This document shows positions 1-64,000 of a stretch of 64,000 nucleotides of DNA, one piece after another; position 1 is the stretch's first letter; every line of letters begins with the position of its first letter. The DNA is from Agarophyton chilense. Lineage: Eukaryota > Rhodophyta > Florideophyceae > Gracilariales > Gracilariaceae. The position numbers and the translations under genes are program-made. The notes beneath the pieces were generated by a model. The model saw only the letters and a program-made list of their open reading frames with translations, did not search any database and was not told the DNA's origin. The stretch covers positions 62,001 through 126,000 of the forward strand of contig JARGXX010000109.1 in the NCBI GenBank assembly GCA_030374765.1, in the 5' to 3' direction.

Positions 1-1552
1 CATCGTGTTGCGATTGGTTATCGTGTCTAGCGAACGACGACTCTCGAGAGTCAACTGGAAATTCTAGGTGGAACACCTTTCGAGTGGGTTTCGCGGCTCG
101 TTTGCATCTTTCCTCTTCTTTGGATGCGCCAAATGTTGTGGTTTTCCGCGTAATTCCGCGAGCTCTTACCGCATCACCTTCAGCTTGCGCAATCTGAACC
201 AACTCCAGAAATGGGGTTCTTTCATGCTTTTCTCAAAACCGAGCCACTAGAGATTTGATGTTGGGATCAAGTCCATCGATGAACAAGGTATTCTTGTCCT
301 CCGTTGGGTGAACGTTTACACTGCGCATGGCCATTCGGTTAAGCCTCGAGCTGTACTCTGCTTCTCCCTCACCAGGTTTCTGGGACACATCACGAAGATC
401 CAGGATAGCCTGTCGGATTGCGTTCGATGTCGCATCGCTTCGCAGTAAGTACTGCACTGACTCCGGCCAGGATTTTACACCTCCTTCGTCAGCGGTCAGG
501 GATCCGCAAACGAAACAATATTGCTCGGACGCAAAACCCGTCAGGAAAGGTGGTAATGAAACCCAAGCTTGAGGTTCACTCATTTCTAAGGTGTCCGCCT
601 CGGCAACAAAACGAGTAAGGAACTCGAAAACGAGAATGGTCGTTTTCCATCGAAGACTAGATTATTCAGTTCAATCTTCAATCGCCTAATGCGGTCCTTA
701 ACCTTTGCAGTTTCGCGACCCGATTGCTTCTTCCCTACTCTCTTCAGGCGATAATACCGGTAATCCAGGACTTTCTGATACAACTGATTTGTACCAGGAA
801 GTGGCCTGAGACGCTTGTACTTAGCTTTCTTCCTTAATAGCCAAGAAGACTTTTTTGTGTTCCTAGAACGGGAATTACTATGATCATCATCACTGGCGTC
901 GTCAGTGGACGTATCCGACGAGTCAGACTCGTCAGCACTGGAGTCCTCATCCTCCCATTCCAATGAATCATCACTAGTGTCAGGCTGGGACTTTGTCTTC
1001 CTGCGACGTCTTGACTTCGATTTCCTCGATCGCTCTTCCCTCAAGGAGACTTCATTTTCGTCTTTCACGACTTGGGGTAGCGGTAGTCTGCGCATTCACC
1101 ACTTCCTCCAGGCGTTCCAGATGAGGGTTAACTCGAGTGATGATTTCCTCCACGTCAACGGTCAGGACCGGTAAAGCCTCCGGAGCATTACCACGCCTTT
1201 CCATTTCTTGGTTGAAATCCTCTCGCAGGGTTCTCACAACCGCGGACATCGGGTTTGTTTCTTCTCGACGAGCGAGTACGCCTTGTTCTCGGCGCAAGCG
1301 GTCAACATCCTCGGTAATAACCGTAATTTGCGATTCCAATCCAATTATTCGTTCACGATAGGCGTTTGACTCAGATTTGAGACGAAGCACCAGAGCGCCT
1401 AAATCATTTTCTCCAGCCGGGGTTACAACCAGTTCGTCTCCAGGTTCACTATGGAAAGCATTGGCCTCCGTGGCTGGCTCAATAGCCAACTCCACGGGCA
1501 TGTGTACATCCGATAGATCTCGTCTATCGGTCACCGAACGAGAGCGCGTCAT
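1..1552 (-). pseudogene. gag: gag of element A (frameshifted, 3' end outside window)
   Basis: Structural capsid/nucleocapsid precursor of a Ty3/gypsy element. From the ATG at 1552 the frame runs to 1052 and includes a likely coiled coil. A -1 shift near 1060-1095 leads to a basic then Ser/Asp-rich linker and a KVLDYRYYRL motif shared with elements B (KVLDYRNYRL) and C. A second shift near 620 leads to the capsid-like segment 583-233, which ends in an in-frame TGA at 233-235. The same frame stays open beyond it to the edge. No zinc knuckle is visible because the sequence is cut. The homology is judged from element-to-element comparison inside this window, not from a database. Confidence 0.75.
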
Positions 1553-1860
1553 CGACTGACGGTAAATTCCCTCTCCGGCTTCTGTAGATGAGGCGAGCCT
1601 TGGTCAAGGGTGTGGGTCTCAAAGACCCGGGGCACCAGTAACCGACTTGGTCTTCTTCTTCGGCATTCCGGACCAATCCAATGTTCGGCGACGAAGTATT
1701 TGTGGTCTTCAATTGAATACGACAGCGTAGTTAAATACAGAACTCCATAATAGCTGGACTTGGTCAGCAACAGCTCCCGAGATCGTATACTATTCGAATT
1801 AAAGATCGGTATCGATTCCACGGTCCAGGTGCGAGATATTTGGAGTAGCCAATCACAGTG

Positions 1861-1880
1861 TTTCTAAGTCGGGGAGACCA
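1861..1880 (-). promoter_or_regulatory. Primer-binding site of element A
   Basis: Two bases inside the LTR, the minus strand reads TGGTCTCCCCGACTTAGAAA. TGG is the usual complement of a tRNA 3' CCA. Elements B and C have near-identical sequence at the same place, which supports the assignment. The primer tRNA is not identified here. Confidence 0.65.
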
Positions 1881-1882
1881 CT

Positions 1883-2499
1883 TGTAGTATCCACTACGGA
1901 GAGAGCAGACACCTGCGACAGTGTTCGGGACTGCCGAATGGGTCCTTGCGGCTAAGGGGAAGTTGTTATAGAGCACAGCACTGGCAAGCTAGAATGGGGA
2001 TTGTAAGGCCCCACTCGCCAATGAGGATGGTTGGCACTATGGAACGGACAACAACTTGTTGTATCTTGTCCGGATCTCCGGTTACGGAATCCTGAACAAA
2101 GTAACAAGTGAGTTGTGAACCCGTTTGTTGTCTTATTTACTTTGGAGTCGGCGCTCCCCTCTGTGCCTCAAGTACAGTGCACAGGGGTGGGCGCCGCACA
2201 TAACAATATCTTGATATAATCTTGGTTAGCCGATCAACCCCTCTACAGTACGGGATAATGCTTGCAACGTTGATACTCACTACAGTGTATGCGCCGTTGC
2301 CAATCCGGTACTTCCCTACAAAGGATCGAATCGGATGCGCCGTGGCAGACCAAGATCCCACGTGTAACATACGACTTCACGGACCATCTGCGGGGTGCCG
2401 CTTCATAACTCTATCCTATCCGTTGCACTCACATATGAGTATCATTATACTTAGCCAAAAAAAATTCCCATCGGCATTCAGACAGTGCAGAATACTACA
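1883..2499 (-). repeat. 5' LTR of element A
   Basis: A 617-bp repeat starting TGTAGTA and ending TACTACA on the plus strand, so its ends are perfect 7-bp inverted repeats of the TG...CA type. A second copy lies at 7744-8362. The two copies share long identical stretches through their full length, with scattered substitutions and small indels. Gag of the same element starts 330 bp further left on the minus strand, which makes this the 5' LTR. Confidence 0.85.
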
Positions 2500-3900
2500 C
2501 GTTTCCACCGCCGCTGCCTCCTTCCACATATGGATACGGGCAGTACGTAACTGCTTCACCTCCCCCATTTCATTCAATTCAAAACAACTCCACTCCCGTT
2601 CCGCGTCGTCGCCCGTCTAGACCGTCCCGTGCCAGGACACTTTTCATATCGAGTTTGAGAATCAAACAGAGAAATGATCAGATGTGCTTTATGGCAGAAA
2701 CATGTTGGCCTCTTTACTTAGATTGGGCATGTAAAAGTGTAGGATCTGATTGAGACCGACTGTGCGTGTGCGCACATTTAACAGCAGCACATCAAGATGC
2801 AGTATGATTCTGCGCTCCCCTCGTTCGTCGTAGGCTAGCCGATCGCGAAAGCGTGGAAACGACCCCTGCATGGCCCGCATTTGCCACTCTGATCTCTGGC
2901 AGGCGGATGTGTCTTGTCGAGCACGATGAATAACTCCTATATCAGAAGAGTCCGGCACATTCCGAGATGAATTTTGTAAAAAGTGGTAGTTTCCACTGCA
3001 AAATGCAGAATCAACTACACAAGTTCCGTCGGTCTTCTCATAAAATTCCTATAAATCCCCACTCGGCAATAGCGGAGTCATGCATGCTCTCAGGTGTGTT
3101 GTGTAGTGCAACGCACTCGGAATTATTCCGGTGTCGGATACTCATAAGTTAATATTGATGCTCCCGTGGTGGATACTTTACTTATGAGAGGAAAGTTGTA
3201 GGATTTTTGGCGCTATGGTAGCGTGGTATATTCAGAAGGCATGGACCCTCGTTAGAATGGGTCTCCATATGAGAAGAACATTAATTAGAAATGTAGTAAT
3301 ATAATAAATGGCACTAGATTGGTTTCTTTAATTTAATTAATTAGTCTAGTGGCCACAGTAGAACAGTACTTGTGCTGCGGCGATCGCGTCGTCTCCATCA
3401 CCAAGTAAATGGGCACCGTGTGTTCGGCTCTAGTTGTGACTGCCTTTGCAAAATTACTACCCCCTTCAGAGGGTATCCGCATTGCCATCGGTTCAGTTAT
3501 CCCACCGGCATCTCTTAAGGAGTGATTTTTACTACACCTTGCGTGTTTTCCCTATTTCTTTCATACTTATATTTTACTGTGTGTTATAGGTTTCTTCTCC
3601 GCCCCAGTATTGGATTGTTTCTTCGTTGCTTGTTATTTCTACAGTTCCGTTTGCATCATGCGTCTTGAAGAGCAGTGTAAATGACCATTCTTCTTCAATG
3701 TTCGTCGCGTTATTAGTTATGGAAAGGAAGGAAGAGAGGATGTAACATGGGGTTATCACTTGGATATGTCGAAAGCTTATCATAGCCACTCACCGAAACG
3801 CACTGCGTTTCACGGAAAACTACCGCTGCAAATGGAGCGAGATGCAGAACATTTTTACGGGTCTTCAAAACTGAGGTTCTCAGAAATTCTGAAAAACTTT
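2500..3900. other. Gene-free stretch right of element A
   Basis: AT-richer sequence with only short reading frames and no recognisable domain on either strand. It presumably holds the right-hand flank of element A and old repeat debris. The five bases after the LTR (CGTTT) cannot be matched to a target duplication because the other end of the element is outside the window. Confidence 0.4.
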
Positions 3901-4058
3901 AAGACAAATAAAAGGTGACGGCGGACAACGATCTCTTTCGGAAATGCTTGAAGTATTTTTAAGGCACGAGAAACCCGAAGGACAAAGAGGACATGCGTCT
4001 TTACAAGAATCTACTTAGGCTACAATCGTAAGAAGTACGTACGACTGTTTATTGCTCT

Positions 4059-4490
4059 ATGGATGAGTCTCATTCGCTAAAATATGTGGCATGGAGCATT
4101 CCACAGTCTCGCAAAAACTACGAGCGCATCTGCATAATTTCCGGAGGAGTCTCTTTGGATTTCAAAGCGGTTAAAACCCGTTTGGGGCTCCCTCTTTTCA
4201 CATTTTACGGACATGATAACGATGAGGAAGTCGTGACATTCTTCATGGGCATTCTTCCGAATGAGACGTGTACAAATTTCGAATGGATTTTAGAACGATT
4301 CAAAGACTGGATGAGGATTTGCTCCTGTTCGTTCGCCGTAGACCATACTATAGCTACCATTGGAGCACTGAAGAAGTCATTTCCACTTTCGTACATCACT
4401 CTTGAGGACTAGTATCTTAATGAGAATCAGAAGGGAAGTGTACCGAGATGGTGTAATAAAATCAACAGCGAAAGTTTGCTCAGTCGTATG
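4059..4490 (+). pseudogene. MULE/FAR1-like transposase remnant
   Basis: The frame starting at 4059 has the order expected of a Mutator-like (MULE) DDE transposase core: a PLFTFYGHD strand, then FFMGILPNET, then an FEWILERFKDWM helix, then a second Asp (AVDHTIATIGALKKSFP, compare the TDRD..AI...FP pattern of the family). It continues past a TAG at 4410-4412 for a further stretch. The segment is about 140 codons against about 500 or more for an intact transposase, so this is a relic. Further C-terminal pieces may lie at 5198-5476 and 5600-5995, but I cannot align them. No terminal inverted repeats were found by eye. Confidence 0.5.
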
Positions 4491-5599
4491 CAGAAGCATC
4501 TCTATGGCCTGGGGCGGTGAAGCACGGTAGACGAATTTCTACGGAGAAGATCACAGTTTGATCAAATTTACTTTGGAAACCTTAACTAGGTTCTTCAACG
4601 ATGGTATAAGTACCTTTATCACGAAAATCCTTCTTTGCTTGTTTCGTGCTATAAGGATATATTTCTTCCTCGCAGATTCATTTTCCGAAGAACTGGCTAT
4701 ACCGAAGGATCAAATGCTCGATACCTTCGTTTCATAGTCGCTCAGAAGATCCCAATCGCTGATGTTCCTATTTAAATGAAAGCCATCACCGACCGGTTAC
4801 ATTACAAACGCTAAAAGGATGTAGGAACACAAAACATGGCCATGCAAAACAAATTGCTCCATTCGGCACTTCAAATTCCTCGAGTATTGGCCATTACTGT
4901 CGTCTCAACAGTAAGAGCATATTGTCTGAAAAAGTTTATCGAGTCGAGCTCAAGACTTTCTTGATACTTCACAATCATCAACGCATACGTTTCACCTGCG
5001 CCTTTTATCGATTGGAAACGTTTTGAGGTCGATATTGAAGATACTTACATTTTTCGACGTTTCTGTTGCCGTGGTGACCCTCAGTTATACGTTGGCTCCT
5101 TCTTCTACAGAAAGGGTACCCAGTGTCACCAACTATCTCGTCTACGAGCTCATATTGTTCGGATGAGAGTCCCACAATCACAGCGGGATGCACGTGATTG
5201 GCTTTCGCTTCCATTGGATTCCCATGCTTCCATTTGACTCGCATTTCCTGCGTATACTCTCAAATTGCGGATCGATGGCCTCGGGTGATTGATATAATTC
5301 GTTCCCGATTGCAAAAAGAAAAACTCTGGCATTCTTACTGGTGCAGGAACCGCATGTTGTGGACGCTGGAGAATGACTTAGTTCTTAGAGACATGATGGG
5401 GTTGGGCTTCAGTGAGAAGCATATCAGATCCTTACAAGCTCTAAACTTTGCCAACATGCAACCTGATGATTCATAAGACGATGGATACTCTTCATCCCCT
5501 GCGGATGCAGTAGCTGCACTACGAAAGAAACAGTGAGAGGAGATATTCAGCTACACGGCGTACGCCAACTGCAACAAATTATGCGAACAGATGCAATGA

Positions 5600-5995
5600 A
5601 TGGCTCATAGTATCGGTCCTGTAGAAGTGCATAGTCTTAAAGCATACCTAGGAAAAGGCGTGAATGACTTTAAGCTCGGAAGATATCCATCGAACCCCTC
5701 CATTCCCCTTCCAAATATCCACAAAATGGAAGAAAATGTACGGAACAAAGCACCCGAGAACAAAAACTTATCTACAATAGAACCATCAAACAACATTCTG
5801 AATCCAAACGGCGGCTTTGACAGAAGAAAAAATCGGAAGAAATCGTTCCTCGAGAAAAGAAAAGGAAAGAGGCAGAAAACGGATGGTTTTTGTTTGAATG
5901 TGGTTTCAACGAATCTTTCCAACCAAAAAGATGCAATAAATTCCGCGATCGGACTTGCGTTCAGCATCGTAGACAATCTAGATGGAGGCATATAG
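5600..5995 (+). CDS. Unidentified basic ORF, possibly the C-terminal debris of the MULE relic
   Basis: A 131-codon frame with a lysine/arginine-rich middle (RRKNRKKSFLEKRKGKRQK) resembling a nuclear localisation or DNA-binding tail. The complementary strand is also open over nearly the same span, so coding status is unproven. It lies about 1.1 kb downstream of the MULE-like core in the same orientation, and MULE transposases often end in a basic tail, which is the only reason to connect them. No family was recognised. Confidence 0.2.
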   Translation: MAHSIGPVEVHSLKAYLGKGVNDFKLGRYPSNPSIPLPNIHKMEENVRNKAPENKNLSTIEPSNNILNPNGGFDRRKNRKKSFLEKRKGKRQKTDGFCLNVVSTNLSNQKDAINSAIGLAFSIVDNLDGGI

Positions 5996-6949
5996 TATTC
6001 AACATTATTTGAGGTTTATACATTGTATATAGTCGTAACGGCATTAAGAAGAACGTACTCACACCGTGAGATGGGCAACCCCGTGCTTGGTAGCAAAGTT
6101 GGAGTCTCCAAATATCGTATCTATCAATACGGTGATGTTTTGCTTCTCGAGATCGCGGGTCTAAGCCCTAAGAGGTCAGGCAAATTTATATTGCCAAAGA
6201 CAAGTACTGCAGTTTGAAGGGAGCAATGTTTGGCCTGATCCCTAATGCTATGGCAAGGCCGGCGTCTGGGTAGAAAATGTTGTTGCATGCTGTCAACATG
6301 CCCTATTGGCCCCACAGAATTGCCTCAGAACGATGATGCAGTACTTCGACGTCGTAAACACGCATGAAAGGGTACAGAATGTGTTGCATACTGCATCACA
6401 GTTCCTCGACCAAAGCAGGACGGACGTGGTACACCTTTGCGAATAATTGTTCGTCAGGCAGTTGCGTATCGTCTTTATTCACGGTTTGTCTATTCCCAGA
6501 GCCAGAAAAGTAAGGAGAAAGCTCAAATGAAAGAACTAGCTCAATTCATGCACTTGCGGGAAACCGTCACCGGAATATCGGTTCCAAGTTCTTCACGCAA
6601 ACAAGAGCAATAATTTCTTGCGGGAATTATGTGCAGCTATTTATCGAAAGATAGGAATCCAATTCAGTCCGCTTAACTAAACTATATCGTCGGATCTCTA
6701 CTAAATCTAATCTTTGTCGTTTCGGGTCACAACAAAATTATTTGCAGACTCTTTTAACGAGATTGGTAAACTACAATACTACCGTAGTACATATGATTTT
6801 GATGCATAGTTTGGGAGCGTGGAGGTATGTGAAGATGTCGAGGCGACCCTCAAGGGAGGCTGCAGTAACCCTCTGCTCGGTAAATCGCTCCTAGAAAAGA
6901 TGATGATCGAGTTTAACAAAGGAGCGCAGAGAAGAAGCCCTTATTGTCG

Positions 6950-7714
6950 ATGCTCCCCACTCCCACTGGGGAAGTCATACGGCATGTTAGAACGTACTTT
7001 TTTTCTGTCCTCAAAAGCCGAAATTCTTGTCCATTTTCTAGCAGAGGGCCTTCTCTTTCTGCATTAAGAAAATTTTTCTTTGTACAACTGGGGGCGTTGT
7101 TGTCACAGATTTCAAGAGATGAGAATTTCATTTGGCTCAAAAGGGAGTATCTTAATAAGTACCCCCCTCAACAACATATCGAAATGTTGTACTTTCAAAA
7201 AATCACGAGATCATGCATGATTCCTTCTCGAGGTGACTTGATCGGCGTTCTTTCTCTGAGGTTTTCGACTTATTGGCTTGTGGATATCCTTTCAAGGCCA
7301 CAAAATGACACAAAATTGATTTTCATTGGCACTATCGATCCCAGTGTGTCTTCTACACCTTGGAAGAGCAGATATGGATCTCTTGTTGAAGGGGTTTGGA
7401 TCAGCAATGACGGACCATCCGGAAGACCAAGAACGGCAATCGGAACACAAAAAGAAGGAGTCTGCTGCTTTTTCAACAAATGGGTTCGGGAGGGGCAAAA
7501 TGTCGACAACGGACATCGAGTAAACTTGCTTTTCGGTCACAGAGACGTAGTCATTTGGTCTTTTTTATCTCGAGTTTGCACCGCATGCCAGAAAACATCG
7601 GTAAATAAACGTCTAGAAGAATCTGAAACTAGTCTTATTCGTGTTTTTGCATCGCCGAATCTACCTCCAGAAAGCCTCAGACATGCAGTCTGGTTGCGGT
7701 GTTTGAAGTTGTGA
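6950..7714 (+). CDS. Unidentified ORF
   Basis: The frame is open from an ATG at 6950 for about 254 codons to a stop at 7712-7714, ending 29 bp before the solo LTR. No domain, signal peptide or clear repeat is seen. Other frames on both strands are open for 60-80 codons here, so chance cannot be excluded. It may be part of an older repeat. No function is proposed. Confidence 0.2.
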   Translation: MLPTPTGEVIRHVRTYFFSVLKSRNSCPFSSRGPSLSALRKFFFVQLGALLSQISRDENFIWLKREYLNKYPPQQHIEMLYFQKITRSCMIPSRGDLIGVLSLRFSTYWLVDILSRPQNDTKLIFIGTIDPSVSSTPWKSRYGSLVEGVWISNDGPSGRPRTAIGTQKEGVCCFFNKWVREGQNVDNGHRVNLLFGHRDVVIWSFLSRVCTACQKTSVNKRLEESETSLIRVFASPNLPPESLRHAVWLRCLKL

Positions 7715-7743
7715 TTCAAGTCGATGAGGCATTTTGCATCGAG

Positions 7744-8362
7744 TGTAGTATCCACTCTAACGGAGAGAGCAGACACCTGTGACAGTGTTCGGGACTGCCG
7801 AATGAGTGCTTGCGGATAAGGGGAAGATGTGGTAGAGCACAACACTAGCGAGCTAGCATGGGGATTGTAAGGCCCCACTCGCCAATGAGGGTGGTTGGTA
7901 CTATTGAACTGACAGCTACTTGTTGTAGCTTGTCCGGATCTCCGGTTAAGGAATCCTGAACAAGGATCAAGTGAGTTGTGAACCCGTTTATTGTCTCCTT
8001 TAATTTGGATTCGGCGCTCCCTTCTGTGCCTTAAGTACAGGGCACAGATGTGACCGCCGCACATAATAATATGTAGATATAAACTTGGTTAGCCGAATAA
8101 CCCCTCTACAAAACGGGTTAATGGTTGTAACGTGGCTACTTCCTACAGTACATGCGCCGTTGCCAATCCGGTATTTCCCTACAAAGGGTCGAACCGGATG
8201 CGCCGTGGCAGACCGAGGTCCCACGTGTGACATACCACCTCATGGACCACCTGCGGTGTGCCGCTTCATAACTTCATCCTCGCCGTTGCACTCACTTATG
8301 AGTATCATTATACTTAGACAAAAAAATCTTCCATCGGCATTCCGACAGTGCAGAATACTACA
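7744..8362. repeat. Solo LTR of the element A family
   Basis: A 619-bp copy of the LTR at 1883-2499, again running from TGTAGTA to TACTACA. Neither side continues into gag or pol of this family, and there is no primer-binding-like TGG on the left or polypurine tract on the right, so it is a solo LTR. The five bases on each side (TCGAG and GTTCT) do not match, so the target duplication is lost or the copy was rearranged. Confidence 0.8.
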
Positions 8363-8597
8363 GTTCTGAAGCAGCGCCGTAGTGGTGCCGGTTAATTGAA
8401 ATAAAGGCGCGCCCTCAAGCGCGGTAGTTGGGTCGTGCGAGAATTTCATTGGCGTGGGAGCTGATGTTAACGTGCTTCTGTCTTTTGGGGCGGTCGTGTG
8501 GGATGAAAGATAGTTGCGGTTTGGGAAGAGATCGTTTCGCGGGAACTCGTGGCCATTTTGGCAAATACAACAGCATTTTTTGTTTGCGGATTTGATG

Positions 8598-8602
8598 CAT
8601 AC
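8598..8602. repeat. Left target-site duplication of element B (CATAC)
   Basis: CATAC immediately precedes the 5' LTR. The same five bases follow the 3' LTR at 18799-18803. Confidence 0.9.
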
Positions 8603-9047
8603 TGTGAAGGAGCGGTGATAACGGTTGAGCCCTGTAAGCTGCCGGGCCTCGAAGGATCTTGCAGATGACACGTGGACGGGTCGACCTCAGGTGGACTCAT
8701 GTAGATTATTAATTTGTTTTAATTAGTTTAATAGATTAGCATTACAGTGCCAGGGAGATCTCAGCGCTTCGCCAGTACTCTTTACTTGGCTCGAGTGACG
8801 CTTCTCCCTTGGAGTATGGTAGGCACCTTAGGATACTAAATAACCCCCTTTGGTATATTAGTTCCACCCTTTGGTCTTCAAGCCATTGTTTCCATAGCTC
8901 CAACTTGTAGGACTACGCAGTAAACGCCAGCCCATTGCACCAAATACTCTGGGAGTGCCGCCGTCAAGGATTCGAACCTTAGGACCCGCTCTACCACGCT
9001 ACCACCGGTCGAGATCCGTACGCTGACCCCACAGTCATTGCGTTACA
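8603..9047 (+). repeat. 5' LTR of element B
   Basis: A 445-bp repeat beginning TGTGAAGG and ending GCGTTACA, matched by 18354-18798. It contains a tRNA-like stretch on its minus strand near its 3' end. Confidence 0.92.
8956..9003 (-). other. tRNA-like fragment inside the 5' LTR of element B
   Basis: On the minus strand this reads GGTAGCGTGGTAGAGCGGGT, then a T-arm/B-box core GGTTCGAATCC (plus positions 8968-8978), then an acceptor-like GGCGGCA. The D-arm-like part is followed almost directly by the T arm, so the anticodon arm is missing and this cannot be a working tRNA. The same fragment is in the other LTR at 18707-18754, so it belongs to the LTR. It could act as a weak RNA polymerase III promoter or be a trace of tRNA capture; both are inference. 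Confidence 0.55.
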
Positions 9048-9050
9048 TTT

Positions 9051-9070
9051 TGGTGTCCCGACTTGGAAAC
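9051..9070 (+). promoter_or_regulatory. Primer-binding site of element B
   Basis: Three bases after the 5' LTR comes TGGTGTCCCGACTTGGAAAC, the expected position and TGG start for a tRNA-primed minus-strand start. It closely resembles the corresponding sites of elements A and C. Confidence 0.7.
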
Positions 9071-9171
9071 CTTTGGAATAATTTAACGGACCACTGGAAC
9101 GAAGAACTATCCGGATTCTAAACTTTGGTTTAATTCCCCAACGGACCAGAAGTACAGAAGCAACCGCCATT

Positions 9172-11446
9172 ATGGATTCGGGAAACACACCCAACCGACC
9201 CGACCATAGGACTGCTACGGCAAGACGAACTGCGATTACAACGCCGGAGATGTCGCCTGACCCTCAGGTTGATACCGCTAGCGACAGCAGGAGCAGAAGG
9301 AGCCAGCCGCAAGAAGTACTGACCCCACTGGATAACCCTGAAAGGATTCGCCGAGAACCCACGGTGGCAGCGCGTTTACGAGAACGCCTCCCCAGAGCCA
9401 CCTCTAAGCCAGGGACACCTCAAGGAAAAACCCCACAGGCCGAAAGAATTCGAGAAAACATGCCCGCAGGGCTTGCCGACCTCCTCTGGCCCAGTCTCCG
9501 TGAGCTCTGCTCAACCCACATGGATTCCATTATGGACGTGCGACTCGCTACGGCGATCGCTGACCATACGGATTACCTCATCGCACGAATTGTCCCTAAT
9601 GTATTGGAGTCTAACTTATTCATAGACTCCCTCCTACAGGCCGTTCAAGTAGCCGTCAACCGCCAGGCAGGCTATTTGGTCCCTAGGACTACCCCACAAC
9701 AAATTGACCATCCGGTCTCCGTATGGCAACCCCCTACCGAACCCCCAGGAGTGGCGAGATTATCCGCCCCTCGCCGGGATTACCGCCAGGAAAACCCCAT
9801 GGTGGGACAATCTAAGAGCAGAAGAGAAGCTCCGCGTCCAGATGAGAGACAGGTTGCCCATCAGGAGAATCCAAGGAATGGACAAGCAAGGAGCAGAAGA
9901 GAAGCTCCGCGTCTAGAAGAGAGACCGCTTGCCCCACCCGACGGATTATATAACGTACAGCGACCTCAGGGCTCCATCGGATCTGATAAAGAGACCTATT
10001 CTTCAGGTCCATACTCAGCCGGAAAGAAAAGAAGTAACCTCAAGAGGAAGAAGAACAAATGGAGTAAAAGAAGAGACCATTCGGACACGAGTGATTCGGA
10101 ATCGGCCTCGACCGAACCGACCGACTCGGAAGTAGATGACGCTGCCGTTCGAGGCCTCACAACACTGACTACCGCAAACGAAGTTTTCCTTAAGGTTCTA
10201 GACTACCGGAATTACCGGCTGGCCGACAGGTCCGAGAAATATTCTGGTTCGGTGGCTCGCAGAGCCACCAAATGGGCCAAACGGATGCAACTTACCATTA
10301 GGGACAATTCTCGGGTTCCGATCCCATTGCTGTCCTTACGTTTCTCAGTTTGTTCCATACGCCCTGCGATCAGAACGGTATCCACGAGGGCGCTTCTCTG
10401 TACCTTTTCTAAATCTTCTTTACAGGACAGGCGCGTGACCGAGTGGTTTCGAAGATATCTGGCACAACTAACCCCGTGGATGCTCAACACCGTGAGCTTC
10501 TCGGGTCATACCCCCAGATTGTTCATTACCTCTTGGAAATCTACGCCACGGATGAAGTCATAATGGATGCCCACTAAGAACTCATCTCCTTTAGACAGAG
10601 CTCCAACATGACCGAATAGGCTTTCGCAGACGACCTATGGAAGAAGGCTTACCGATGTGGAAACTTCTTCTCCGAAGGACGGCTTAAACACAACTTCATC
10701 ACGGGATTGCTCCCTGCCATTCGGACACATGTGCGCAATTACCACACGGAAACCCTGCAATACTCCTTCCGAAGACTCGTTACCTACGCCGAGGGTTATG
10801 GCAAAACCTACAAGACCACCAGTCGCAACGCTGATATAACCAGAGGACACGCAACTCTATTGCGTAAACCTAACCAAGCCCATTTGGTTAGCTCCACGGA
10901 GTCGGACATGGAGGCTTCACTCCATTACGGCGATTCGGGAGATGTCCTCGCGGTCAATTTAATTGCTCCTCCGTCTGGGCCCTCATCATATACCTCCCAG
11001 GGAACTGCAGCGACCACTGGACCACCCACACCCAAGTATTCTCCCTTCTAGCCCGGCAAGAACGTTTTTGTTCGCTCCCCCAAGGGCTTGCGTCCTCTGC
11101 CTTTTAGTGATCCAACCTTGTGACTGTACGAGGTATCTGCCTGAGGAAGCACGTAAAACCTCCTAGACCTAAGAGAAGAGAATTACCGGGTGGGGAGATC
11201 CGAAGGAATGTATAACAGGGCACAGCAACGAACCACAGGGACCCCTGGAAGCTCACGCTATGCCACGCCTCCAGATACTCCGATCAAAGCCCAACAGGTC
11301 CACGCCATTGTAGATCCTACGGAAGACCCGTGGAAGAGCCCTATCCTCAGGAAGAAACGGAAACCCCATCGGAAAACTCCTAGGGGGAAGACGCGACGCA
11401 AATCCTCCCTCTTCAAGCCCCTGCCTCAACCAATTGGACGGTCATG
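9172..11446 (+). pseudogene. gag: gag of element B (degenerate)
   Basis: From the ATG at 9172 the frame runs 463 codons. It has a disordered basic N-terminus, a segment resembling element C gag (PAGLADLLWPSLRELC), a 25-residue tandem repeat (9790-9939), a Lys/Arg and Ser/Asp-rich linker and the KVLDYRNYRL motif. Near 10320 the frame is lost, and homologous capsid-like sequence continues in other frames: a YPQIVHYLLEIYATDEVI block near 10507-10560, and RCGNFFSEGRLKHNFITG to about 11051. A cysteine-rich trace near 11080-11150 fits a decayed CCHC zinc knuckle. A basic tail follows to 11446, overlapping the start of pol. Confidence 0.8.
9790..9939 (+). repeat. 75-bp tandem duplication in gag of element B
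   Basis: Two adjacent 75-bp units, each encoding about 25 residues ending in SRREAPR.(D/E)ER. The identical string agcagaagagaagctccgcg starts at about 9817 and 9892. The unit length is a multiple of three, so the reading frame was kept. Confidence 0.8.
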
Positions 11447-14400
11447 AGCCAAAGAGCTCCTCACCTCCCAATACGAACCACCAACAACGGACCACTCAGG
11501 AAGAACCAAAACTGAAACACAATAACGATCCCGTCTGTATCCTCAGGAAAGAGAGCTATAAAGTTCGAGTAACCGTAGTACTTCGTTCCAACAACTCTCA
11601 AGCGACCATAGCTGTGTTGGACAAAGGCGCTGGTCCCAATTTGGTCCATCCTAAGCTACTACCACTGGGTTGGCAAGATTTCGTTCAGGAAAGGAAGACC
11701 CCAAGGATTACCGATGCATCACGTAGACCAATGGACATTAAAGGGATCGTACCACTCTACCTCCAGGTAGGACAAATCAAAGTCCGCACGTGGTTTCTTG
11801 TATGTCCTAACTTGGGCGGCGAGGCAATCCTAGGGACCTCCTTTATCGACCGATACATTAAGGCCATTTATCCAGGCCTTAGGAAAGTCACGTTTTACCG
11901 CGCTCCTTCCATCTTCATAACTGGTTCAACCCCAGGGCCAGAAGCTAACCACAAACGAGCGGTGGTCTCCGAAAACACGAAATCCAATAAGGTTCGCCTG
12001 GCAAAGGCCATAACGATACCCCCGATGACCCAAATCGCTGTATCGGTCCATTCCCAATCCTCAGGTCTCGTAACGATTCAGAACCATCCGAAAACGGTTC
12101 TGAAACACCTTACCTTGATTGCCAATGGAGTATTGGACATCCACCCCAACAGGTCCTTTTTGCTCACAATCAGCAACTTCCGAGATAAACCCGTGCGGTT
12201 ACCTAAAGGTACAGTGATTGGTATCATTTAACCCGCTCCCGTGGCCATTATGGAGGCCTAAATGGAGAACCTTGCGGCGGTAACTCCCGACGAGGACTTC
12301 GACTCTTGGGAGGGGACGGTCGCCATAGGCGCAGAATTCAAATCCTATGGGCCCCAGGTACTTGATCTCCTCAGGGAATACCAGGCCATGTGGGAAGGTA
12401 GATTTGGCAAAATCAGAGCCAATACATACCGCATTGACCTTCAGGATGATGCTAGACCACAGTTCCAGCACCCGTACCGTACTGGCCTTAAAGGTAGGGA
12501 AATTGTGGCCAACCAGATGGACAAGATGCGCAAAGCTCAAGTCATAGAGCCGGCGCCTCCAAACCAATCCGAATGGGCAAGCCTCGTGGCGAAGAAAGAT
12601 GGCTCGGTCAGATTCTGTGTTGACTACTGGAAGCTGAACGCAGTAACCAAGAGGGACTCATACCCGATACCTCGCATGGACGACTGTCTGGCTTCCTTAG
12701 GCGAAACTGTCGTATTTACCACACTGGGCGCTAACTCTGGATACTGGCAAATCCCTTTGGCAGACGATGCGAGAGCGCTGACAACCTTTACCACCCATGA
12801 AGGTCTGTTCCGATTTACTCGCATGCCCTTTGTTTTGAAGAATGCGCCAGCCACCTTCCAACGTGTAATGGAAATTATACTGTCCAGCGTCAAATGGAAG
12901 ATCACCTTGCTCTATTTCGATGACGTTATAATCTTCTCACGGACCTTAAAGGAACACCTTCTCCACGTGAAGAAGGTGCTAACAATCCTACAGGACGTTG
13001 GGGTAACACTGAAACTCCGCAATTGCGCTTTCTTCCAGGCCTCAGTGGACTATTTCGGTCACGTCGTCCTCCCAGGAAAGCTAAAGGTGGCCACACGGAC
13101 CACAAATGCGATTCGCCAGGCTAAGCCTCCTAGGGCCCACACGGAACTACGATCCTTCGTGGGCTTGTGCAAAGTTTACCGACGGTTCGTCCAAGGGTTT
13201 GCGAAGATCTCGGCCCCTTCAACGCGATGCTGAAGAAGGGAACACCTTCGTAGTTCGAAGCCCTTACGGACGACCAGTAGGAGGCCTTTCGTTCTGGACA
13301 CAGATGCCTCTCTTGTCCAAGTGGGTCGTGCACTGCTACAGGAACAAGAGTCACCGAAGGAATATCGACCTAGTGGCTACTGGAGCAGAACGCTCACCAG
13401 CGCGGAGCGAAACTACAGTACGACCGAAAAGGAATGTCTAGTCATCGTATGGTCTATATTGACACTCCGTCCGTCCTTGAGGGAACCAGGATTACCATTA
13501 GGACAGACTATGATTCACTCCGCTGGTTACTCAATTTGACCAATGCATCAAGTCGCCTTGCTAGGTGGTCCGAATAAGACTACGAGATAACATATAGGCC
13601 AAGCATCAAGCACCAGGCAGCGGATGCTCTCTCGAGAATCGTTACCGATGGAACCGATGACAATCCATTGAACGACCTAATTCCTACCCCCTTTACAGAC
13701 GATGGACCTCAGGACTATACGGAAACAGATGACCTTATGTGTAAGGTGCATTCAGAGGACCATAAGGTAAAATAGAACGAAGTATACCTATTGGACTGGG
13801 AGATAGTACCGCCCAATTCAGCACAACCTCAGGTTAATGCGAAAGCCCCAGAGGAAAATTAACTCCTCCCTATAACTATTGAGGAACTCCTACAGGCGCA
13901 GGTTAAAGACGAGTACTGCAAGGAAACAGCCCAATTGGTAGGAACCCTTGGACGCCTATTTGACTATGACCGATTTGGACTACTATGTCACCGCTCACCG
14001 CTGGATGGTGCACTCCAACGGGTAATACCAACTTCAATAAGGGCGCGATTTTTATAACTCGCCCATTTACATCTCTTTGCTGGTCCTCCTGGAGGTCGAC
14101 AGATGTGCCGGACCCTAAGGAAGTTCTTATACTGGCCACTAATGGCGCAGGACCTATGGCAAACCGCACGGAACTGTGCATCGTGTGCACAAATCCGAGG
14201 GTCTCGCGCCAACCATCAGGCCAAATTGAAGCTCTTCCCCGCCGCAAATCCGATGGAATTTGTCGCAATGGATATACTTGGACCTTTGCCTAAGTCTTCC
14301 CATGGAAAACGATTTGTCTCGGTCATAACCGACAGGTTTACGAAGCCTACCCGAGCCCTACCCTTAGGAAAGACAACAGCCACGGATGTCGCCACGGCCT

Positions 14401-15665
14401 TCTTGTCCCACTGAATATTTCCATATGGCATGTCACTTTACCTCCTTACGGATAACGGCAGCCAGTTTGTATCCAAATTCTTCTCGCATGTCTGTGCTAC
14501 CTTAGGTATCAAACATGTGACCACCACGGTGTACTACGCGCAGACCAATGGCCAAGCCGAACGCTTCAACCGCACCCTTCTGGACCGATTGACGCACTAC
14601 GTTTCGGAGTACTAATTGGACTGGGACGACTACGTTGAGCCATTCGTTTATGCCTACAACACGCAGGTGCACGCTTCCACAGGGACAACGCCTTTCGACT
14701 TAACGCTAACGAGAGCGCCGCCGCCGATAGCTTTTGACCATCAGGAATCGATCATACCCCAGGACACTACCGAAGGAATGACTACGACCCAGCCGAAGCG
14801 CTGCTCGCGAAGACGCATTGACCCCATTCTCCTATTGGCCAGAACTGTACTAACAAAATCCCAACGGCGCTACAAGTTTAATTTCGACAAAGCCGTTTGG
14901 AACACACCGACCTTTGGGAAAGAAGACCTGGTTTACTTGGACCGGCCACCGAAGGACAATGAAGAACTTGAGGACACTACGCGGAAGCTCTTACCCCGCT
15001 CTACGGGACCATACAAAGTCCATAAGGCCAATGAACACACCATCACGTTGCTCAATGACTGCCTACAGGACACCGTGTCTATTGACCGCGTGACACGAGC
15101 ACCCAGTTCCCCCGGAGCACCAAAGTCCCAGCCCCCTGGCCCAACGAAAGCACCACGACCTCAGGTCGACGCTCAAGTCTCCATACCCCCTAACGCAGTT
15201 CCCGAGGACTTGACTAGCCTCACGGACACGATGGTCAGTGGCAACTACTATGAACCATCGCTCCCGACCGACTCCGATGGATTCGCCCCTCTGGACGACA
15301 CTCTCCTTCCGGAGGAGGAACATCAACCGGAATATGTGATTGAGCGCATCATCTCCGCCGGTCTGGGAGAAGATGGAGCTATGCACTATCGCGTCCGTTG
15401 GTTCGGCTACACACCTGAGGAAGATACTTTGCAAGAGCCTCAAACCATTTCGGATAATTTTTTCGCCCGCTATTGGCGCAGAATCAGTCACTCGGAGCGC
15501 GGCCTTCAGGAGGGGGCAACCATTGGTCCGAATAATCCAACCATTGGTCTGAATAATCCCAAAATGCCTCACAAACCGCCTCCCGACACGACGGCTCGCC
15601 GGAGCACGACGGTTCGTCGTAGCTCCCGCATCAGGGAACAAAATCAGTTCTTCGGAAACACCTGA
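11434..15665 (+). pseudogene. pol: pol of element B: protease, reverse transcriptase, RNase H, integrase, chromodomain (degenerate)
   Basis: The aspartic protease motif near 11617 reads LDKGAGPN where LDTGAGPN is expected. Two stops (12229-12231, 12259-12261) interrupt the frame before reverse transcriptase. That domain shows FCVDY.KLN, the YPIPRMDD block, TTLGANSGYWQI (expected TTLDA, so the first catalytic Asp is lost) and YFDDVIIFS. A frameshift near 13217 and an apparent deletion near 13290 precede the RNase H block (LDTDAS). Integrase has a C..C finger near 14190 and the DDE core (FVAMDILGPLPK, LLTDNGSQFVSKFF, an NGQAERFNR helix), with stops at 14412 and 14613. The C-terminus, about 15320-15490, is a chromodomain (EYVIERII...YRVRWFGYTPEEDT). 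Confidence 0.9.
15318..15485 (+). other. Chromodomain of element B integrase
   Basis: The pattern EYVIERII, YRVRWFGY, EEDTLQEP and a terminal FFARYWRR helix matches the chromodomain fold used by chromoviral integrases to target chromatin. The first aromatic (EYVIERI) and the W in VRWFGY are kept. The usual TWEP reads TLQEP, so the third cage residue is altered. Confidence 0.8.
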
Positions 15666-15993
15666 GGAAGACCCGAGACGCTCTCAAGATTGGACGCTGT
15701 CCCGGGGCACGCACATTTGAGATACAAGAAAGATCTTGGGAAAGCTCAAACACTACTTTATTTAACTTATTCGAGTAACTAACAGAGGCCTAACAGCCCT
15801 CAGTATGACCTCTCAAGGTTCGCGGAAGCGCTCCGAACACCAACTGGACTCACTGAGGCGGCGAAGGCGTAACTTCGTCGTCCTCATCGGAACCTGCAGG
15901 AGCGAAACCGGAACTAGGCTCACCCGAGGAGCCAACCGGACCACCAAAATCGGACCCAGCGAGCAGGGCACGCGTCTTCAGCAGGGATTCTCC

Positions 15994-17828
15994 TCAGGAA
16001 CTATTGTTACCATCGGAAACTTCCCGGTCACTCAAATTGAGACCATATCGGGCATCCAAGTCGGCAGTAACCCTCTGGGACATCGTCTGCGAATTCTGCT
16101 GCAGGATATTGACACTGGCTGTCTTCAGGTCCTGGTCCTGTTGGACAACCGCGGCGTAGCGAGCCGAGCGACGCGACCAGGAGCAGGCTTCCCTCAGGAC
16201 TGTCGCAATGTCCATCGAGGCCGTGATACCAACGGTACGGCAGACATGACGGAGATCCGCGGCTGCAGCCGTGACCGAAGCAGGAAAGTTTACCAAGGGA
16301 GAGGATGGAGCGATGTCGACGCCCCCGGTGGACGTTTGAGCAAGTGCCTCGTGTACAAGACTTTCAGTTTCGACAGTGACCTCGCCAGGAGGAATATTCA
16401 CTTGGGCGACGGGCGGCTCATACGAGAGCTCATCCTGAGGAGCAGCGCCCGGAGGAGCTGGAGGAGGGGAAGCAGTCGGCAACACCACAGCGGACTCGAC
16501 CGGAGGATGAACGCCTTCCACGGGTAGGACGAAGCGATCTTCACCGAAGGATTCTCCGTCGGGCATACCAGCAGGAACCAACGGCATGGCTTCCACATCA
16601 GGCTCGAAGCACAGAGGATCGAAACAAATGGCCTTCGGATAATAGTCAGGCACATGACTCCTCGGAATGTCCGATGGTTGATTCCTCAAAGGCTTGGCGG
16701 GATGGGCCCGAGCGTCGTCCTTACCCTGCGGATCCAGCGGAATCGGCGTAAATGAGTCCGTATCCCAGTCATACCAAAGGAACTCGGGAGTCTTGCCCCA
16801 TTCCACCTGTAGGACATGATCCAAAAGAGCCTCGGTCTCCTCAAAGTCGAACTGGGTCCCACGGACGATATTATGGATGCCCAGGTTCCTTAAAAAGCGG
16901 ATCATGATGTCCGGGAGCGAGATTAGGCGACCTCGAGGACCGGGTATGTTTTCATCGTACCACACCCTCAAATCCTCCGAACGGGCATTACCACGGATTC
17001 CGTACGTTGCATTATCCAGAAAGGCCATAAGGGATATCACCCCAAACTCAACGAAGAATACCTGCCAGGACAGCCACGACCTTTGGTCATTGTCAGCTCC
17101 CATGAGTTGGAACGAGTAGTACGCCACAACGGACGGCATGGGAACCAGAAGGAGCGGCATGGCACGCCAATACATGGCCCATTGGTTCTCATCCTCGTGG
17201 GGAAGCGAGAGGTACAACGAAAGGCGTTTGTCGGCGCTCATGTCGTGAAAATCCACTTGGTACCAACAAAAGATGAACCCCAGTGATTGACGCGGACGAC
17301 CATCGGGCTCGTGCATCTCGTTCTAATAGACCCGGTTGGACATCCAGAATAAGTGGTCGTACGGTGGCCGGAAGCACATAAGCCCCAAGAGCTTGTGACC
17401 AGCCGGAGGAAAGCGCACATGAAGCGAGATGAAGTCCGTGTATAGGTCCGAAAGGAGTTTGTTCACCGTTTGTTCACCCTGAACTGGTAGTCGGCTTCCT
17501 CCTCGCAGCAGACGTACGGCATGTCCGCTTGGACGAGGGTGCGAAATCTCGTCTCCGAACGCGTATCCACAGGACAATACAACCATCGGTTATACCTGGA
17601 GACGCTCCGCGCGTTCTTGCTGCCCATCCGGAAGTCGGATATCTTGGCAAACCTTCGGGCGTCGAGATACATATGGCAAAACCTTTGGTATTCTTCCACA
17701 GAGAACGGAAGAACGGCATAACGCCCTGCCCGCGGGTTTCGTCCGATGGTATGGTCATATCGGTCCCCAGGACGTTCGTAGGCCACTTGGTATCCAGAGG
17801 AGCTCCTCGCTGGGTTGTTCGAAGTCAT
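15994..17828 (-). pseudogene. Opposite-strand accessory ORF of element B
   Basis: This frame lies between the chromodomain and the 3' LTR and reads against gag-pol. The first ATG in frame is at 17828; homologous-looking sequence may extend to 17906 or beyond in another frame. There is one frameshift near 17470 and one TAG near 17321, after which a 440-codon frame is open to 15994. The middle part holds a hydrophobic stretch (MPLLLVPMPSVVAYYSF) and the block HNIVRGTQFDFEETEALLDH. The C-terminal third is Pro/Ala-rich and ends in an amphipathic helical segment. The corresponding region of element C has ENIVQGTDYTVKDLNSYLEQ at the same relative place and a similar C-terminal helix, so this is a conserved gene. 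No family was recognised; extra antisense ORFs are known in some plant Ty3/gypsy elements. Confidence 0.75.
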
Positions 17829-18340
17829 GGTACCGCCGGCCCCAGGTTGGTCAGCCGGGAAATAGATGGGAGAGCCGAAGGAGGCTACATAGTCCGAAGG
17901 AAGCACGGCTTATCCAACGGGTTTACAAGGCGGATCCGGCATCGCGCGTGACAAATAGAAAAGTACCACGATGGTAAAAAGAGGTGACGGAATCGATCCG
18001 GACGGATTGACAGGCGTGAACTACGGTAGACAAAGCGCGGAAGGTCGATAAAGGAAGAAACGAGACTAATGAAGAAGCCAATGGACCGCCTTGGCACCGA
18101 GACGCAAGGAATACGCCGGCGATGCTTCTATGACCAGCGCTCACGGCGCGTGAGAGTTTCCGTCCTTAGGCAAATTAATTGCCCTTCGGTGCCAATGGTC
18201 AGCTGGCGCTCCTCTGCATCCCCGCAGGCGACGACGACGCGACGTCCCGTCGCGCCCAATGGTACCGGGAGCAACAAAGTGCTCGAGTCCCCGGTATCAA
18301 GCGTGAAACAATTTGGACTTCGCCATGACGGTCGAATCCT

Positions 18341-18351
18341 AAGGAGGGAGA
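18341..18351 (+). promoter_or_regulatory. Polypurine tract of element B
   Basis: AAGGAGGGAGA ends two bases before the 3' LTR (18354), the expected place for plus-strand priming. Confidence 0.85.
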
Positions 18352-18353
18352 TA

Positions 18354-18798
18354 TGTGAAGGAGCGGTGATAACGGTTGAGCCCTGTAAGCTGCCGGGCCT
18401 CGAAGGATCTTGCAGATGACACGTAGACGGATCGACCTCAGGTGGACTCCTGTAGATTAACACTTTATTTTAACTTGTGTAATAGATTAGCATTACAGTG
18501 TCAAGGAGATGTCTGCACCTCGCTAGTACTATGTACTTGGCTCGCGTGACGCTTCTCCTATAGAATACGGTAGGCACCGTTAGGATACTAAATAAACCCC
18601 TTTGGTATATTAGTTCCACCCTTTGGTCTTCAAGCCATCGTTTCCGTAGCTCCAACCTGTAGGACTACGCAGTAAACGCCAGCGCATTGCATCAAGTATT
18701 TGGGAGTGCCGCCGTCAAGGATTCGAACCTTAGGACCCGCTCTACCACGCTACCCCCGGTCGAGACCCGTACGCTGACCCAACAATCATTGCGTTACA
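18354..18798 (+). repeat. 3' LTR of element B
   Basis: A 445-bp copy of 8603-9047 with the same TGTGAAGG start and GCGTTACA end. It keeps the tRNA-like fragment on its minus strand (18707-18754, B-box core 18719-18729). Confidence 0.92.
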
Positions 18799-18803
18799 CA
18801 TAC
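18799..18803. repeat. Right target-site duplication of element B (CATAC)
   Basis: Identical to 8598-8602. Confidence 0.9.
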
Positions 18804-19519
18804 TCTCACTTTTCTGGACTATTCTGTGGCCATTTGGGTCAGAAATGTGGCCCGGGCTAAAAAATTTGGTCCAAATCGCTACGGGTGGGGACTGTCTGGG
18901 TGCATCGAATTACCAGATTGGTAATTTGAGGCAATCATGTTTGACGGGTGGAGATTCTCTGTGGGAAAGGGCAAACAAGAATACGAGTTCTGCGCTGCAT
19001 TGTAACTAAGCTCTAGCCTACTCGAAGAGCATAGGGAAACATTAGGTTACGTATCTCGGTTAGTGTTACTCTCTCGAGCTGTACAGAGATAGAAAATGCA
19101 GAAACCAAGGGCCGTCGTGTCGATACAATTCGGTTCGAACAAACCTAAGAAATGATCAGCTTGAGAGTGTATAAAAACGAGCCAAAAGGAATCGGTAAGG
19201 TGAAGAATCACCATCACTGTGGTAACCAAGAAGAGTTTTCCTGCCCCGTAGACGCGAAAAGAACCATAGAACGGCACAATAATCCATATACAAGTCTACA
19301 CTGATTATGGTCGCCACGCATCCAGACTTTTTGGTGAGGTGATACAAACAAATGACAACATCGAGATCATCATACATAGCCCCTGCTCTCACGACAAAAG
19401 AATACTCCTGCGTGGAATGGCCGAAGATAATTGCATTGGATAGCTCAAAAACATATGTTCGTTAAATCTTGAAAGGCATTTTTGTGCCAAACTACTATCT
19501 ACAACATCTGTCAGTGATC
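18804..19519. other. Gene-free flank right of element B
   Basis: Only short frames on both strands; no domain, repeat or RNA gene was recognised. Confidence 0.4.
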
Positions 19520-19893
19520 TTATAGCCGCACACTGATCCCGTTTTCATCCGGGAAGTCTCTATTGCAAACACCTTCCCACACCAGCGCCCCTGCCTTGTT
19601 CCTCACCACATATTTATATTCTATTTTGTCATTCCCTTCAATGACTACTGCTTCCACCATCACACTATTTCCAATAACTGCATCTGCAATGCGCCACCCG
19701 TGTTCCAACATCCTAAAGAAGGGCACTCACCGACCACTTCTAAAACTCCGCCGACCAAAGCGTTTTGCATCTCGTCGGGTAATGTCTTCTCAGCAAGAAT
19801 AAATTTCACGACCCACCCATCGAGCAATGGCGCCATCGGAAAACTATACGGGAGGGGTAGTTTACGTACTATCAGTCTCGTCTCACCGAGCAT
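19520..19893 (-). pseudogene. CBM20 starch-binding domain fragment, frameshifted
   Basis: The minus strand encodes the two halves of a CBM20 carbohydrate-binding module in two frames. The first half (19893 to about 19690) has WVVKFILAE...VVGECPSLGCW, matching the start of the fold with its VVGS.PELGNW signature. The second half (about 19720 to 19520) has KIEYKYVVRNKAGALVWEGVCNRDF, matching the end (EYKYVV...VWE...NR). A single frame change between them, near 19690-19720, breaks the domain unless it is a sequence error or a very unusual intron. CBM20 binds starch-like glucans and in algae is attached to dikinases, phosphatases or transferases. No catalytic domain is seen nearby, so this is a relic or isolated exon. 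Confidence 0.6.
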
Positions 19894-20973
19894 GTCGCTC
19901 TTTCTTACTCAGCAGGTGCAGGAATGCCCCGTATTGCACTGCGCTGCGTCTTCGGAGAAACCGGCCTTTTTCGCCAACCCGGCAGCCAACGGCAACCAAG
20001 AAATCAGCAACAACATGTTATTGGAGGCAGACATGTAGGCCATTGCAGTCATCTCTTTGAGAAACACAGGATCCGCCGCATCCTGCAGCTGCAGGAGCTA
20101 TCCACTTGTCTCGAAAACAGTTATAGCCCATTACCGCCAATGCCGTGGGCCGCTTTTCAGGACATGGCGGACATTGGACATTCCAACACTACGAAAGGAC
20201 GTACTAGTCGTCGGATAACACGAAGACCTGACCTCTTGGTAGCGATACCGGGAGCTTTCCCAGCACAACCACCTGACCGAAGCAGAAACGACGAAAAAGG
20301 GAGTCCATTGTCCCTGCTAGCCTTTGTTCTTTTCCTTCTTTGCTTTCACCTGTTTACAAGTGTTCATAACATCTTCTGGCGAGCACTAGGTCGACAAATG
20401 TCATTCCTGGAAGAGTCGAGGACAAGGATCTTGATGGTAAAAATCGATTCGTGCTGCTGGCTTCATCGAGATGTAGCTCAGAGTGGGAAACAAAAGAGGC
20501 TGATGACCCCGAAGGGAGTATGAAGGACTGTCTCGCATCTATGGTTAGGTTTGTAGACATTTGATTGCGGGATAGAACCAGGCAAAGTAATTTCATATCC
20601 ATCCGATTGGTTCCACCCCTGCCTGCTAGCATTTTATCTGTTCTTTCTGTTCGGACCTAGCGGAGACGTTCTTCAGAAAGCAGTTTTGCGCTTCTAATAT
20701 ACTCCTCAAACCGCGAGCAAAGGCCCTTCGCCAACCTCTGTGTAGGGATGTTGACATTGCATGAATCCATGGGAATAGTAGTGACTGACGACTTCCACTG
20801 ACTGTTCGCTTATTAATCGCAATTCTTTTGCTATGGGGAGTCACATACCTCTCGAAAAGATCGCTAACGTTGAAGTCTTCGAAAACATTGTTGTGAGAAG
20901 AAGAAAAAGAAGAAGAAAGTGGCGAAAATCGATAGTTGCAACCTGTGAAGAACTTTTGAGCTGCTCGTGAGTG
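19894..20973. other. Gene-free stretch between CBM20 relic and Tc1 element
   Basis: Frames up to about 200 codons exist (for example 19924-20523, plus strand) but none shows a recognisable domain, and frames on the opposite strand overlap it. It may contain the rest of the decayed CBM20 gene. Confidence 0.3.
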
Positions 20974-20975
20974 TA

Positions 20976-21004
20976 CAGTGACCGAAATTAGAATATAACA
21001 CCCC
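20976..21004 (+). repeat. Left TIR of the Tc1/mariner element
   Basis: CAGTGACCGAAATTAGAATA followed by TAACACCCC, preceded by TA at 20974-20975. One mismatch to the right TIR. Confidence 0.9.
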
Positions 21005-21097
21005 ACATTCATTATGTTATTTGAATTCTTGTTGATTGTTTTAATTGAAACGTATCCTGCGCAGAAAACAAATAAAATAAGCATCCAAACTGGTTCC

Positions 21098-21705
21098 TGT
21101 CGTATAGTGGCAGAAGGTTTGACCTTTGAGGTTGTCGATATACTACACTGACCTTGTAGGTGATGGATGCGAGGGATCATCGGCCGCGCAGCTCCGGGCG
21201 AGCTACCATCTAGGTGTTGTCAGCCACGTGTAGTGTTGACATGTACCTTCTGGTTGAGTGATTGTTAGTAATTGTAATTGTAATTATATTTATTTTGGTA
21301 CAGTAGTGGAGTGGCCACCTAGTACTGTAGCCAGTGCTGGCCAGGTCTCTGACACTAGGTCAGAGACCGTGCCTTGCTGGCACCCCCGGGTAATCTGGAG
21401 AGTGCAGTCCACTGCATATAGGGAACTGCACCTCCTCCACCCTAGTCTGGTACAGACAGGCACCACTTGGGTCACAACTATACCTTTTGGTGCATTGTTT
21501 CTCAACTACCACATATGTTTTACCGCGCGTCGACGCCTACCATCGTTCACCTACACGGTATAGGCTAGTTCCCCGGCCGTTTGCCCCTGCGGGATTTCAC
21601 GGAGCCCTGCTACCATCGAAGTTTATCACGTCTACCTTCTAAGGTTGAGCGTCACCACGCTCCCGAGAAAAGACAGTAGCAGACCCCAGAGGTGATTGTA
21701 CAACA
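21098..21705 (+). repeat. 5' LTR of element C
   Basis: A 608-bp repeat from TGTCGTATAG to TGTACAACA, matched by 43544-44146. It contains a short local palindrome (ggtctctgacactaggtcagagacc, near 21342-21366) that is conserved with one change in the other copy. Confidence 0.88.
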
Positions 21706-21708
21706 TTT

Positions 21709-21728
21709 TGGTCTCCCGCCTTAGAAAG
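21709..21728 (+). promoter_or_regulatory. Primer-binding site of element C
   Basis: Three bases after the LTR comes TGGTCTCCCGCCTTAGAAAG, nearly identical to the site in element A and close to that in B. Confidence 0.68.
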
Positions 21729-22008
21729 TCTTTTTAGGTTTCGTCGTACCTTCACGGTTCAAACGAGATTCGGAGAAGAATTGGACGCTCGTACACCTAT
21801 TTGGTTCCAGTAAATCCCGCAAAGCAATACAGGATACCACTATTGGTCACAAATGGAATGACCTAAAAGGAATACGCGTGGTGCAAGCGCCCCGCCAATC
21901 CATAAAGGTTTTAAAGGAGCCACATCGGCTCAAACGATTCTGGAGAACCCCGAGGAGCTGCGCCGGCATCCTCGGGACAAAACCGTAAAGGTACATGGTC
22001 CGCCGCCT

Positions 22009-24042
22009 ATGGCAACAGAACCTCAAAGGAAATTACCAGTTGAGGTTGCAGCGGAAGAGCTATGGCCTTAGCTCGAAGAGCGAGCGAAAGCGCTCGTCAC
22101 CCTCGCGGTCGAGGATGCATTAACAGTAAAGGAGAAGTCGGATACCCGGATGTTTCCGCCCTCAATCGACGTCGATGCATTTACCAGTATTGTGATTGAC
22201 CGAGCAGCTCAAGAGCTATCAGAAAGGATACCTGAAATGGTGAAACTGTATCTCTTTACAGATGCTAGGGAGCATGTTTACCGCGCTGTGCAGGACCTTT
22301 GGGTTTCCGAGGGATTCGCAGAATCCCGACCTACACAGGTGAACATCGCAAAGCGCATACCACAAGGGTTCCAAATGGGTCATGCCACCCATTCCAAACA
22401 CTTACCGACTGCTAGTGAGTACCTACAAGGTTCAAAGCAGAGTCAATAGGTCCCGGGGAAGGTAGATCCTTAAGACATTTATCTGCCACCAGTTACTGGT
22501 TTCGTTAAAAAGGATACCCATGGAGGTGGTCCCAAGGACGATTTTTCTGACTCGTTGGATGAGCGATGAAGAAACCGAAAAGGTAAGAAGCGCAGGACGA
22601 AGAGGGGAAAGAATTGAGGGGATGATTCAGACCCAGACTCGTCGGACTCCAGTTCCGAAACGAGTTCTTCGTCGGATGATGACCGTAAAGGTAAGAAGAA
22701 GAAGAAACCGAACAGGTCGACGAAGAAGTCGTCGAAAAAGAACCGAAAGGGTAGAAAGCGATACAATGAGTCGCCCGACTCTGAGGCGGACACCGAAATG
22801 GACCTGGAGGTGCACCACCCGTTGAACGATATGTTCACCATAGCGGTTGAGAACAGGACTTATCGATTGATCAACAAGTCTTCTGAATACACCGAAGAGG
22901 TTGCTCAGAAGATTACTAAGCACCACAAGAAGCTCAGCTTCCAAATGGGTGACACAACCTTCACAGGTACGGATCCTATTGCGGTGATTGATTTTCTACA
23001 GAAGTTCATGCTGGCATGTGAACGAAATAGTTTTTCCGAGGGCGCTGCTGTGTAGCTATTTCAGTTTTACTTGAAAGGACAAGTTTACTACTTGCTGCAG
23101 GGTAGGATCCGCGGCGATACCTTAGCGATGGATGAGGATGGCACAGAGATGTTGGAGTCATATCCAGAAGTGGTCAATTTCCTTTTGGAAACATACGCCA
23201 CCGATAAGGTTATCCAAGAGGCTTACTCAGAAGTCCTCGCTTACGATCAAAAGCCTGGGTAAACAGAATCGGAGTTGTTGCTCGTGCTGTGGAATCTGGC
23301 AACCCGTTGTGGTAATGTGTTCACTACCTCCAGGTTAAAGTCGCTATTTGCCGACAATGTTGACAAAGCGATCCATTCCCAGGTACACAATTTCCTGGCC
23401 ACTAACCGAAAGGTAGACTACAATGGGCTGGCTCGATACTCCCAGGGCCTTGGAGATACCCTTCGGCTGGGAAAGAGACCAGCCGTGCCTACAACCTCGA
23501 AGGCTAAATCGAAAACGTCGGTCTTGGAAATTGAAGACACCACAACCTCAGAGGGTAGCTCGCACATCGAAGTACCTACAGGAACCGCTATCCACTTGGT
23601 AGTGACCCAGGGGCGGTTCTCGAAACTTTCGACGGTAGGAAGTTTGTCGTCAACGCGTACACCACACTCCGTACAATCGCCGCCAAGTGCGATGAGCTCG
23701 CAGAGGATGCCAGTAGTGATCTCCCATCATTCGATACCTACACCCTACGCCACTGATCTTACCAACCAGGTTTCGAAACCCCCCTCAATGGTAACGCGAG
23801 ACTCCCAAACTGGAGGTCTCGTTTGCTGGTTCTGTCTCGCGACTGTCCATTTGGCAAACAATTGCGCTAACTTACCTCCAGGGATGAGAGACCAGTTGAT
23901 TCAGGCTCGCATGCAGAATCACCAACGCCTCTATGGGTCTTCAACGAAAGCAACAAATAGGTTCCAACCCCGTACACCGGTACAGGTCAATACCATCGAG
24001 GAAACACCAACCTTGGACTCAACCCCTCCCGTACAGGAGTAA
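22009..24042 (+). pseudogene. gag: gag of element C, with CCHC zinc knuckle
   Basis: A single frame runs from the first ATG at 22009 (homology with element B may begin near 21901) to a stop at 24042, with in-frame stops at 22069-22071, 22447-22449, 23053-23055 and 23260-23262 and more in the linker 22450-22797. Order: N-terminal helical region; a linker first Lys/Arg-rich and then Ser/Asp-rich; the capsid-like segment (FTIAVENRTYRL, DPIAVIDFLQKFMLACE); a YPEVVNFLLETYATDKVI block also present in B; and near 23824-23868 the nucleocapsid zinc knuckle C-x2-C-x4-H-x4-C (CWFC....H....C). It is the best-preserved gag of the three and helps read the other two. Confidence 0.85.
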
Positions 24043-24229
24043 AACACCGAACGGTGGGCCTTATGGCCGAATCCAACCTTTAATTGGAAGGCCAATTGAA
24101 GTGCAATGCCCTTAAAGGGGGTTTCTTCCCAGGACTTATAGATTTCGCTCGCCTGAGGACTAGCTTGGTCTATGACAAGCTATATCTCTATTGCGTGCCG
24201 ATGGCCGGTTAGGACCCAAAGTGCACACT

Positions 24230-24990
24230 GGTGGAAAACGTAAACTGCACGTATGCCGACGCTCGAGTGCGAGGCGTGCCACACGTGGCCCGGATTCTAC
24301 CTAATGGTTAGTATTATTTAGTATTATTTAGTATTTATTTAGCTACGCTATCGCTATTTAGTGTCTAATTTTCGGGCGCGCGCCCACTGTCAGGGGCCGC
24401 ACGCCACACTACATAGGAGGTTGAGCGCTGCTCCCCAGTAAACACCCTCTCTGGAGATCCCAAGGAGGGATTCCGGGCTCTGAACTTTTTGCCTTCGGCG
24501 TGTCTTCACCGCATACTGCGTGAGCGCCCGTTGCACGTTAGTTCATCCAACCCTCTGTCGACCAGAGTGCTACCACCACCGTGGGTTCATATTTAGTCGC
24601 CGACACTTGTCGTAGTTTCGCTCCTGTATAGGGTTTCGCCCCCGTTTTCCTCTTGTTCTCCTTTTTTGGCTCTCGTGAGTGGCCGCCTCACTCACCTCGC
24701 TCGTCCACCTCATACGAGTGTTTCCTCGCTCCTTTTCCGACAATCGCCGTGGTACCGCCCCGCCTAGGATTGGTCACACCCCGGACTGTGCCGTGCTCAC
24801 CTTAACACTCTAGGTATATCCCGCCGGATTGGTCTCGGTCTTACACCCGACTTCGTCGTGCCTTTCCAGAGTAGCTCTGTTTCTGTGCTGCGCTGGGACG
24901 TGTCTCCTCCGCCTGAGGCGTGTCTCTCAGGAGAGGAAGATCCCGAACATCTTCGTGGTGTCTCCGCTCCAAGCGTTGTCCTACACCAAT
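24230..24990. other. Extra non-coding stretch between gag and protease of element C
   Basis: In element B the end of gag overlaps pol and the protease motif follows within about 0.2 kb. In element C about 1.1 kb separates the gag stop from the protease motif, so roughly 0.75 kb is extra. It holds a short AT-rich repeat (TTAGTATTATTTAGTATTA near 24306) and CT-rich sequence, and no domain. It may be a small insertion such as a solo LTR, but I found no convincing ends or target duplication. Confidence 0.35.
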
Positions 24991-27900
24991 CGATACCCAG
25001 AACCTTGAAGGTGGAGGAGAACACGTCACAACCAGTTCCGGTTTGTCATATGAAGTACAAAAACTATAAACTACGTGCTTCAATGTGTTTCACCGATCGC
25101 CTGGCGGTTCCGGTCACCTGCGTGTTGGATACGGGGGCCGGCCCAAACGGCCTGAACTCCCGCGTCATACCTGAGGCGGTACTTCAGAACTTGAGCCGAC
25201 CTCCCGACAACAACCCGCTGGTGGATGCAAATGAGCGCCCATTAAACCTTCGAGTTATGCTCCCAACTGTGATGCAGCTCGGACACCTCAAGGTAAGACT
25301 GAAATTCGTTGTTGTCGACCGTTTACCAACAGACTGCCTACTAGGTACGAACTTCATTGCCAGACTTGCCAAAGCATTCCTTTCTGGTTCCCGTACCGTC
25401 GCCCTACGTCACGGGGGACGAATTGCCATTTTAGGTAATACGGAAACCAAACGGGGATGGTTCGTCAAACCGAAGAAGACGATATCCACCGAAACGGTCT
25501 CCAACAAAGTGCACCTTACCAAACAGGTTGTTATCACGCCAATGCACCAAATATTGGTACCGGTGTCGTGTGGGACCCCCGGGCTGGTCATACTACAAAA
25601 CCATCCGAGGTTAGCACATCGACACCTCACCTTGATGGCCAACGGGATTGTCGACAACATCCCAAATCAACCCTTTAAGGTATGTCTCAGCAACTTCAGC
25701 AGTCACTACGTGAAGTTACCGAAAATACCAATGTTGGCATCGCACTACCGGTACCACAAGGGGTCTTCACCGTAGCTCACACTGATCTCGGCGAGGTCAC
25801 CTTCGATAAGGAAGGGGGGTGCGCAAATGCCTCCACAACCACGAAGGTATCGATAAACATCAACTTGGAATCAAAGCTAACCGATAAGGTATCGGTAGAC
25901 AAAGAAGAAGAACCTGACCCTGAGAGGCAATGGCAAGATACAGTCCAGATCGGTGAAGAAAACGGCGAACTACGGAGCCGTATTCTCGACCTTCTGGAGG
26001 AGTTCGAAACCATGTGGTCAGGCCATCTGGGCCAAATTAAGGCCACACAGCATCGCATCGAGCTCCTCCCTGACTCGAAGCCGATTTATCAGCAACCAGA
26101 CCGTGCAGGTCCGAAGACGAGAGAGATAGAACTCAAAGAAGTGGAGCGAATGATCCAAGAAGGTGTAATTGAACCAGCCAACTCAGATTGGGCTAGTCCC
26201 GTGGTTCTGGTTAAAAAAAAGGGGATAACTGTATGAGGTTTTTTGTGGACTACAGGAGGCTCAATAGAGTGACCATCAGGTATTCGTACCCGATACCTAG
26301 AATGGATGAGTGCATCGACTCCTTGGGAGATGCGCAGATATTTACCACGTTGGATGCCAATTGTGGTTATTGGCAGGTACCCGTAGGTGAGAAAGATCGA
26401 GACAAAACGACCTTCACGTGCCATGCAGGTTTGTTTCGCCTCACGCGGATGCCATTCGGGTTGCGCAATGCTCCAGCCACCTTTCAAAGGGCGCTAGACA
26501 TCATCCTTTCGAAGGTTAAGTGGACAACCGCCTTGGAATACATCGATGATGTAATCATCTACTACAGATCGGTAGAAGAGCATTTTGCTCACGTGCGCAC
26601 CGTACTGACCCTCCTAGCTGAGGCGGGGGTGACGCTGAAGCTACGCGAATGCGTCTTCTTTACCGGAACGGTTGAATACCTGGGCCACATCATAGGCCCT
26701 GGTACCCTAGAGGTTGCGCCGAGCAACATTAGAGCCGTACAGGAGGTCAAGGTGCCACGATCCCAGACAGACGTACGATTCTTTATAGGTTTATGCAACG
26801 TCTATTGTCGCTTCGTGAAGGGCTTCGCGAAAATAGCGGCTCCCCTCAACAAGAAGCTCCAGAAAGGTGAACCTGAACGATTTGAGAATCTATCGAACGA
26901 CGAAATGGATACCTTTGAGGAATTGAAACGAGCGCTGTTGTCGCCGCCAATCTTAGCGTTACCGAAAACAGGTCTACCGTACACGCTGGACACGGATGCA
27001 TCCCATGCCCAAATTGGTTGTTGTCTCATGCAGGAGCAGCATAACGGAGACAAATTACCTATAGGGTACTGGAGCCGCGCTATGAATGAGGCATAGCAGA
27101 ACTACACGGTAACCTAGAAGGACTATCTAGCAGTAGTGTGGAGCATTTTGATACTCCGTCCATACCTGTATGGTGAGCGCTTTACGTTGCGCACGGACCA
27201 CGACGCCTTAAGGTGGATCCTACGACTCGCAGATGCGTCTGGTAGACTTGCACGTTGGAGGTTGAGACTGTCGGAGTTTGAAAACGACGTACAGTACCGT
27301 CCAGGTATCAAGCACAACATAGCTGATGCTATGTCACGCTTAAACACCTCAGGGTTAGAGACAGAACCTGTGGACGATGACATACCTTGATTTTTGGTGT
27401 CATCAAACCAAAATGGTACCGGCGAACACCTAGAAGGATGTCGGGACTTACCTGAAGAAGGTGCTTTGCAGAACATCGACATGGCAACGCAGATACTGAC
27501 CCTAGAGGAAACGAACGTCATGCCAGTAACCCGAGAGGACTTCCTACGAGAACAGGCCCATGATGCGTCCTGCAGAACCCTGGCTGACCAAATTGGTTTC
27601 AAAGGATCAAAATTCGATGTGGACCACAATGGGTACATCGTGAAAAGGTCAACCTTGGATGGTAGCCTTCAAAAGGTGGTTCCGAAGGCGCTTCGCCTGA
27701 TATTCTTGTATCTCGCGCACTACCCGCGACTATCGGGACACTCCGGTGCCACCAGGATGTATAACACCTTGAGGCAACAGTTCTACTGGTCTCATATGGC
27801 CCATGATGTCTATACCTTTCTAGGTAAATGCGAATCCTGTGTTCGTACCCGCGGTGGTATTCGAAAGCATCGAAAGTACCTCAAGCTGTTTCCAGCAGCG

Positions 27901-28737
27901 GGTCCGCTGGAGTTTGTTGCGATAGACCTTCTAGGACCACTTCCCAAGACCAAGAATGGGTATCAGCACATTCTAGTGATCACCGACAGGTTCTCAAAGC
28001 TCACGAGAGCGATACATATAAAGGATACGAAGTCAACAACGCTGGCGATCGCGTTCCTCAACAATTGGGTCTACTCGTACGGTGCACCACTGTACCTACT
28101 TACCGATATGGTTCAAACTTGGCATCGAAGTTCTTCGAAGCAGTCTGTAACCTCTTGGGTATCAAGCACTATTTCACTACTGCCTACCACCCGCAGACGA
28201 ACGGACAGGTCGAGCGCTTTAAGCACACATTGGTATCAAGGCTACGACACTATACGGAAGAGCACCAAACTGGGTGGGATGAGCTGGTGCAACCGCTTAC
28301 CTACTCCTATAACCTTCAGGTACACCGGTCAACGCAGACCACTCCCTTCGATTTGGTTCTTTCGCGACACCCCCCAGGTGTTGTAGTGCAGGGAGATCAT
28401 ACCACCAGCACTGCAGCTGGCGCACTGACCCCTGCCCAGGTCCAGCGAAATACCCTTGTGAAGTTGAGGAGGGCTCTCAAACATGCAGAGAGCCGCCTCA
28501 TTGCAGCCCAGAAGCCGTACAAGGCCGACTACGACCGTAGGGTAGCCAAAGTGGTCTCTGTATCTTCGGGACAGTATGTCTACAAAGACAACCCACCCTC
28601 AGGTAAAAGACCACGACCGGGTGATGAAGTGGACGATGAAGCTATTGATAGAGATATCAATTCGAAGCTTCTACCCAATTCATTGGGACCTTGTAAGGTA
28701 TTGAACGCACCAGACCACACCGTTACGGTTGCGTCAT
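24858..28737 (+). pseudogene. pol: pol of element C, left part: protease, RT, RNase H, integrase
   Basis: The aspartic protease motif is intact here (LDTGAGPNG near 25126). A frameshift near 25700 and another at an A8 run (26213-26220) precede reverse transcriptase, which keeps FFVDYRRLN, YPIPRMDEC, TTLDANCGYW and YIDDVIIYY, so both catalytic Asp sites remain. RNase H begins at LDTDASHAQIG (near 26988), is interrupted by TAGs at 27094 and 27115, and continues as TLRTDHDALRW. Integrase shows a His-His-Cys-Cys finger (H...GHSGATRMY...C..C, near 27720-27840) and a DDE core (FVAIDLLGPLP, LLTD, and NGQVERF after a frameshift near 28110). The frame ends abruptly after HTVTV, where the nested transposon begins at 28738. 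Confidence 0.9.
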
Positions 28738-28754
28738 TGTTCTCGGAATGCTAG
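28738..28754 (+). repeat. Left TIR of the nested transposon
   Basis: TGTTCTCGGAATGCTAG; its reverse complement is at 39101-39117 with one change. Further CTAG-containing motifs follow near 28859, 28882, 28905 and 28923. Confidence 0.8.
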
Positions 28755-29041
28755 TTCAGTGGTCAAAAAAGGACGAATTGAAATGACCGAAAAACCCGTG
28801 AATTTATCCAAATTTGGAGGTGTTCATTTCCGAAAATATTTTCATTTGTTCATTAGTGCTAGTTTGTATGGGAAGGAAAACTAGCACATATCTGCAGTTT
28901 TTCTAGTTTTGATGGAGGTAAAACTAGCGTGAATCTTTCTGTCGCCGCAGTTTAAAGGTAAAAGTAGAGAAGTGGTGCAGGAGCAGATTCAATCTTTGTG
29001 CGCTCTAGAATGACAGATTAGTACAAACAACCGGTCCCAAA

Positions 29042-32000
29042 ATGGACCTCAAAATAGAAATTGAACATTTAATACCATCCATATCAATCGCAATAGAATC
29101 GCAGCCCGACCTGGCAGACCTCACGTGCCTTGCATTCTATATTATTCTCCACCGCCCTCCCCTGTCACGTGCCCTGTGTGCGCCATACTCTCTCTCCGTC
29201 TACGCCCCCTACCAACTTCTTTCCCACCACCTCTCCTCCACCCACCAGCGGCACCAGAGAAGGTGCCCTCATCGCCTCTCCGCCAACAAGCGCTTCCTCT
29301 CCCCTGGCGGAAATGAACCCAACTTCCCCCCCCGCACAAAACGCCACAAGTCCACCTCACAACTCCCCCCTCATCCTCCTCCCTCACATCGCCCTTCCGA
29401 CAACGTCCCTCTCGCACACCATGACTCCTATCTCCAAGACCAGCTCTCTCTCTCCCTCCACACCGAGGACGCCATCCACGTCGCCACTGCCCCTCTCGGT
29501 TCCCCCTCCTCTCTCGCTCTCTCCCCCTCCCTCCTTCCACTCCCCCCCTCGACAACCCCCACCTGTAGAAAATGGTCCTCTACATCTCTTCCATCGCCTC
29601 CAAGCTTGGACAACGAAAGGCTGACGAACTCATCACTCTCCTTAATGATCCCCACTTCTCCGAATCAACATTCCAGAACTCAGTCTCCTCCGCAAAGCAA
29701 TGCCTCGAGCTCCAGGCAGACCTCTTCCACCAGAGAATCAGGTCCATTGGTTTCGCCCCCTCCACCATCTTCGATCCCCACAAACGCTTCTCCGCAACCC
29801 TCTTCCAGAAAGACGCAATCCATGTCCTCAAACAACAGCTCGCCCTCGCCCACTTTAAGAACACCTTTTTCCACCCCATCTCCCAAACATCCGCCTCCGG
29901 CTCCCCCGCCTTCGCACACCCCATGGCAGCCACCCTCGGCTCAAAAGTCGTCCCCGCGCTCAAGACCGCCATCATGCAGTCCACAAAAGATAACATCGTC
30001 TGGCATCTCCCTCACTCCACCGGTATCGACTCCTTCATCGGCCTCGTCTAAATCTACTCCGACAAGTCCTCTACCTCTCTCAAATCTTCTTCCATCACCT
30101 CCTATCCCCTCCACATCACCCTTCTCAACTTCTCCGACTCCTTTCGGCGCAAATACATCTCCGACAATCTCACACTCCTCGGCTATCTTCCCACCTCCTT
30201 CACCGCAATCAATCCTTCTCCAGATGCAGATATCATCACTCATTCCTCCTCCATCCCCCGCCAAACAAAAATGGAACTCATACAGCAGACCATCTCCTCC
30301 CTCCTTCAACCTCTCTTCTCTTCCGCCCTCCCCGGTTTCACCTTCCGCGACGCAGACGGCGTTCTTCGTCAATGCCACCCCATCATCGCCAGCTACTGCG
30401 CAGACATTCCTGGGGCAAAGGATATTCTCGCCATCTCCCACGGCACCCGCCCCCAGCACCCCTGCCACAGATGCTCTGTCCCTCGCTCACAACTCCACCA
30501 ACGCACTCACGCCCATCCCCCTCGATCTCTTCCACTCACCCTTGTAGCCCGCAACAAACACTTCTCCCTCCTCAAGGACTCCGAAGCAGCTCTCCTCGCC
30601 CGCAAGCCAAGAGTCTCGCGCAACTTCAAGGAACAAGCTCTCCAAGCACTCCACTCCCTCTCCCTCGCAAAATACCCCTCCCTCTTGGAGTCTTACCCCC
30701 TTTTCAACATCACCCCCCTCCTCACCCCATACAACATCTTCCCCTTCGAAACCCTCCAAAACTTCCACCTCGGCGTTTCCAAACTCATCAAGCTCGCCGC
30801 CATCGAACGTCTCAGATCAGAACACCTCTTCACCACCATCAGCTCCACAAACTCCCGCCGTTCCTTCCACTCCGTCCGCACCTCCATCCTCAAGCACTCC
30901 AACTTCATCCTCACCGCCATCGAAAATCATTCCCCAGCTACCGGCCTCCACATCGACTTCTCTACTTCCGAAAGCGGACAGTCCCTCAACGGCTTCTTCA
31001 CAACTAACGGCGTCCGCGGCATGCTAGAAGCAAAAGACTACCGCGCCCTCGACATGGTCTTCCCCTTCATCGGCGCCTTCTTCGACCGCTGCTGTGACGA
31101 AGCCAATTCCGCTCCCATCACAACCGTCTTCTCCAAGTACACAGACCTCCTCCTCACCTCCATGTGCTACAACTCCGTCCCCGAATAGACCACTTCTCGT
31201 CTTGCCAAACTCGCCTCCCAAATCCATTCCTTCAAGCACAGAGCTGTCGATGTTCTGGGTCCATACCATACCTCCAACCTCGGCACCCTCAAATTCCACC
31301 TCCTCGATCACATCGTAGACGACATTCGACGCTTTGGGGGTCTCCACTTCAACGATGCAGGCATCTTCGAACAAGCCCATACCCTCTTCAAAGCACATTA
31401 CTCCCGAACCTCCAAGCGCAGACCCACCGCGCACAACGAAACCATCCGTGCCATCGAACGCTCCGATGCCGTCAACAATTGGATTTCTCTCTCCGCTAAT
31501 CCTTCCGTCACCTCATCCTCCCATGCCCCTCCTCCTCCCTTCCAAGCCCGCAAACCAGGTTTCGTCCGTGATGGCAAGCACACCTCCTTTTCCGATCTCA
31601 TCACCGCTCACAAATTCCTTCAAGCAAACCCCCACTCAACAATCTCTTCCCTTCAGGACCTCTTCTCCTCAGACACTATCGCCATCATCTCACAGATTGG
31701 AACCCTCGCACTCCCCTCCTTCGTCACATTTACACTCGAAACACTAGCTCTCAACCAGGACTCTCCCACTCTCCGCCAAACCCGTCTCACATTCGTCAAT
31801 TCCGCATACGTCGTCGGCGGCTTCACCCCAACCCTAGACGACTACATCGCCGATCGAAACGAGCTCGCCGTCAAAGATCCCCCTCTCCCACTCATTCAAC
31901 GTATCTTCGCTGCTCCCTCCTTCGGTCCCTCTAAAACCCCAAAGTTCTCCCACATCCTCGTTGCCGGTTCCAGCTTCTCCAACCCCACTCCCACCGCCTG

Positions 32001-32430
32001 GGTCTGCAAGCTCAACTCTCTTCTTCGCTTCACCACCCCTTCTTCCCCTTCCACTCATGACGAGTTCGCCTTCGTTCAGTTCCTCGAACTCGTTCCACCC
32101 CAGGATCAAGTCGATGTCTCTCTCAATTGCATCTGCCTCCGATGGGCAACAGACGACGAACAAAACCACACCGCAAACCCCCTTCCTATCTCAAACACTT
32201 CCAACTCCGACAACGTCTCCCCCTGGTTCGGCCTCGTACCATCCTCTTCCATTCTCGGCCCCGTTCATGTACTTCGCCAAAACTACCCCGCACCCCCCTT
32301 CACCCCTCGATTGCACTGGCGCTTCCATCGATTTTACCTCAACAGATTCTACCGAGACCCAACTGCCAAGCCCTACTTCTCCAACACCAACCGCTGGTGG
32401 CACAACACCACCACTGGGTGGCACCCATAA
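29042..32430 (+). pseudogene. Plavaka-like transposase (RNase H-fold, CACTA/KDZ relatives), degenerate
   Basis: From 29572 one frame runs to a TAA at 32430, interrupted by TAA at 30049-30051 and TAG at 31186-31188. Signatures in order: an N-terminal-type helix ELITLLNDPHFSES; IYSDKSS followed by YPLHITLLNFSDSFRRKY and LTLLGYLPTS, which is the LYSDKT...YPVYLTIGNIPK..RRK...LLGYLPT block of Plavaka transposases; an ADIPGAKDILAIS segment with a CHRC zinc finger near 30466-30477; ITPLLTPYNIFPFETLQNFHLGV; and KFHLLDHIVDDIRRFGG near the end. Upstream, a CPVC and a downstream H....H suggest an N-terminal C2H2 finger broken by a frameshift near 29190. The coding strand is very rich in C and T. Family assignment is from remembered motifs. 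Confidence 0.75.
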
Positions 32431-32539
32431 TAATACCTCCCAAGGCACATGATCCAATAAAATAGTCACTGCTGCTTTTCTTCCATAGCCGACCCCCATC
32501 TTGCTCCACCTCCTTACCCCCTTATCCCCCCGTACCTTA

Positions 32540-33531
32540 TCACTCTCCCACTCCTTGCCTACTCCCCAACGCTAAGCGCTTGAACCGTGGTTCTTCTGGT
32601 CCACATGACGCTATATAGCAATCTAACACCGCTCCAAGTCTTTTCGTGAGATTCTCCATGAAAAACTCCTCCCTTATCGCCAGATAGATTTTCTCTCTCG
32701 ACGGTATCCATAACCCAACCGTCGCGATTCTCTCCTTATTCCCACTCACATCTCTACGATTCCCTCCACAGAATTCATCATTCTAAAACTCCTCAGCATA
32801 CTCATCCTTCACCATGTTCCAGGCAACCCTCAATATGTCCTCAACGCCCCCGCGATTAGACCACTACTGGGTCCACCTATTCTACCATCCCCACCACGGC
32901 TACTCTCTATTCTCCGTTTCTGTATCTCATCATCACCGTCCTCTTCCCTCATACCCTTTAACGATGCCCCTGCTTCTTCAACGCCTCTGAGGCGGGATCC
33001 ACGTTCTCCGATCATTCTCTCTCCCTCCTTACGCCACTTCGTCCTCTCATTCGGAATCTCTTCACCTCCTTCAGGTGCAGAGCATGGATTTACCGGCTCC
33101 ACATCAGCTGAAGACGTGAGTACAGCACTTAGAGTCCGCTCGGGTGCATCCCCTCTCCTTGTCCTCCCTGGAGCTCTGCTCGCCCTCCCCTGCAATCCAC
33201 TTCTAGGTACACGCGTGCGGTTGCTTCACACGCCATCCCGTTTTCCATCGCCGCTCCGCACCATCTCTCCCGTAGGCGACGTGATTTGCTCCGCACTCTC
33301 CTCCGTCACCGTCTCCTTTGCGCGAACAGCCTTTCCTTTGCCCCCACTCGCCTCTCCTTCCCCACCATCTTGCCTTGATCTACCTCTCAGGCGCACGCCT
33401 CCCTTCTCTCCACTCGCGCCCTGGAGCCTACGCCCCTTGTCCCTTCCGCCCTCCGCATCCCCTCCATGCCGCCGTGATTTTGTACGGCGCCCGCTAGTGT
33501 TCTCGCTTCTCGATTTGCGCTTCGGAGCCAT
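32540..33531 (-). pseudogene. Basic low-complexity ORF of the nested transposon
   Basis: On the minus strand the frame from the ATG at 33531 begins MAPKRKSRSENTSGRRTKSRR and stays rich in Arg, Lys, Gly and Glu to a TAG at 33226-33228. It then continues in the same frame from 33195 to 32830. A third piece in another frame, 32749-32540 (IATVGLWIPSREKIYLAIREEFF), may be its C-terminal end. The basic start suggests a nuclear or DNA-binding protein. No domain was recognised. It diverges from the cargo gene that begins at 33914. Confidence 0.4.
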
Positions 33532-33913
33532 GGTTGAAGAGAGAGAGAGAGCGATCGTGGTATGGTCTTCCACGCGTTGCAATGCGATGGATGGGAGAGA
33601 AGCTTCGAAACATTCTGCTTCCAAAAAATATACCTCCACCGTTTTCGTGTTCTCAGAAAACCCCCAAACTTTTCAGATATTTTAAATATGCGCTCGAACG
33701 CACCAGATATTGGAAAAGTATTCTCCTTCGGTGTACATGACTTTCCTTTAGCATATGTACTACGTCACGCTTTGACGTTATATGTAGCGACAAACATAGT
33801 AAAAGCCCACAATATCTGGTACACTACAATGAAGTAAAGTAACAAAAGCGATGCACTTTTAATCGATTACTATGACTGGCGTGTTATTCATACTCCAGAT
33901 ATACTCGGTTCAA
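33532..33913. promoter_or_regulatory. Divergent intergenic region of the nested transposon
   Basis: This AT-richer 382-bp gap separates the minus-strand ORF starting at 33531 from the plus-strand cargo gene starting at 33914. It is the natural place for a shared promoter. No specific element was identified. Confidence 0.3.
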
Positions 33914-36900
33914 ATGATGACTCGAGTCAAAGCGAAAGCGAGGGGTACTCCGCGGGGTACTCCACGCGCCACTCCGCGAAAAGCTACATCGGGAAACAAT
34001 CTGGCTGGTGGGGATAGGGTGGCGTTGTTCCTGGCGGATGGGACAGGGTAGAAGAAGGGTACTATGGTTGGCACTGCGGAGTTGAGAGGTGTTGGGGGCA
34101 GTGGAGCGGCCGGGAAGGCGCTTTGCAGAGCGATGCATGGCCATTCGTTGCGCGAGTCTGCGAAGCAGGGAGAGGACTTGGTGGCCATCTGGAGGACTGA
34201 AATTAAGGAGGGGATCAACTCCAAGTATCCGTACTCCTTCAAGGGAGCAGAGGAGCCGCCGGAGTTGCTGAAGTATATGGTGTGGGCAGGTATATACGCA
34301 TGGGATACCTCGATGATGACACGCGTGTCCTCTGTGCTGACTCCAGGGCCTCCTCGGCCGGAGACTCCCAAAAGCGCGACCCCCTCGAAGGAGTCTGCTA
34401 CGCCTTTGAGGGGGAAGACGGCACAGCCAACAACAGTGCCGCCGGCCATGAAGCAACCCATCAAGCCGAAAAAGAGGGTGACGATAGTGGATGATTCTGA
34501 TGAAGATGTTGTGGAGGTGGGGTCAGCGGTGAATGTACGCGGGGATTCGCACACCGGTCCCGAGTTGGAGTTGTTCGATGACGGCGTTGCCGTTCCTTCG
34601 CAGGAAGTGGATAGGACTCTCGTGGAAAAGAAGATCTCTGTTTCAGACTATGACCAGTGCCGCTTGATTGTGGACAAAGATGACATACAAATCCCCGAGA
34701 AGACTGTCAGAAGTGTGAATGCAGAACACAAGGCGGCGACGATGGCAAAGTGCAAAACGTTTGGCTGGCTTGCGTCGGCAGGGTCGATTGCTGTTGCCAT
34801 CGTCGGGGGAATGGAATTAGATTTCAGTGAAATTGTTCACAATGGGAGGGTAGTGGTGCCTGTCATACTCATTGACGGTCATCACCGCGTCTTGGTTCTG
34901 CGAGATCTGAAGAATGATCCCTCTGAAGGGAGAAAGTGGTTGGAAATTGTGCGGTCTCTTGATTTCGTTCTTTGGAGACGCAAGGACCGGAAGCCTTTAT
35001 CGCTGAACGAAGTGCTCGGTCTTGGTAATGTACTCAATGAAATGAGTTCAAATGTGTTGAAGATGAGTTTCGCCGACAAGGTTCATTCGACAGTGTCCTT
35101 CATTTGCAACTTGATTGACGATAGGAGAACCAAGTTGGCTGACCTTACTCCGACATGGATAGCTGGGGCGCTGAAGACGAGCGAAGCTATAGGAATCTAC
35201 AGCTTGCGCCACTTGAATCGCTATGCGACTCTTGGGTTGAAATTCGTCAGGAGCGAAGGTCTCCTGGAGTTTTTTGAGAACGTATGAAAGGAGAGTCCAG
35301 TGCTAACGCTTGCGCATGTGTCGGGTGACTTGTTGTTAGGACTCGAAGACGAAATATTCCGTTTCGCAATCCGTCGTTGGCAGCTACATGTGAGGGTGAG
35401 GATGGGTTCTACGGGGAATATGGGACGTTTCCAGTAGACGCGAAAGCAGTTCTTCCAATGCGCCATAGGAATGTTCCAACTATGCGAAAGGGCGGGAAAG
35501 GAGAAGGGTCTGACGGCGGGGAAGGTTCTAGACAGCACAATTGTGATGGGAAAGAACGAGGTGTCTTTAAGGGAGTACCTTTGCATGCAAACGGCGAAGG
35601 TGGAGCTCAGTGGTCCGAAGCGGTTGTGGCCGGGGTTGGTGTCGAAGAGGATGAAAATCGCACAAAGACGGATTGAAGGCGGTCTGAAAGTGAGTCTGGC
35701 GTCCCCGATTGCGGAGAAGGATGTGGTGGAGGTGCCACCTTCTGTGAATGTTCCTTCGTCTAGTGCTGGGGAGTCTGTACCACACCAGGAAACAGTGGTT
35801 CCCAGACGCATCACACGAACTAGAAAAGGTACTGAGCGCGGGCTGGATGCTGCGGGTGAGAGGGTGATGGAACCTAGACAGAGAAAGGGGAAGAGAAAGG
35901 CTGTGGTCATTAGTGATGATGAACGCGAGTATGAACAGCCTTTCAAGCGGAAGAGGAAGAGGAGAAAGACGGTGGGCACATCTGCGGCTCAAATACCGGC
36001 TGACGTGGTGGATGTGTTCAAGAAGATGAGCAGGAAAGAGCTGAAGCGCTTCTTGAAGGAACATGTACTCAATGTTTTCTCATCGAGTGAGGATGAACTG
36101 GGTGATGACGGGGGGCAGGTTGCATTTGTAGGGGACGAAGAGGAGGAAGGTGTGCAAATGCGTGGTTTCGAAGACAATAATACGGAAGGGTGTTCCGAAG
36201 GGGCTGAAGAGGGCGGGACCGTATGCGGGGGGGGTCGGGTATGTCGTGGGTGTACTTGGTGAATGCACTTCCGAGCGAGTGGCCGGCGGGTGAAAATGGA
36301 GTGAAGCATCAGCACCTCTGGATGCAGATGATTTACCTACGGAACAAGCACAGGGCGGAGTGCTTGAGGGTAGAAGACTTGAAAAGTGTGCACCATGCGG
36401 TTTATTGGCGTGCTGCTCATAACAGGCACAAGGAACTGGGTTCCACGAAAGAACCGGTTCTTGGGGTGATTCTACCGACGAAGGACCACCCTGTGAATGA
36501 AGAGCAGGCGATATGGATGGCAGCAATGGAGAGGGATGACTTGGCCCGCGAGTACTTCGCGACTAAGAGAAGTGAGCTGATGGAGAAAGGATTTTGTGTG
36601 CTGGAAGAGTTTGCCACGGACGAGGGGATGGCGGATGAGGCGAAGAAGAGGGAGGTAAACTTCGATGGGGATGTGACTGGGACTTTGCTAGAGTTCTTCC
36701 AGACGGATTTCTTGAACCAGCCGGACTTGACGATTGAAGGGAATAGAAAGAAATGGGACCCTATAATCAACGCTGGTGAGGAGAGAGACGCTGGAGATAG
36801 AATGAAGGGAGTTGGGCGGTACATTACGACGAAGGTGGGGATTGTGGATTCTGTGGAGGAGGACGAGAACAACGTTTTAAAGGTGAGGAAAAGGGCATTG

Positions 36901-37537
36901 TTACATGCGAGGTTTGGACAGATTGCGGCCGCTCTTCGGTTGTGCAACAACTGGTCGGGGAAGAAGAGGATGTATGCCCCTGAAACAGGGGGGCGAGTGC
37001 TGTGTACGGCGGAGGGCTGTCCAAGGCAGGTGTTACATACGGACTTTTGAGGACTGACCGATGCCGAGAAGAACGTCGGAGAGGTTCCAGGGTTCTTCAT
37101 GATGGCGTCGGGAGCGAGTTCGTTTATGCTTTGGGTTTGTGAGAGGTCACATAACATGTACGTGCCCGACGACAGGAGCTTGAAGCGGCTGTCTCGGACG
37201 ATGGTAGTGAGGAAGTTCAGGATTCCGCCGTACTCCATTTTTATTGGAAGAGGATATGTGTTTCATGCTGGAGCTGGACAAGCTACCGGACGCAGTGCAT
37301 AGGCAACCAGCATTTCGGCCTAATTTCGAAGAGGATGATTCCAACAAGGGTGATGATGAAGACGTCCAGGTAGATGAGGATGAGGAGTTGGATGAAGATT
37401 ATAAAATGGAAGTTGTTGAAAGTGGGGAAGAGGAGAATGAAGAAGAGGATGATGAACCTGGGATGGGTCTCAACTCGGCTAACACAGATGGAGACTATGA
37501 AGACGGCGGCATGATAATGGATGAAGACGACGACTAG
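33914..37537 (+). pseudogene. Large cargo protein with ParB/Srx-like motif and 2OG-Fe(II) oxygenase-like domain (broken)
   Basis: A chain of about 1,200 codons read in two frames. The ATG at 33914 starts a basic region with GTPR/ATPR repeats like an AT-hook or SPKK tail. In-frame stops occur at 34049, 35285 and 35435. Near 34870-34900 the string VILIDGHHRVLVLRDL resembles the DG.HR site of ParB/sulfiredoxin-fold domains. A Lys/Arg-rich tract lies near 35877-35970. At a G8 run (36227-36234) the frame shifts. The following 340 codons end in GCPRQVLHTDF (His 37036, Asp 37042), then a TGA at 37048, and a distal FHAGAG (His 37264). That HxD...H spacing, with IPPYSIFIGRGYVFHAG before the distal His, fits a double-stranded beta-helix 2-oxoglutarate/Fe(II) oxygenase. 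After another shift an acidic tail ends at 37537. The exact subfamily (TET/JBP, AlkB or other) is not settled. Confidence 0.6.
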
Positions 37538-37560
37538 ATAGTATCTGTTACCTATTGAAC

Positions 37561-37566
37561 AATAAA
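37561..37566 (+). terminator. Possible polyadenylation signal of the cargo gene
   Basis: AATAAA lies 24 bases after the stop at 37537, a usual place for a cleavage/polyadenylation hexamer. Confidence 0.45.
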
Positions 37567-37618
37567 GAGTATAATTTGAGGTAATATGTGGAGTAGTCCC
37601 CTTTTCTTGTAATAGTGA

Positions 37619-38447
37619 TCAGTCGTCTTTCAGTAGAAACTCCTGAACAACTGGATTGAAACGCGTGAGAGCAGCACTTGCTTTCAATTTCTCATAGTGA
37701 ATGACAACTGTCGAAGATATCAAGATTACGACATCCACTCTGTTACCAAGCAGTATAGGAACACCAGGGCCCTCAATGCGAGAGGTGGAGAAGGCGGTTG
37801 AAGAGAGTGCAGCGAAAGTGCATGCCGACAGCCTCATACCGAGTAGTCGGAAGGTTACAGCCGGACTGGATATGAATAAAGCCTGTTGAAAAGAGTGGGA
37901 GAGGGCGCCAAGCACGAGGTTCATAAAAGAGGTTCTCCGTGGTTCCGGGGTCATTGTGAACTTTGTGTTAAGATAGGACTCTTGAAAGAAGGATATAGAA
38001 ACAAGCTGGAGAAGATATGCCAAAGCGCCAACTGCGGCCCCTCCTGTGGAGAAGGCGATACAATTTGTCTTCACGTCTGATGAAAGGGTACCGCTGACTG
38101 GAATGAAGCGGTGAACGAGGAAAAGTATGGCGTTGAGGGGGATGAGTAGAGTAAGGAGTAGAGCCCCGAATTCCAGAAAGGCTCGTTTCTTCCAGGTATA
38201 TCGCTGGTTTGGATTGAACGGCGTAGTTTATAGAGACCCGTATAACGCGTTTATACACTGTACGCCTCCTTCGATTATGAGAATGTGTATCAGGCTTTGG
38301 ATAGAACACCTCAATAGCGTTATGAGAATGAACCGAAGGAGAGAGTTGAATCTGAATGGAAGCGTATATTGCAGAGCTGGGTCTATAACTCCGAAGAGTG
38401 TAGTTAGTGTGATTGTGAATGTTAAGGTCGATGTGAAGAGTGTTTGC
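37619..38447 (-). pseudogene. Polytopic membrane-protein ORF of the nested transposon
   Basis: On the minus strand one frame is open from 38447 to 37619 except for a TAA near 38230. It encodes several hydrophobic segments: LTFTITLTTLFGVI, LLRFILITLLRC, ALLLTLLIPLNAILFLV, AVGALAYLLQLVSISFF and VVILISSTVVIHY. These look like membrane helices. No ATG occurs at the 5' end (a TAG precedes it), so an upstream exon or frameshift is likely. It converges with the oxygenase-like gene, with about 80 bp between the stops. No family was recognised. Confidence 0.4.
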
Positions 38448-38629
38448 TAACTGAACATCTTAGTAAAGGCGTTCCGGTTTGCTAGTCTTCCTTGTACGGT
38501 GCACATAGGTAACGATATGATACCGCTCTTTGAACAGTTGTTTCAGAGTATCTGAAGGAGGTGGGAGAGGAGAGGGGGAGAGGGAAAGGGTCGCCGGTGA
38601 CGCCAGGGAGACGCGGGGAGCCGGCTGGG

Positions 38630-38869
38630 ATGAAGAAGGGGAAAGAGGAATGGAAAGGGGGAGGAGTTGGAGAGAGTCGGCTGAAAAAGAGGAGGGTTGG
38701 TAAGGATGTGGAGAAGAAGGGTGGGAATGTGTGTGTGGTGGGGCAGCCGGGTGTGAGGAACTTGAGCAGTGGGGAGGTGGACGAGGTTGAGAATGCGGTG
38801 GTGGACTTCTTCAACCTCAAATACCCTCCCGGTGGAACGCTGGAGCCTAGTAAGCAAAAGGGCCAGTAA
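38630..38869 (+). CDS. Small Lys/Gly-rich ORF near the right end of the nested transposon
   Basis: From an ATG at 38630 the frame encodes about 79 residues, first very basic (MKKGKEEWKGG, SRLKKRRVGKD) and then GEVDEVENAVVDFFNLKYPPGGTLEP. The opposite strand is open too, so coding is doubtful. It could be the 3' exon of a larger gene. Confidence 0.2.
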   Translation: MKKGKEEWKGGGVGESRLKKRRVGKDVEKKGGNVCVVGQPGVRNLSSGEVDEVENAVVDFFNLKYPPGGTLEPSKQKGQ

Positions 38870-39100
38870 GGAGGTAGAAGGTACTGACGACTGCCTTGGT
38901 ATGGATCTCCACCTAGAGCAGTCAAAAGTGACCAGTAAACTGCAAATGCAGATTAAACTGCATTAAGTGGTCAAAACACTAAGATGCATGGAGTTCTTAT
39001 TTCCAAAAAAAATTTTTTCAGGTGCCGAACTAGCGCAATCTGCAAAATTCTTAGATTTTTTGGCTTTTTATTTACAAACCTAGCTATCTAGCACACTTAT

Positions 39101-39117
39101 CTAGCATTCTGAGAACA
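39101..39117 (-). repeat. Right TIR of the nested transposon
   Basis: CTAGCATTCTGAGAACA, the inverted copy of 28738-28754. Subterminal CTAG motifs precede it near 39027, 39080 and 39088. Confidence 0.8.
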
Positions 39118-39124
39118 CAGACGT

Positions 39125-39602
39125 GAACAAGATGGAATACCGAATACGATATCAATTGACCGTATTACGGTAGCACCTGAAACGGTTCAACATCGCATTG
39201 AGGCAAGCACCTCAGCCCGAGAGCCCAGAGTTGTAGCTCTGTGCACTCGACCCTCGGAGGACCCCACCCCAATTGAGGTGAACGATGACCTTCAACGTGA
39301 TGATCCGGATTACAACCCTCTAACAGGGACGGAAATTGAACCTCAAACGGTAAATGCGGGAGCTCACGACCCGGCTCCCACACACGAAGCTCCCAACTCA
39401 GAACATATGAACCCTCGAGGTAGCGTTTTCCCGAAAGCTCAGGACCAAACCTCAGAGGAATTTCCCTTTGACCGTCAGGTTGGCTACACGCGAAACTATA
39501 ATGGTCTGAAGAACACCGTCAGGTGGTACGGGTGGGGCCCAGAAGGGGACACCCTCGAACCCCCAGCCGCAATACCCCCACACTTCCGTATCAGGTATTA
39601 GC
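39125..39602 (+). pseudogene. pol: pol of element C, right part: integrase C-terminus and chromodomain
   Basis: The frame resumes in the middle of the integrase C-terminal domain with DGIPNTISIDRITVAPE, exactly where the left part ended. It runs through a disordered linker to a divergent chromodomain, TVRWYGWGPEGDTLEPPAAIPPHFRIRY, before TAG at 39600-39602. Element B has VRWFGYTPEEDTLQEP at the same place. An RRRKE tail follows the stop. Confidence 0.88.
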
Positions 39603-39797
39603 GCCGTCGCAAGGAGCCGATGCCTGCAGACGGCTAACCTTAGAATTTCGTGGTACTCAGGCCTAAGGAAGGGGGAGAAAAGACGTCGTTTTCAGCAGAA
39701 GGTGGACACATATGCGTGTCAGATTACCTACAAGGGAGGACACGAAAGAACAACCAAATGTAATAGTAGAGGAGACAAGAAGAGACAACAATTTAAT

Positions 39798-42053
39798 TTA
39801 AGAAGGACCTATCGGTTTAGGAGGAATGGAATCAGAAGGACCCGTGTTATTGACCACCCACGGTGGAAAACTTGCAGAAATGCTAGGAGCCATCGTCCTA
39901 GGAGGTAGCGAAGGAGCGGTAACCCCGCCACTGGGGAGAGGAGTCGAAACCAAAAGAGGATGAACGAAAGGAACTGCCGGAGCAGGTGCCAAAACCGCAG
40001 GGTTCAAGTTAGCACCTATAAGAGGATCTATCAAAGGATCAGATGGCGCAGCAGCAGAGACGCTTGCCAGATTGGCAACCTGACGGGTGGCCAGTTGGTA
40101 CATGTCCAACTGGAACTGATTCCGGAACTCTCCAAGTTGGTTCAGCGCCTTCATGTAATGAGCATGGCGCGGCAGCAAACCTTCAAGGAGCGTTAATGCA
40201 GCAACCACGGAGGTAGGACCAGCCCTCTGAAAGTTGGCGACGCAAGACTGGCGAATTCGAGCCAGCAAACCGACCACGGCCGGAGAATCCATCATAGGTT
40301 GATGCGGAGGACGAGCAATACCGGCCAACAGAGGTCGAACCGCACCAGCAACCCGCGAGGAGCTCAGTTGAGGAGGAGTCACACCCGTAGGGGTAGGCGA
40401 CTTACGACCTTGAGGTAACGGCTCGGACGGAAAGGGACCAGCATAACGACCAACAGGTGTCTCCACAGTACCTTGATAAGGTTTGGGGCTCGCGGGAGCT
40501 CCAGAAACAGGAGGCTCCCGGGACAATATTGGGCGTGGCGAGGCACAATCTCCCAACTTGCGGGATCGAAAGCCTCCCAACCTTGATGGGAATCCCAATG
40601 GGAATTCTCGCTCTGCTCGAGATACGAGTTTAAATCCTTCACAGTATAATCGGTCCCCTGCACGATGTTCTCGTAACCAAATCAGGAAATATCCTGGGCA
40701 ACCCTCGGAGGTATGAAGAAGATGCGACCTACAGGTTGAACACCATCTCGGTATATGTCAGAGTCGGGATTACGACAATCCCAATCGATACCGTAACGGG
40801 CGGCCTCCAGAGCCAGGATGGCAACCAACACGGTCCACTCCGAGAGGGCAATCGACCAAATGAGGTAATACCGTTCCAGGTTCCGGGAGATCTGACTCCC
40901 GAAGTACGCCAAAAACCGGCGGAATGGGCACGCTCAGCGACAACGGAACCTCATAGGACTCCCACCAATCTGATCGAAGCAAGTACCAATCACGTCTGCC
41001 CTTCGTAGGTTGTGAGAAGTACTCGACGTTATGAAACATATGCATAACGCGAGTGTAAGAGTTGCGAGTGCGAACGCGACTCTCCGTCGCTGCATCCTCG
41101 CCCCACCTACTTCGATCAGCCCAATTGATAGTGGTGAAAGGCCGATTCAGGGAAACCAAGTCAGGTGAAACCGGAGGATAAGTCTCTGGAATAGACGGGT
41201 ACTGGCATACTTGCACCACCAATCGACCGTAATAATCCAGCTCCGGTTCGATGCGCACATACGGCAAGTTGCTCGGATACATCGGCGGGATGTAATACCT
41301 CAAAGTTGTATGACGCTGCCGACTCTGGTAACATTCCATTCGACCTTGACGAGGTTGAGACTCTTGGTCCCTTTTCTTCAAGAGCAATGGGACGGAGCGG
41401 AGGCGCTCGCAGTCCCAACGGAACAAACCCAAGTAGGTATGCAATTGCGGTCTAGTGAGAGCTGCCGGCAATGACGAATTCCCCAGCGCCACAGGCCAAT
41501 CGTGCTTCAACAGGTCACTATGAGTCACCTGGTCGAAGGCAATACCAAAAGGTCCATACTGATTCGTCTTCCAGTTCGCAGTACTAAACGAGGGATTGTG
41601 AGCCCAATTGGTTTGTGTTTTCGGAGGAAGTCCACCACTGTGTTGGTATGGGTCAGCCGGAGTCCCAGGGGAGAACTGTGTCTCAGGGACAGGCACGCTG
41701 CGAAAACCAATGTTGTTAGGCGTTCGAGAAGCCGAGCGAGTCACCCTCTTGGTAATACAACCGCGTTCACGGCCACGCGATGGGCCGCTACCTGACATGG
41801 TTGGGAAGGCTGTAGCTCGACCCGACGAACGAGGTGATGACTCGACCTCCACCGCCGCGGTGAACACCAGCGGGTATTTGTCCTTCTTAGGTGACGCCTC
41901 CTCGGTCCGTTTCGAGGAAACGGCAAACGTATCCAACCTTTCCCGTAGTACCGAAATCGACCCTTCAGGTGCAACAGTTGCCATCGTACGGGCGCGAGCG
42001 GTTCCAAACCTTTGAGGTATCGTGGAGCAGGACCAATCCGACCTTAAAGGCAT
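39798..42053 (-). pseudogene. Opposite-strand accessory ORF of element C
   Basis: The ATG at 42053 (or 41984, MATVAPEG) opens a frame to about 40905. Homologous sequence continues in other frames at 40912-40682, 40663-40600 and 40598-39798, so there are about three frameshifts. Features shared with the ORF of element B: a WYLLRSDWWESYEVPLSLSVPIPPVFG segment against YWRAMPLLLVPMPSVVAYYSF; ENIVQGTDYTVKDLNSYLEQ against HNIVRGTQFDFEETEALLDH; a Pro/Ala-rich linker; and a C-terminal helical block (SVVAALTLLEGLLPRHAHYMKALNQ against DIATVLREACSWSRRSARYAAVVQQ). Position and orientation are the same in both elements. Function unknown; no transposase, polymerase or envelope motifs were recognised. Confidence 0.72.
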
Positions 42054-43543
42054 AACTTAAGGGGTATCAATCCCCTCGGAATCGCCGACTTCTTCAACCT
42101 CAATGATAACCGGCACCTCACGTCTCTCGAGCGCTGGTGCTGCCTGTGGGGACGACCCACCCCTTCGACGTATCGGTCGCGAATCCAAGATGCGGCGCGA
42201 GGTGCGTCGACGTGGCACAGAATGGGTTCGCACGCGCGCGTGGAGGCGTCACGATCCTGTCATAGCCTTGAAGGTAAACCGGAATGCAAAACCGGAAGAA
42301 GGTCGCGCAATTACCAACGGGGCCGCTCAACACCAATAACGTCTCACAACCGGAAGCTTCCACCACGGACCCAGGCCAATACCTCAATGGTTGTATCGAC
42401 GCAGGCTCAGGCCCAACAGGCGCCACTAATCCATCCTTAAAAGGTAGACGAAACCTGAAAGATCGAGAAGCCAGGGAACCTTCAAGGAAAGCCGGACAGC
42501 ACGATTACGGTCGCGATGCCGCCAATAAAGGGCAGCAATACCTGAAGGGATTTCGAGCCGTGGGAACGACCAGGCGGGACGACGCGCGCAGGGACATAGG
42601 AGGAAAATGAAGTTTGAGCAACCAAGAAAGGTGCGATACCAACTTTGTAGTATAGTGGATCGGAGCGGGTTGTCAGGTAAGAAGGGCGTGGTCAGGAATG
42701 ATTGCAAGTGGCCTGGTTGCACACGTGTGCGAAGATGGCACGCCGGACGGACATGTACAGTAGGTTACCACGTAGCATAGTTGTAGATACTTGGCGCACC
42801 CCACCCCGTGATATTTTCGCCACGTGGGTGCAGGCGCCACTACGGACTGTAATGCGGGTTGCAGCTCGGAGGTGCACACTACTTATGCACCTCCGCTCCC
42901 CGCCACTCTCCAAACAGTAAAGGGTAAGCACCACCGTCCCAATCTAAGTATCGTTTACCTAGCAGACCTGAAGCGTTACTCCGTACGGGATATCTACAGG
43001 TTTACAAGCCGTTCGGACTCTTCGCGCGTACCTCTATCGCGCCTGACGTTCCCAACCGCCCAGTCTCCCTATGACCGCCCGGTGCTGGCGCTCGTCTCCA
43101 CGAGTCACCGTTCCCCGACCGGCCTCGTGTGACACGCACGCCTCGCTTGCGGACTCCGCACGGGTCGCGCCTCTAGGAAACTTACACGCCTCTCGGCGCT
43201 ATCTCACAAACTTGGTTGAACGGTGGGCTATGCGGAAGCAGAATCGCAAGCACGCAGGGGCCCACTACCGAAAAGGTGTCCGCGACCGCGCTATTGACAA
43301 CTGCATCTTCCTCATGACAGTCCATACATGAATGTTTGTCGCTCAATTCGTGCGCCGCCGTCGTCGCTCGCACTCCCCAACCGACACTGGCATCGAGTTC
43401 TGAACCTCAAGGGATCGCGCGTCGCGCACCGTGAGCAACCGCCGGCGGACACCACTCCGATGCCCGCGCCGCTGTCGCTCGCTGTACCTTTATGGGTTGA
43501 TGGAAGGAGACACGGGGCGTGTCCCGCCGGTAGGAAGGGGGTC
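42054..43543. other. Region between the opposite-strand ORF and 3' LTR of element C
   Basis: About 1.5 kb with no convincing gene. It lies upstream of the opposite-strand ORF and would have to contain that ORF's promoter if it was transcribed from its own start. In element B the same gap is only about 0.5 kb. Confidence 0.4.
43532..43541 (+). promoter_or_regulatory. Polypurine tract of element C
   Basis: AGGAAGGGGG ends two bases before the 3' LTR. Confidence 0.8.
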
Positions 43544-44146
43544 TTTCGTATAGTGGCAGAAGGTTTGACCTTTGAGGTTGTCGATATACTACAGTGACCT
43601 TGTAGGTTATGGATGCGAGGGATCATCGGCCACGCAGCTCCGGGCGAGCTACCATCTAGGTGTTGTCAGCCACGTGTAGTGTTGACATGTACCTTCTGGT
43701 TGAATGATTGTTAGTAATTGTAATTATATTTATTTTGGTACAGTAGTGGAGTGGCCACCTGGCACTGTAGCCAGTGCTGGCCAGTTCTCTGACACTAGGT
43801 CAGAGACCGTGCCTTGCTGGCACCTCCCGGGTGATCTGGAGAGTGCAGTCCACTGCATATAGAGAACTGCACCTCCTCCACTCTAGTCTGATATAAACAG
43901 GCACCACTTGGGTCACAAATATACATTTTGGTGCATTGTTTCTCAACTACCACGTAGGTTTTACCGCACGTAGACTCCTACCATCGTTCAACTACACGGT
44001 ATAGGCTAGTTGCCCCGCAGTTTGCCCCTGCGGGTTTTCACAGTGCCCTGTTCGCATCGAGGTTTATCACGTCTATCTTCTAAGGTTAAGCGTCACCACG
44101 CTCCCGAGACAAGACAGTAGCAGACCCTAGAGGTGATTGTACGACA
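43544..44146 (+). repeat. 3' LTR of element C
   Basis: A 603-bp copy of 21098-21705 with scattered differences. The first bases read TTTCGTA instead of TGTCGTA, so the terminal TG has been lost by mutation. Confidence 0.88.
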
Positions 44147-44725
44147 ACCCCAAACCATAACTCCTCCCCCACCAGCTTTTCGCCTAGACAAGACTTTCCC
44201 TTCCTTTCTTAGATCATGCCAGTAGTAGTAGGATCCATCCGGACCATCCATATTAATTTTTTTGTTCATCAAAAAATATAATCTTAGACCATTGAGCAAC
44301 CGAAAAACAGTAAAATTTCAGTGCCCACTCTAGCTTTCCCTGAACATGTCTCGGCATCAATTTAGGTCCTTTTTTATCTTCATTTACTTCATAGTTGTAG
44401 ATTCATTCAATACCTGTTGCGCACGCCGAAAAGTCACAGGTAAATTGAGATGATTTTTATTTGTGATGCAGAATACTATTACTGTGCTGCTTCCCGGAGA
44501 AGAACAAGGTGAGATTTTTTAGATACCTTGCAATTGTTATTTGTGTTGTAGTTCTTTTCGTGTTCTTTTCTATTCTTAAGATAAGCTACGACAACTTTTC
44601 GACTTCGTTTTATCCTCTTGGCCATTTTTTTGAAAGAAAATTTTTCCGTAAAAAGAGCATCAATGGCACCTTTTTCTTCAGGAGTCAGGCACGGTTTTCT
44701 ACCTATTCTAGGGTGCGTAGAGAAC
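44147..44725 (-). pseudogene. Tc1/mariner transposase remnant
   Basis: The minus strand has a helix-turn-helix piece (LTPEEKGAIDALF, SFKKMAKRIKRSRKVVVAYL, near 44580-44700). After a broken stretch comes the Tc1 catalytic block: WSKIIFFDEQKKINMDGPDG, YYYWHDLRKEGKVLSRR and GGGGVMVWG. This contains the second Asp (FDE) and the diagnostic DGPDG..YYWHDLR signature. The sequence stops at VMVWG because the LTR of element C begins at 44146. The remaining C-terminal third, with the last catalytic residue, is absent from the other side. Stops and shifts between the two blocks show long decay. Confidence 0.82.
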
Positions 44726-44987
44726 TAGAAGTTAATAAAAAGATGCAAACTGTGCTTTTAAGTTAGTTGTTTTTCTCTATTGACAGAACCTTTGATTATA
44801 ACGGTCATAAAATCGTTTTGTTCTATTCTAATTTCGTGGTCTGAGTTACCGTTTCTCATGTACTTGGGTAAAAAACCACTCGTTTGGTTTCTTTTCTTTT
44901 TCCGTTTATGTGTGATACAGTAGAGTAGCGTGTGGCTAAATATGAATGGATCAAGCTCCAAACTGACCGAGAAAATGGAAAAACATA

Positions 44988-45016
44988 GGGGTGTTCTATT
45001 CTAATTTCGGTCACTG
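44988..45016 (-). repeat. Right TIR of the Tc1/mariner element
   Basis: The inverted copy of 20976-21004 with one mismatch, followed by TA at 45017-45018. Confidence 0.9.
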
Positions 45017-45018
45017 TA

Positions 45019-47035
45019 CGTAGAGTTGATCAAGTGGACAGTAATGGTGAAAGTTAGGGCTATCGATACCTCGCCCAGGCGGTCTATTCGCCTGCCTATC
45101 ATCGCTACAGAATTTGAAGGTGTGTTGTGGAGATGCAAGCAAAAAGCGTTATTTCTTGCGAAGAGCAGCGCTGTAACTCCTGCAATAGGCGGACAACGAC
45201 GGCCCTGGCGGGGTCGTCAATGTCGCAGAACGGCGCACATGCCGCGGGGGCAGATAGAACGGCGCTCAGGCACCGAACAGCCTCAGAGGAGGCCTTCACA
45301 GCAGAATAAGAACGTAGCGGTAATCAACCTTTCGAACTTTATCTGTCAACTTCGAGTGCGATCCACTCCTCGGTACAATAAAGACAGCCCGAAAGGGTGC
45401 GAGCCAACTTCAAAAATCTCCCCGTATCATTGCATCTCCTTAGCGATACAATTTTGTGTGTAACAACCACAATCATTACCATTTAGATGAAGAACAAAAA
45501 GATGTACCGTCCTCTTTACGAGACTGCACCTCCTCGATGAGATATATAGAAGGCTACTCATGATGAACAATGGTAATCGAAAAACGAGGAGGTGATAACG
45601 TTGGCAGCAAATCGTTTAAGCAGACCAAATAAAACAAGAGAAACGTCAGTTAAACAATGGTTGCTTCTTACAGTGCTTGCATTAAACGCTTCCTTGGGGG
45701 CGATTCGGCTAAATATGTGCACTATAAAACTTAAATGCCACAGAAATGGCTAACGAGGTATTGGCATTCTGTTGCGAATAACAATCGTTCCCAGGAATAT
45801 TTGCACATGGATTGCAAAGACCAAACTTTCACATGCACTGCTGAAGACAGCCTTTGTCTCTGTCATTTCTAAATCCACGGTTTTCCTGTCAATTGCGTTC
45901 GTCACTCCAGGTGTTATGATGATCAAAACCCGCGTAGCGGCACGATCGTAGGTTAGGCCACAAGTGCGCGGTCGGCTGATGAGTCTACATCCGATCAATG
46001 ACATTTTTCTGTCCAAGGAATGGCTCTAGAGGAGAGACTTTGGAATGAATGTTTTTAGGGAAGCTACGCTTGGTTCTGAGGACTGCAGTGGTTGGGCACT
46101 AGCAATTCTAACCCTTTTTCATGACATGATAGAAGGGTTGGGTGGAAAGACACCAATGTTTTTCTTGCTGGCAAATTTGGTGCATGAGCAACACTTTCTT
46201 GGTGTGCTTCACATCTCTAATGTCTGGATGTAAGTAGTGCATGAGAAGATGAAGGTTACTGCCTTTGGTGATTCAAGGCGTTTGCGGTTGGAGCACCCAG
46301 CCCTCCAGAAGGTATTACTCTGTTCGCGCTACAAAGCAGATAAATGTCTCTCACGAATATGATTTTGTAGTCGCTCTCTGTAGTATTTTGCAAAACTAAA
46401 ATGTTGTTAGAATCATGAGCCCCCTCTCCAGCCAGAAAATACAACGTTCATAGTTTCGTAAAGAAAGAAAGAGAGGCTTCCGCGCCTATTATAACGGCCT
46501 CACAGATTTCACGAGAATCGAAATCATGCGGTCTCTTCCTCGCACATATTTTAAAGGCAGGAATACTTGAAAACAAGCAGCGTTCGTCTTCTTTTTACAA
46601 TAAACCAAAAGAATCCTTGAAAAGATGATTCAGAGATCGTCAACATCATGTTGATCACGATGATTGATGATGAACGGCTGGATAGCTACCCACGGAAGGT
46701 TTTCCGAATTGATGAGATGGAGATGATCCCTTCCCGTATCGTTCTAATCGAAAACAAGATATAAATAAAAACTAAAGATATGAAAAATTTTGAGAATTAC
46801 TACTCTTGGTACCTGTGTGTGCCCTCTTACGTCCGTCGATGAATGCAACTGCTTGAGCAAACTGTGCCGGAGAGAAATCATTCAGGTTAAATACATGACA
46901 AAAGTGTACAAACGTTGGGGATTTCGCAGAAGAGTAGTGATTAACGTCGACCAGTTATCATAGAGGAACCGAAAGTCTAACAGCCCAGGAGCTATCACCG
47001 CAAGCCTCTTTCGCGCCCCACCCATTGTTACTGAC
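45019..47035. other. Boundary region between repeats and host-gene block
   Basis: No convincing gene. Several short frames exist, such as 45750-46016 on the minus strand with a hydrophobic C-terminal half, but none shows a recognisable domain. The right part, about 46600-47035, must hold the promoter and 5' leader of the UTP18 gene. Confidence 0.35.
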
Positions 47036-48550
47036 ATGAATTTTATGGAATCCGCATTTTTTGTTGATCGTGAGCCAGATGAATTGGACCAAGATCGGGA
47101 AGTCGTTCCTTCAGCAAATGAAAACACACAAGATGCCCCAGCTGCGAACAAGAAGGAATACTCCAAGAAAGCTTCGAAACCAGTTTGGGTAGACGAAGAC
47201 GATGGACAGATAGAAGTTGATCTCTTGAAGGTACCTCGAAGGAAAAAACTGCGCAGAAATGTCAAAGAAAACAAGATATCTGCTACGGAGTATGCGAAGC
47301 GAATCCAAGAGTTTTACGCGAACGAGAACGCGGTGAAGGGAACGGTTGGGGGATGGGCTCAGCTCCCTTCCCAAAAAAAGAATATCGACGGATATATCAG
47401 CAGTGAGGAAGGATCGGATGAAGAAGAAATGAGCGAAACAGAGAAAGACTTATCTGATAATGTGAAGTCATTGCTACAGTCCACTGGAAGTTTGTTGTCG
47501 AAGAGAAAACGATCTCAAGCTGCCTTGGGGATTTCAAATGGGCCACCTACACTTCCAAAACAGGTGCTAGATATTCAACTTCTTAAACATGCGAACCATG
47601 GAGACCGCTGTCAGGCTGAAGCCCGCTGTGTCGAGTTTCATCCGAGCGGGCGTCTTTTGCTCACTGCTGGCTTTGACAAAACTTTACGCCTATACCAGAT
47701 AGAAGGGAAACACTCTACGAAGATACAAAGTATATATGTGAAACGATTCCCCATCCATGGGGCCAAGTTCGTTGGGGCAGGCTCTGAAATTATTTTAACA
47801 AGCCGGAGACCATTTTTCTATCAGTTGGATATCGAGTCGGGCAGAACGTCTGAAATCAGAACTCTCTTTAGCCACAACGAACGGTCTTGGGAAAATTTTG
47901 AAGCGTCTGCGGATGGGTCAAAACTCGGATTTCTCGGACAACATGGAAAGGTTGTTATAATGGATAACAAGTCCAAACGTGAAATCGGCCAGCTTCGACA
48001 CAATGGACATGTCGCTTGTTTGGCGTTTCCGCCGTTCGGAGAATCGGAGAATTATGTCTATTCTTCCACTGTTGAGGGAACAATACGTCTTTGGGATGTT
48101 CGGACCATGGGTTGCGTGGACGCTCACAAAGACGAAGGTGCGATACATGTAACGAGCCTTGCGGTGTCAAACAAACATTATGCTGTTGGCTCAGATTCAG
48201 GTATACTGAATGTATATCCGGTTGGGAGATTGGGAACGGCGGGGGAGAATGTGTTCGGTATTCGCACAGAAAAACCAGTGAAAGTATTCGAGAATCTTAC
48301 AACAGATATAGACCGTGTGAAATTTAATTGCGACGGACAACTTGCGGCATTTGCATCACATGAGAAGAATAACGCAGTTCGGATTGCTCACATACCAAGT
48401 ATGAGTGTTTTTACAAATTGGCCTTCACCAAAAACGCATCTACGTCGCAATTGTAGCCTGGCGTTTAGTCCTAAAAGTGGGTATCTTGCGGCCGGAAACG
48501 ACAGGGGTGATGTGCACTTGATACGAATCATGGCGTATCCACCTTCATGA
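47036..48550 (+). CDS. UTP18: UTP18-like U3 snoRNP WD40 protein
   Basis: A 504-residue single-exon protein. UTP18 is a subunit of the UTP-B module of the small-subunit processome and acts in nucleolar cleavage of 18S pre-rRNA. The N-terminal third is acidic and basic-rich and carries the family signature WVDEDDGQIEVDL, then KVPRRKKLRRNVKE and ISATEYAKRIQEFY. The C-terminal two thirds form WD40-type repeats (for example VEFHPSGRLLLTAGFDKTLRLYQI, YSSTVEGTIRLWDVR, LAFSPKSGYLAAGNDRGDVHLIRI). Length fits the family (about 500-600). The ATG at 47036 is the first in a frame that matches UTP18 from its start. It converges with the next gene; the two stops are 65 bp apart. Confidence 0.9.
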   Translation: MNFMESAFFVDREPDELDQDREVVPSANENTQDAPAANKKEYSKKASKPVWVDEDDGQIEVDLLKVPRRKKLRRNVKENKISATEYAKRIQEFYANENAVKGTVGGWAQLPSQKKNIDGYISSEEGSDEEEMSETEKDLSDNVKSLLQSTGSLLSKRKRSQAALGISNGPPTLPKQVLDIQLLKHANHGDRCQAEARCVEFHPSGRLLLTAGFDKTLRLYQIEGKHSTKIQSIYVKRFPIHGAKFVGAGSEIILTSRRPFFYQLDIESGRTSEIRTLFSHNERSWENFEASADGSKLGFLGQHGKVVIMDNKSKREIGQLRHNGHVACLAFPPFGESENYVYSSTVEGTIRLWDVRTMGCVDAHKDEGAIHVTSLAVSNKHYAVGSDSGILNVYPVGRLGTAGENVFGIRTEKPVKVFENLTTDIDRVKFNCDGQLAAFASHEKNNAVRIAHIPSMSVFTNWPSPKTHLRRNCSLAFSPKSGYLAAGNDRGDVHLIRIMAYPPS

Positions 48551-48615
48551 GCACGACGAGAAACAATGACCGTAAAGGGTTGGTTGAATCTGTCCCACGT
48601 GCTTTACTTTTCTTT

Positions 48616-49251
48616 TCAGTTATGTTGTTCAGAAAATTGTTTCGATGGAGTTGTTCTTTGCATCATTCTGAGTCCCCTTTGCAGCATTTGATCAACTGGA
48701 CCTCGAATAATTGTTCCGAATCCACCGTAAAAGATTCTTGCCGGAACACTGGCGAGATCTTCTCCCACTGTCGTAACATATTGCCCCCCAAAACGCTTCA
48801 AATACCTTAAGAGACGGCGATGTTGCTGTGGAGCGTCTTCAATCGCAAGACCGTACACCCATTTCACTCGATTTTGTTGGGCAACAACGAGCGCCGCAAT
48901 GAATAGAATCATTCCCGGGGAGATATGCAACAAGCTTTTTTGAACTTGAGATTGCAGTGTTCTATATGATTCAATGTGAAGTCGATTTGGAAGGAGAATT
49001 CCTGATAGGGATGCCACTGAGGTCGTTTGATCAGCATAGTTTAGGGAAAGGTTCAAGAACGGACCAATGCTATCATTTTTCAGATTAAAACCTCTTCGCT
49101 TCGCTAAAGTGCTTATCGTTGACAAGCTAATTGTTTCTTTTTTGGTTTTCTCGGCGGTGCAACAGACGGAGTGTTTCCGTCTAAAGGATGTTGGCTGGAT
49201 GATGGTCGGAAGCTGGAAAGCAATTTTGAAGCAAGATGGACTCAAATCCAT
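48616..49251 (-). CDS. Unidentified probable plastid protein
   Basis: 211 residues from the ATG at 49251. The first 50 residues are Ser/Thr and basic-rich with few acidic residues, compatible with a plastid transit peptide. Near residue 115 a hydrophobic stretch (SPGMILFIAALVVA) may be a membrane segment. The C-terminal half (RLLRYLKRFGGQYVTTVGEDLASVPARIFYGGFGTIIRGPVDQML) looks well structured and conserved-type, but I cannot name the family with confidence. It might relate to small algal/cyanobacterial membrane-associated proteins. It ends just past the end of UTP18 on the opposite strand. Confidence 0.6.
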   Translation of the reverse strand: MDLSPSCFKIAFQLPTIIQPTSFRRKHSVCCTAEKTKKETISLSTISTLAKRRGFNLKNDSIGPFLNLSLNYADQTTSVASLSGILLPNRLHIESYRTLQSQVQKSLLHISPGMILFIAALVVAQQNRVKWVYGLAIEDAPQQHRRLLRYLKRFGGQYVTTVGEDLASVPARIFYGGFGTIIRGPVDQMLQRGLRMMQRTTPSKQFSEQHN

Positions 49252-49854
49252 TCTAGTTGAAAAGAATAAATACGAACCGGTAGTTGAGAAAGGATGTTAC
49301 ACTTTCCACGAACTAGTTTCCTTGTTTGAGACGAAGGAAGATTCTTAAGCAGCAACTTGTAGAGAATGCAGCACGAAAGGTTTGAATCGTACTTTCGACG
49401 AAGAAAGTCTAAAGTGGCTGGCACATTGGGAAGGGTTTGTCTGCTATTGCTGCGCGCAGAGGTATCAGCGTATTAATGTGATATCGAAGGGTTAGCAATC
49501 TACTTCATTTCGGTTCTGTTCTGCCTCTTTGCAGTTGAGCTGGTTTTTCCGAACAAGATTTGGGCAACACCTACCACCAGCTATGAAATAACTTTGAACA
49601 ATAATTTAATTTAATATATCAGGATCATCATGTGTTGTGGGTCCTTGGCTCGACGTCCGCCAATAATCAAACCATCACCGTATCCATCATATCTACGACG
49701 GTAGCATTCGCTGCTGCGAGACATAGCCCGTCCGTCTGTTCTCATCTACGCCACTATCAGCAGCGCCTCTCGCGCGCTTTTTTTCTTCCGCCAGCTCCGG
49801 TCGCTTTGCGTGCCTTAAAACCACACATCTTTCATTCAGTCTGTAGTGCAAACG
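49252..49854. promoter_or_regulatory. Divergent promoter region
   Basis: About 600 bp between two divergently transcribed genes. There is an AT-rich stretch near 49590-49625 (ATAATTTAATTTAATATA). No specific factor site was identified. Confidence 0.35.
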
Positions 49855-50643
49855 ATGGGAAAACGGCGATTCGCAAAAGCATCGAAAGCGGCCGACGCGC
49901 CACTGCAGAAGCGAAGTCCATCGCTAATAGCAAAAGGAAAACAACCAAGTCTACACCGCGGTCGCAAAAAGAGGCTACAGACAAAGCATCGTATCGAGAA
50001 GAAAAACGAATTTATTCAATCAGAGCTCGAGCGAATCGAAGAAGAGAAGCTTGCAAAACAACAACGAGGACAAGATCCGATTTTAAAAAGTTTGAATGAT
50101 TTATCTGGCGTTCTCGAGTTGGATGAGAAGGAGAAAGAAGAGGGAGGATCGTTGAAAAGGGGGGACGAGAGGAAAGGAAAGCTGTCTTCGAAACAGAGAT
50201 TGAGGATTGTGGATGTTGAGAAAGACCAGGTGAAGAGAGTACAGACACATGAGGCGTATTTGAAGAACCCCATGGATGCACTAAGACGACATTTGAACAA
50301 CACGGTGTGCCCCAACGGTCTAGAAATGCCGTCAGGCGACAGAGTTCTAGCGAAGAAAACAAATGAGAACAAAAAACGAGGACAAGAAGAAAAGAAAGGC
50401 AAGATCAAGAACAGCTCAAAAATTACAAAGTACAAATCACTGACAATAAGCGAAAGCACACTGCAAAAGGCGAGAGATGATGCTAAACAGCGAGTGGAAA
50501 GCAAACGGCAATACAAACAAGCACTTTCCGAGATTGTGCGAAGAAGATCGACAAAACAACAAGTTTCCAAAATCCAAAAGCAGAGTGCAACTTCCTTATT
50601 ATCGAAGTCGCGTATCGGTATAAAACGAACTAAACTGATTTGA
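49855..50643 (+). CDS. SLX9-like ribosome biogenesis protein
   Basis: 262 residues from the ATG at 49855 (MGKRRFAKASK). SLX9 binds pre-40S particles and helps 18S rRNA maturation and export. The family traits visible are a strongly basic N-terminus, a KRLQTKHRIEKKNEFIQSELERIEEEKL helical segment, ILKSLNDLSGVL, and the C-terminal core pattern KQRLRIVDVEKDQVKRVQTHEAYLKNPMDALRRHLNNTV, which is given here only in pieces: KQRLRIVDVEKDQ then HEAYLKNPMDALRRHL. This parallels the plant form (K..L...E..Q...V..H..F..DP..A...HL). A long lysine-rich tail follows. The match is weak in sequence but good in order. Alternative: another basic nucleolar protein. Confidence 0.6.
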   Translation: MGKRRFAKASKAADAPLQKRSPSLIAKGKQPSLHRGRKKRLQTKHRIEKKNEFIQSELERIEEEKLAKQQRGQDPILKSLNDLSGVLELDEKEKEEGGSLKRGDERKGKLSSKQRLRIVDVEKDQVKRVQTHEAYLKNPMDALRRHLNNTVCPNGLEMPSGDRVLAKKTNENKKRGQEEKKGKIKNSSKITKYKSLTISESTLQKARDDAKQRVESKRQYKQALSEIVRRRSTKQQVSKIQKQSATSLLSKSRIGIKRTKLI

Positions 50644-50704
50644 GCCAAGATGCGGATTGCCACAAACCAGTTTGTTTTACGTTCACAACAGTATTAATAA
50701 ACCA

Positions 50705-51268
50705 TCATTGACTAGGAGAGGACAGGCCAAAACAAGCAACAAAATTAAAAGTGCGAAACCGTCGAGTTGAACTGGACGAAGAGTGAGTAAGAGAAGATCG
50801 CCTCTTGAACCAGTTTGTTCGCGTTTGAGATTGCTGTGCAGATAGACTTGTTTGGGTGGATTGTTTGTGGTGGTTGCTAGGAGTTGGAGAATGATCTACC
50901 CGCAACTCAGAGGAAGAGCCAAAGTTGTCGAACCAGGCACTTGTTTCACGCTGCGGGGTGCCAGTGCCATGGGACGGAGAAGGTGTGACATCAATAAGAT
51001 GCAAAGACTGTCGGTTGGTAGCTCGTCGATATAAAGATTTGATGAACGTCATAGCGAAGCGCAGAACAGCCGCATGCACGGCGCGTGGATCAATAAGCAG
51101 AATAGGCAGGATAGACGACGCTGGCAGATAGTCAAGGGCTGTGGTGTGGGTGGAAGTGTTGAAGAGGCAAAAGGCGAGGCGGTGATCAAAGGCAATCAAG
51201 AGGGGTGGTGAATGTGAGGGGTATGAATACAGAAGTGGTGTTTCGAGGAGGTGAACAAAAAAGGCAGC
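50705..51268 (-). CDS. Unidentified ORF with hydrophobic N-terminus
   Basis: On the minus strand the frame is open from just after a TGA near 51320 to a stop at 50705, about 200 codons, but the first in-frame ATG (MTFIKSLYRR) is near 51050, so the 5' part may be an exon without its start. The first 100 residues alternate hydrophobic blocks (LLPAAFFVHLLETPLLYSY, LLIAFDHRLAFCLF, SSILPILLI). The rest is Ser/Thr-rich and ends in basic residues. No family was recognised. It converges with the SLX9-like gene. Confidence 0.35.
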   Translation of the reverse strand, partial: AAFFVHLLETPLLYSYPSHSPPLLIAFDHRLAFCLFNTSTHTTALDYLPASSILPILLIDPRAVHAAVLRFAMTFIKSLYRRATNRQSLHLIDVTPSPSHGTGTPQRETSAWFDNFGSSSELRVDHSPTPSNHHKQSTQTSLSAQQSQTRTNWFKRRSSLTHSSSSSTRRFRTFNFVACFGLSSPSQ

Positions 51269-51283
51269 AGGTAGTAAGTACAA

Positions 51284-51790
51284 AAAGATAACGGCTCTGA
51301 CCGAGAAGGCGCAATCTCAATGGGAAGCAGTAGCACCTAGCAAATTGCTACAAGCAAGATGGTCGAGCGGGGCAAAAAGGAAGGCAGGAGCGATAAAGAG
51401 TGTACAATGGGAACGCAGGAGGGTGGGCGAGAGCACGCCATGGCGCCAAGCAAGAGGCGAAACACGACAGGCGAGGGCAGTTGACGGCGTAGATGGAGGG
51501 CGGTGGCGGTGGCGGTGGCGGAGCGACACACGCGAGCGGCTCAGCGCAAGGAGACGCGCAGCACAAACGAACGACACACGAAGACAGCTCACAGCGGCGC
51601 AGTTTGTCCTGCGACCCGCAAGTAGCTCAGCACAACCAATCAGACCAGCGGGCCACTCGCACATGGCACATGGCGCGCGCCTCGCGGCCACATTGCGCTC
51701 CAAAAAAAGCTGGCAAGCGCGTATGCGGAGCGCGTGTGGAACACGTGTGAAGCGCGTGTAAAGCGCGTGCTCAGTGTTTGTGGATGTTCA
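51284..51790. other. Low-complexity stretch
   Basis: Purine- and GC-rich sequence with a GGTGGC triplet run near 51497-51520 and repeated GCGCGTG motifs near 51720-51770. Several overlapping frames are open on both strands because of composition, and none looks real. Confidence 0.5.
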
Positions 51791-52816
51791 TCATTGCACG
51801 TATGCGGCGTGCAGCTCGTGCAGCGCGTCGTGGACGTGCAGTCGGCCTCCGGCGCGGCCACACAGCATGCCGCGCAGCACTCTGGTGACGCGCTCGTTGT
51901 CTCCTAGTCGCCAACCACTTCCGTCAACTGCGCTTTCGCGCTCCACGCGGAGCAGGTTCCATTGCGCCGCCTCCATCCGTCGGCGAAACCTTCGTAGACT
52001 GTCCTCGCTCCGCAGACTGCCGTATGCCGCTGCCAACCCGATCATACCCACGCTGAACACGTCGAACTTGTATGCATCGTTTCCCAGCGAAAAGCGTGTT
52101 TCTGGTGCGCCGTACAGCGGGTCCAGCGTGTCTAGCTGGCCGTTGAACCACGACGAAAACGGGCGTACGTCCTTGCAGCTACCAAAATCGATCAGTTTGA
52201 AACGACAGCTGCCGCGTGTTTCGCCGGAAACCACCAGAATGTTGGATGGTTTCACGTCTCGGTGTACGAAGCCGCTGGCGTGCAGCTCTCCCACAGCCAA
52301 CAACAAGTGTTTCACCACACTTTCGAACAGCCTCTTCTCAACGCCCGCGGCGCTAGAATCGAGCCCAACACCCAGCACGCCGTACAAATCCATGATGCGC
52401 CGTTCAAACAAATAAGTATGCAAAGTACATGCATTCTGTTCCCGTTTCCACACCAAATACTGCTCGCTGTCATGTACATGCTCACCCAGATAGAGTGGCC
52501 AATACTGGTCGCCGTCCAAGGTGCGATTCACAAGCCGTTCCTTCCGAAACAAGTGGCGCGCATTCTGACTGCGCCTACATCTTTTCAACACCACTTGCCT
52601 TTGTGACGACTGCTCCGTCCCAAAGAACACGTCACCGAACGATCCGGAAGCAGCCGGCGATTGGGGGTTGAATGAAATGTCCTTAAAAGAGCCCAGCAAC
52701 GAAGCGTTTACAAGCCGTTTGTCTGCTCTGATGCGTTGTTTAGCGGTATACAGCGACAGCGCAGTGCTGGTTGTGAACGCAATGGCACATTTTGGAACCG
52801 AAGCGTCTGTGTACAT
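51791..52816 (-). CDS. Protein kinase, STN7/STN8-like
   Basis: 341 residues from an ATG at 52816 that follows an in-frame stop closely. Kinase motifs in order: glycine loop SGSFGDVFFG (about residue 58), VVLKRCR with the lysine, the helix before the loop (LLAVGELHASGFVHRDVKPSN), catalytic HRD, IDFGSC as DFG, and a TLDPLYGAPE activation end. The phrase LDTLDPLYGAPE resembles the LLDPRYAPPE of plastid state-transition kinases STN7/STN8, and DVFSVGMIGLAAAYG fits the next helix. Those kinases phosphorylate thylakoid antenna or photosystem II proteins. No transit peptide is visible, so an upstream exon may be missing or the protein may act elsewhere. C-lobe is short. Confidence 0.7.
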   Translation of the reverse strand: MYTDASVPKCAIAFTTSTALSLYTAKQRIRADKRLVNASLLGSFKDISFNPQSPAASGSFGDVFFGTEQSSQRQVVLKRCRRSQNARHLFRKERLVNRTLDGDQYWPLYLGEHVHDSEQYLVWKREQNACTLHTYLFERRIMDLYGVLGVGLDSSAAGVEKRLFESVVKHLLLAVGELHASGFVHRDVKPSNILVVSGETRGSCRFKLIDFGSCKDVRPFSSWFNGQLDTLDPLYGAPETRFSLGNDAYKFDVFSVGMIGLAAAYGSLRSEDSLRRFRRRMEAAQWNLLRVERESAVDGSGWRLGDNERVTRVLRGMLCGRAGGRLHVHDALHELHAAYVQ

Positions 52817-53154
52817 GTCCTTTTCCGTTTACCTGCACCGAATACGCGCGGGTTTGCACAGACTGCCAGACGTGCCGCGCCGAATGCACGGCGGAGGCAC
52901 TGTCGTCGCCATCGCACATCTTCATCGACACTGCTTTTTCTGTACTCCCTGTAATCTTACACACAAACACACTAATGGCTGCTATTGCCGCTCAACCGCT
53001 CGGAGCGTTTCGCTACGCAATGAGCGCGCGCCAAGTGGCCATGCAAAAAATCCATCCTTTACACAGTGCAACTTGCACTGTTTGTCTGCCCCCCTTCGCC
53101 ACCAACCTGTCCAAGCAAAAAAAGCAAGGCATGTTTTACGTTTCACGCGCATTC

Positions 53155-53856
53155 TCAAGCATTGCTACGACTAACATATTTACTATCTATCGTATTCACC
53201 ACAATATTCTCGCCTTCCTTGATAAACAGCGGCACTGCAATCTCCGCTCCGGTTTCGATCGTTGCCGGTTTGGTGACATTTCCCTGCGCCGTATTTCCCC
53301 TCAAACCCGGGTCACACCGCGTCACCTTGAATGTCATGTTTTTCGGTATTTCTACACCGATCACCTTGTCAGAGTGTTTCAAAACCGCAACCTCCAGTCC
53401 CTCTGTCATGAATTTTACAGCAATTGGCCCAAGTTGTTCTGCCGTCAGTCTCTCCTCATCGAATGTTTCCATGTTCATGAATACATAGTAGCCGTCATCC
53501 ATGTACGTATGCTGCATCGATAATTTTTCCATCGACGCTGTCTGTACCATTTCTCCAGCCTTGAACGTTTTGTCCACGTTATTGCCAGTTTTCAAATTCT
53601 TCAGCTTTGTCCGAACGAATGCAGCACCCTTACCGGGTTTCACGTGCAGAAACTCTACAACTTTGTATGCCACACCGTCCATTTCTATAGTCGTCCCCGT
53701 ACGAAACTCGTTCGAAGAGATCATCATGCGCAAAGCGCACCGGCTCGAGCGCGACATGGGACGAACATTGGCGGCCACGAACGACGAGCGCCGCAAACAA
53801 AGACGGAGTGCTCTCCGTGATGCCCGCGCACTTGGTAACGGGGTCACAAACGCCAT
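53155..53856 (-). CDS. efp: Plastid elongation factor P
   Basis: 233 residues from the ATG at 53856. EF-P binds ribosomes stalled at proline runs and promotes peptide bond formation. The first 45-50 residues are Arg/Ser/Ala-rich with almost no acidic residues, as in plastid (or mitochondrial) transit peptides, so organelle targeting is inferred. The mature part has the bacterial EF-P order: SNEFRTGTTIEMDGVAYKVVEFLHV; the loop KPGKGAAFV with the tip lysine; an OB-type domain (EKLSMQHTYMDDGYYVFMN); and the C-terminal signature DPGLRGNTAQGNVTKPATIETGAEIAVPLFI. This is the bacterial form, not eukaryotic eIF5A. The length of the mature part, about 185, is normal. The ATG was chosen because the frame upstream has no other ATG. 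Confidence 0.92.
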   Translation of the reverse strand: MAFVTPLPSARASRRALRLCLRRSSFVAANVRPMSRSSRCALRMMISSNEFRTGTTIEMDGVAYKVVEFLHVKPGKGAAFVRTKLKNLKTGNNVDKTFKAGEMVQTASMEKLSMQHTYMDDGYYVFMNMETFDEERLTAEQLGPIAVKFMTEGLEVAVLKHSDKVIGVEIPKNMTFKVTRCDPGLRGNTAQGNVTKPATIETGAEIAVPLFIKEGENIVVNTIDSKYVSRSNA

Positions 53857-54153
53857 GAAACAACGGGCTCGAGCACGAATTGCAGATTGGACCAAACGCA
53901 AAGCTTCAAAGTCAAGCTGTTTTAACAAATGCCTACGCGCGCTCCTGCTGTCCTTGGCAACAGTCTTGAGAATTACTTGGCGATCCGCGTCATAGTGAGA
54001 TGCTCTTTAGCTAGATACAGTATACTGTACTGAGATCGATGTGCAGGCGCGATCTCCATTCACAGCGCGCCACCCGCACTACGTGTATTAGCGAAATATA
54101 CCAATCATGCCATGATGCGATTGCCCTGTCGATCCTCTCCACTATCCCAATTT

Positions 54154-55941
54154 TTAATCGCTCATGCTTAGTTCCCGGCTACGCGACCCCAGTGCATTGT
54201 ATACCCGAGGCGGAACACATTTTCCAAGCTTGCGTTCCGACCAGAGCGCCAAGCGAAGCAGTGTTTCTTCCTTCCACGGCGCTGCTATAGCTTGTACACC
54301 CACAGGGAGTCCATCCTCGTCTAATCCAACGGGAAGCGAAATCGCCGGCAACCCAACAAAGTTTGCATAGATCGTAAATCTCATCATTGCGCTCTCGATT
54401 GCAATATTCGCATCTCCATTCACAACATCCGTCGGAAGTTCCGGAACTTGAAGCCCTAAACAAGGCGTGACAATCACATCCACGTTCTCGAAGATACGAA
54501 CTGCATCTGAAATAGCCTTTTCCCGTATCGCTCTTGCTCTCATTTCATCGTCCTCGTTAAATTCACTTCCAAGAGCCATTTTCATTCGTACATCGCTTCC
54601 AAACATGCGTGCATTGTTTGCGAATCGATTGTACATGCCTTTCTTGGAATAGAAATCTATAGCATGACGCAGCAGACACACCGAATTTGCTATTCTAATT
54701 TCTTCTAGGTCAGGGATAAAGATACTTTTTATGATGGCCTCACCATCTTCCAGGAGTGTCAGGACTTTCTCGCAAGCCTTTTGACCTCCATCCGACGACA
54801 TAGCATTCCACCCATTATACACCCCAACGGTAAGCCCTTCTACGTCACATCCCACTTCCTTTGGAATCCGAATTGCGGGCGCTCCGCCATCATCTTCACC
54901 AGAAGCCCATGCGGCCAAAGCGCTATAAACAACGGCCAAATCATCAGCCTTGGCTGCCAATATCCCAATAGAACGGGCTGGCGACAAGCTGCGTTGTTCA
55001 TCTTCGTAAACTATTCCTCTCATGCTTAGTCTGCCGAAAGTCGGCTTAAGTCCAAAAACCCCACAGCAACTAGCAGGAATTCGAACGCTTCCAGCAGAAT
55101 CGGAACCAATTGAGACCGCAACCAGTCCCGAAGCGACGGCTGCTGCGCATCCAGCACTGGAACCACCAGCAGCTCGGTCTGAGTTGTAAGGATTTCGCAC
55201 ACAACCGGTTGCGGATGAAAATCCTCGGGTACCAAGAGCAACTTCATCCTGGTTCGATTTTGCAACAGGAATCATTCCTAGACGCCTCAGAGCCGCTACT
55301 ACAGGCGCATCATTTTCTGCAATAAGTGGTTCGTGACGGCTCGCGATAGATGACGGAAGCCGTGCAACATTAATGCAGTACTTCACAGAAAATGGGGCTC
55401 CATCCAGAACAGAGCGAGGCCGGCCAGAAGCCCACCTACTCACAGACGCGTGAGTCTCATCTTGGAAACTTACCTGTCTCACGGGGCGCAAAGCATTCAG
55501 CGGAGGATCCAATGAATTCGATTCTTCTACCAAACATGCTATCTCAGAGACCACCATGGCAGGGGTAGAAAGTGCCGTCGCGTATGCATGATGTAAATCA
55601 GCAAGCGAGATGCGCGCACTGCGTTTTGGGATACTAGGCGTTAAAGAATAGAAGAATTGATCAAGATCTCTTACTTGCGGTGGCAAAGTAGCGGGAGATG
55701 GCAGCGGGTGGATTGGAATGGATGGTAGAGAGTCGCGATCAGTAGCATTGCGGATGCGCCAGACATGTATTGCGGAAGAACGTAATGCGAGGTGGCGAGG
55801 GAAGGCACCAAGATACTGCCGTTCAAGAGTGTAGGCGACTGCCCGCAAGGAAAGACCGGAAAGTGGTGGAAAGCTCAGGTCATGGAGATCCGGTGCGTCG
55901 GTCTCGGTCTGGGGGCTCTCAGGAGATGTGTCGGCTGACAT
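54154..55941 (-). CDS. Amidase-signature family enzyme
   Basis: 595 residues from the ATG at 55941 (MSADTSPESP). Amidase-signature enzymes hydrolyse amide bonds with a Ser-cisSer-Lys triad. Visible: LDGAPFSVKYCINV with the triad lysine (near residue 186); GGSSAGCAAAVASGLVAVSIGSDSAGSVRIP, holding the cis-Ser in GGSSAG and the nucleophile region in GSDSAGS (usual form GSDTGGS); and FGLKPTFGRLS. The C-terminal part has DVIVTPCLGLQVPELP and NFVGLPAISLPVGLDEDGLPVGVQ, typical of the family end. A 120-residue N-terminal extension is unusual. Substrate is not predictable; GatA is unlikely because of the extension and altered motifs. It follows symplekin on the same strand. Confidence 0.88.
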   Translation of the reverse strand: MSADTSPESPQTETDAPDLHDLSFPPLSGLSLRAVAYTLERQYLGAFPRHLALRSSAIHVWRIRNATDRDSLPSIPIHPLPSPATLPPQVRDLDQFFYSLTPSIPKRSARISLADLHHAYATALSTPAMVVSEIACLVEESNSLDPPLNALRPVRQVSFQDETHASVSRWASGRPRSVLDGAPFSVKYCINVARLPSSIASRHEPLIAENDAPVVAALRRLGMIPVAKSNQDEVALGTRGFSSATGCVRNPYNSDRAAGGSSAGCAAAVASGLVAVSIGSDSAGSVRIPASCCGVFGLKPTFGRLSMRGIVYEDEQRSLSPARSIGILAAKADDLAVVYSALAAWASGEDDGGAPAIRIPKEVGCDVEGLTVGVYNGWNAMSSDGGQKACEKVLTLLEDGEAIIKSIFIPDLEEIRIANSVCLLRHAIDFYSKKGMYNRFANNARMFGSDVRMKMALGSEFNEDDEMRARAIREKAISDAVRIFENVDVIVTPCLGLQVPELPTDVVNGDANIAIESAMMRFTIYANFVGLPAISLPVGLDEDGLPVGVQAIAAPWKEETLLRLALWSERKLGKCVPPRVYNALGSRSRELSMSD

Positions 55942-56595
55942 GATAAAGGTATCCACTTATCAGGCGTCTGAGAGTAGACCACTCTCCACTTCCATCAGCA
56001 GAGTGTCAAAAGATGCAAAGGGCGCATCAAAGTCCAGAATGGATTAATGGGGGGCCATGCGCAAAATAGATCGTACACGCGCAATCCGTGCAAAAGCGCT
56101 GGTTTTCAATCTAGCGCTAGATAGGTTGAGGTCACTTCAACAAATCGCTTCAAACTGGGGCGCATAGGCAGAATCCCTACTTTCTACCTCATTTCACTCG
56201 GCGGTTCTCACTTCCAACTCCTTGTTGTCCTTTCGCGACTGGATGCTTAGATTTGCTCGGCTATTTGTTCACCGTGGATCTTGCAATCTACCATTCACAT
56301 ACTTCAATGTGCAAACGACGTTTCTTCAATGAAAAACCACATCATCGGTCGAGGCTCAGACGATTACTGTTGAGATTTAATTCCTCACGAAGTCAGCAAC
56401 GTTAGCTTCTTTAGTTCATCATTAGCCAATTCTATCCTCAGAGTATTACAATTTCACATACTCAGGGGTTTCTCCAATCATCTCACAGTAGAAAGTGAAC
56501 AAAGCTCCAGAGAGTGGCACCCAATCCCTACTTGGAATAAACCATTATAAACGAACATTTCGGGGAGAACGAAGAATCAAGCCGACCTTGTCGCC
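55942..56595. other. Intergenic region between symplekin and the amidase gene
   Basis: About 650 bp holding the symplekin 3' end and the amidase promoter on the minus strand. No gene or repeat is seen. Confidence 0.4.
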
Positions 56596-59500
56596 CTACT
56601 TCTTTTTGGATTTTCCTCTTTTCGTAATGGACCCTCGAATTACCTCTCGTTGTCGTGCGTTGAGGCGTCTAGCCTTCTTTGGATCAGAGAAAAGCTCTTC
56701 GAAAATAGAACCTAAACTCTTCTCCTTTTCCAAAGCGTCTTGAAGCTTCGATACGGGCAGACTCAGCAATAAACGCACACACTTCGCCTTGATACGGGTG
56801 CAATAAGATAGGAACCCCTCCCACACCAGAGCATTCGACCATACATTCTTTTCAATAAGACGTTTCATGACTGTGTCGTTGATATATTTTTCAAGATCCG
56901 GGTGAAACATTCGGGCAAGGAGCACTGTTCTCATAAAAAGATCTGGTATTGCTGTCATTTCAAGAATTTGCTGCATTGATTGAGCAACAATAGTGCGTTG
57001 GAACACCGACTTGGATTCAAAGCATGCACGAATAGCTACGCTTACTCCCACGGTTGGTTCGATTTTGTGCAATTCAACCAGCAGATCCTCTGGTGAAACA
57101 GCTGGGGGCTGAGTAGACATCACAAGAGAAATCACATTCTTGAAGCCATTCAAGTTCATTCTGCTATCATCCTCCGTGTTCCCATCATCTTCATCCCGTG
57201 AATCAGATGCAATCGGCTTTGTTACTTCTTCCACAATAGCGGCCATGTGTAAGAGGATCGACTTTCTTGAAAGTCCTGGAAGCACGGGGATGATAAACTC
57301 AATTCTTTTGCTGTTCTCATGGCGTATTTGGGCTGCTGAGACGACTTCTTTTGAGGGCTTACTTGATTTCTTCATTAAGATTTTCAGAACTTCGATTGCC
57401 ATAGTTGCCGTGCCTTCAGAGAACCGATCATCGTTTAATCCGAAAAGTGGTGACGGTGAAAGCTTGCCACTGATTAAGTCTAACATCGCCGAGCATGACA
57501 CTCCGGCATGCTGCGCAAGCTCTCTTGTTCTTGAGAGCAATATCTCTTGACCTGAAGGTGAAGCTGCGACGTAGCCAGAAGCAAGAACTTTCAAAAGATC
57601 TTCCTTCTTTCCACACAGAGCGGCCAATAACAGTGAATCGCGGTCCAAGTTAGACCCTTCTGCATCTCCGTGGTCAATTGCGTCTTTTAAAGCCTTCACA
57701 GCACAATTTTCAATGGCTTGCGCTACATCTTTGCTCGACTCAGAAAATACTTGATTCGCAAGTAATCGAATGGCTGGTCCTCGCAACACCTCATCGTCAT
57801 GAAACGCTAGCCCAAGTAGAAGATTCAGACAAATACTGCGATCGTTTCCAGGCCTTTCGGAGATGATGTGGCGCAAGGCACTCAGTCCAAGTTTCATCTT
57901 GGATGGTTCCTTGCACAGAGTGCCCAACATATCTAGTACTGATTGTGGAAGAAGCGGGGCTTCGGAAATAATTACGTTGAAAGCGTTCGGCTTTTCTCCT
58001 TGAACATTCATAAGCGACGACATGAAAAGCATCAAAATCCGCTCATATCCTTCGTGACAGCTTCGAAATCGGCTTGGATCTAGGTCATCATCAGACTCAT
58101 AGTCCGATACATTGCCCAAAACTGTTTCTTTCACCAAAATTCCCTCATGCTTCGTTTCGGCGCTTTCCTGCACTTCAATCTTGGTCATTGAAGTGTTATT
58201 TCCCAACGTACCGTTCAGAGTCATATTCTCTTTTGGGCTTTCTATATTTGACTCAGCAGCCTCGGGAGCATTCCCGTCATGAACGGACGAATCGGGTCTA
58301 TCTGGAACCTTTTGCTTTTCCCCATCCACGTCTTTTGTAGTGCCTTCTACTTGAGGCGGTGCTTCGGGGTTTGAGTCAGGTATGCTATTGCCGTTCATAG
58401 AATTAATATTTGCTCGAAAACACCGACTTGTCCATCTCTCAATTACATTTTTAAAGTCGGACAAGCGCAAGTCTCTGTCAGCATAGTCGTTGAGCGAAAC
58501 TGAGACACTTTCGTCACACATTTCTTCATAAACGATTAATCGGTGAAGCCATGCAAGAGCCAGGTTCTTGCTTCTCTCAATGTTCTTGACAAGATAATCA
58601 CATGTGTCTTGACAAAACTTTCTTGCCCCTTCGGAATCACGGAAAGCAAACTCTGTTAAAAGACGAGATAACACCTGGATACGAAGAGGTCCTGCACCGC
58701 TGGAAATTGCTTCTTCTTCACGATACAGAAGTCTTCTGCAACACATGGCAGCCAGCCGCTCCAACGTCTCTTCAGAGAAACTTGGAACGACGACCGGCGG
58801 AGCGACTTTACGTTTGGGTGGGGCTTTCTTTTGCGGAGGCAGATTTTGTTTTTCATGATCGTTAGATCCAAATCTTGACTTTCGCATCCGCTTGGATAAA
58901 GGTTCGTCGTTTGGATTTGGCGTGCTTTGGTTGTTCCGGGCCGAGTACAACAAAGCACCAGGAACACTTTCTGCTGGGGGAATATTAAGCAAGATTCGGG
59001 TCATAATAAAGTTTACCACTTCCTTATGTGGCATACTCTGAACTAGAGCTCGAGTGGCAGCCATTGCTTCAGGTGGGGGAAGGCGGGGCCAGTGCCGAAT
59101 TTGGTCTTGCGGTGTGATTCTCGGTCTTTTCATCGGTAATAGTTGAGGCGCTTGTGCATTTACCTGACCCCCCCCAGCCTCAGTCTTGCCAACAGAAGTA
59201 AACTCCGCTTTGTAATTAAGTTGTTGGTTGGACGTAGGCTGGCCACCACCCTGGCGGGCATTCGGGTATTCTGCAACCCGAGATGCAACATTTGCCATGG
59301 CTAAGTCTTGAGGACTGGCCATTCGATGAAGTTGTGTATTTTGAGCAGCAGCTAGTTCAACCTGCTGCGTAGCTGCCTTCGCTGCGACGGCTGCCTCAGC
59401 AGCTCTGGCGGCGGATGCAGCAGCAGCTTGAGCATTTCTCTTACGTACTGCATCTTGCTCTTTTTCGTAGTTGCTTAATTCATTCATTGCAGCCGTGATA

Positions 59501-60492
59501 TCTATACCAGCTCGCCCACTTCTTATATGTGGATAGGCGAGCATTGCTCGGAGGCTAAAACGAAGAACAGCAATTATGCTTTGCCTTTGACTCTCAGAAA
59601 GATCAAGAAAAGCGGGTGATGGTGTTCCTCTTGTTGCTGTGATGGCATAAACAACGTCTAACAAAGGCGGCAAAGTAAACTGCAAGATTTTCCTTCGTCT
59701 CCGAACCAAGTTGCTTAAAACGGCTATTGCAGTCATGAAAGATGGTGGAGGAAGCCCACGCACTGTAGAAAAGTCCGACTTCGTTGACTTAACAACGCCT
59801 TCCAGTCCTGCGTGGAGCAATTTGACAACTTGCTTGACGCAACGAACGCCCTCACTTTCCAAAACGCTGATATCCAAGAACTGTGAATCAGACCGCTTCT
59901 TCAGAAGATAATCAAGAGTGAAGTGGTCTGCCGATCCTGCTGATCCTGAGAAGCTTAGAGCAAGTACAACTGTTTCGGCAAACTTTATCGCAGATTTTCG
60001 CAGTCCGTCATCCAACGCTTCAATGTTTGATATTGCTCGTTCTTGCATTTGAAACCATGTTCTCAATCTAGCTTCGGGAAAAGTATCTTCAGAAACTCCC
60101 ACAGTTGCGACATAGCCGATTAGTCTGCGAAATAAAACCGTGAGAGTTCGTACAGCGCGTTTGACGACTAGAACGTGTTCATCGTTCAAGGATCTTGAGA
60201 GAAAATTTGTTCCAGTTGGTGTAAAAGAATTAAGATCTCGCAAGCACAAATCTTCCAAAGCTTGTGGCACAACGCTGCGAATGAGGTGCGAGGGGTCGGA
60301 TATGGCAGCGCTGCACAACGAGTCAAATAAGGGCACGAGATCCTCTGGGCGGGCACGAGCTCTTCGGGCGTCAAGCAGGGCGCCTCTAGTCGCATCAAAA
60401 GCCTCAACGCGTTTGATGACGTCAAGAGTCGGGTCGCGAGCGTCTTCCAAGTACGCCCTCGCTCGGTCGACGACTTCTGCAGCGGTCGCCAT
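56596..60492 (-). CDS. Symplekin / Pta1-like scaffold of mRNA 3'-end processing
   Basis: 1298 residues, single exon, from the ATG at 60492. Symplekin is the scaffold joining CPSF and CstF in pre-mRNA cleavage and polyadenylation and in histone mRNA 3' processing. The N-terminal 370 residues are helical repeats (HEAT/ARM type, with VVKRAVRTLTVLFRRLIGYVA and VRCVKQVVKLLHAGLEGVVKST). A Gln/Ala-rich region near 375-430 and a basic disordered middle (PLSKRMRKSRFGSN, KKAPPKRKVAPP) follow, then an acidic linker. The C-terminal domain (about 1090-1270) has ETNVWSNALVWEGFL-like sequence, read here as LIEKNVWSNALVWEGFLSYC, and LLLSLPVSKLQDALEKEKSL, the family's symplekin C-terminal signature. It ends in a basic tail KRGKSKKK. 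Length matches animal and plant forms (about 1,100-1,300). Confidence 0.9.
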   Translation of the reverse strand: MATAAEVVDRARAYLEDARDPTLDVIKRVEAFDATRGALLDARRARARPEDLVPLFDSLCSAAISDPSHLIRSVVPQALEDLCLRDLNSFTPTGTNFLSRSLNDEHVLVVKRAVRTLTVLFRRLIGYVATVGVSEDTFPEARLRTWFQMQERAISNIEALDDGLRKSAIKFAETVVLALSFSGSAGSADHFTLDYLLKKRSDSQFLDISVLESEGVRCVKQVVKLLHAGLEGVVKSTKSDFSTVRGLPPPSFMTAIAVLSNLVRRRRKILQFTLPPLLDVVYAITATRGTPSPAFLDLSESQRQSIIAVLRFSLRAMLAYPHIRSGRAGIDITAAMNELSNYEKEQDAVRKRNAQAAAASAARAAEAAVAAKAATQQVELAAAQNTQLHRMASPQDLAMANVASRVAEYPNARQGGGQPTSNQQLNYKAEFTSVGKTEAGGGQVNAQAPQLLPMKRPRITPQDQIRHWPRLPPPEAMAATRALVQSMPHKEVVNFIMTRILLNIPPAESVPGALLYSARNNQSTPNPNDEPLSKRMRKSRFGSNDHEKQNLPPQKKAPPKRKVAPPVVVPSFSEETLERLAAMCCRRLLYREEEAISSGAGPLRIQVLSRLLTEFAFRDSEGARKFCQDTCDYLVKNIERSKNLALAWLHRLIVYEEMCDESVSVSLNDYADRDLRLSDFKNVIERWTSRCFRANINSMNGNSIPDSNPEAPPQVEGTTKDVDGEKQKVPDRPDSSVHDGNAPEAAESNIESPKENMTLNGTLGNNTSMTKIEVQESAETKHEGILVKETVLGNVSDYESDDDLDPSRFRSCHEGYERILMLFMSSLMNVQGEKPNAFNVIISEAPLLPQSVLDMLGTLCKEPSKMKLGLSALRHIISERPGNDRSICLNLLLGLAFHDDEVLRGPAIRLLANQVFSESSKDVAQAIENCAVKALKDAIDHGDAEGSNLDRDSLLLAALCGKKEDLLKVLASGYVAASPSGQEILLSRTRELAQHAGVSCSAMLDLISGKLSPSPLFGLNDDRFSEGTATMAIEVLKILMKKSSKPSKEVVSAAQIRHENSKRIEFIIPVLPGLSRKSILLHMAAIVEEVTKPIASDSRDEDDGNTEDDSRMNLNGFKNVISLVMSTQPPAVSPEDLLVELHKIEPTVGVSVAIRACFESKSVFQRTIVAQSMQQILEMTAIPDLFMRTVLLARMFHPDLEKYINDTVMKRLIEKNVWSNALVWEGFLSYCTRIKAKCVRLLLSLPVSKLQDALEKEKSLGSIFEELFSDPKKARRLNARQREVIRGSITKRGKSKKK

Positions 60493-61190
60493 TCAAGGGA
60501 CGTTCTCCCAGACCAAGTCTGGCCCCAGCAGAATCGGATTGATTGCCGCCACTGCAGCCCTGTGATTGAGGTACAAAGAAGTACAGAATAGGAGAGTGAG
60601 CTCGCGGGTCGACCAGGAGGCCAAATGGAAATGCCTTATGGCTTTGTGCTCCAAGAACCTGCTCTTGACTTCAAAACCAAATTCTCGGATCAAGCTTTCG
60701 ATGGCTGGATGATGGCACCAAACTTTTCGCTGGTTTTCGAATTGCAAGCAAGTAGCAGACACGTTGCAAACACTGCTGCGCATTTGGGGCCAGCGATGAA
60801 GAGTGCCGAAGATTTTTGTTACCGAAGCTTATATGGTATTTGAAGTTTTTTGATACGCAAGCTATGGGATGCGAAACATACCTACGTATACCTTTACCGT
60901 CTTATTGCCCTCTTCAGTGCCAAAGGAGTTGTTTTCCTACTAACGAAAACGGCATCTCCGAGCCCCGGCTAGAAAAATTGCTTCGAAAATCTGAGAGCTC
61001 TACCCGATTTCTTCCGGTGCAGTCGTGCTCGCTCCGATTCACAAAGTGTTCTTGTTCAATTTGCAAAACGTTTGGTCCCTCCATTTTCCACACATCTTTG
61101 TGTTCAGTGTGTCTGAGTGGCAGCGGTGGAACTATAAGGACCGCCCAAGTTTTCGAGCAGAATCCGAACCAGGCTGAAAACTCTGTCAAA
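60493..61190. promoter_or_regulatory. Divergent promoter region of symplekin and SIL1-like genes
   Basis: About 700 bp between divergent genes. Short frames on both strands show no domain. A frame in phase with the downstream gene is open from 60816 but its sequence is not conserved-looking, so it is taken as leader. Confidence 0.4.
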
Positions 61191-62228
61191 ATGGAACTCA
61201 GATATATTCGAACGGGTTTTATCGCCCTGATTTTCTGGCTTTCGTTCACAGAAGCGCTCGCTTCAGCACTAGCCGTTTTGAGTTTGGCATATGATGAGTC
61301 ACCCGCAGAACAAAGCCAATGCAAAGTGGGCGGAAAAGAAACTGAAATCCTGTGTGAGGCAGCGAAATTAAAAAAAGAATCGATGGATCAAGTAATTGAA
61401 GAGGATGAAGTCTCGCGGGATCTCCAAGAGCCTCCGGAAAAACCCGATCCCTGGACCGCTGCTTACGAACAATGGATTGTTGGAAAGAATCCTGCTGGAA
61501 AGAAGGCGGTAAGTCGTGCACTGGAAGAAGCAATTAAGAGGTATCCAGACGCAAAGAGACCGAAAGCCAACAACGAGGGCATTGAACTACCAGAGATGGG
61601 TGATGATGAGCTCACGGTGATGACTGCAGCAGTGCGTAGTATATTGGGTTCAGAAGTGGCAGCTAGCGTACTCGTGTCTGCTTTGGATACTATAGAAGAG
61701 CTTTGCAATTCTGGTGACAATGGGCGACAAATGCAGGCAGCAGGTGGCGTTCCCCATTTACTACGACATGCCTCCTCAGCTAGTACGGATGTGTCGTTGT
61801 TATCCGTTCGCGCTCTCGCTACATGTGCCCAAAACAATCCAATTGTATTTGATAGTGCAGTGGATGAGGGGGCAATCCCGTCGATGCTGAAACTGGCTGC
61901 TAATGGTAACGATGCGCTTCGAGCAGCTTCGCTTCGAGTGCTTGTGGCAGTTGCTCATTCGACAAGGGCAGAAGAAGTTTTACAAAAGGAGGAATCTGAC
62001 ATCATACGAGTCGTATTTGACAGTTTGCACAAAAATGCGGGAACGGATGGAACACGATGTCAAATCAGGGCGCTGGCACTCGTCGAGAAATGTCTTGAAA
62101 TGTCCAAAAACACCTGGAAACGAGCATTCGCATCATCGGGTCTTGTTAGTATTGCTGAACAAGCCTTGCACAGTGAAAGCGTGGATGTACGAGAAGGTGC
62201 AGCAAGAGTACTGCACATGTTACGCTGA
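61191..62228 (+). CDS. SIL1/Fes1-like Hsp70 nucleotide exchange factor, ER type
   Basis: 345 residues from the ATG at 61191. That start was chosen because it gives a clean signal peptide (MELRYIRTGFIALIFWLSFTEALA), pointing to the secretory pathway; the frame is open further upstream but unlike the family. A charged linker is followed by an armadillo-type helical domain (about residues 145-345) typical of HspBP1/Fes1/SIL1: ALDTIEELCNSGDNGRQMQAAGGVPHLL, LSVRALATCAQNNP, and repeats to VREGAARVLHMLR. Such proteins release ADP from Hsp70; with a signal peptide the partner would be ER BiP, as for SIL1. No HDEL-type retention signal is present at the C-terminus. Confidence 0.85.
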   Translation: MELRYIRTGFIALIFWLSFTEALASALAVLSLAYDESPAEQSQCKVGGKETEILCEAAKLKKESMDQVIEEDEVSRDLQEPPEKPDPWTAAYEQWIVGKNPAGKKAVSRALEEAIKRYPDAKRPKANNEGIELPEMGDDELTVMTAAVRSILGSEVAASVLVSALDTIEELCNSGDNGRQMQAAGGVPHLLRHASSASTDVSLLSVRALATCAQNNPIVFDSAVDEGAIPSMLKLAANGNDALRAASLRVLVAVAHSTRAEEVLQKEESDIIRVVFDSLHKNAGTDGTRCQIRALALVEKCLEMSKNTWKRAFASSGLVSIAEQALHSESVDVREGAARVLHMLR

Positions 62229-62340
62229 ACACGTACTTGGCACAGAGTAATTTAAACTAATACAATAAGCGCTGCGGAAAACAGCTGTTTTTGAGTGAGG
62301 CATTCATCGGAATCGAAAAGTGGACAGCATGTGACTGCAT

Positions 62341-62949
62341 CTAATCGATTTCCCGCGCGTCAATGTCGATAGTTGCGGAGGATGGGTCTTTCACGGAAAA
62401 GTCCCCTGTCTTCTCTGTTTGAAAGACAGTTCCACAAACGGCGCAATTCACAGACTGCCCCTTTAGTCCAGTTACAGTCGCCCCACAAGAAGAACATGTA
62501 CCCTGTACTAGCTGACGACTAATCCACCATCTAAACCCCAGTATAGCAACTACCGGGACCACGGTGAGCACCGCAAACAATATGAGAAAAGAATCGAAGA
62601 TAATTCCAATTCGTCCTGTGAGCACAAGCCAAACGAGAGTTCCCCACAATAACACTTGACCAGAAGGGCTTTGCAAAAAACGGCCAGTGGCTATCAGCAC
62701 GTCTGCCACTTTGTATTTACGGTTTCGGTTGTCGTTAAATGTACATCTTGGCGTCATCCAGCATTGCCGACATTTTCTCACGGGAACCGTGCTTGGGCCG
62801 AACCGAGGCGCGCATCGGTTGCTTTTGTAAAAATGAGGCCGAGTTATGCAGAAGACTTGGGCGCTGGAGCGAACGTCAGTGCGAAAGAGAGTTGGTGGGG
62901 CTTGAGCTGTTGGCACGAACAAAGCGCATGGCGCTAATGCAGACCACAT
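62341..62949 (-). CDS. Probable plastid membrane protein with CxxC zinc ribbon
   Basis: 202 residues from the ATG at 62949. The first 70 residues are Arg/Ser/Pro-rich, like a transit peptide. Two hydrophobic segments (VLLWGTLVWLVLTGRIGIIF and FLILFAVLTVVPVVAILGF) form a membrane hairpin. They are followed by a zinc-ribbon-like motif TCSSCGATVTGLKGQSVNCAVC, with two CxxC pairs, and a short acidic tail. The layout resembles small thylakoid or envelope proteins of algae and plants with a rubredoxin-like or zinc ribbon domain, but I cannot name it. It converges with the SIL1-like gene, 112 bp apart. Confidence 0.7.
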   Translation of the reverse strand: MWSALAPCALFVPTAQAPPTLFRTDVRSSAQVFCITRPHFYKSNRCAPRFGPSTVPVRKCRQCWMTPRCTFNDNRNRKYKVADVLIATGRFLQSPSGQVLLWGTLVWLVLTGRIGIIFDSFLILFAVLTVVPVVAILGFRWWISRQLVQGTCSSCGATVTGLKGQSVNCAVCGTVFQTEKTGDFSVKDPSSATIDIDAREID

Positions 62950-63625
62950 ATCGACGCGTTGGTGCGATGCAGCGACCTTGCGTCGATTTGCACAAGCACA
63001 CAGGAGTAGTTCTCACTTGAAAGATCAGGGAGCTAATCGGACAGTAGCCAAAGAATGCAAAGAATGAGTTACGAACGAGTCGAATTCGTAACTGAAGAGC
63101 AGTTGAGAGATTTTGCGCGATTTATGTTGACGCGAAAGCGTTCTATACCGAGCATTCGCCCATGCAGGATAACGGTGATGAGCCGAGGTAGCGCGCTCTA
63201 GACTAGAGAGGGAAGGAGGCGCTCGTTGAGATATCGCCTCAACGACCGGAGATTTTTAGGAATGGCGGAGATGGAGGAGAGCCTTTTCGCCATTCATTTG
63301 CGGCGGCAAAGCATGCTGAGCGATTCTTTTGATCTCTGGTGGAACGCCTGTGGTGATGAGGGAATCCGCCCCGGCATTAATTTCAAATTGATCAGTCAGG
63401 CTGGTAGTTGATTCTCTCCTTCGGCTGGAAGCCAGCGCTGAACACAGTACCAGTTGCCAGCGCGCGGCTTGTCGAGGAATCGGCTGCCACGCCGCAACAC
63501 GCCCATCGGTCCTACCGTTCTGCAGGCAACACACTACGGAAGGTGCATCGACTCAAGATCGCTGAATCTGCTCTGCCCTCCTACATCGCCCAGCTCGTAC
63601 GCCTGTATTGAACTCAAACTCTATA
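62950..63625. promoter_or_regulatory. Divergent promoter region of the zinc-ribbon and RPN3 genes
   Basis: About 680 bp between divergent genes, without a convincing frame or repeat. Confidence 0.4.
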
Positions 63626-64000
63626 ATGACGAAGGATATGGAAATGCCTGATGTTTCGAAACGCAAGGAATCAAGTGCAAAGGAGTCCAGCGATGCTGAC
63701 AAGCCGGTTAAGATCGCTGTGAAGGTTGTGAGTCCTACTGAGACGCTCGCGACAGGTATGTTTTGTTTCGTGCTTTTTCGTGTTTGCCACGCACGACTTC
63801 TTCATCTATCCTTTTGTTTCTAACAATTCGCTTTGTGTGCAAAAGATATTCGGCGGAACGTTGGTATAATCGACAAGGCCGTGCAGGCAAAGGAATTGCG
63901 TTTGTTAGCTCGTGTTATGCGCAGTACTGGAAACATTCGTAGCCGCCTCTCAGTCAACGTCCTCACAAGAGCTGTCACATGCTACATTCCAGATCAGTAC
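63626..64000 (+). CDS. RPN3: 26S proteasome non-ATPase subunit RPN3/PSMD3, 5' part
   Basis: Exon 1 is 63626-63755 and starts MTKDMEMPDVSKRKESS. A 90-bp intron with GT (63756) and AG (63844-63845) follows, and exon 2 runs from 63846 to the window edge. The joined product reads ETLATDIRRNVGIIDKAVQ across the junction and continues KELRLLARVMRSTGNIRSRLSVNVLTRAV. This matches the N-terminal part of RPN3/PSMD3, a PCI-domain subunit of the proteasome lid. The phase-1 intron restores the frame exactly, and retaining it would add a stop. It is the only clear spliceosomal intron in the window. The C-terminal PCI domain is outside the window. Confidence 0.85.
63756..63845 (+). other. Spliceosomal intron in RPN3
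   Basis: A 90-bp intron starting GTATGT and ending in a pyrimidine-rich stretch before AAAAG. It is T-rich relative to the exons. Confidence 0.85.

What the first reader, a model, noticed from the sequence alone, without database searches (positions are those of the whole stretch)
33914..37537. DNA transposon cargo gene with an oxygenase-like and a ParB-like motif
Seen: inside the TIR-bounded insert, one broken reading frame carries a basic start, a DGHHR motif, a basic nuclear-type tract, and an HTD...H pair with beta-strand-like flanks. Established: in fungi, TET/JBP-type 2-oxoglutarate oxygenases that modify 5-methylcytosine are found with KDZ transposons, relatives of the Plavaka/CACTA group. 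Inference: this element carried its own DNA- or chromatin-modifying enzyme, perhaps to avoid silencing. Combining a ParB/Srx-like motif with an oxygenase in one transposon protein would, to my knowledge, be undescribed.
Basis: partly seen in the sequence, partly recalled or inferred. Interest (0 to 1): 0.9.

Follow-up and report, generated by a model that had tools for sequence, protein, structure and literature searches.

The report
Giant transposon with own epigenetic enzymes
A large mobile DNA element, probably from a red seaweed, carries a protein joining a bacterial-style DNA-clamp domain to an oxygenase-like domain, and its intact copies also carry a DNA methylating enzyme fused to a histone-methylating type of domain, so it may manage its own DNA and chromatin marks.

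Summary
Window 28732-39123 is an internally deleted copy of an 18.8-kb Plavaka-type DNA transposon (2-bp target duplications in 7 of 7 copies read at both ends). The broken frame at 33914-37537 is a dead copy of a 1228-aa single-exon protein that is open elsewhere in the same genome. Its N-terminal half is predicted, on a homologue, with a ParB/sulfiredoxin fold. Its C-terminal part keeps HxD, distal His and Arg in 8 of 8 homologues spanning it, as in Fe(II)/2-oxoglutarate oxygenases, but no profile or fold search confirmed that fold. The window copy has lost what intact copies carry head-to-head with this gene: a DNA amino-methyltransferase (DPPY, adenine type) fused to a SET domain. 40 of 44 scored methyltransferase copies are so paired, and one of two copies read of a divergent family keeps the pair. 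Best reading: a transposon-borne module that marks its own DNA and chromatin; substrates are inferred. The host is probably a red alga (named relatives: Gracilaria domingensis).

The parts
28730..28731 (.). left copy of the 2-bp target site duplication (TG)
28732..39123 (.). whole insert: internally deleted copy of a Plavaka-type DNA transposon (intact copy C117 18,774 bp)
28732..28754 (+). left terminal inverted repeat, CGTC...
   Evidence: 20 of 23 identical to the right one
29246..32449 (+). broken transposase gene; Pfam Plavaka PF18759 on 30052-31185, E 2.9e-20
32543..33531 (-). remnants of two minus-strand ORFs of unknown function that are longer in intact copies; a block of about 1.6 kb is missing at 32845
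33906..33909 (.). deletion joint: about 4.4 kb missing here that in intact copies holds nearly all of the DNA methyltransferase-SET gene
33914..37537 (+). dead copy of the ParB-like/oxygenase-like protein gene (1228 aa in intact copy C117)
34649..35490 (+). ParB/sulfiredoxin-like part (limits approximate, carried over from the model of homologue P0001)
34874..34888 (+). DGHHR motif; D-G-x-H-R is invariant in the 4 sequences of A1 and the 6 of A2
35945..35965 (+). basic tract KRKRKRR, nuclear-localisation-like (by eye)
36589..37278 (+). oxygenase-like domain, its 3' part cut by the deletion at 37278
37036..37044 (+). HTD (HxD iron-ligand motif)
37129..37152 (+). LWVCERSH, resembles the LWVxPxSH/GSH segment of PhyH-type oxygenases
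37264..37266 (+). distal His of FHAG; the conserved RYH that follows in homologues is lost in this copy
38553..38553 (.). deletion joint: about 2.2 kb missing that in intact copies holds a ketopantoate-reductase-like gene
38552..38866 (+). rest of a small plus-strand ORF (143 aa in C117) of unknown function
39101..39123 (-). right terminal inverted repeat
39124..39125 (.). right copy of the 2-bp target site duplication (TG)

Best explanation
An 18.8-kb Plavaka-type DNA transposon carries, head-to-head, a DNA amino-methyltransferase fused to a SET domain and a protein that joins a ParB/sulfiredoxin-fold part to an Fe(II)/2OG-oxygenase-like part. Most likely the two form a self-encoded marking module: the methyltransferase puts a methyl on adenines of element DNA and the SET domain on histones; the ParB-like part docks on element DNA (as a nucleotide-gated clamp or as a reader of modified DNA) and brings the oxygenase to remove or convert a mark, so that the element stays expressed or mobile against host silencing. 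Shown: the genes, their domains by profile or fold (the oxygenase by conserved motifs only), their pairing and their presence in a divergent family. Inferred: all substrates, the direction of the effect, and that the two proteins work together.
Against: Oxygenase fold not confirmed: model pLDDT 37, no such PDB match, no Pfam, PHROG or NCBIfam oxygenase hit in 8 members, hhalign to a small PhyH set matched 18 columns only. Among young copies dN/dS is 0.83 for this gene and 0.78 for MTase-SET, near neutral. No 5mC mutation footprint, so no sign of the silencing it would resist. Family-2 copy C32 shows only a partial 24% methyltransferase match in another place, and no transposase was found near C32 or C92. 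Nothing was tested biochemically.
Confidence: 0.55

Rival explanations
1. The paired genes serve transposition itself rather than anti-silencing: methylation of the element ends gates the transposase or marks self DNA, and the ParB-like protein is an accessory DNA-binding factor that assembles the ends.
For: The ParB part resembles DNA-binding clamps; both genes travel with the transposase in a TIR/TSD-bounded unit. Control of transposition by adenine methylation is known in bacterial Tn10/IS10 (recalled, no call).
Against: Does not by itself call for a SET domain or for an oxygenase. No repeated methyltransferase target or ParB site at the ends was looked for.
Confidence: 0.2
2. One reading: a TET/JBP-like enzyme that oxidises 5-methylcytosine to escape silencing, as in fungal TET+ Plavaka elements.
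For: TET+ Plavaka elements exist in fungi (PMC12730594, passages); the HxD...H...R order fits any 2OG oxygenase.
Against: No Tet_JBP match in Pfam (E up to 1; up to 10 for 8 members). C-to-T rates per 1000: CG 7.9, CHG 5.2, CHH 6.2; CpG observed/expected 0.96 in the window, 0.81 in its element, 0.86 in C117. The sequence context LWVxPxSH is nearer PhyH.
Confidence: 0.08
3. The C-terminal part is not an oxygenase: a beta-rich domain whose conserved His, Asp and Arg serve another metal site or DNA binding.
For: No profile or fold support; PhyH-profile scores of the 8 domains rank 71, 9, 5, 1, 23, 17, 33 and 8 of 501 against shuffles, suggestive at most.
Against: Colinear GF-x-x-L opening, HxD, LWVxPxSH, GD-x-x-H and R; eight strands in the low-confidence model with HxD, His and Arg on or beside strands 2, 7 and 8.
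Confidence: 0.17

Closest known systems
TET/JBP-bearing Plavaka, KDZ and other fungal DNA transposons (PMC12730594; passages and Introduction read)
   Same: Plavaka-type transposase, 2-bp TSDs (fungal Plavaka 2 or 3 bp), an oxygenase-like cargo gene
   Different: no TET/JBP match; oxygenase-like part fused to a ParB-like part; a methyltransferase-SET gene beside it; termini CGTC..GACG, not TGT..ACA or CATCA..TGATG; host not a fungus by its relatives. The paper holds no mention of ParB or red algae.
N4CMT of bdelloid rotifers (PMC8885841; passages read)
   Same: permuted bacterial-type N6_N4_MTase (PF01555) joined to a eukaryotic chromatin domain
   Different: there a host gene with a chromodomain and SPPY; here transposon cargo with a SET domain and DPPY
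SET genes in HarbingerS and MuDR transposons (cited in PMC12730594; originals not read)
   Same: transposon-borne SET domain
   Different: here fused to a DNA methyltransferase
ParB/Noc CTPases, sulfiredoxin, SerK/SbnI, DndB-type DGQHR proteins
   Same: fold and D-G-x-H-R motif; TIGR03187 DGQHR E 6.8e-4 on P0001
   Different: TIGR03187 far below its cut-off (19.5 of 58.85 bits) and found in 1 of the 5 homologues scanned at E up to 0.1; joined to an oxygenase-like part in a eukaryotic transposon

Membership tests
Plavaka DNA transposons | Plavaka transposase | tested here: met
   PF18759 E 2.9e-20, 73.2 bits, cut-off 26.3
Plavaka DNA transposons | TIRs and 2- to 3-bp TSDs (per PMC12730594) | tested here: met
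   7 of 7 copies with both ends read, 2-bp TSD
PlavakaA and PlavakaB of fungi | termini TGT..ACA or CATCA..TGATG | tested here: not met
   CGTC..GACG; so not filed in either subgroup
ParB/sulfiredoxin fold superfamily | fold | tested here: met
ParB CTPases | CTP binding and hydrolysis | not testable with these tools
   needs protein
Fe(II)/2OG oxygenases | HxD...H and a later Arg | tested here: met
   8 of 8 homologues spanning the domain (P0009 has HND). Left out: P0003 and P0004 end before it, P0008 is truncated with QTD, the window copy is cut. In 15 decayed copies of the same genome: H 10 of 14, D 12 of 14, distal H 11 of 14, R 7 of 13
Fe(II)/2OG oxygenases | double-stranded beta-helix | tested here: inconclusive
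   model pLDDT 37, eight strands in the expected order but no PDB match
PhyH (PF05721) | profile match | tested here: inconclusive
   no hit in Pfam scans; faint colinear similarity
TET/JBP (Tet_JBP) | profile match | tested here: not met
   absent from Pfam hits at E up to 1 and up to 10 in 8 members
beta-class DNA amino-methyltransferases | PF01555 with catalytic motif before the AdoMet motif | tested here: met
   3.4e-18 and 7.2e-17; TDPPYN before DLFAGT in both
beta-class DNA amino-methyltransferases | adenine rather than cytosine as target | not testable with these tools
   DPPY and adenine-type nearest relatives suggest adenine; 4mC enzyme PvuII also matched
SET domain | profile match over Pfam cut-off | tested here: met
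   23.4 and 26.0 bits, cut-off 22.4
SET domain | classical NHSC motif (recalled) | tested here: not met
   reads NDPK and NDAQ, by eye; DYG is kept; activity therefore uncertain

The most novel reading that the evidence does not exclude
A eukaryotic transposon encodes a complete foreign-style DNA modification system: a writer (adenine methyltransferase joined to a histone-methylating SET domain), and a ParB-like clamp or reader that spreads on element DNA carrying its own oxygenase as eraser or converter. The element would keep a private epigenetic code that separates its DNA from the host's.
Probability: 0.3. Interest if true: 0.95.

Novelty: new variant of a known kind. Interest (0 to 1): 0.82.

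Why it matters
Transposons that carry chromatin or DNA-modifying genes are known (TET/JBP, SET), but the literature searches run here (open-licence PMC only) listed none with a ParB-like/oxygenase fusion or a DNA amino-methyltransferase-SET fusion. If active, it would show a mobile element bringing bacterial-type DNA methylation and a ParB-fold protein into eukaryotic chromatin, and would make it directly testable whether such elements escape silencing by marking themselves.

Tried and rejected

Assembly figures in PMC10388701 (passages) match no listed species exactly.

Full report
1. The observation. It carries four in-frame stops, a frameshift and a deletion of about 65 bp. Its first piece (34052-35284) has 102 matches in the same genome; 47, the window included, are nearly full length at 92% identity or more, and 10 of those 47 lie in an open frame of at least 1193 aa without a stop inside the match (candidates capped, so lower bounds). 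Copy C117 was read in full: one ORF of 1228 aa from the first ATG.

2. The element. Comparison with eight fetched family-1 copies shows that the window copy is internally deleted in up to four places; one of the eight, C105a, also lacks the last block. With both ends read in the window and six copies, 7 of 7 have a 2-bp target duplication and termini CGTC..GACG. The C117 element is 18,774 bp. In the window it sits in a frame that looks by eye like Ty3/gypsy pol (no profile search was run on the flank); leaving the insert out joins over 350 codons without a stop. The transposase piece at 30052-31185 matches Pfam Plavaka, E 2.9e-20. A 2025 paper on fungal elements (PMC12730594, passages and Introduction) gives 2- or 3-bp TSDs for Plavaka and places it near EnSpm/CACTA, not KDZ.

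3. The protein. Database searches gave P0001 and P0002 (about 1030 aa, unnamed public contigs), P0003 and P0004 (Gracilaria domingensis, N-terminal part only), and P0005 to P0009 for the C-terminal part, P0006 again from G. domingensis. A second family in the own genome (about 36% identical in the first piece; 37 to 38% over the protein; 57% in the C-terminal part) has an open frame of 1316 aa. D-G-x-H-R is invariant in all six aligned sequences.

5. Oxygenase-like part. In the eight homologues that span it, H158, D160, S196, H197, H231, R247 and H249 (P0007 numbering) are invariant. Dropped from that count: P0003 and P0004 (end earlier), P0008 (truncated, QTD) and the window copy (cut). In 15 decayed copies the residues are mostly kept: H 10 of 14, D 12 of 14, distal H 11 of 14, R 7 of 13, against a mean identity of 46%. 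The segment LWVCPxSH resembles LWVVPKSH and LWFIPGSH of PhyH proteins found through the own genome and the PDB. Against: no Pfam, PHROG or NCBIfam oxygenase hit in 8 members; no PDB sequence hit; model pLDDT 37.3 and no meaningful fold match; hhalign to six PhyH sequences aligned 18 columns only; PhyH-profile scores rank 71, 9, 5, 1, 23, 17, 33 and 8 of 501 against shuffles. The low-confidence model has eight strands with HxD, His and Arg on or beside the second, seventh and eighth, as in the canonical fold (the canonical order is recalled). I hold oxygenase as likely, not shown.

6. The neighbour that the window has lost. In C117 a minus-strand ORF of 1043 aa matches N6_N4_Mtase (E 3.4e-18) and SET (E 8.2e-5), both over the cut-offs. 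NCBIfam and PDB relatives are mainly adenine methylases. Of 44 scored copies (233 candidates), 13 have no stop inside, and 40 have a ParB/oxygenase copy head-to-head, 39 within 3.2 kb and one at 8.6 kb (positions typed). Family-2 copy C92 keeps a 35% identical methyltransferase-SET ORF in the same arrangement and a 39% identical ketopantoate-reductase-like ORF; family-2 copy C32 shows only a partial 24% match elsewhere. No Plavaka transposase was found in the 19 kb around either.

7. Mechanism. The simplest reading is a module that marks the element's own DNA and chromatin. The methyltransferase-SET fusion recalls the bdelloid N4CMT-chromodomain enzyme (PMC8885841, passages). Which mark is made, which is removed, and whether the effect is anti-silencing or control of transposition are inference. 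Results against: near-neutral dN/dS among young copies, no mutation footprint of 5mC, and an altered NHSC motif in the SET domain (by eye). Open frames kept across families that differ at over 60% of residues speak for long-term function.

8. Novelty. Ten searches of the open-licence PMC library listed no transposon with a ParB-like/oxygenase fusion or a methyltransferase-SET fusion; subscription papers and Repbase were not searched.

Noticed in passing
own genome, family 2 of the protein: C106:356256 of 362021, C22:1643743 of 1648664, C116:1840, C103:3296, C96:5223, C33:5716, C95:6258, C9:4781, C89:11684, C76:13001: Many near-identical family-2 copies lie close to contig ends, as if subtelomeric; some others (C31, C98, C92) do not, as far as known (contig lengths).
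   Followed up: no
own genome C21:639189-667037: Six family-2 matches in a row, 4.8 to 5.6 kb apart, near the end of the contig: a tandem array.
   Followed up: no
L012:5187-6008 (-) and L028:7653-8522 (-): Ketopantoate-reductase-like cargo gene in both families (39% identical; NCBIfam PRK06249 E 7e-4, ApbA_C 0.038 and 0.0061, all below cut-offs): an unexplained metabolic-type gene in the transposon.
   Followed up: partly
L027:3-2555 (-): ORF of 851 aa upstream of family-2 copy C92 with an OrsD zinc-finger match (PF12013, E 2.9e-7).
   Followed up: no
window 37619-38227 (-): Open frame of 202 aa, hydrophobic and membrane-protein-like by eye, no Pfam match.
   Followed up: partly
window flanks 27828-28731 and 39124-39601: The element is nested in a Ty3/gypsy-like pol frame, identified by eye.
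   Followed up: partly
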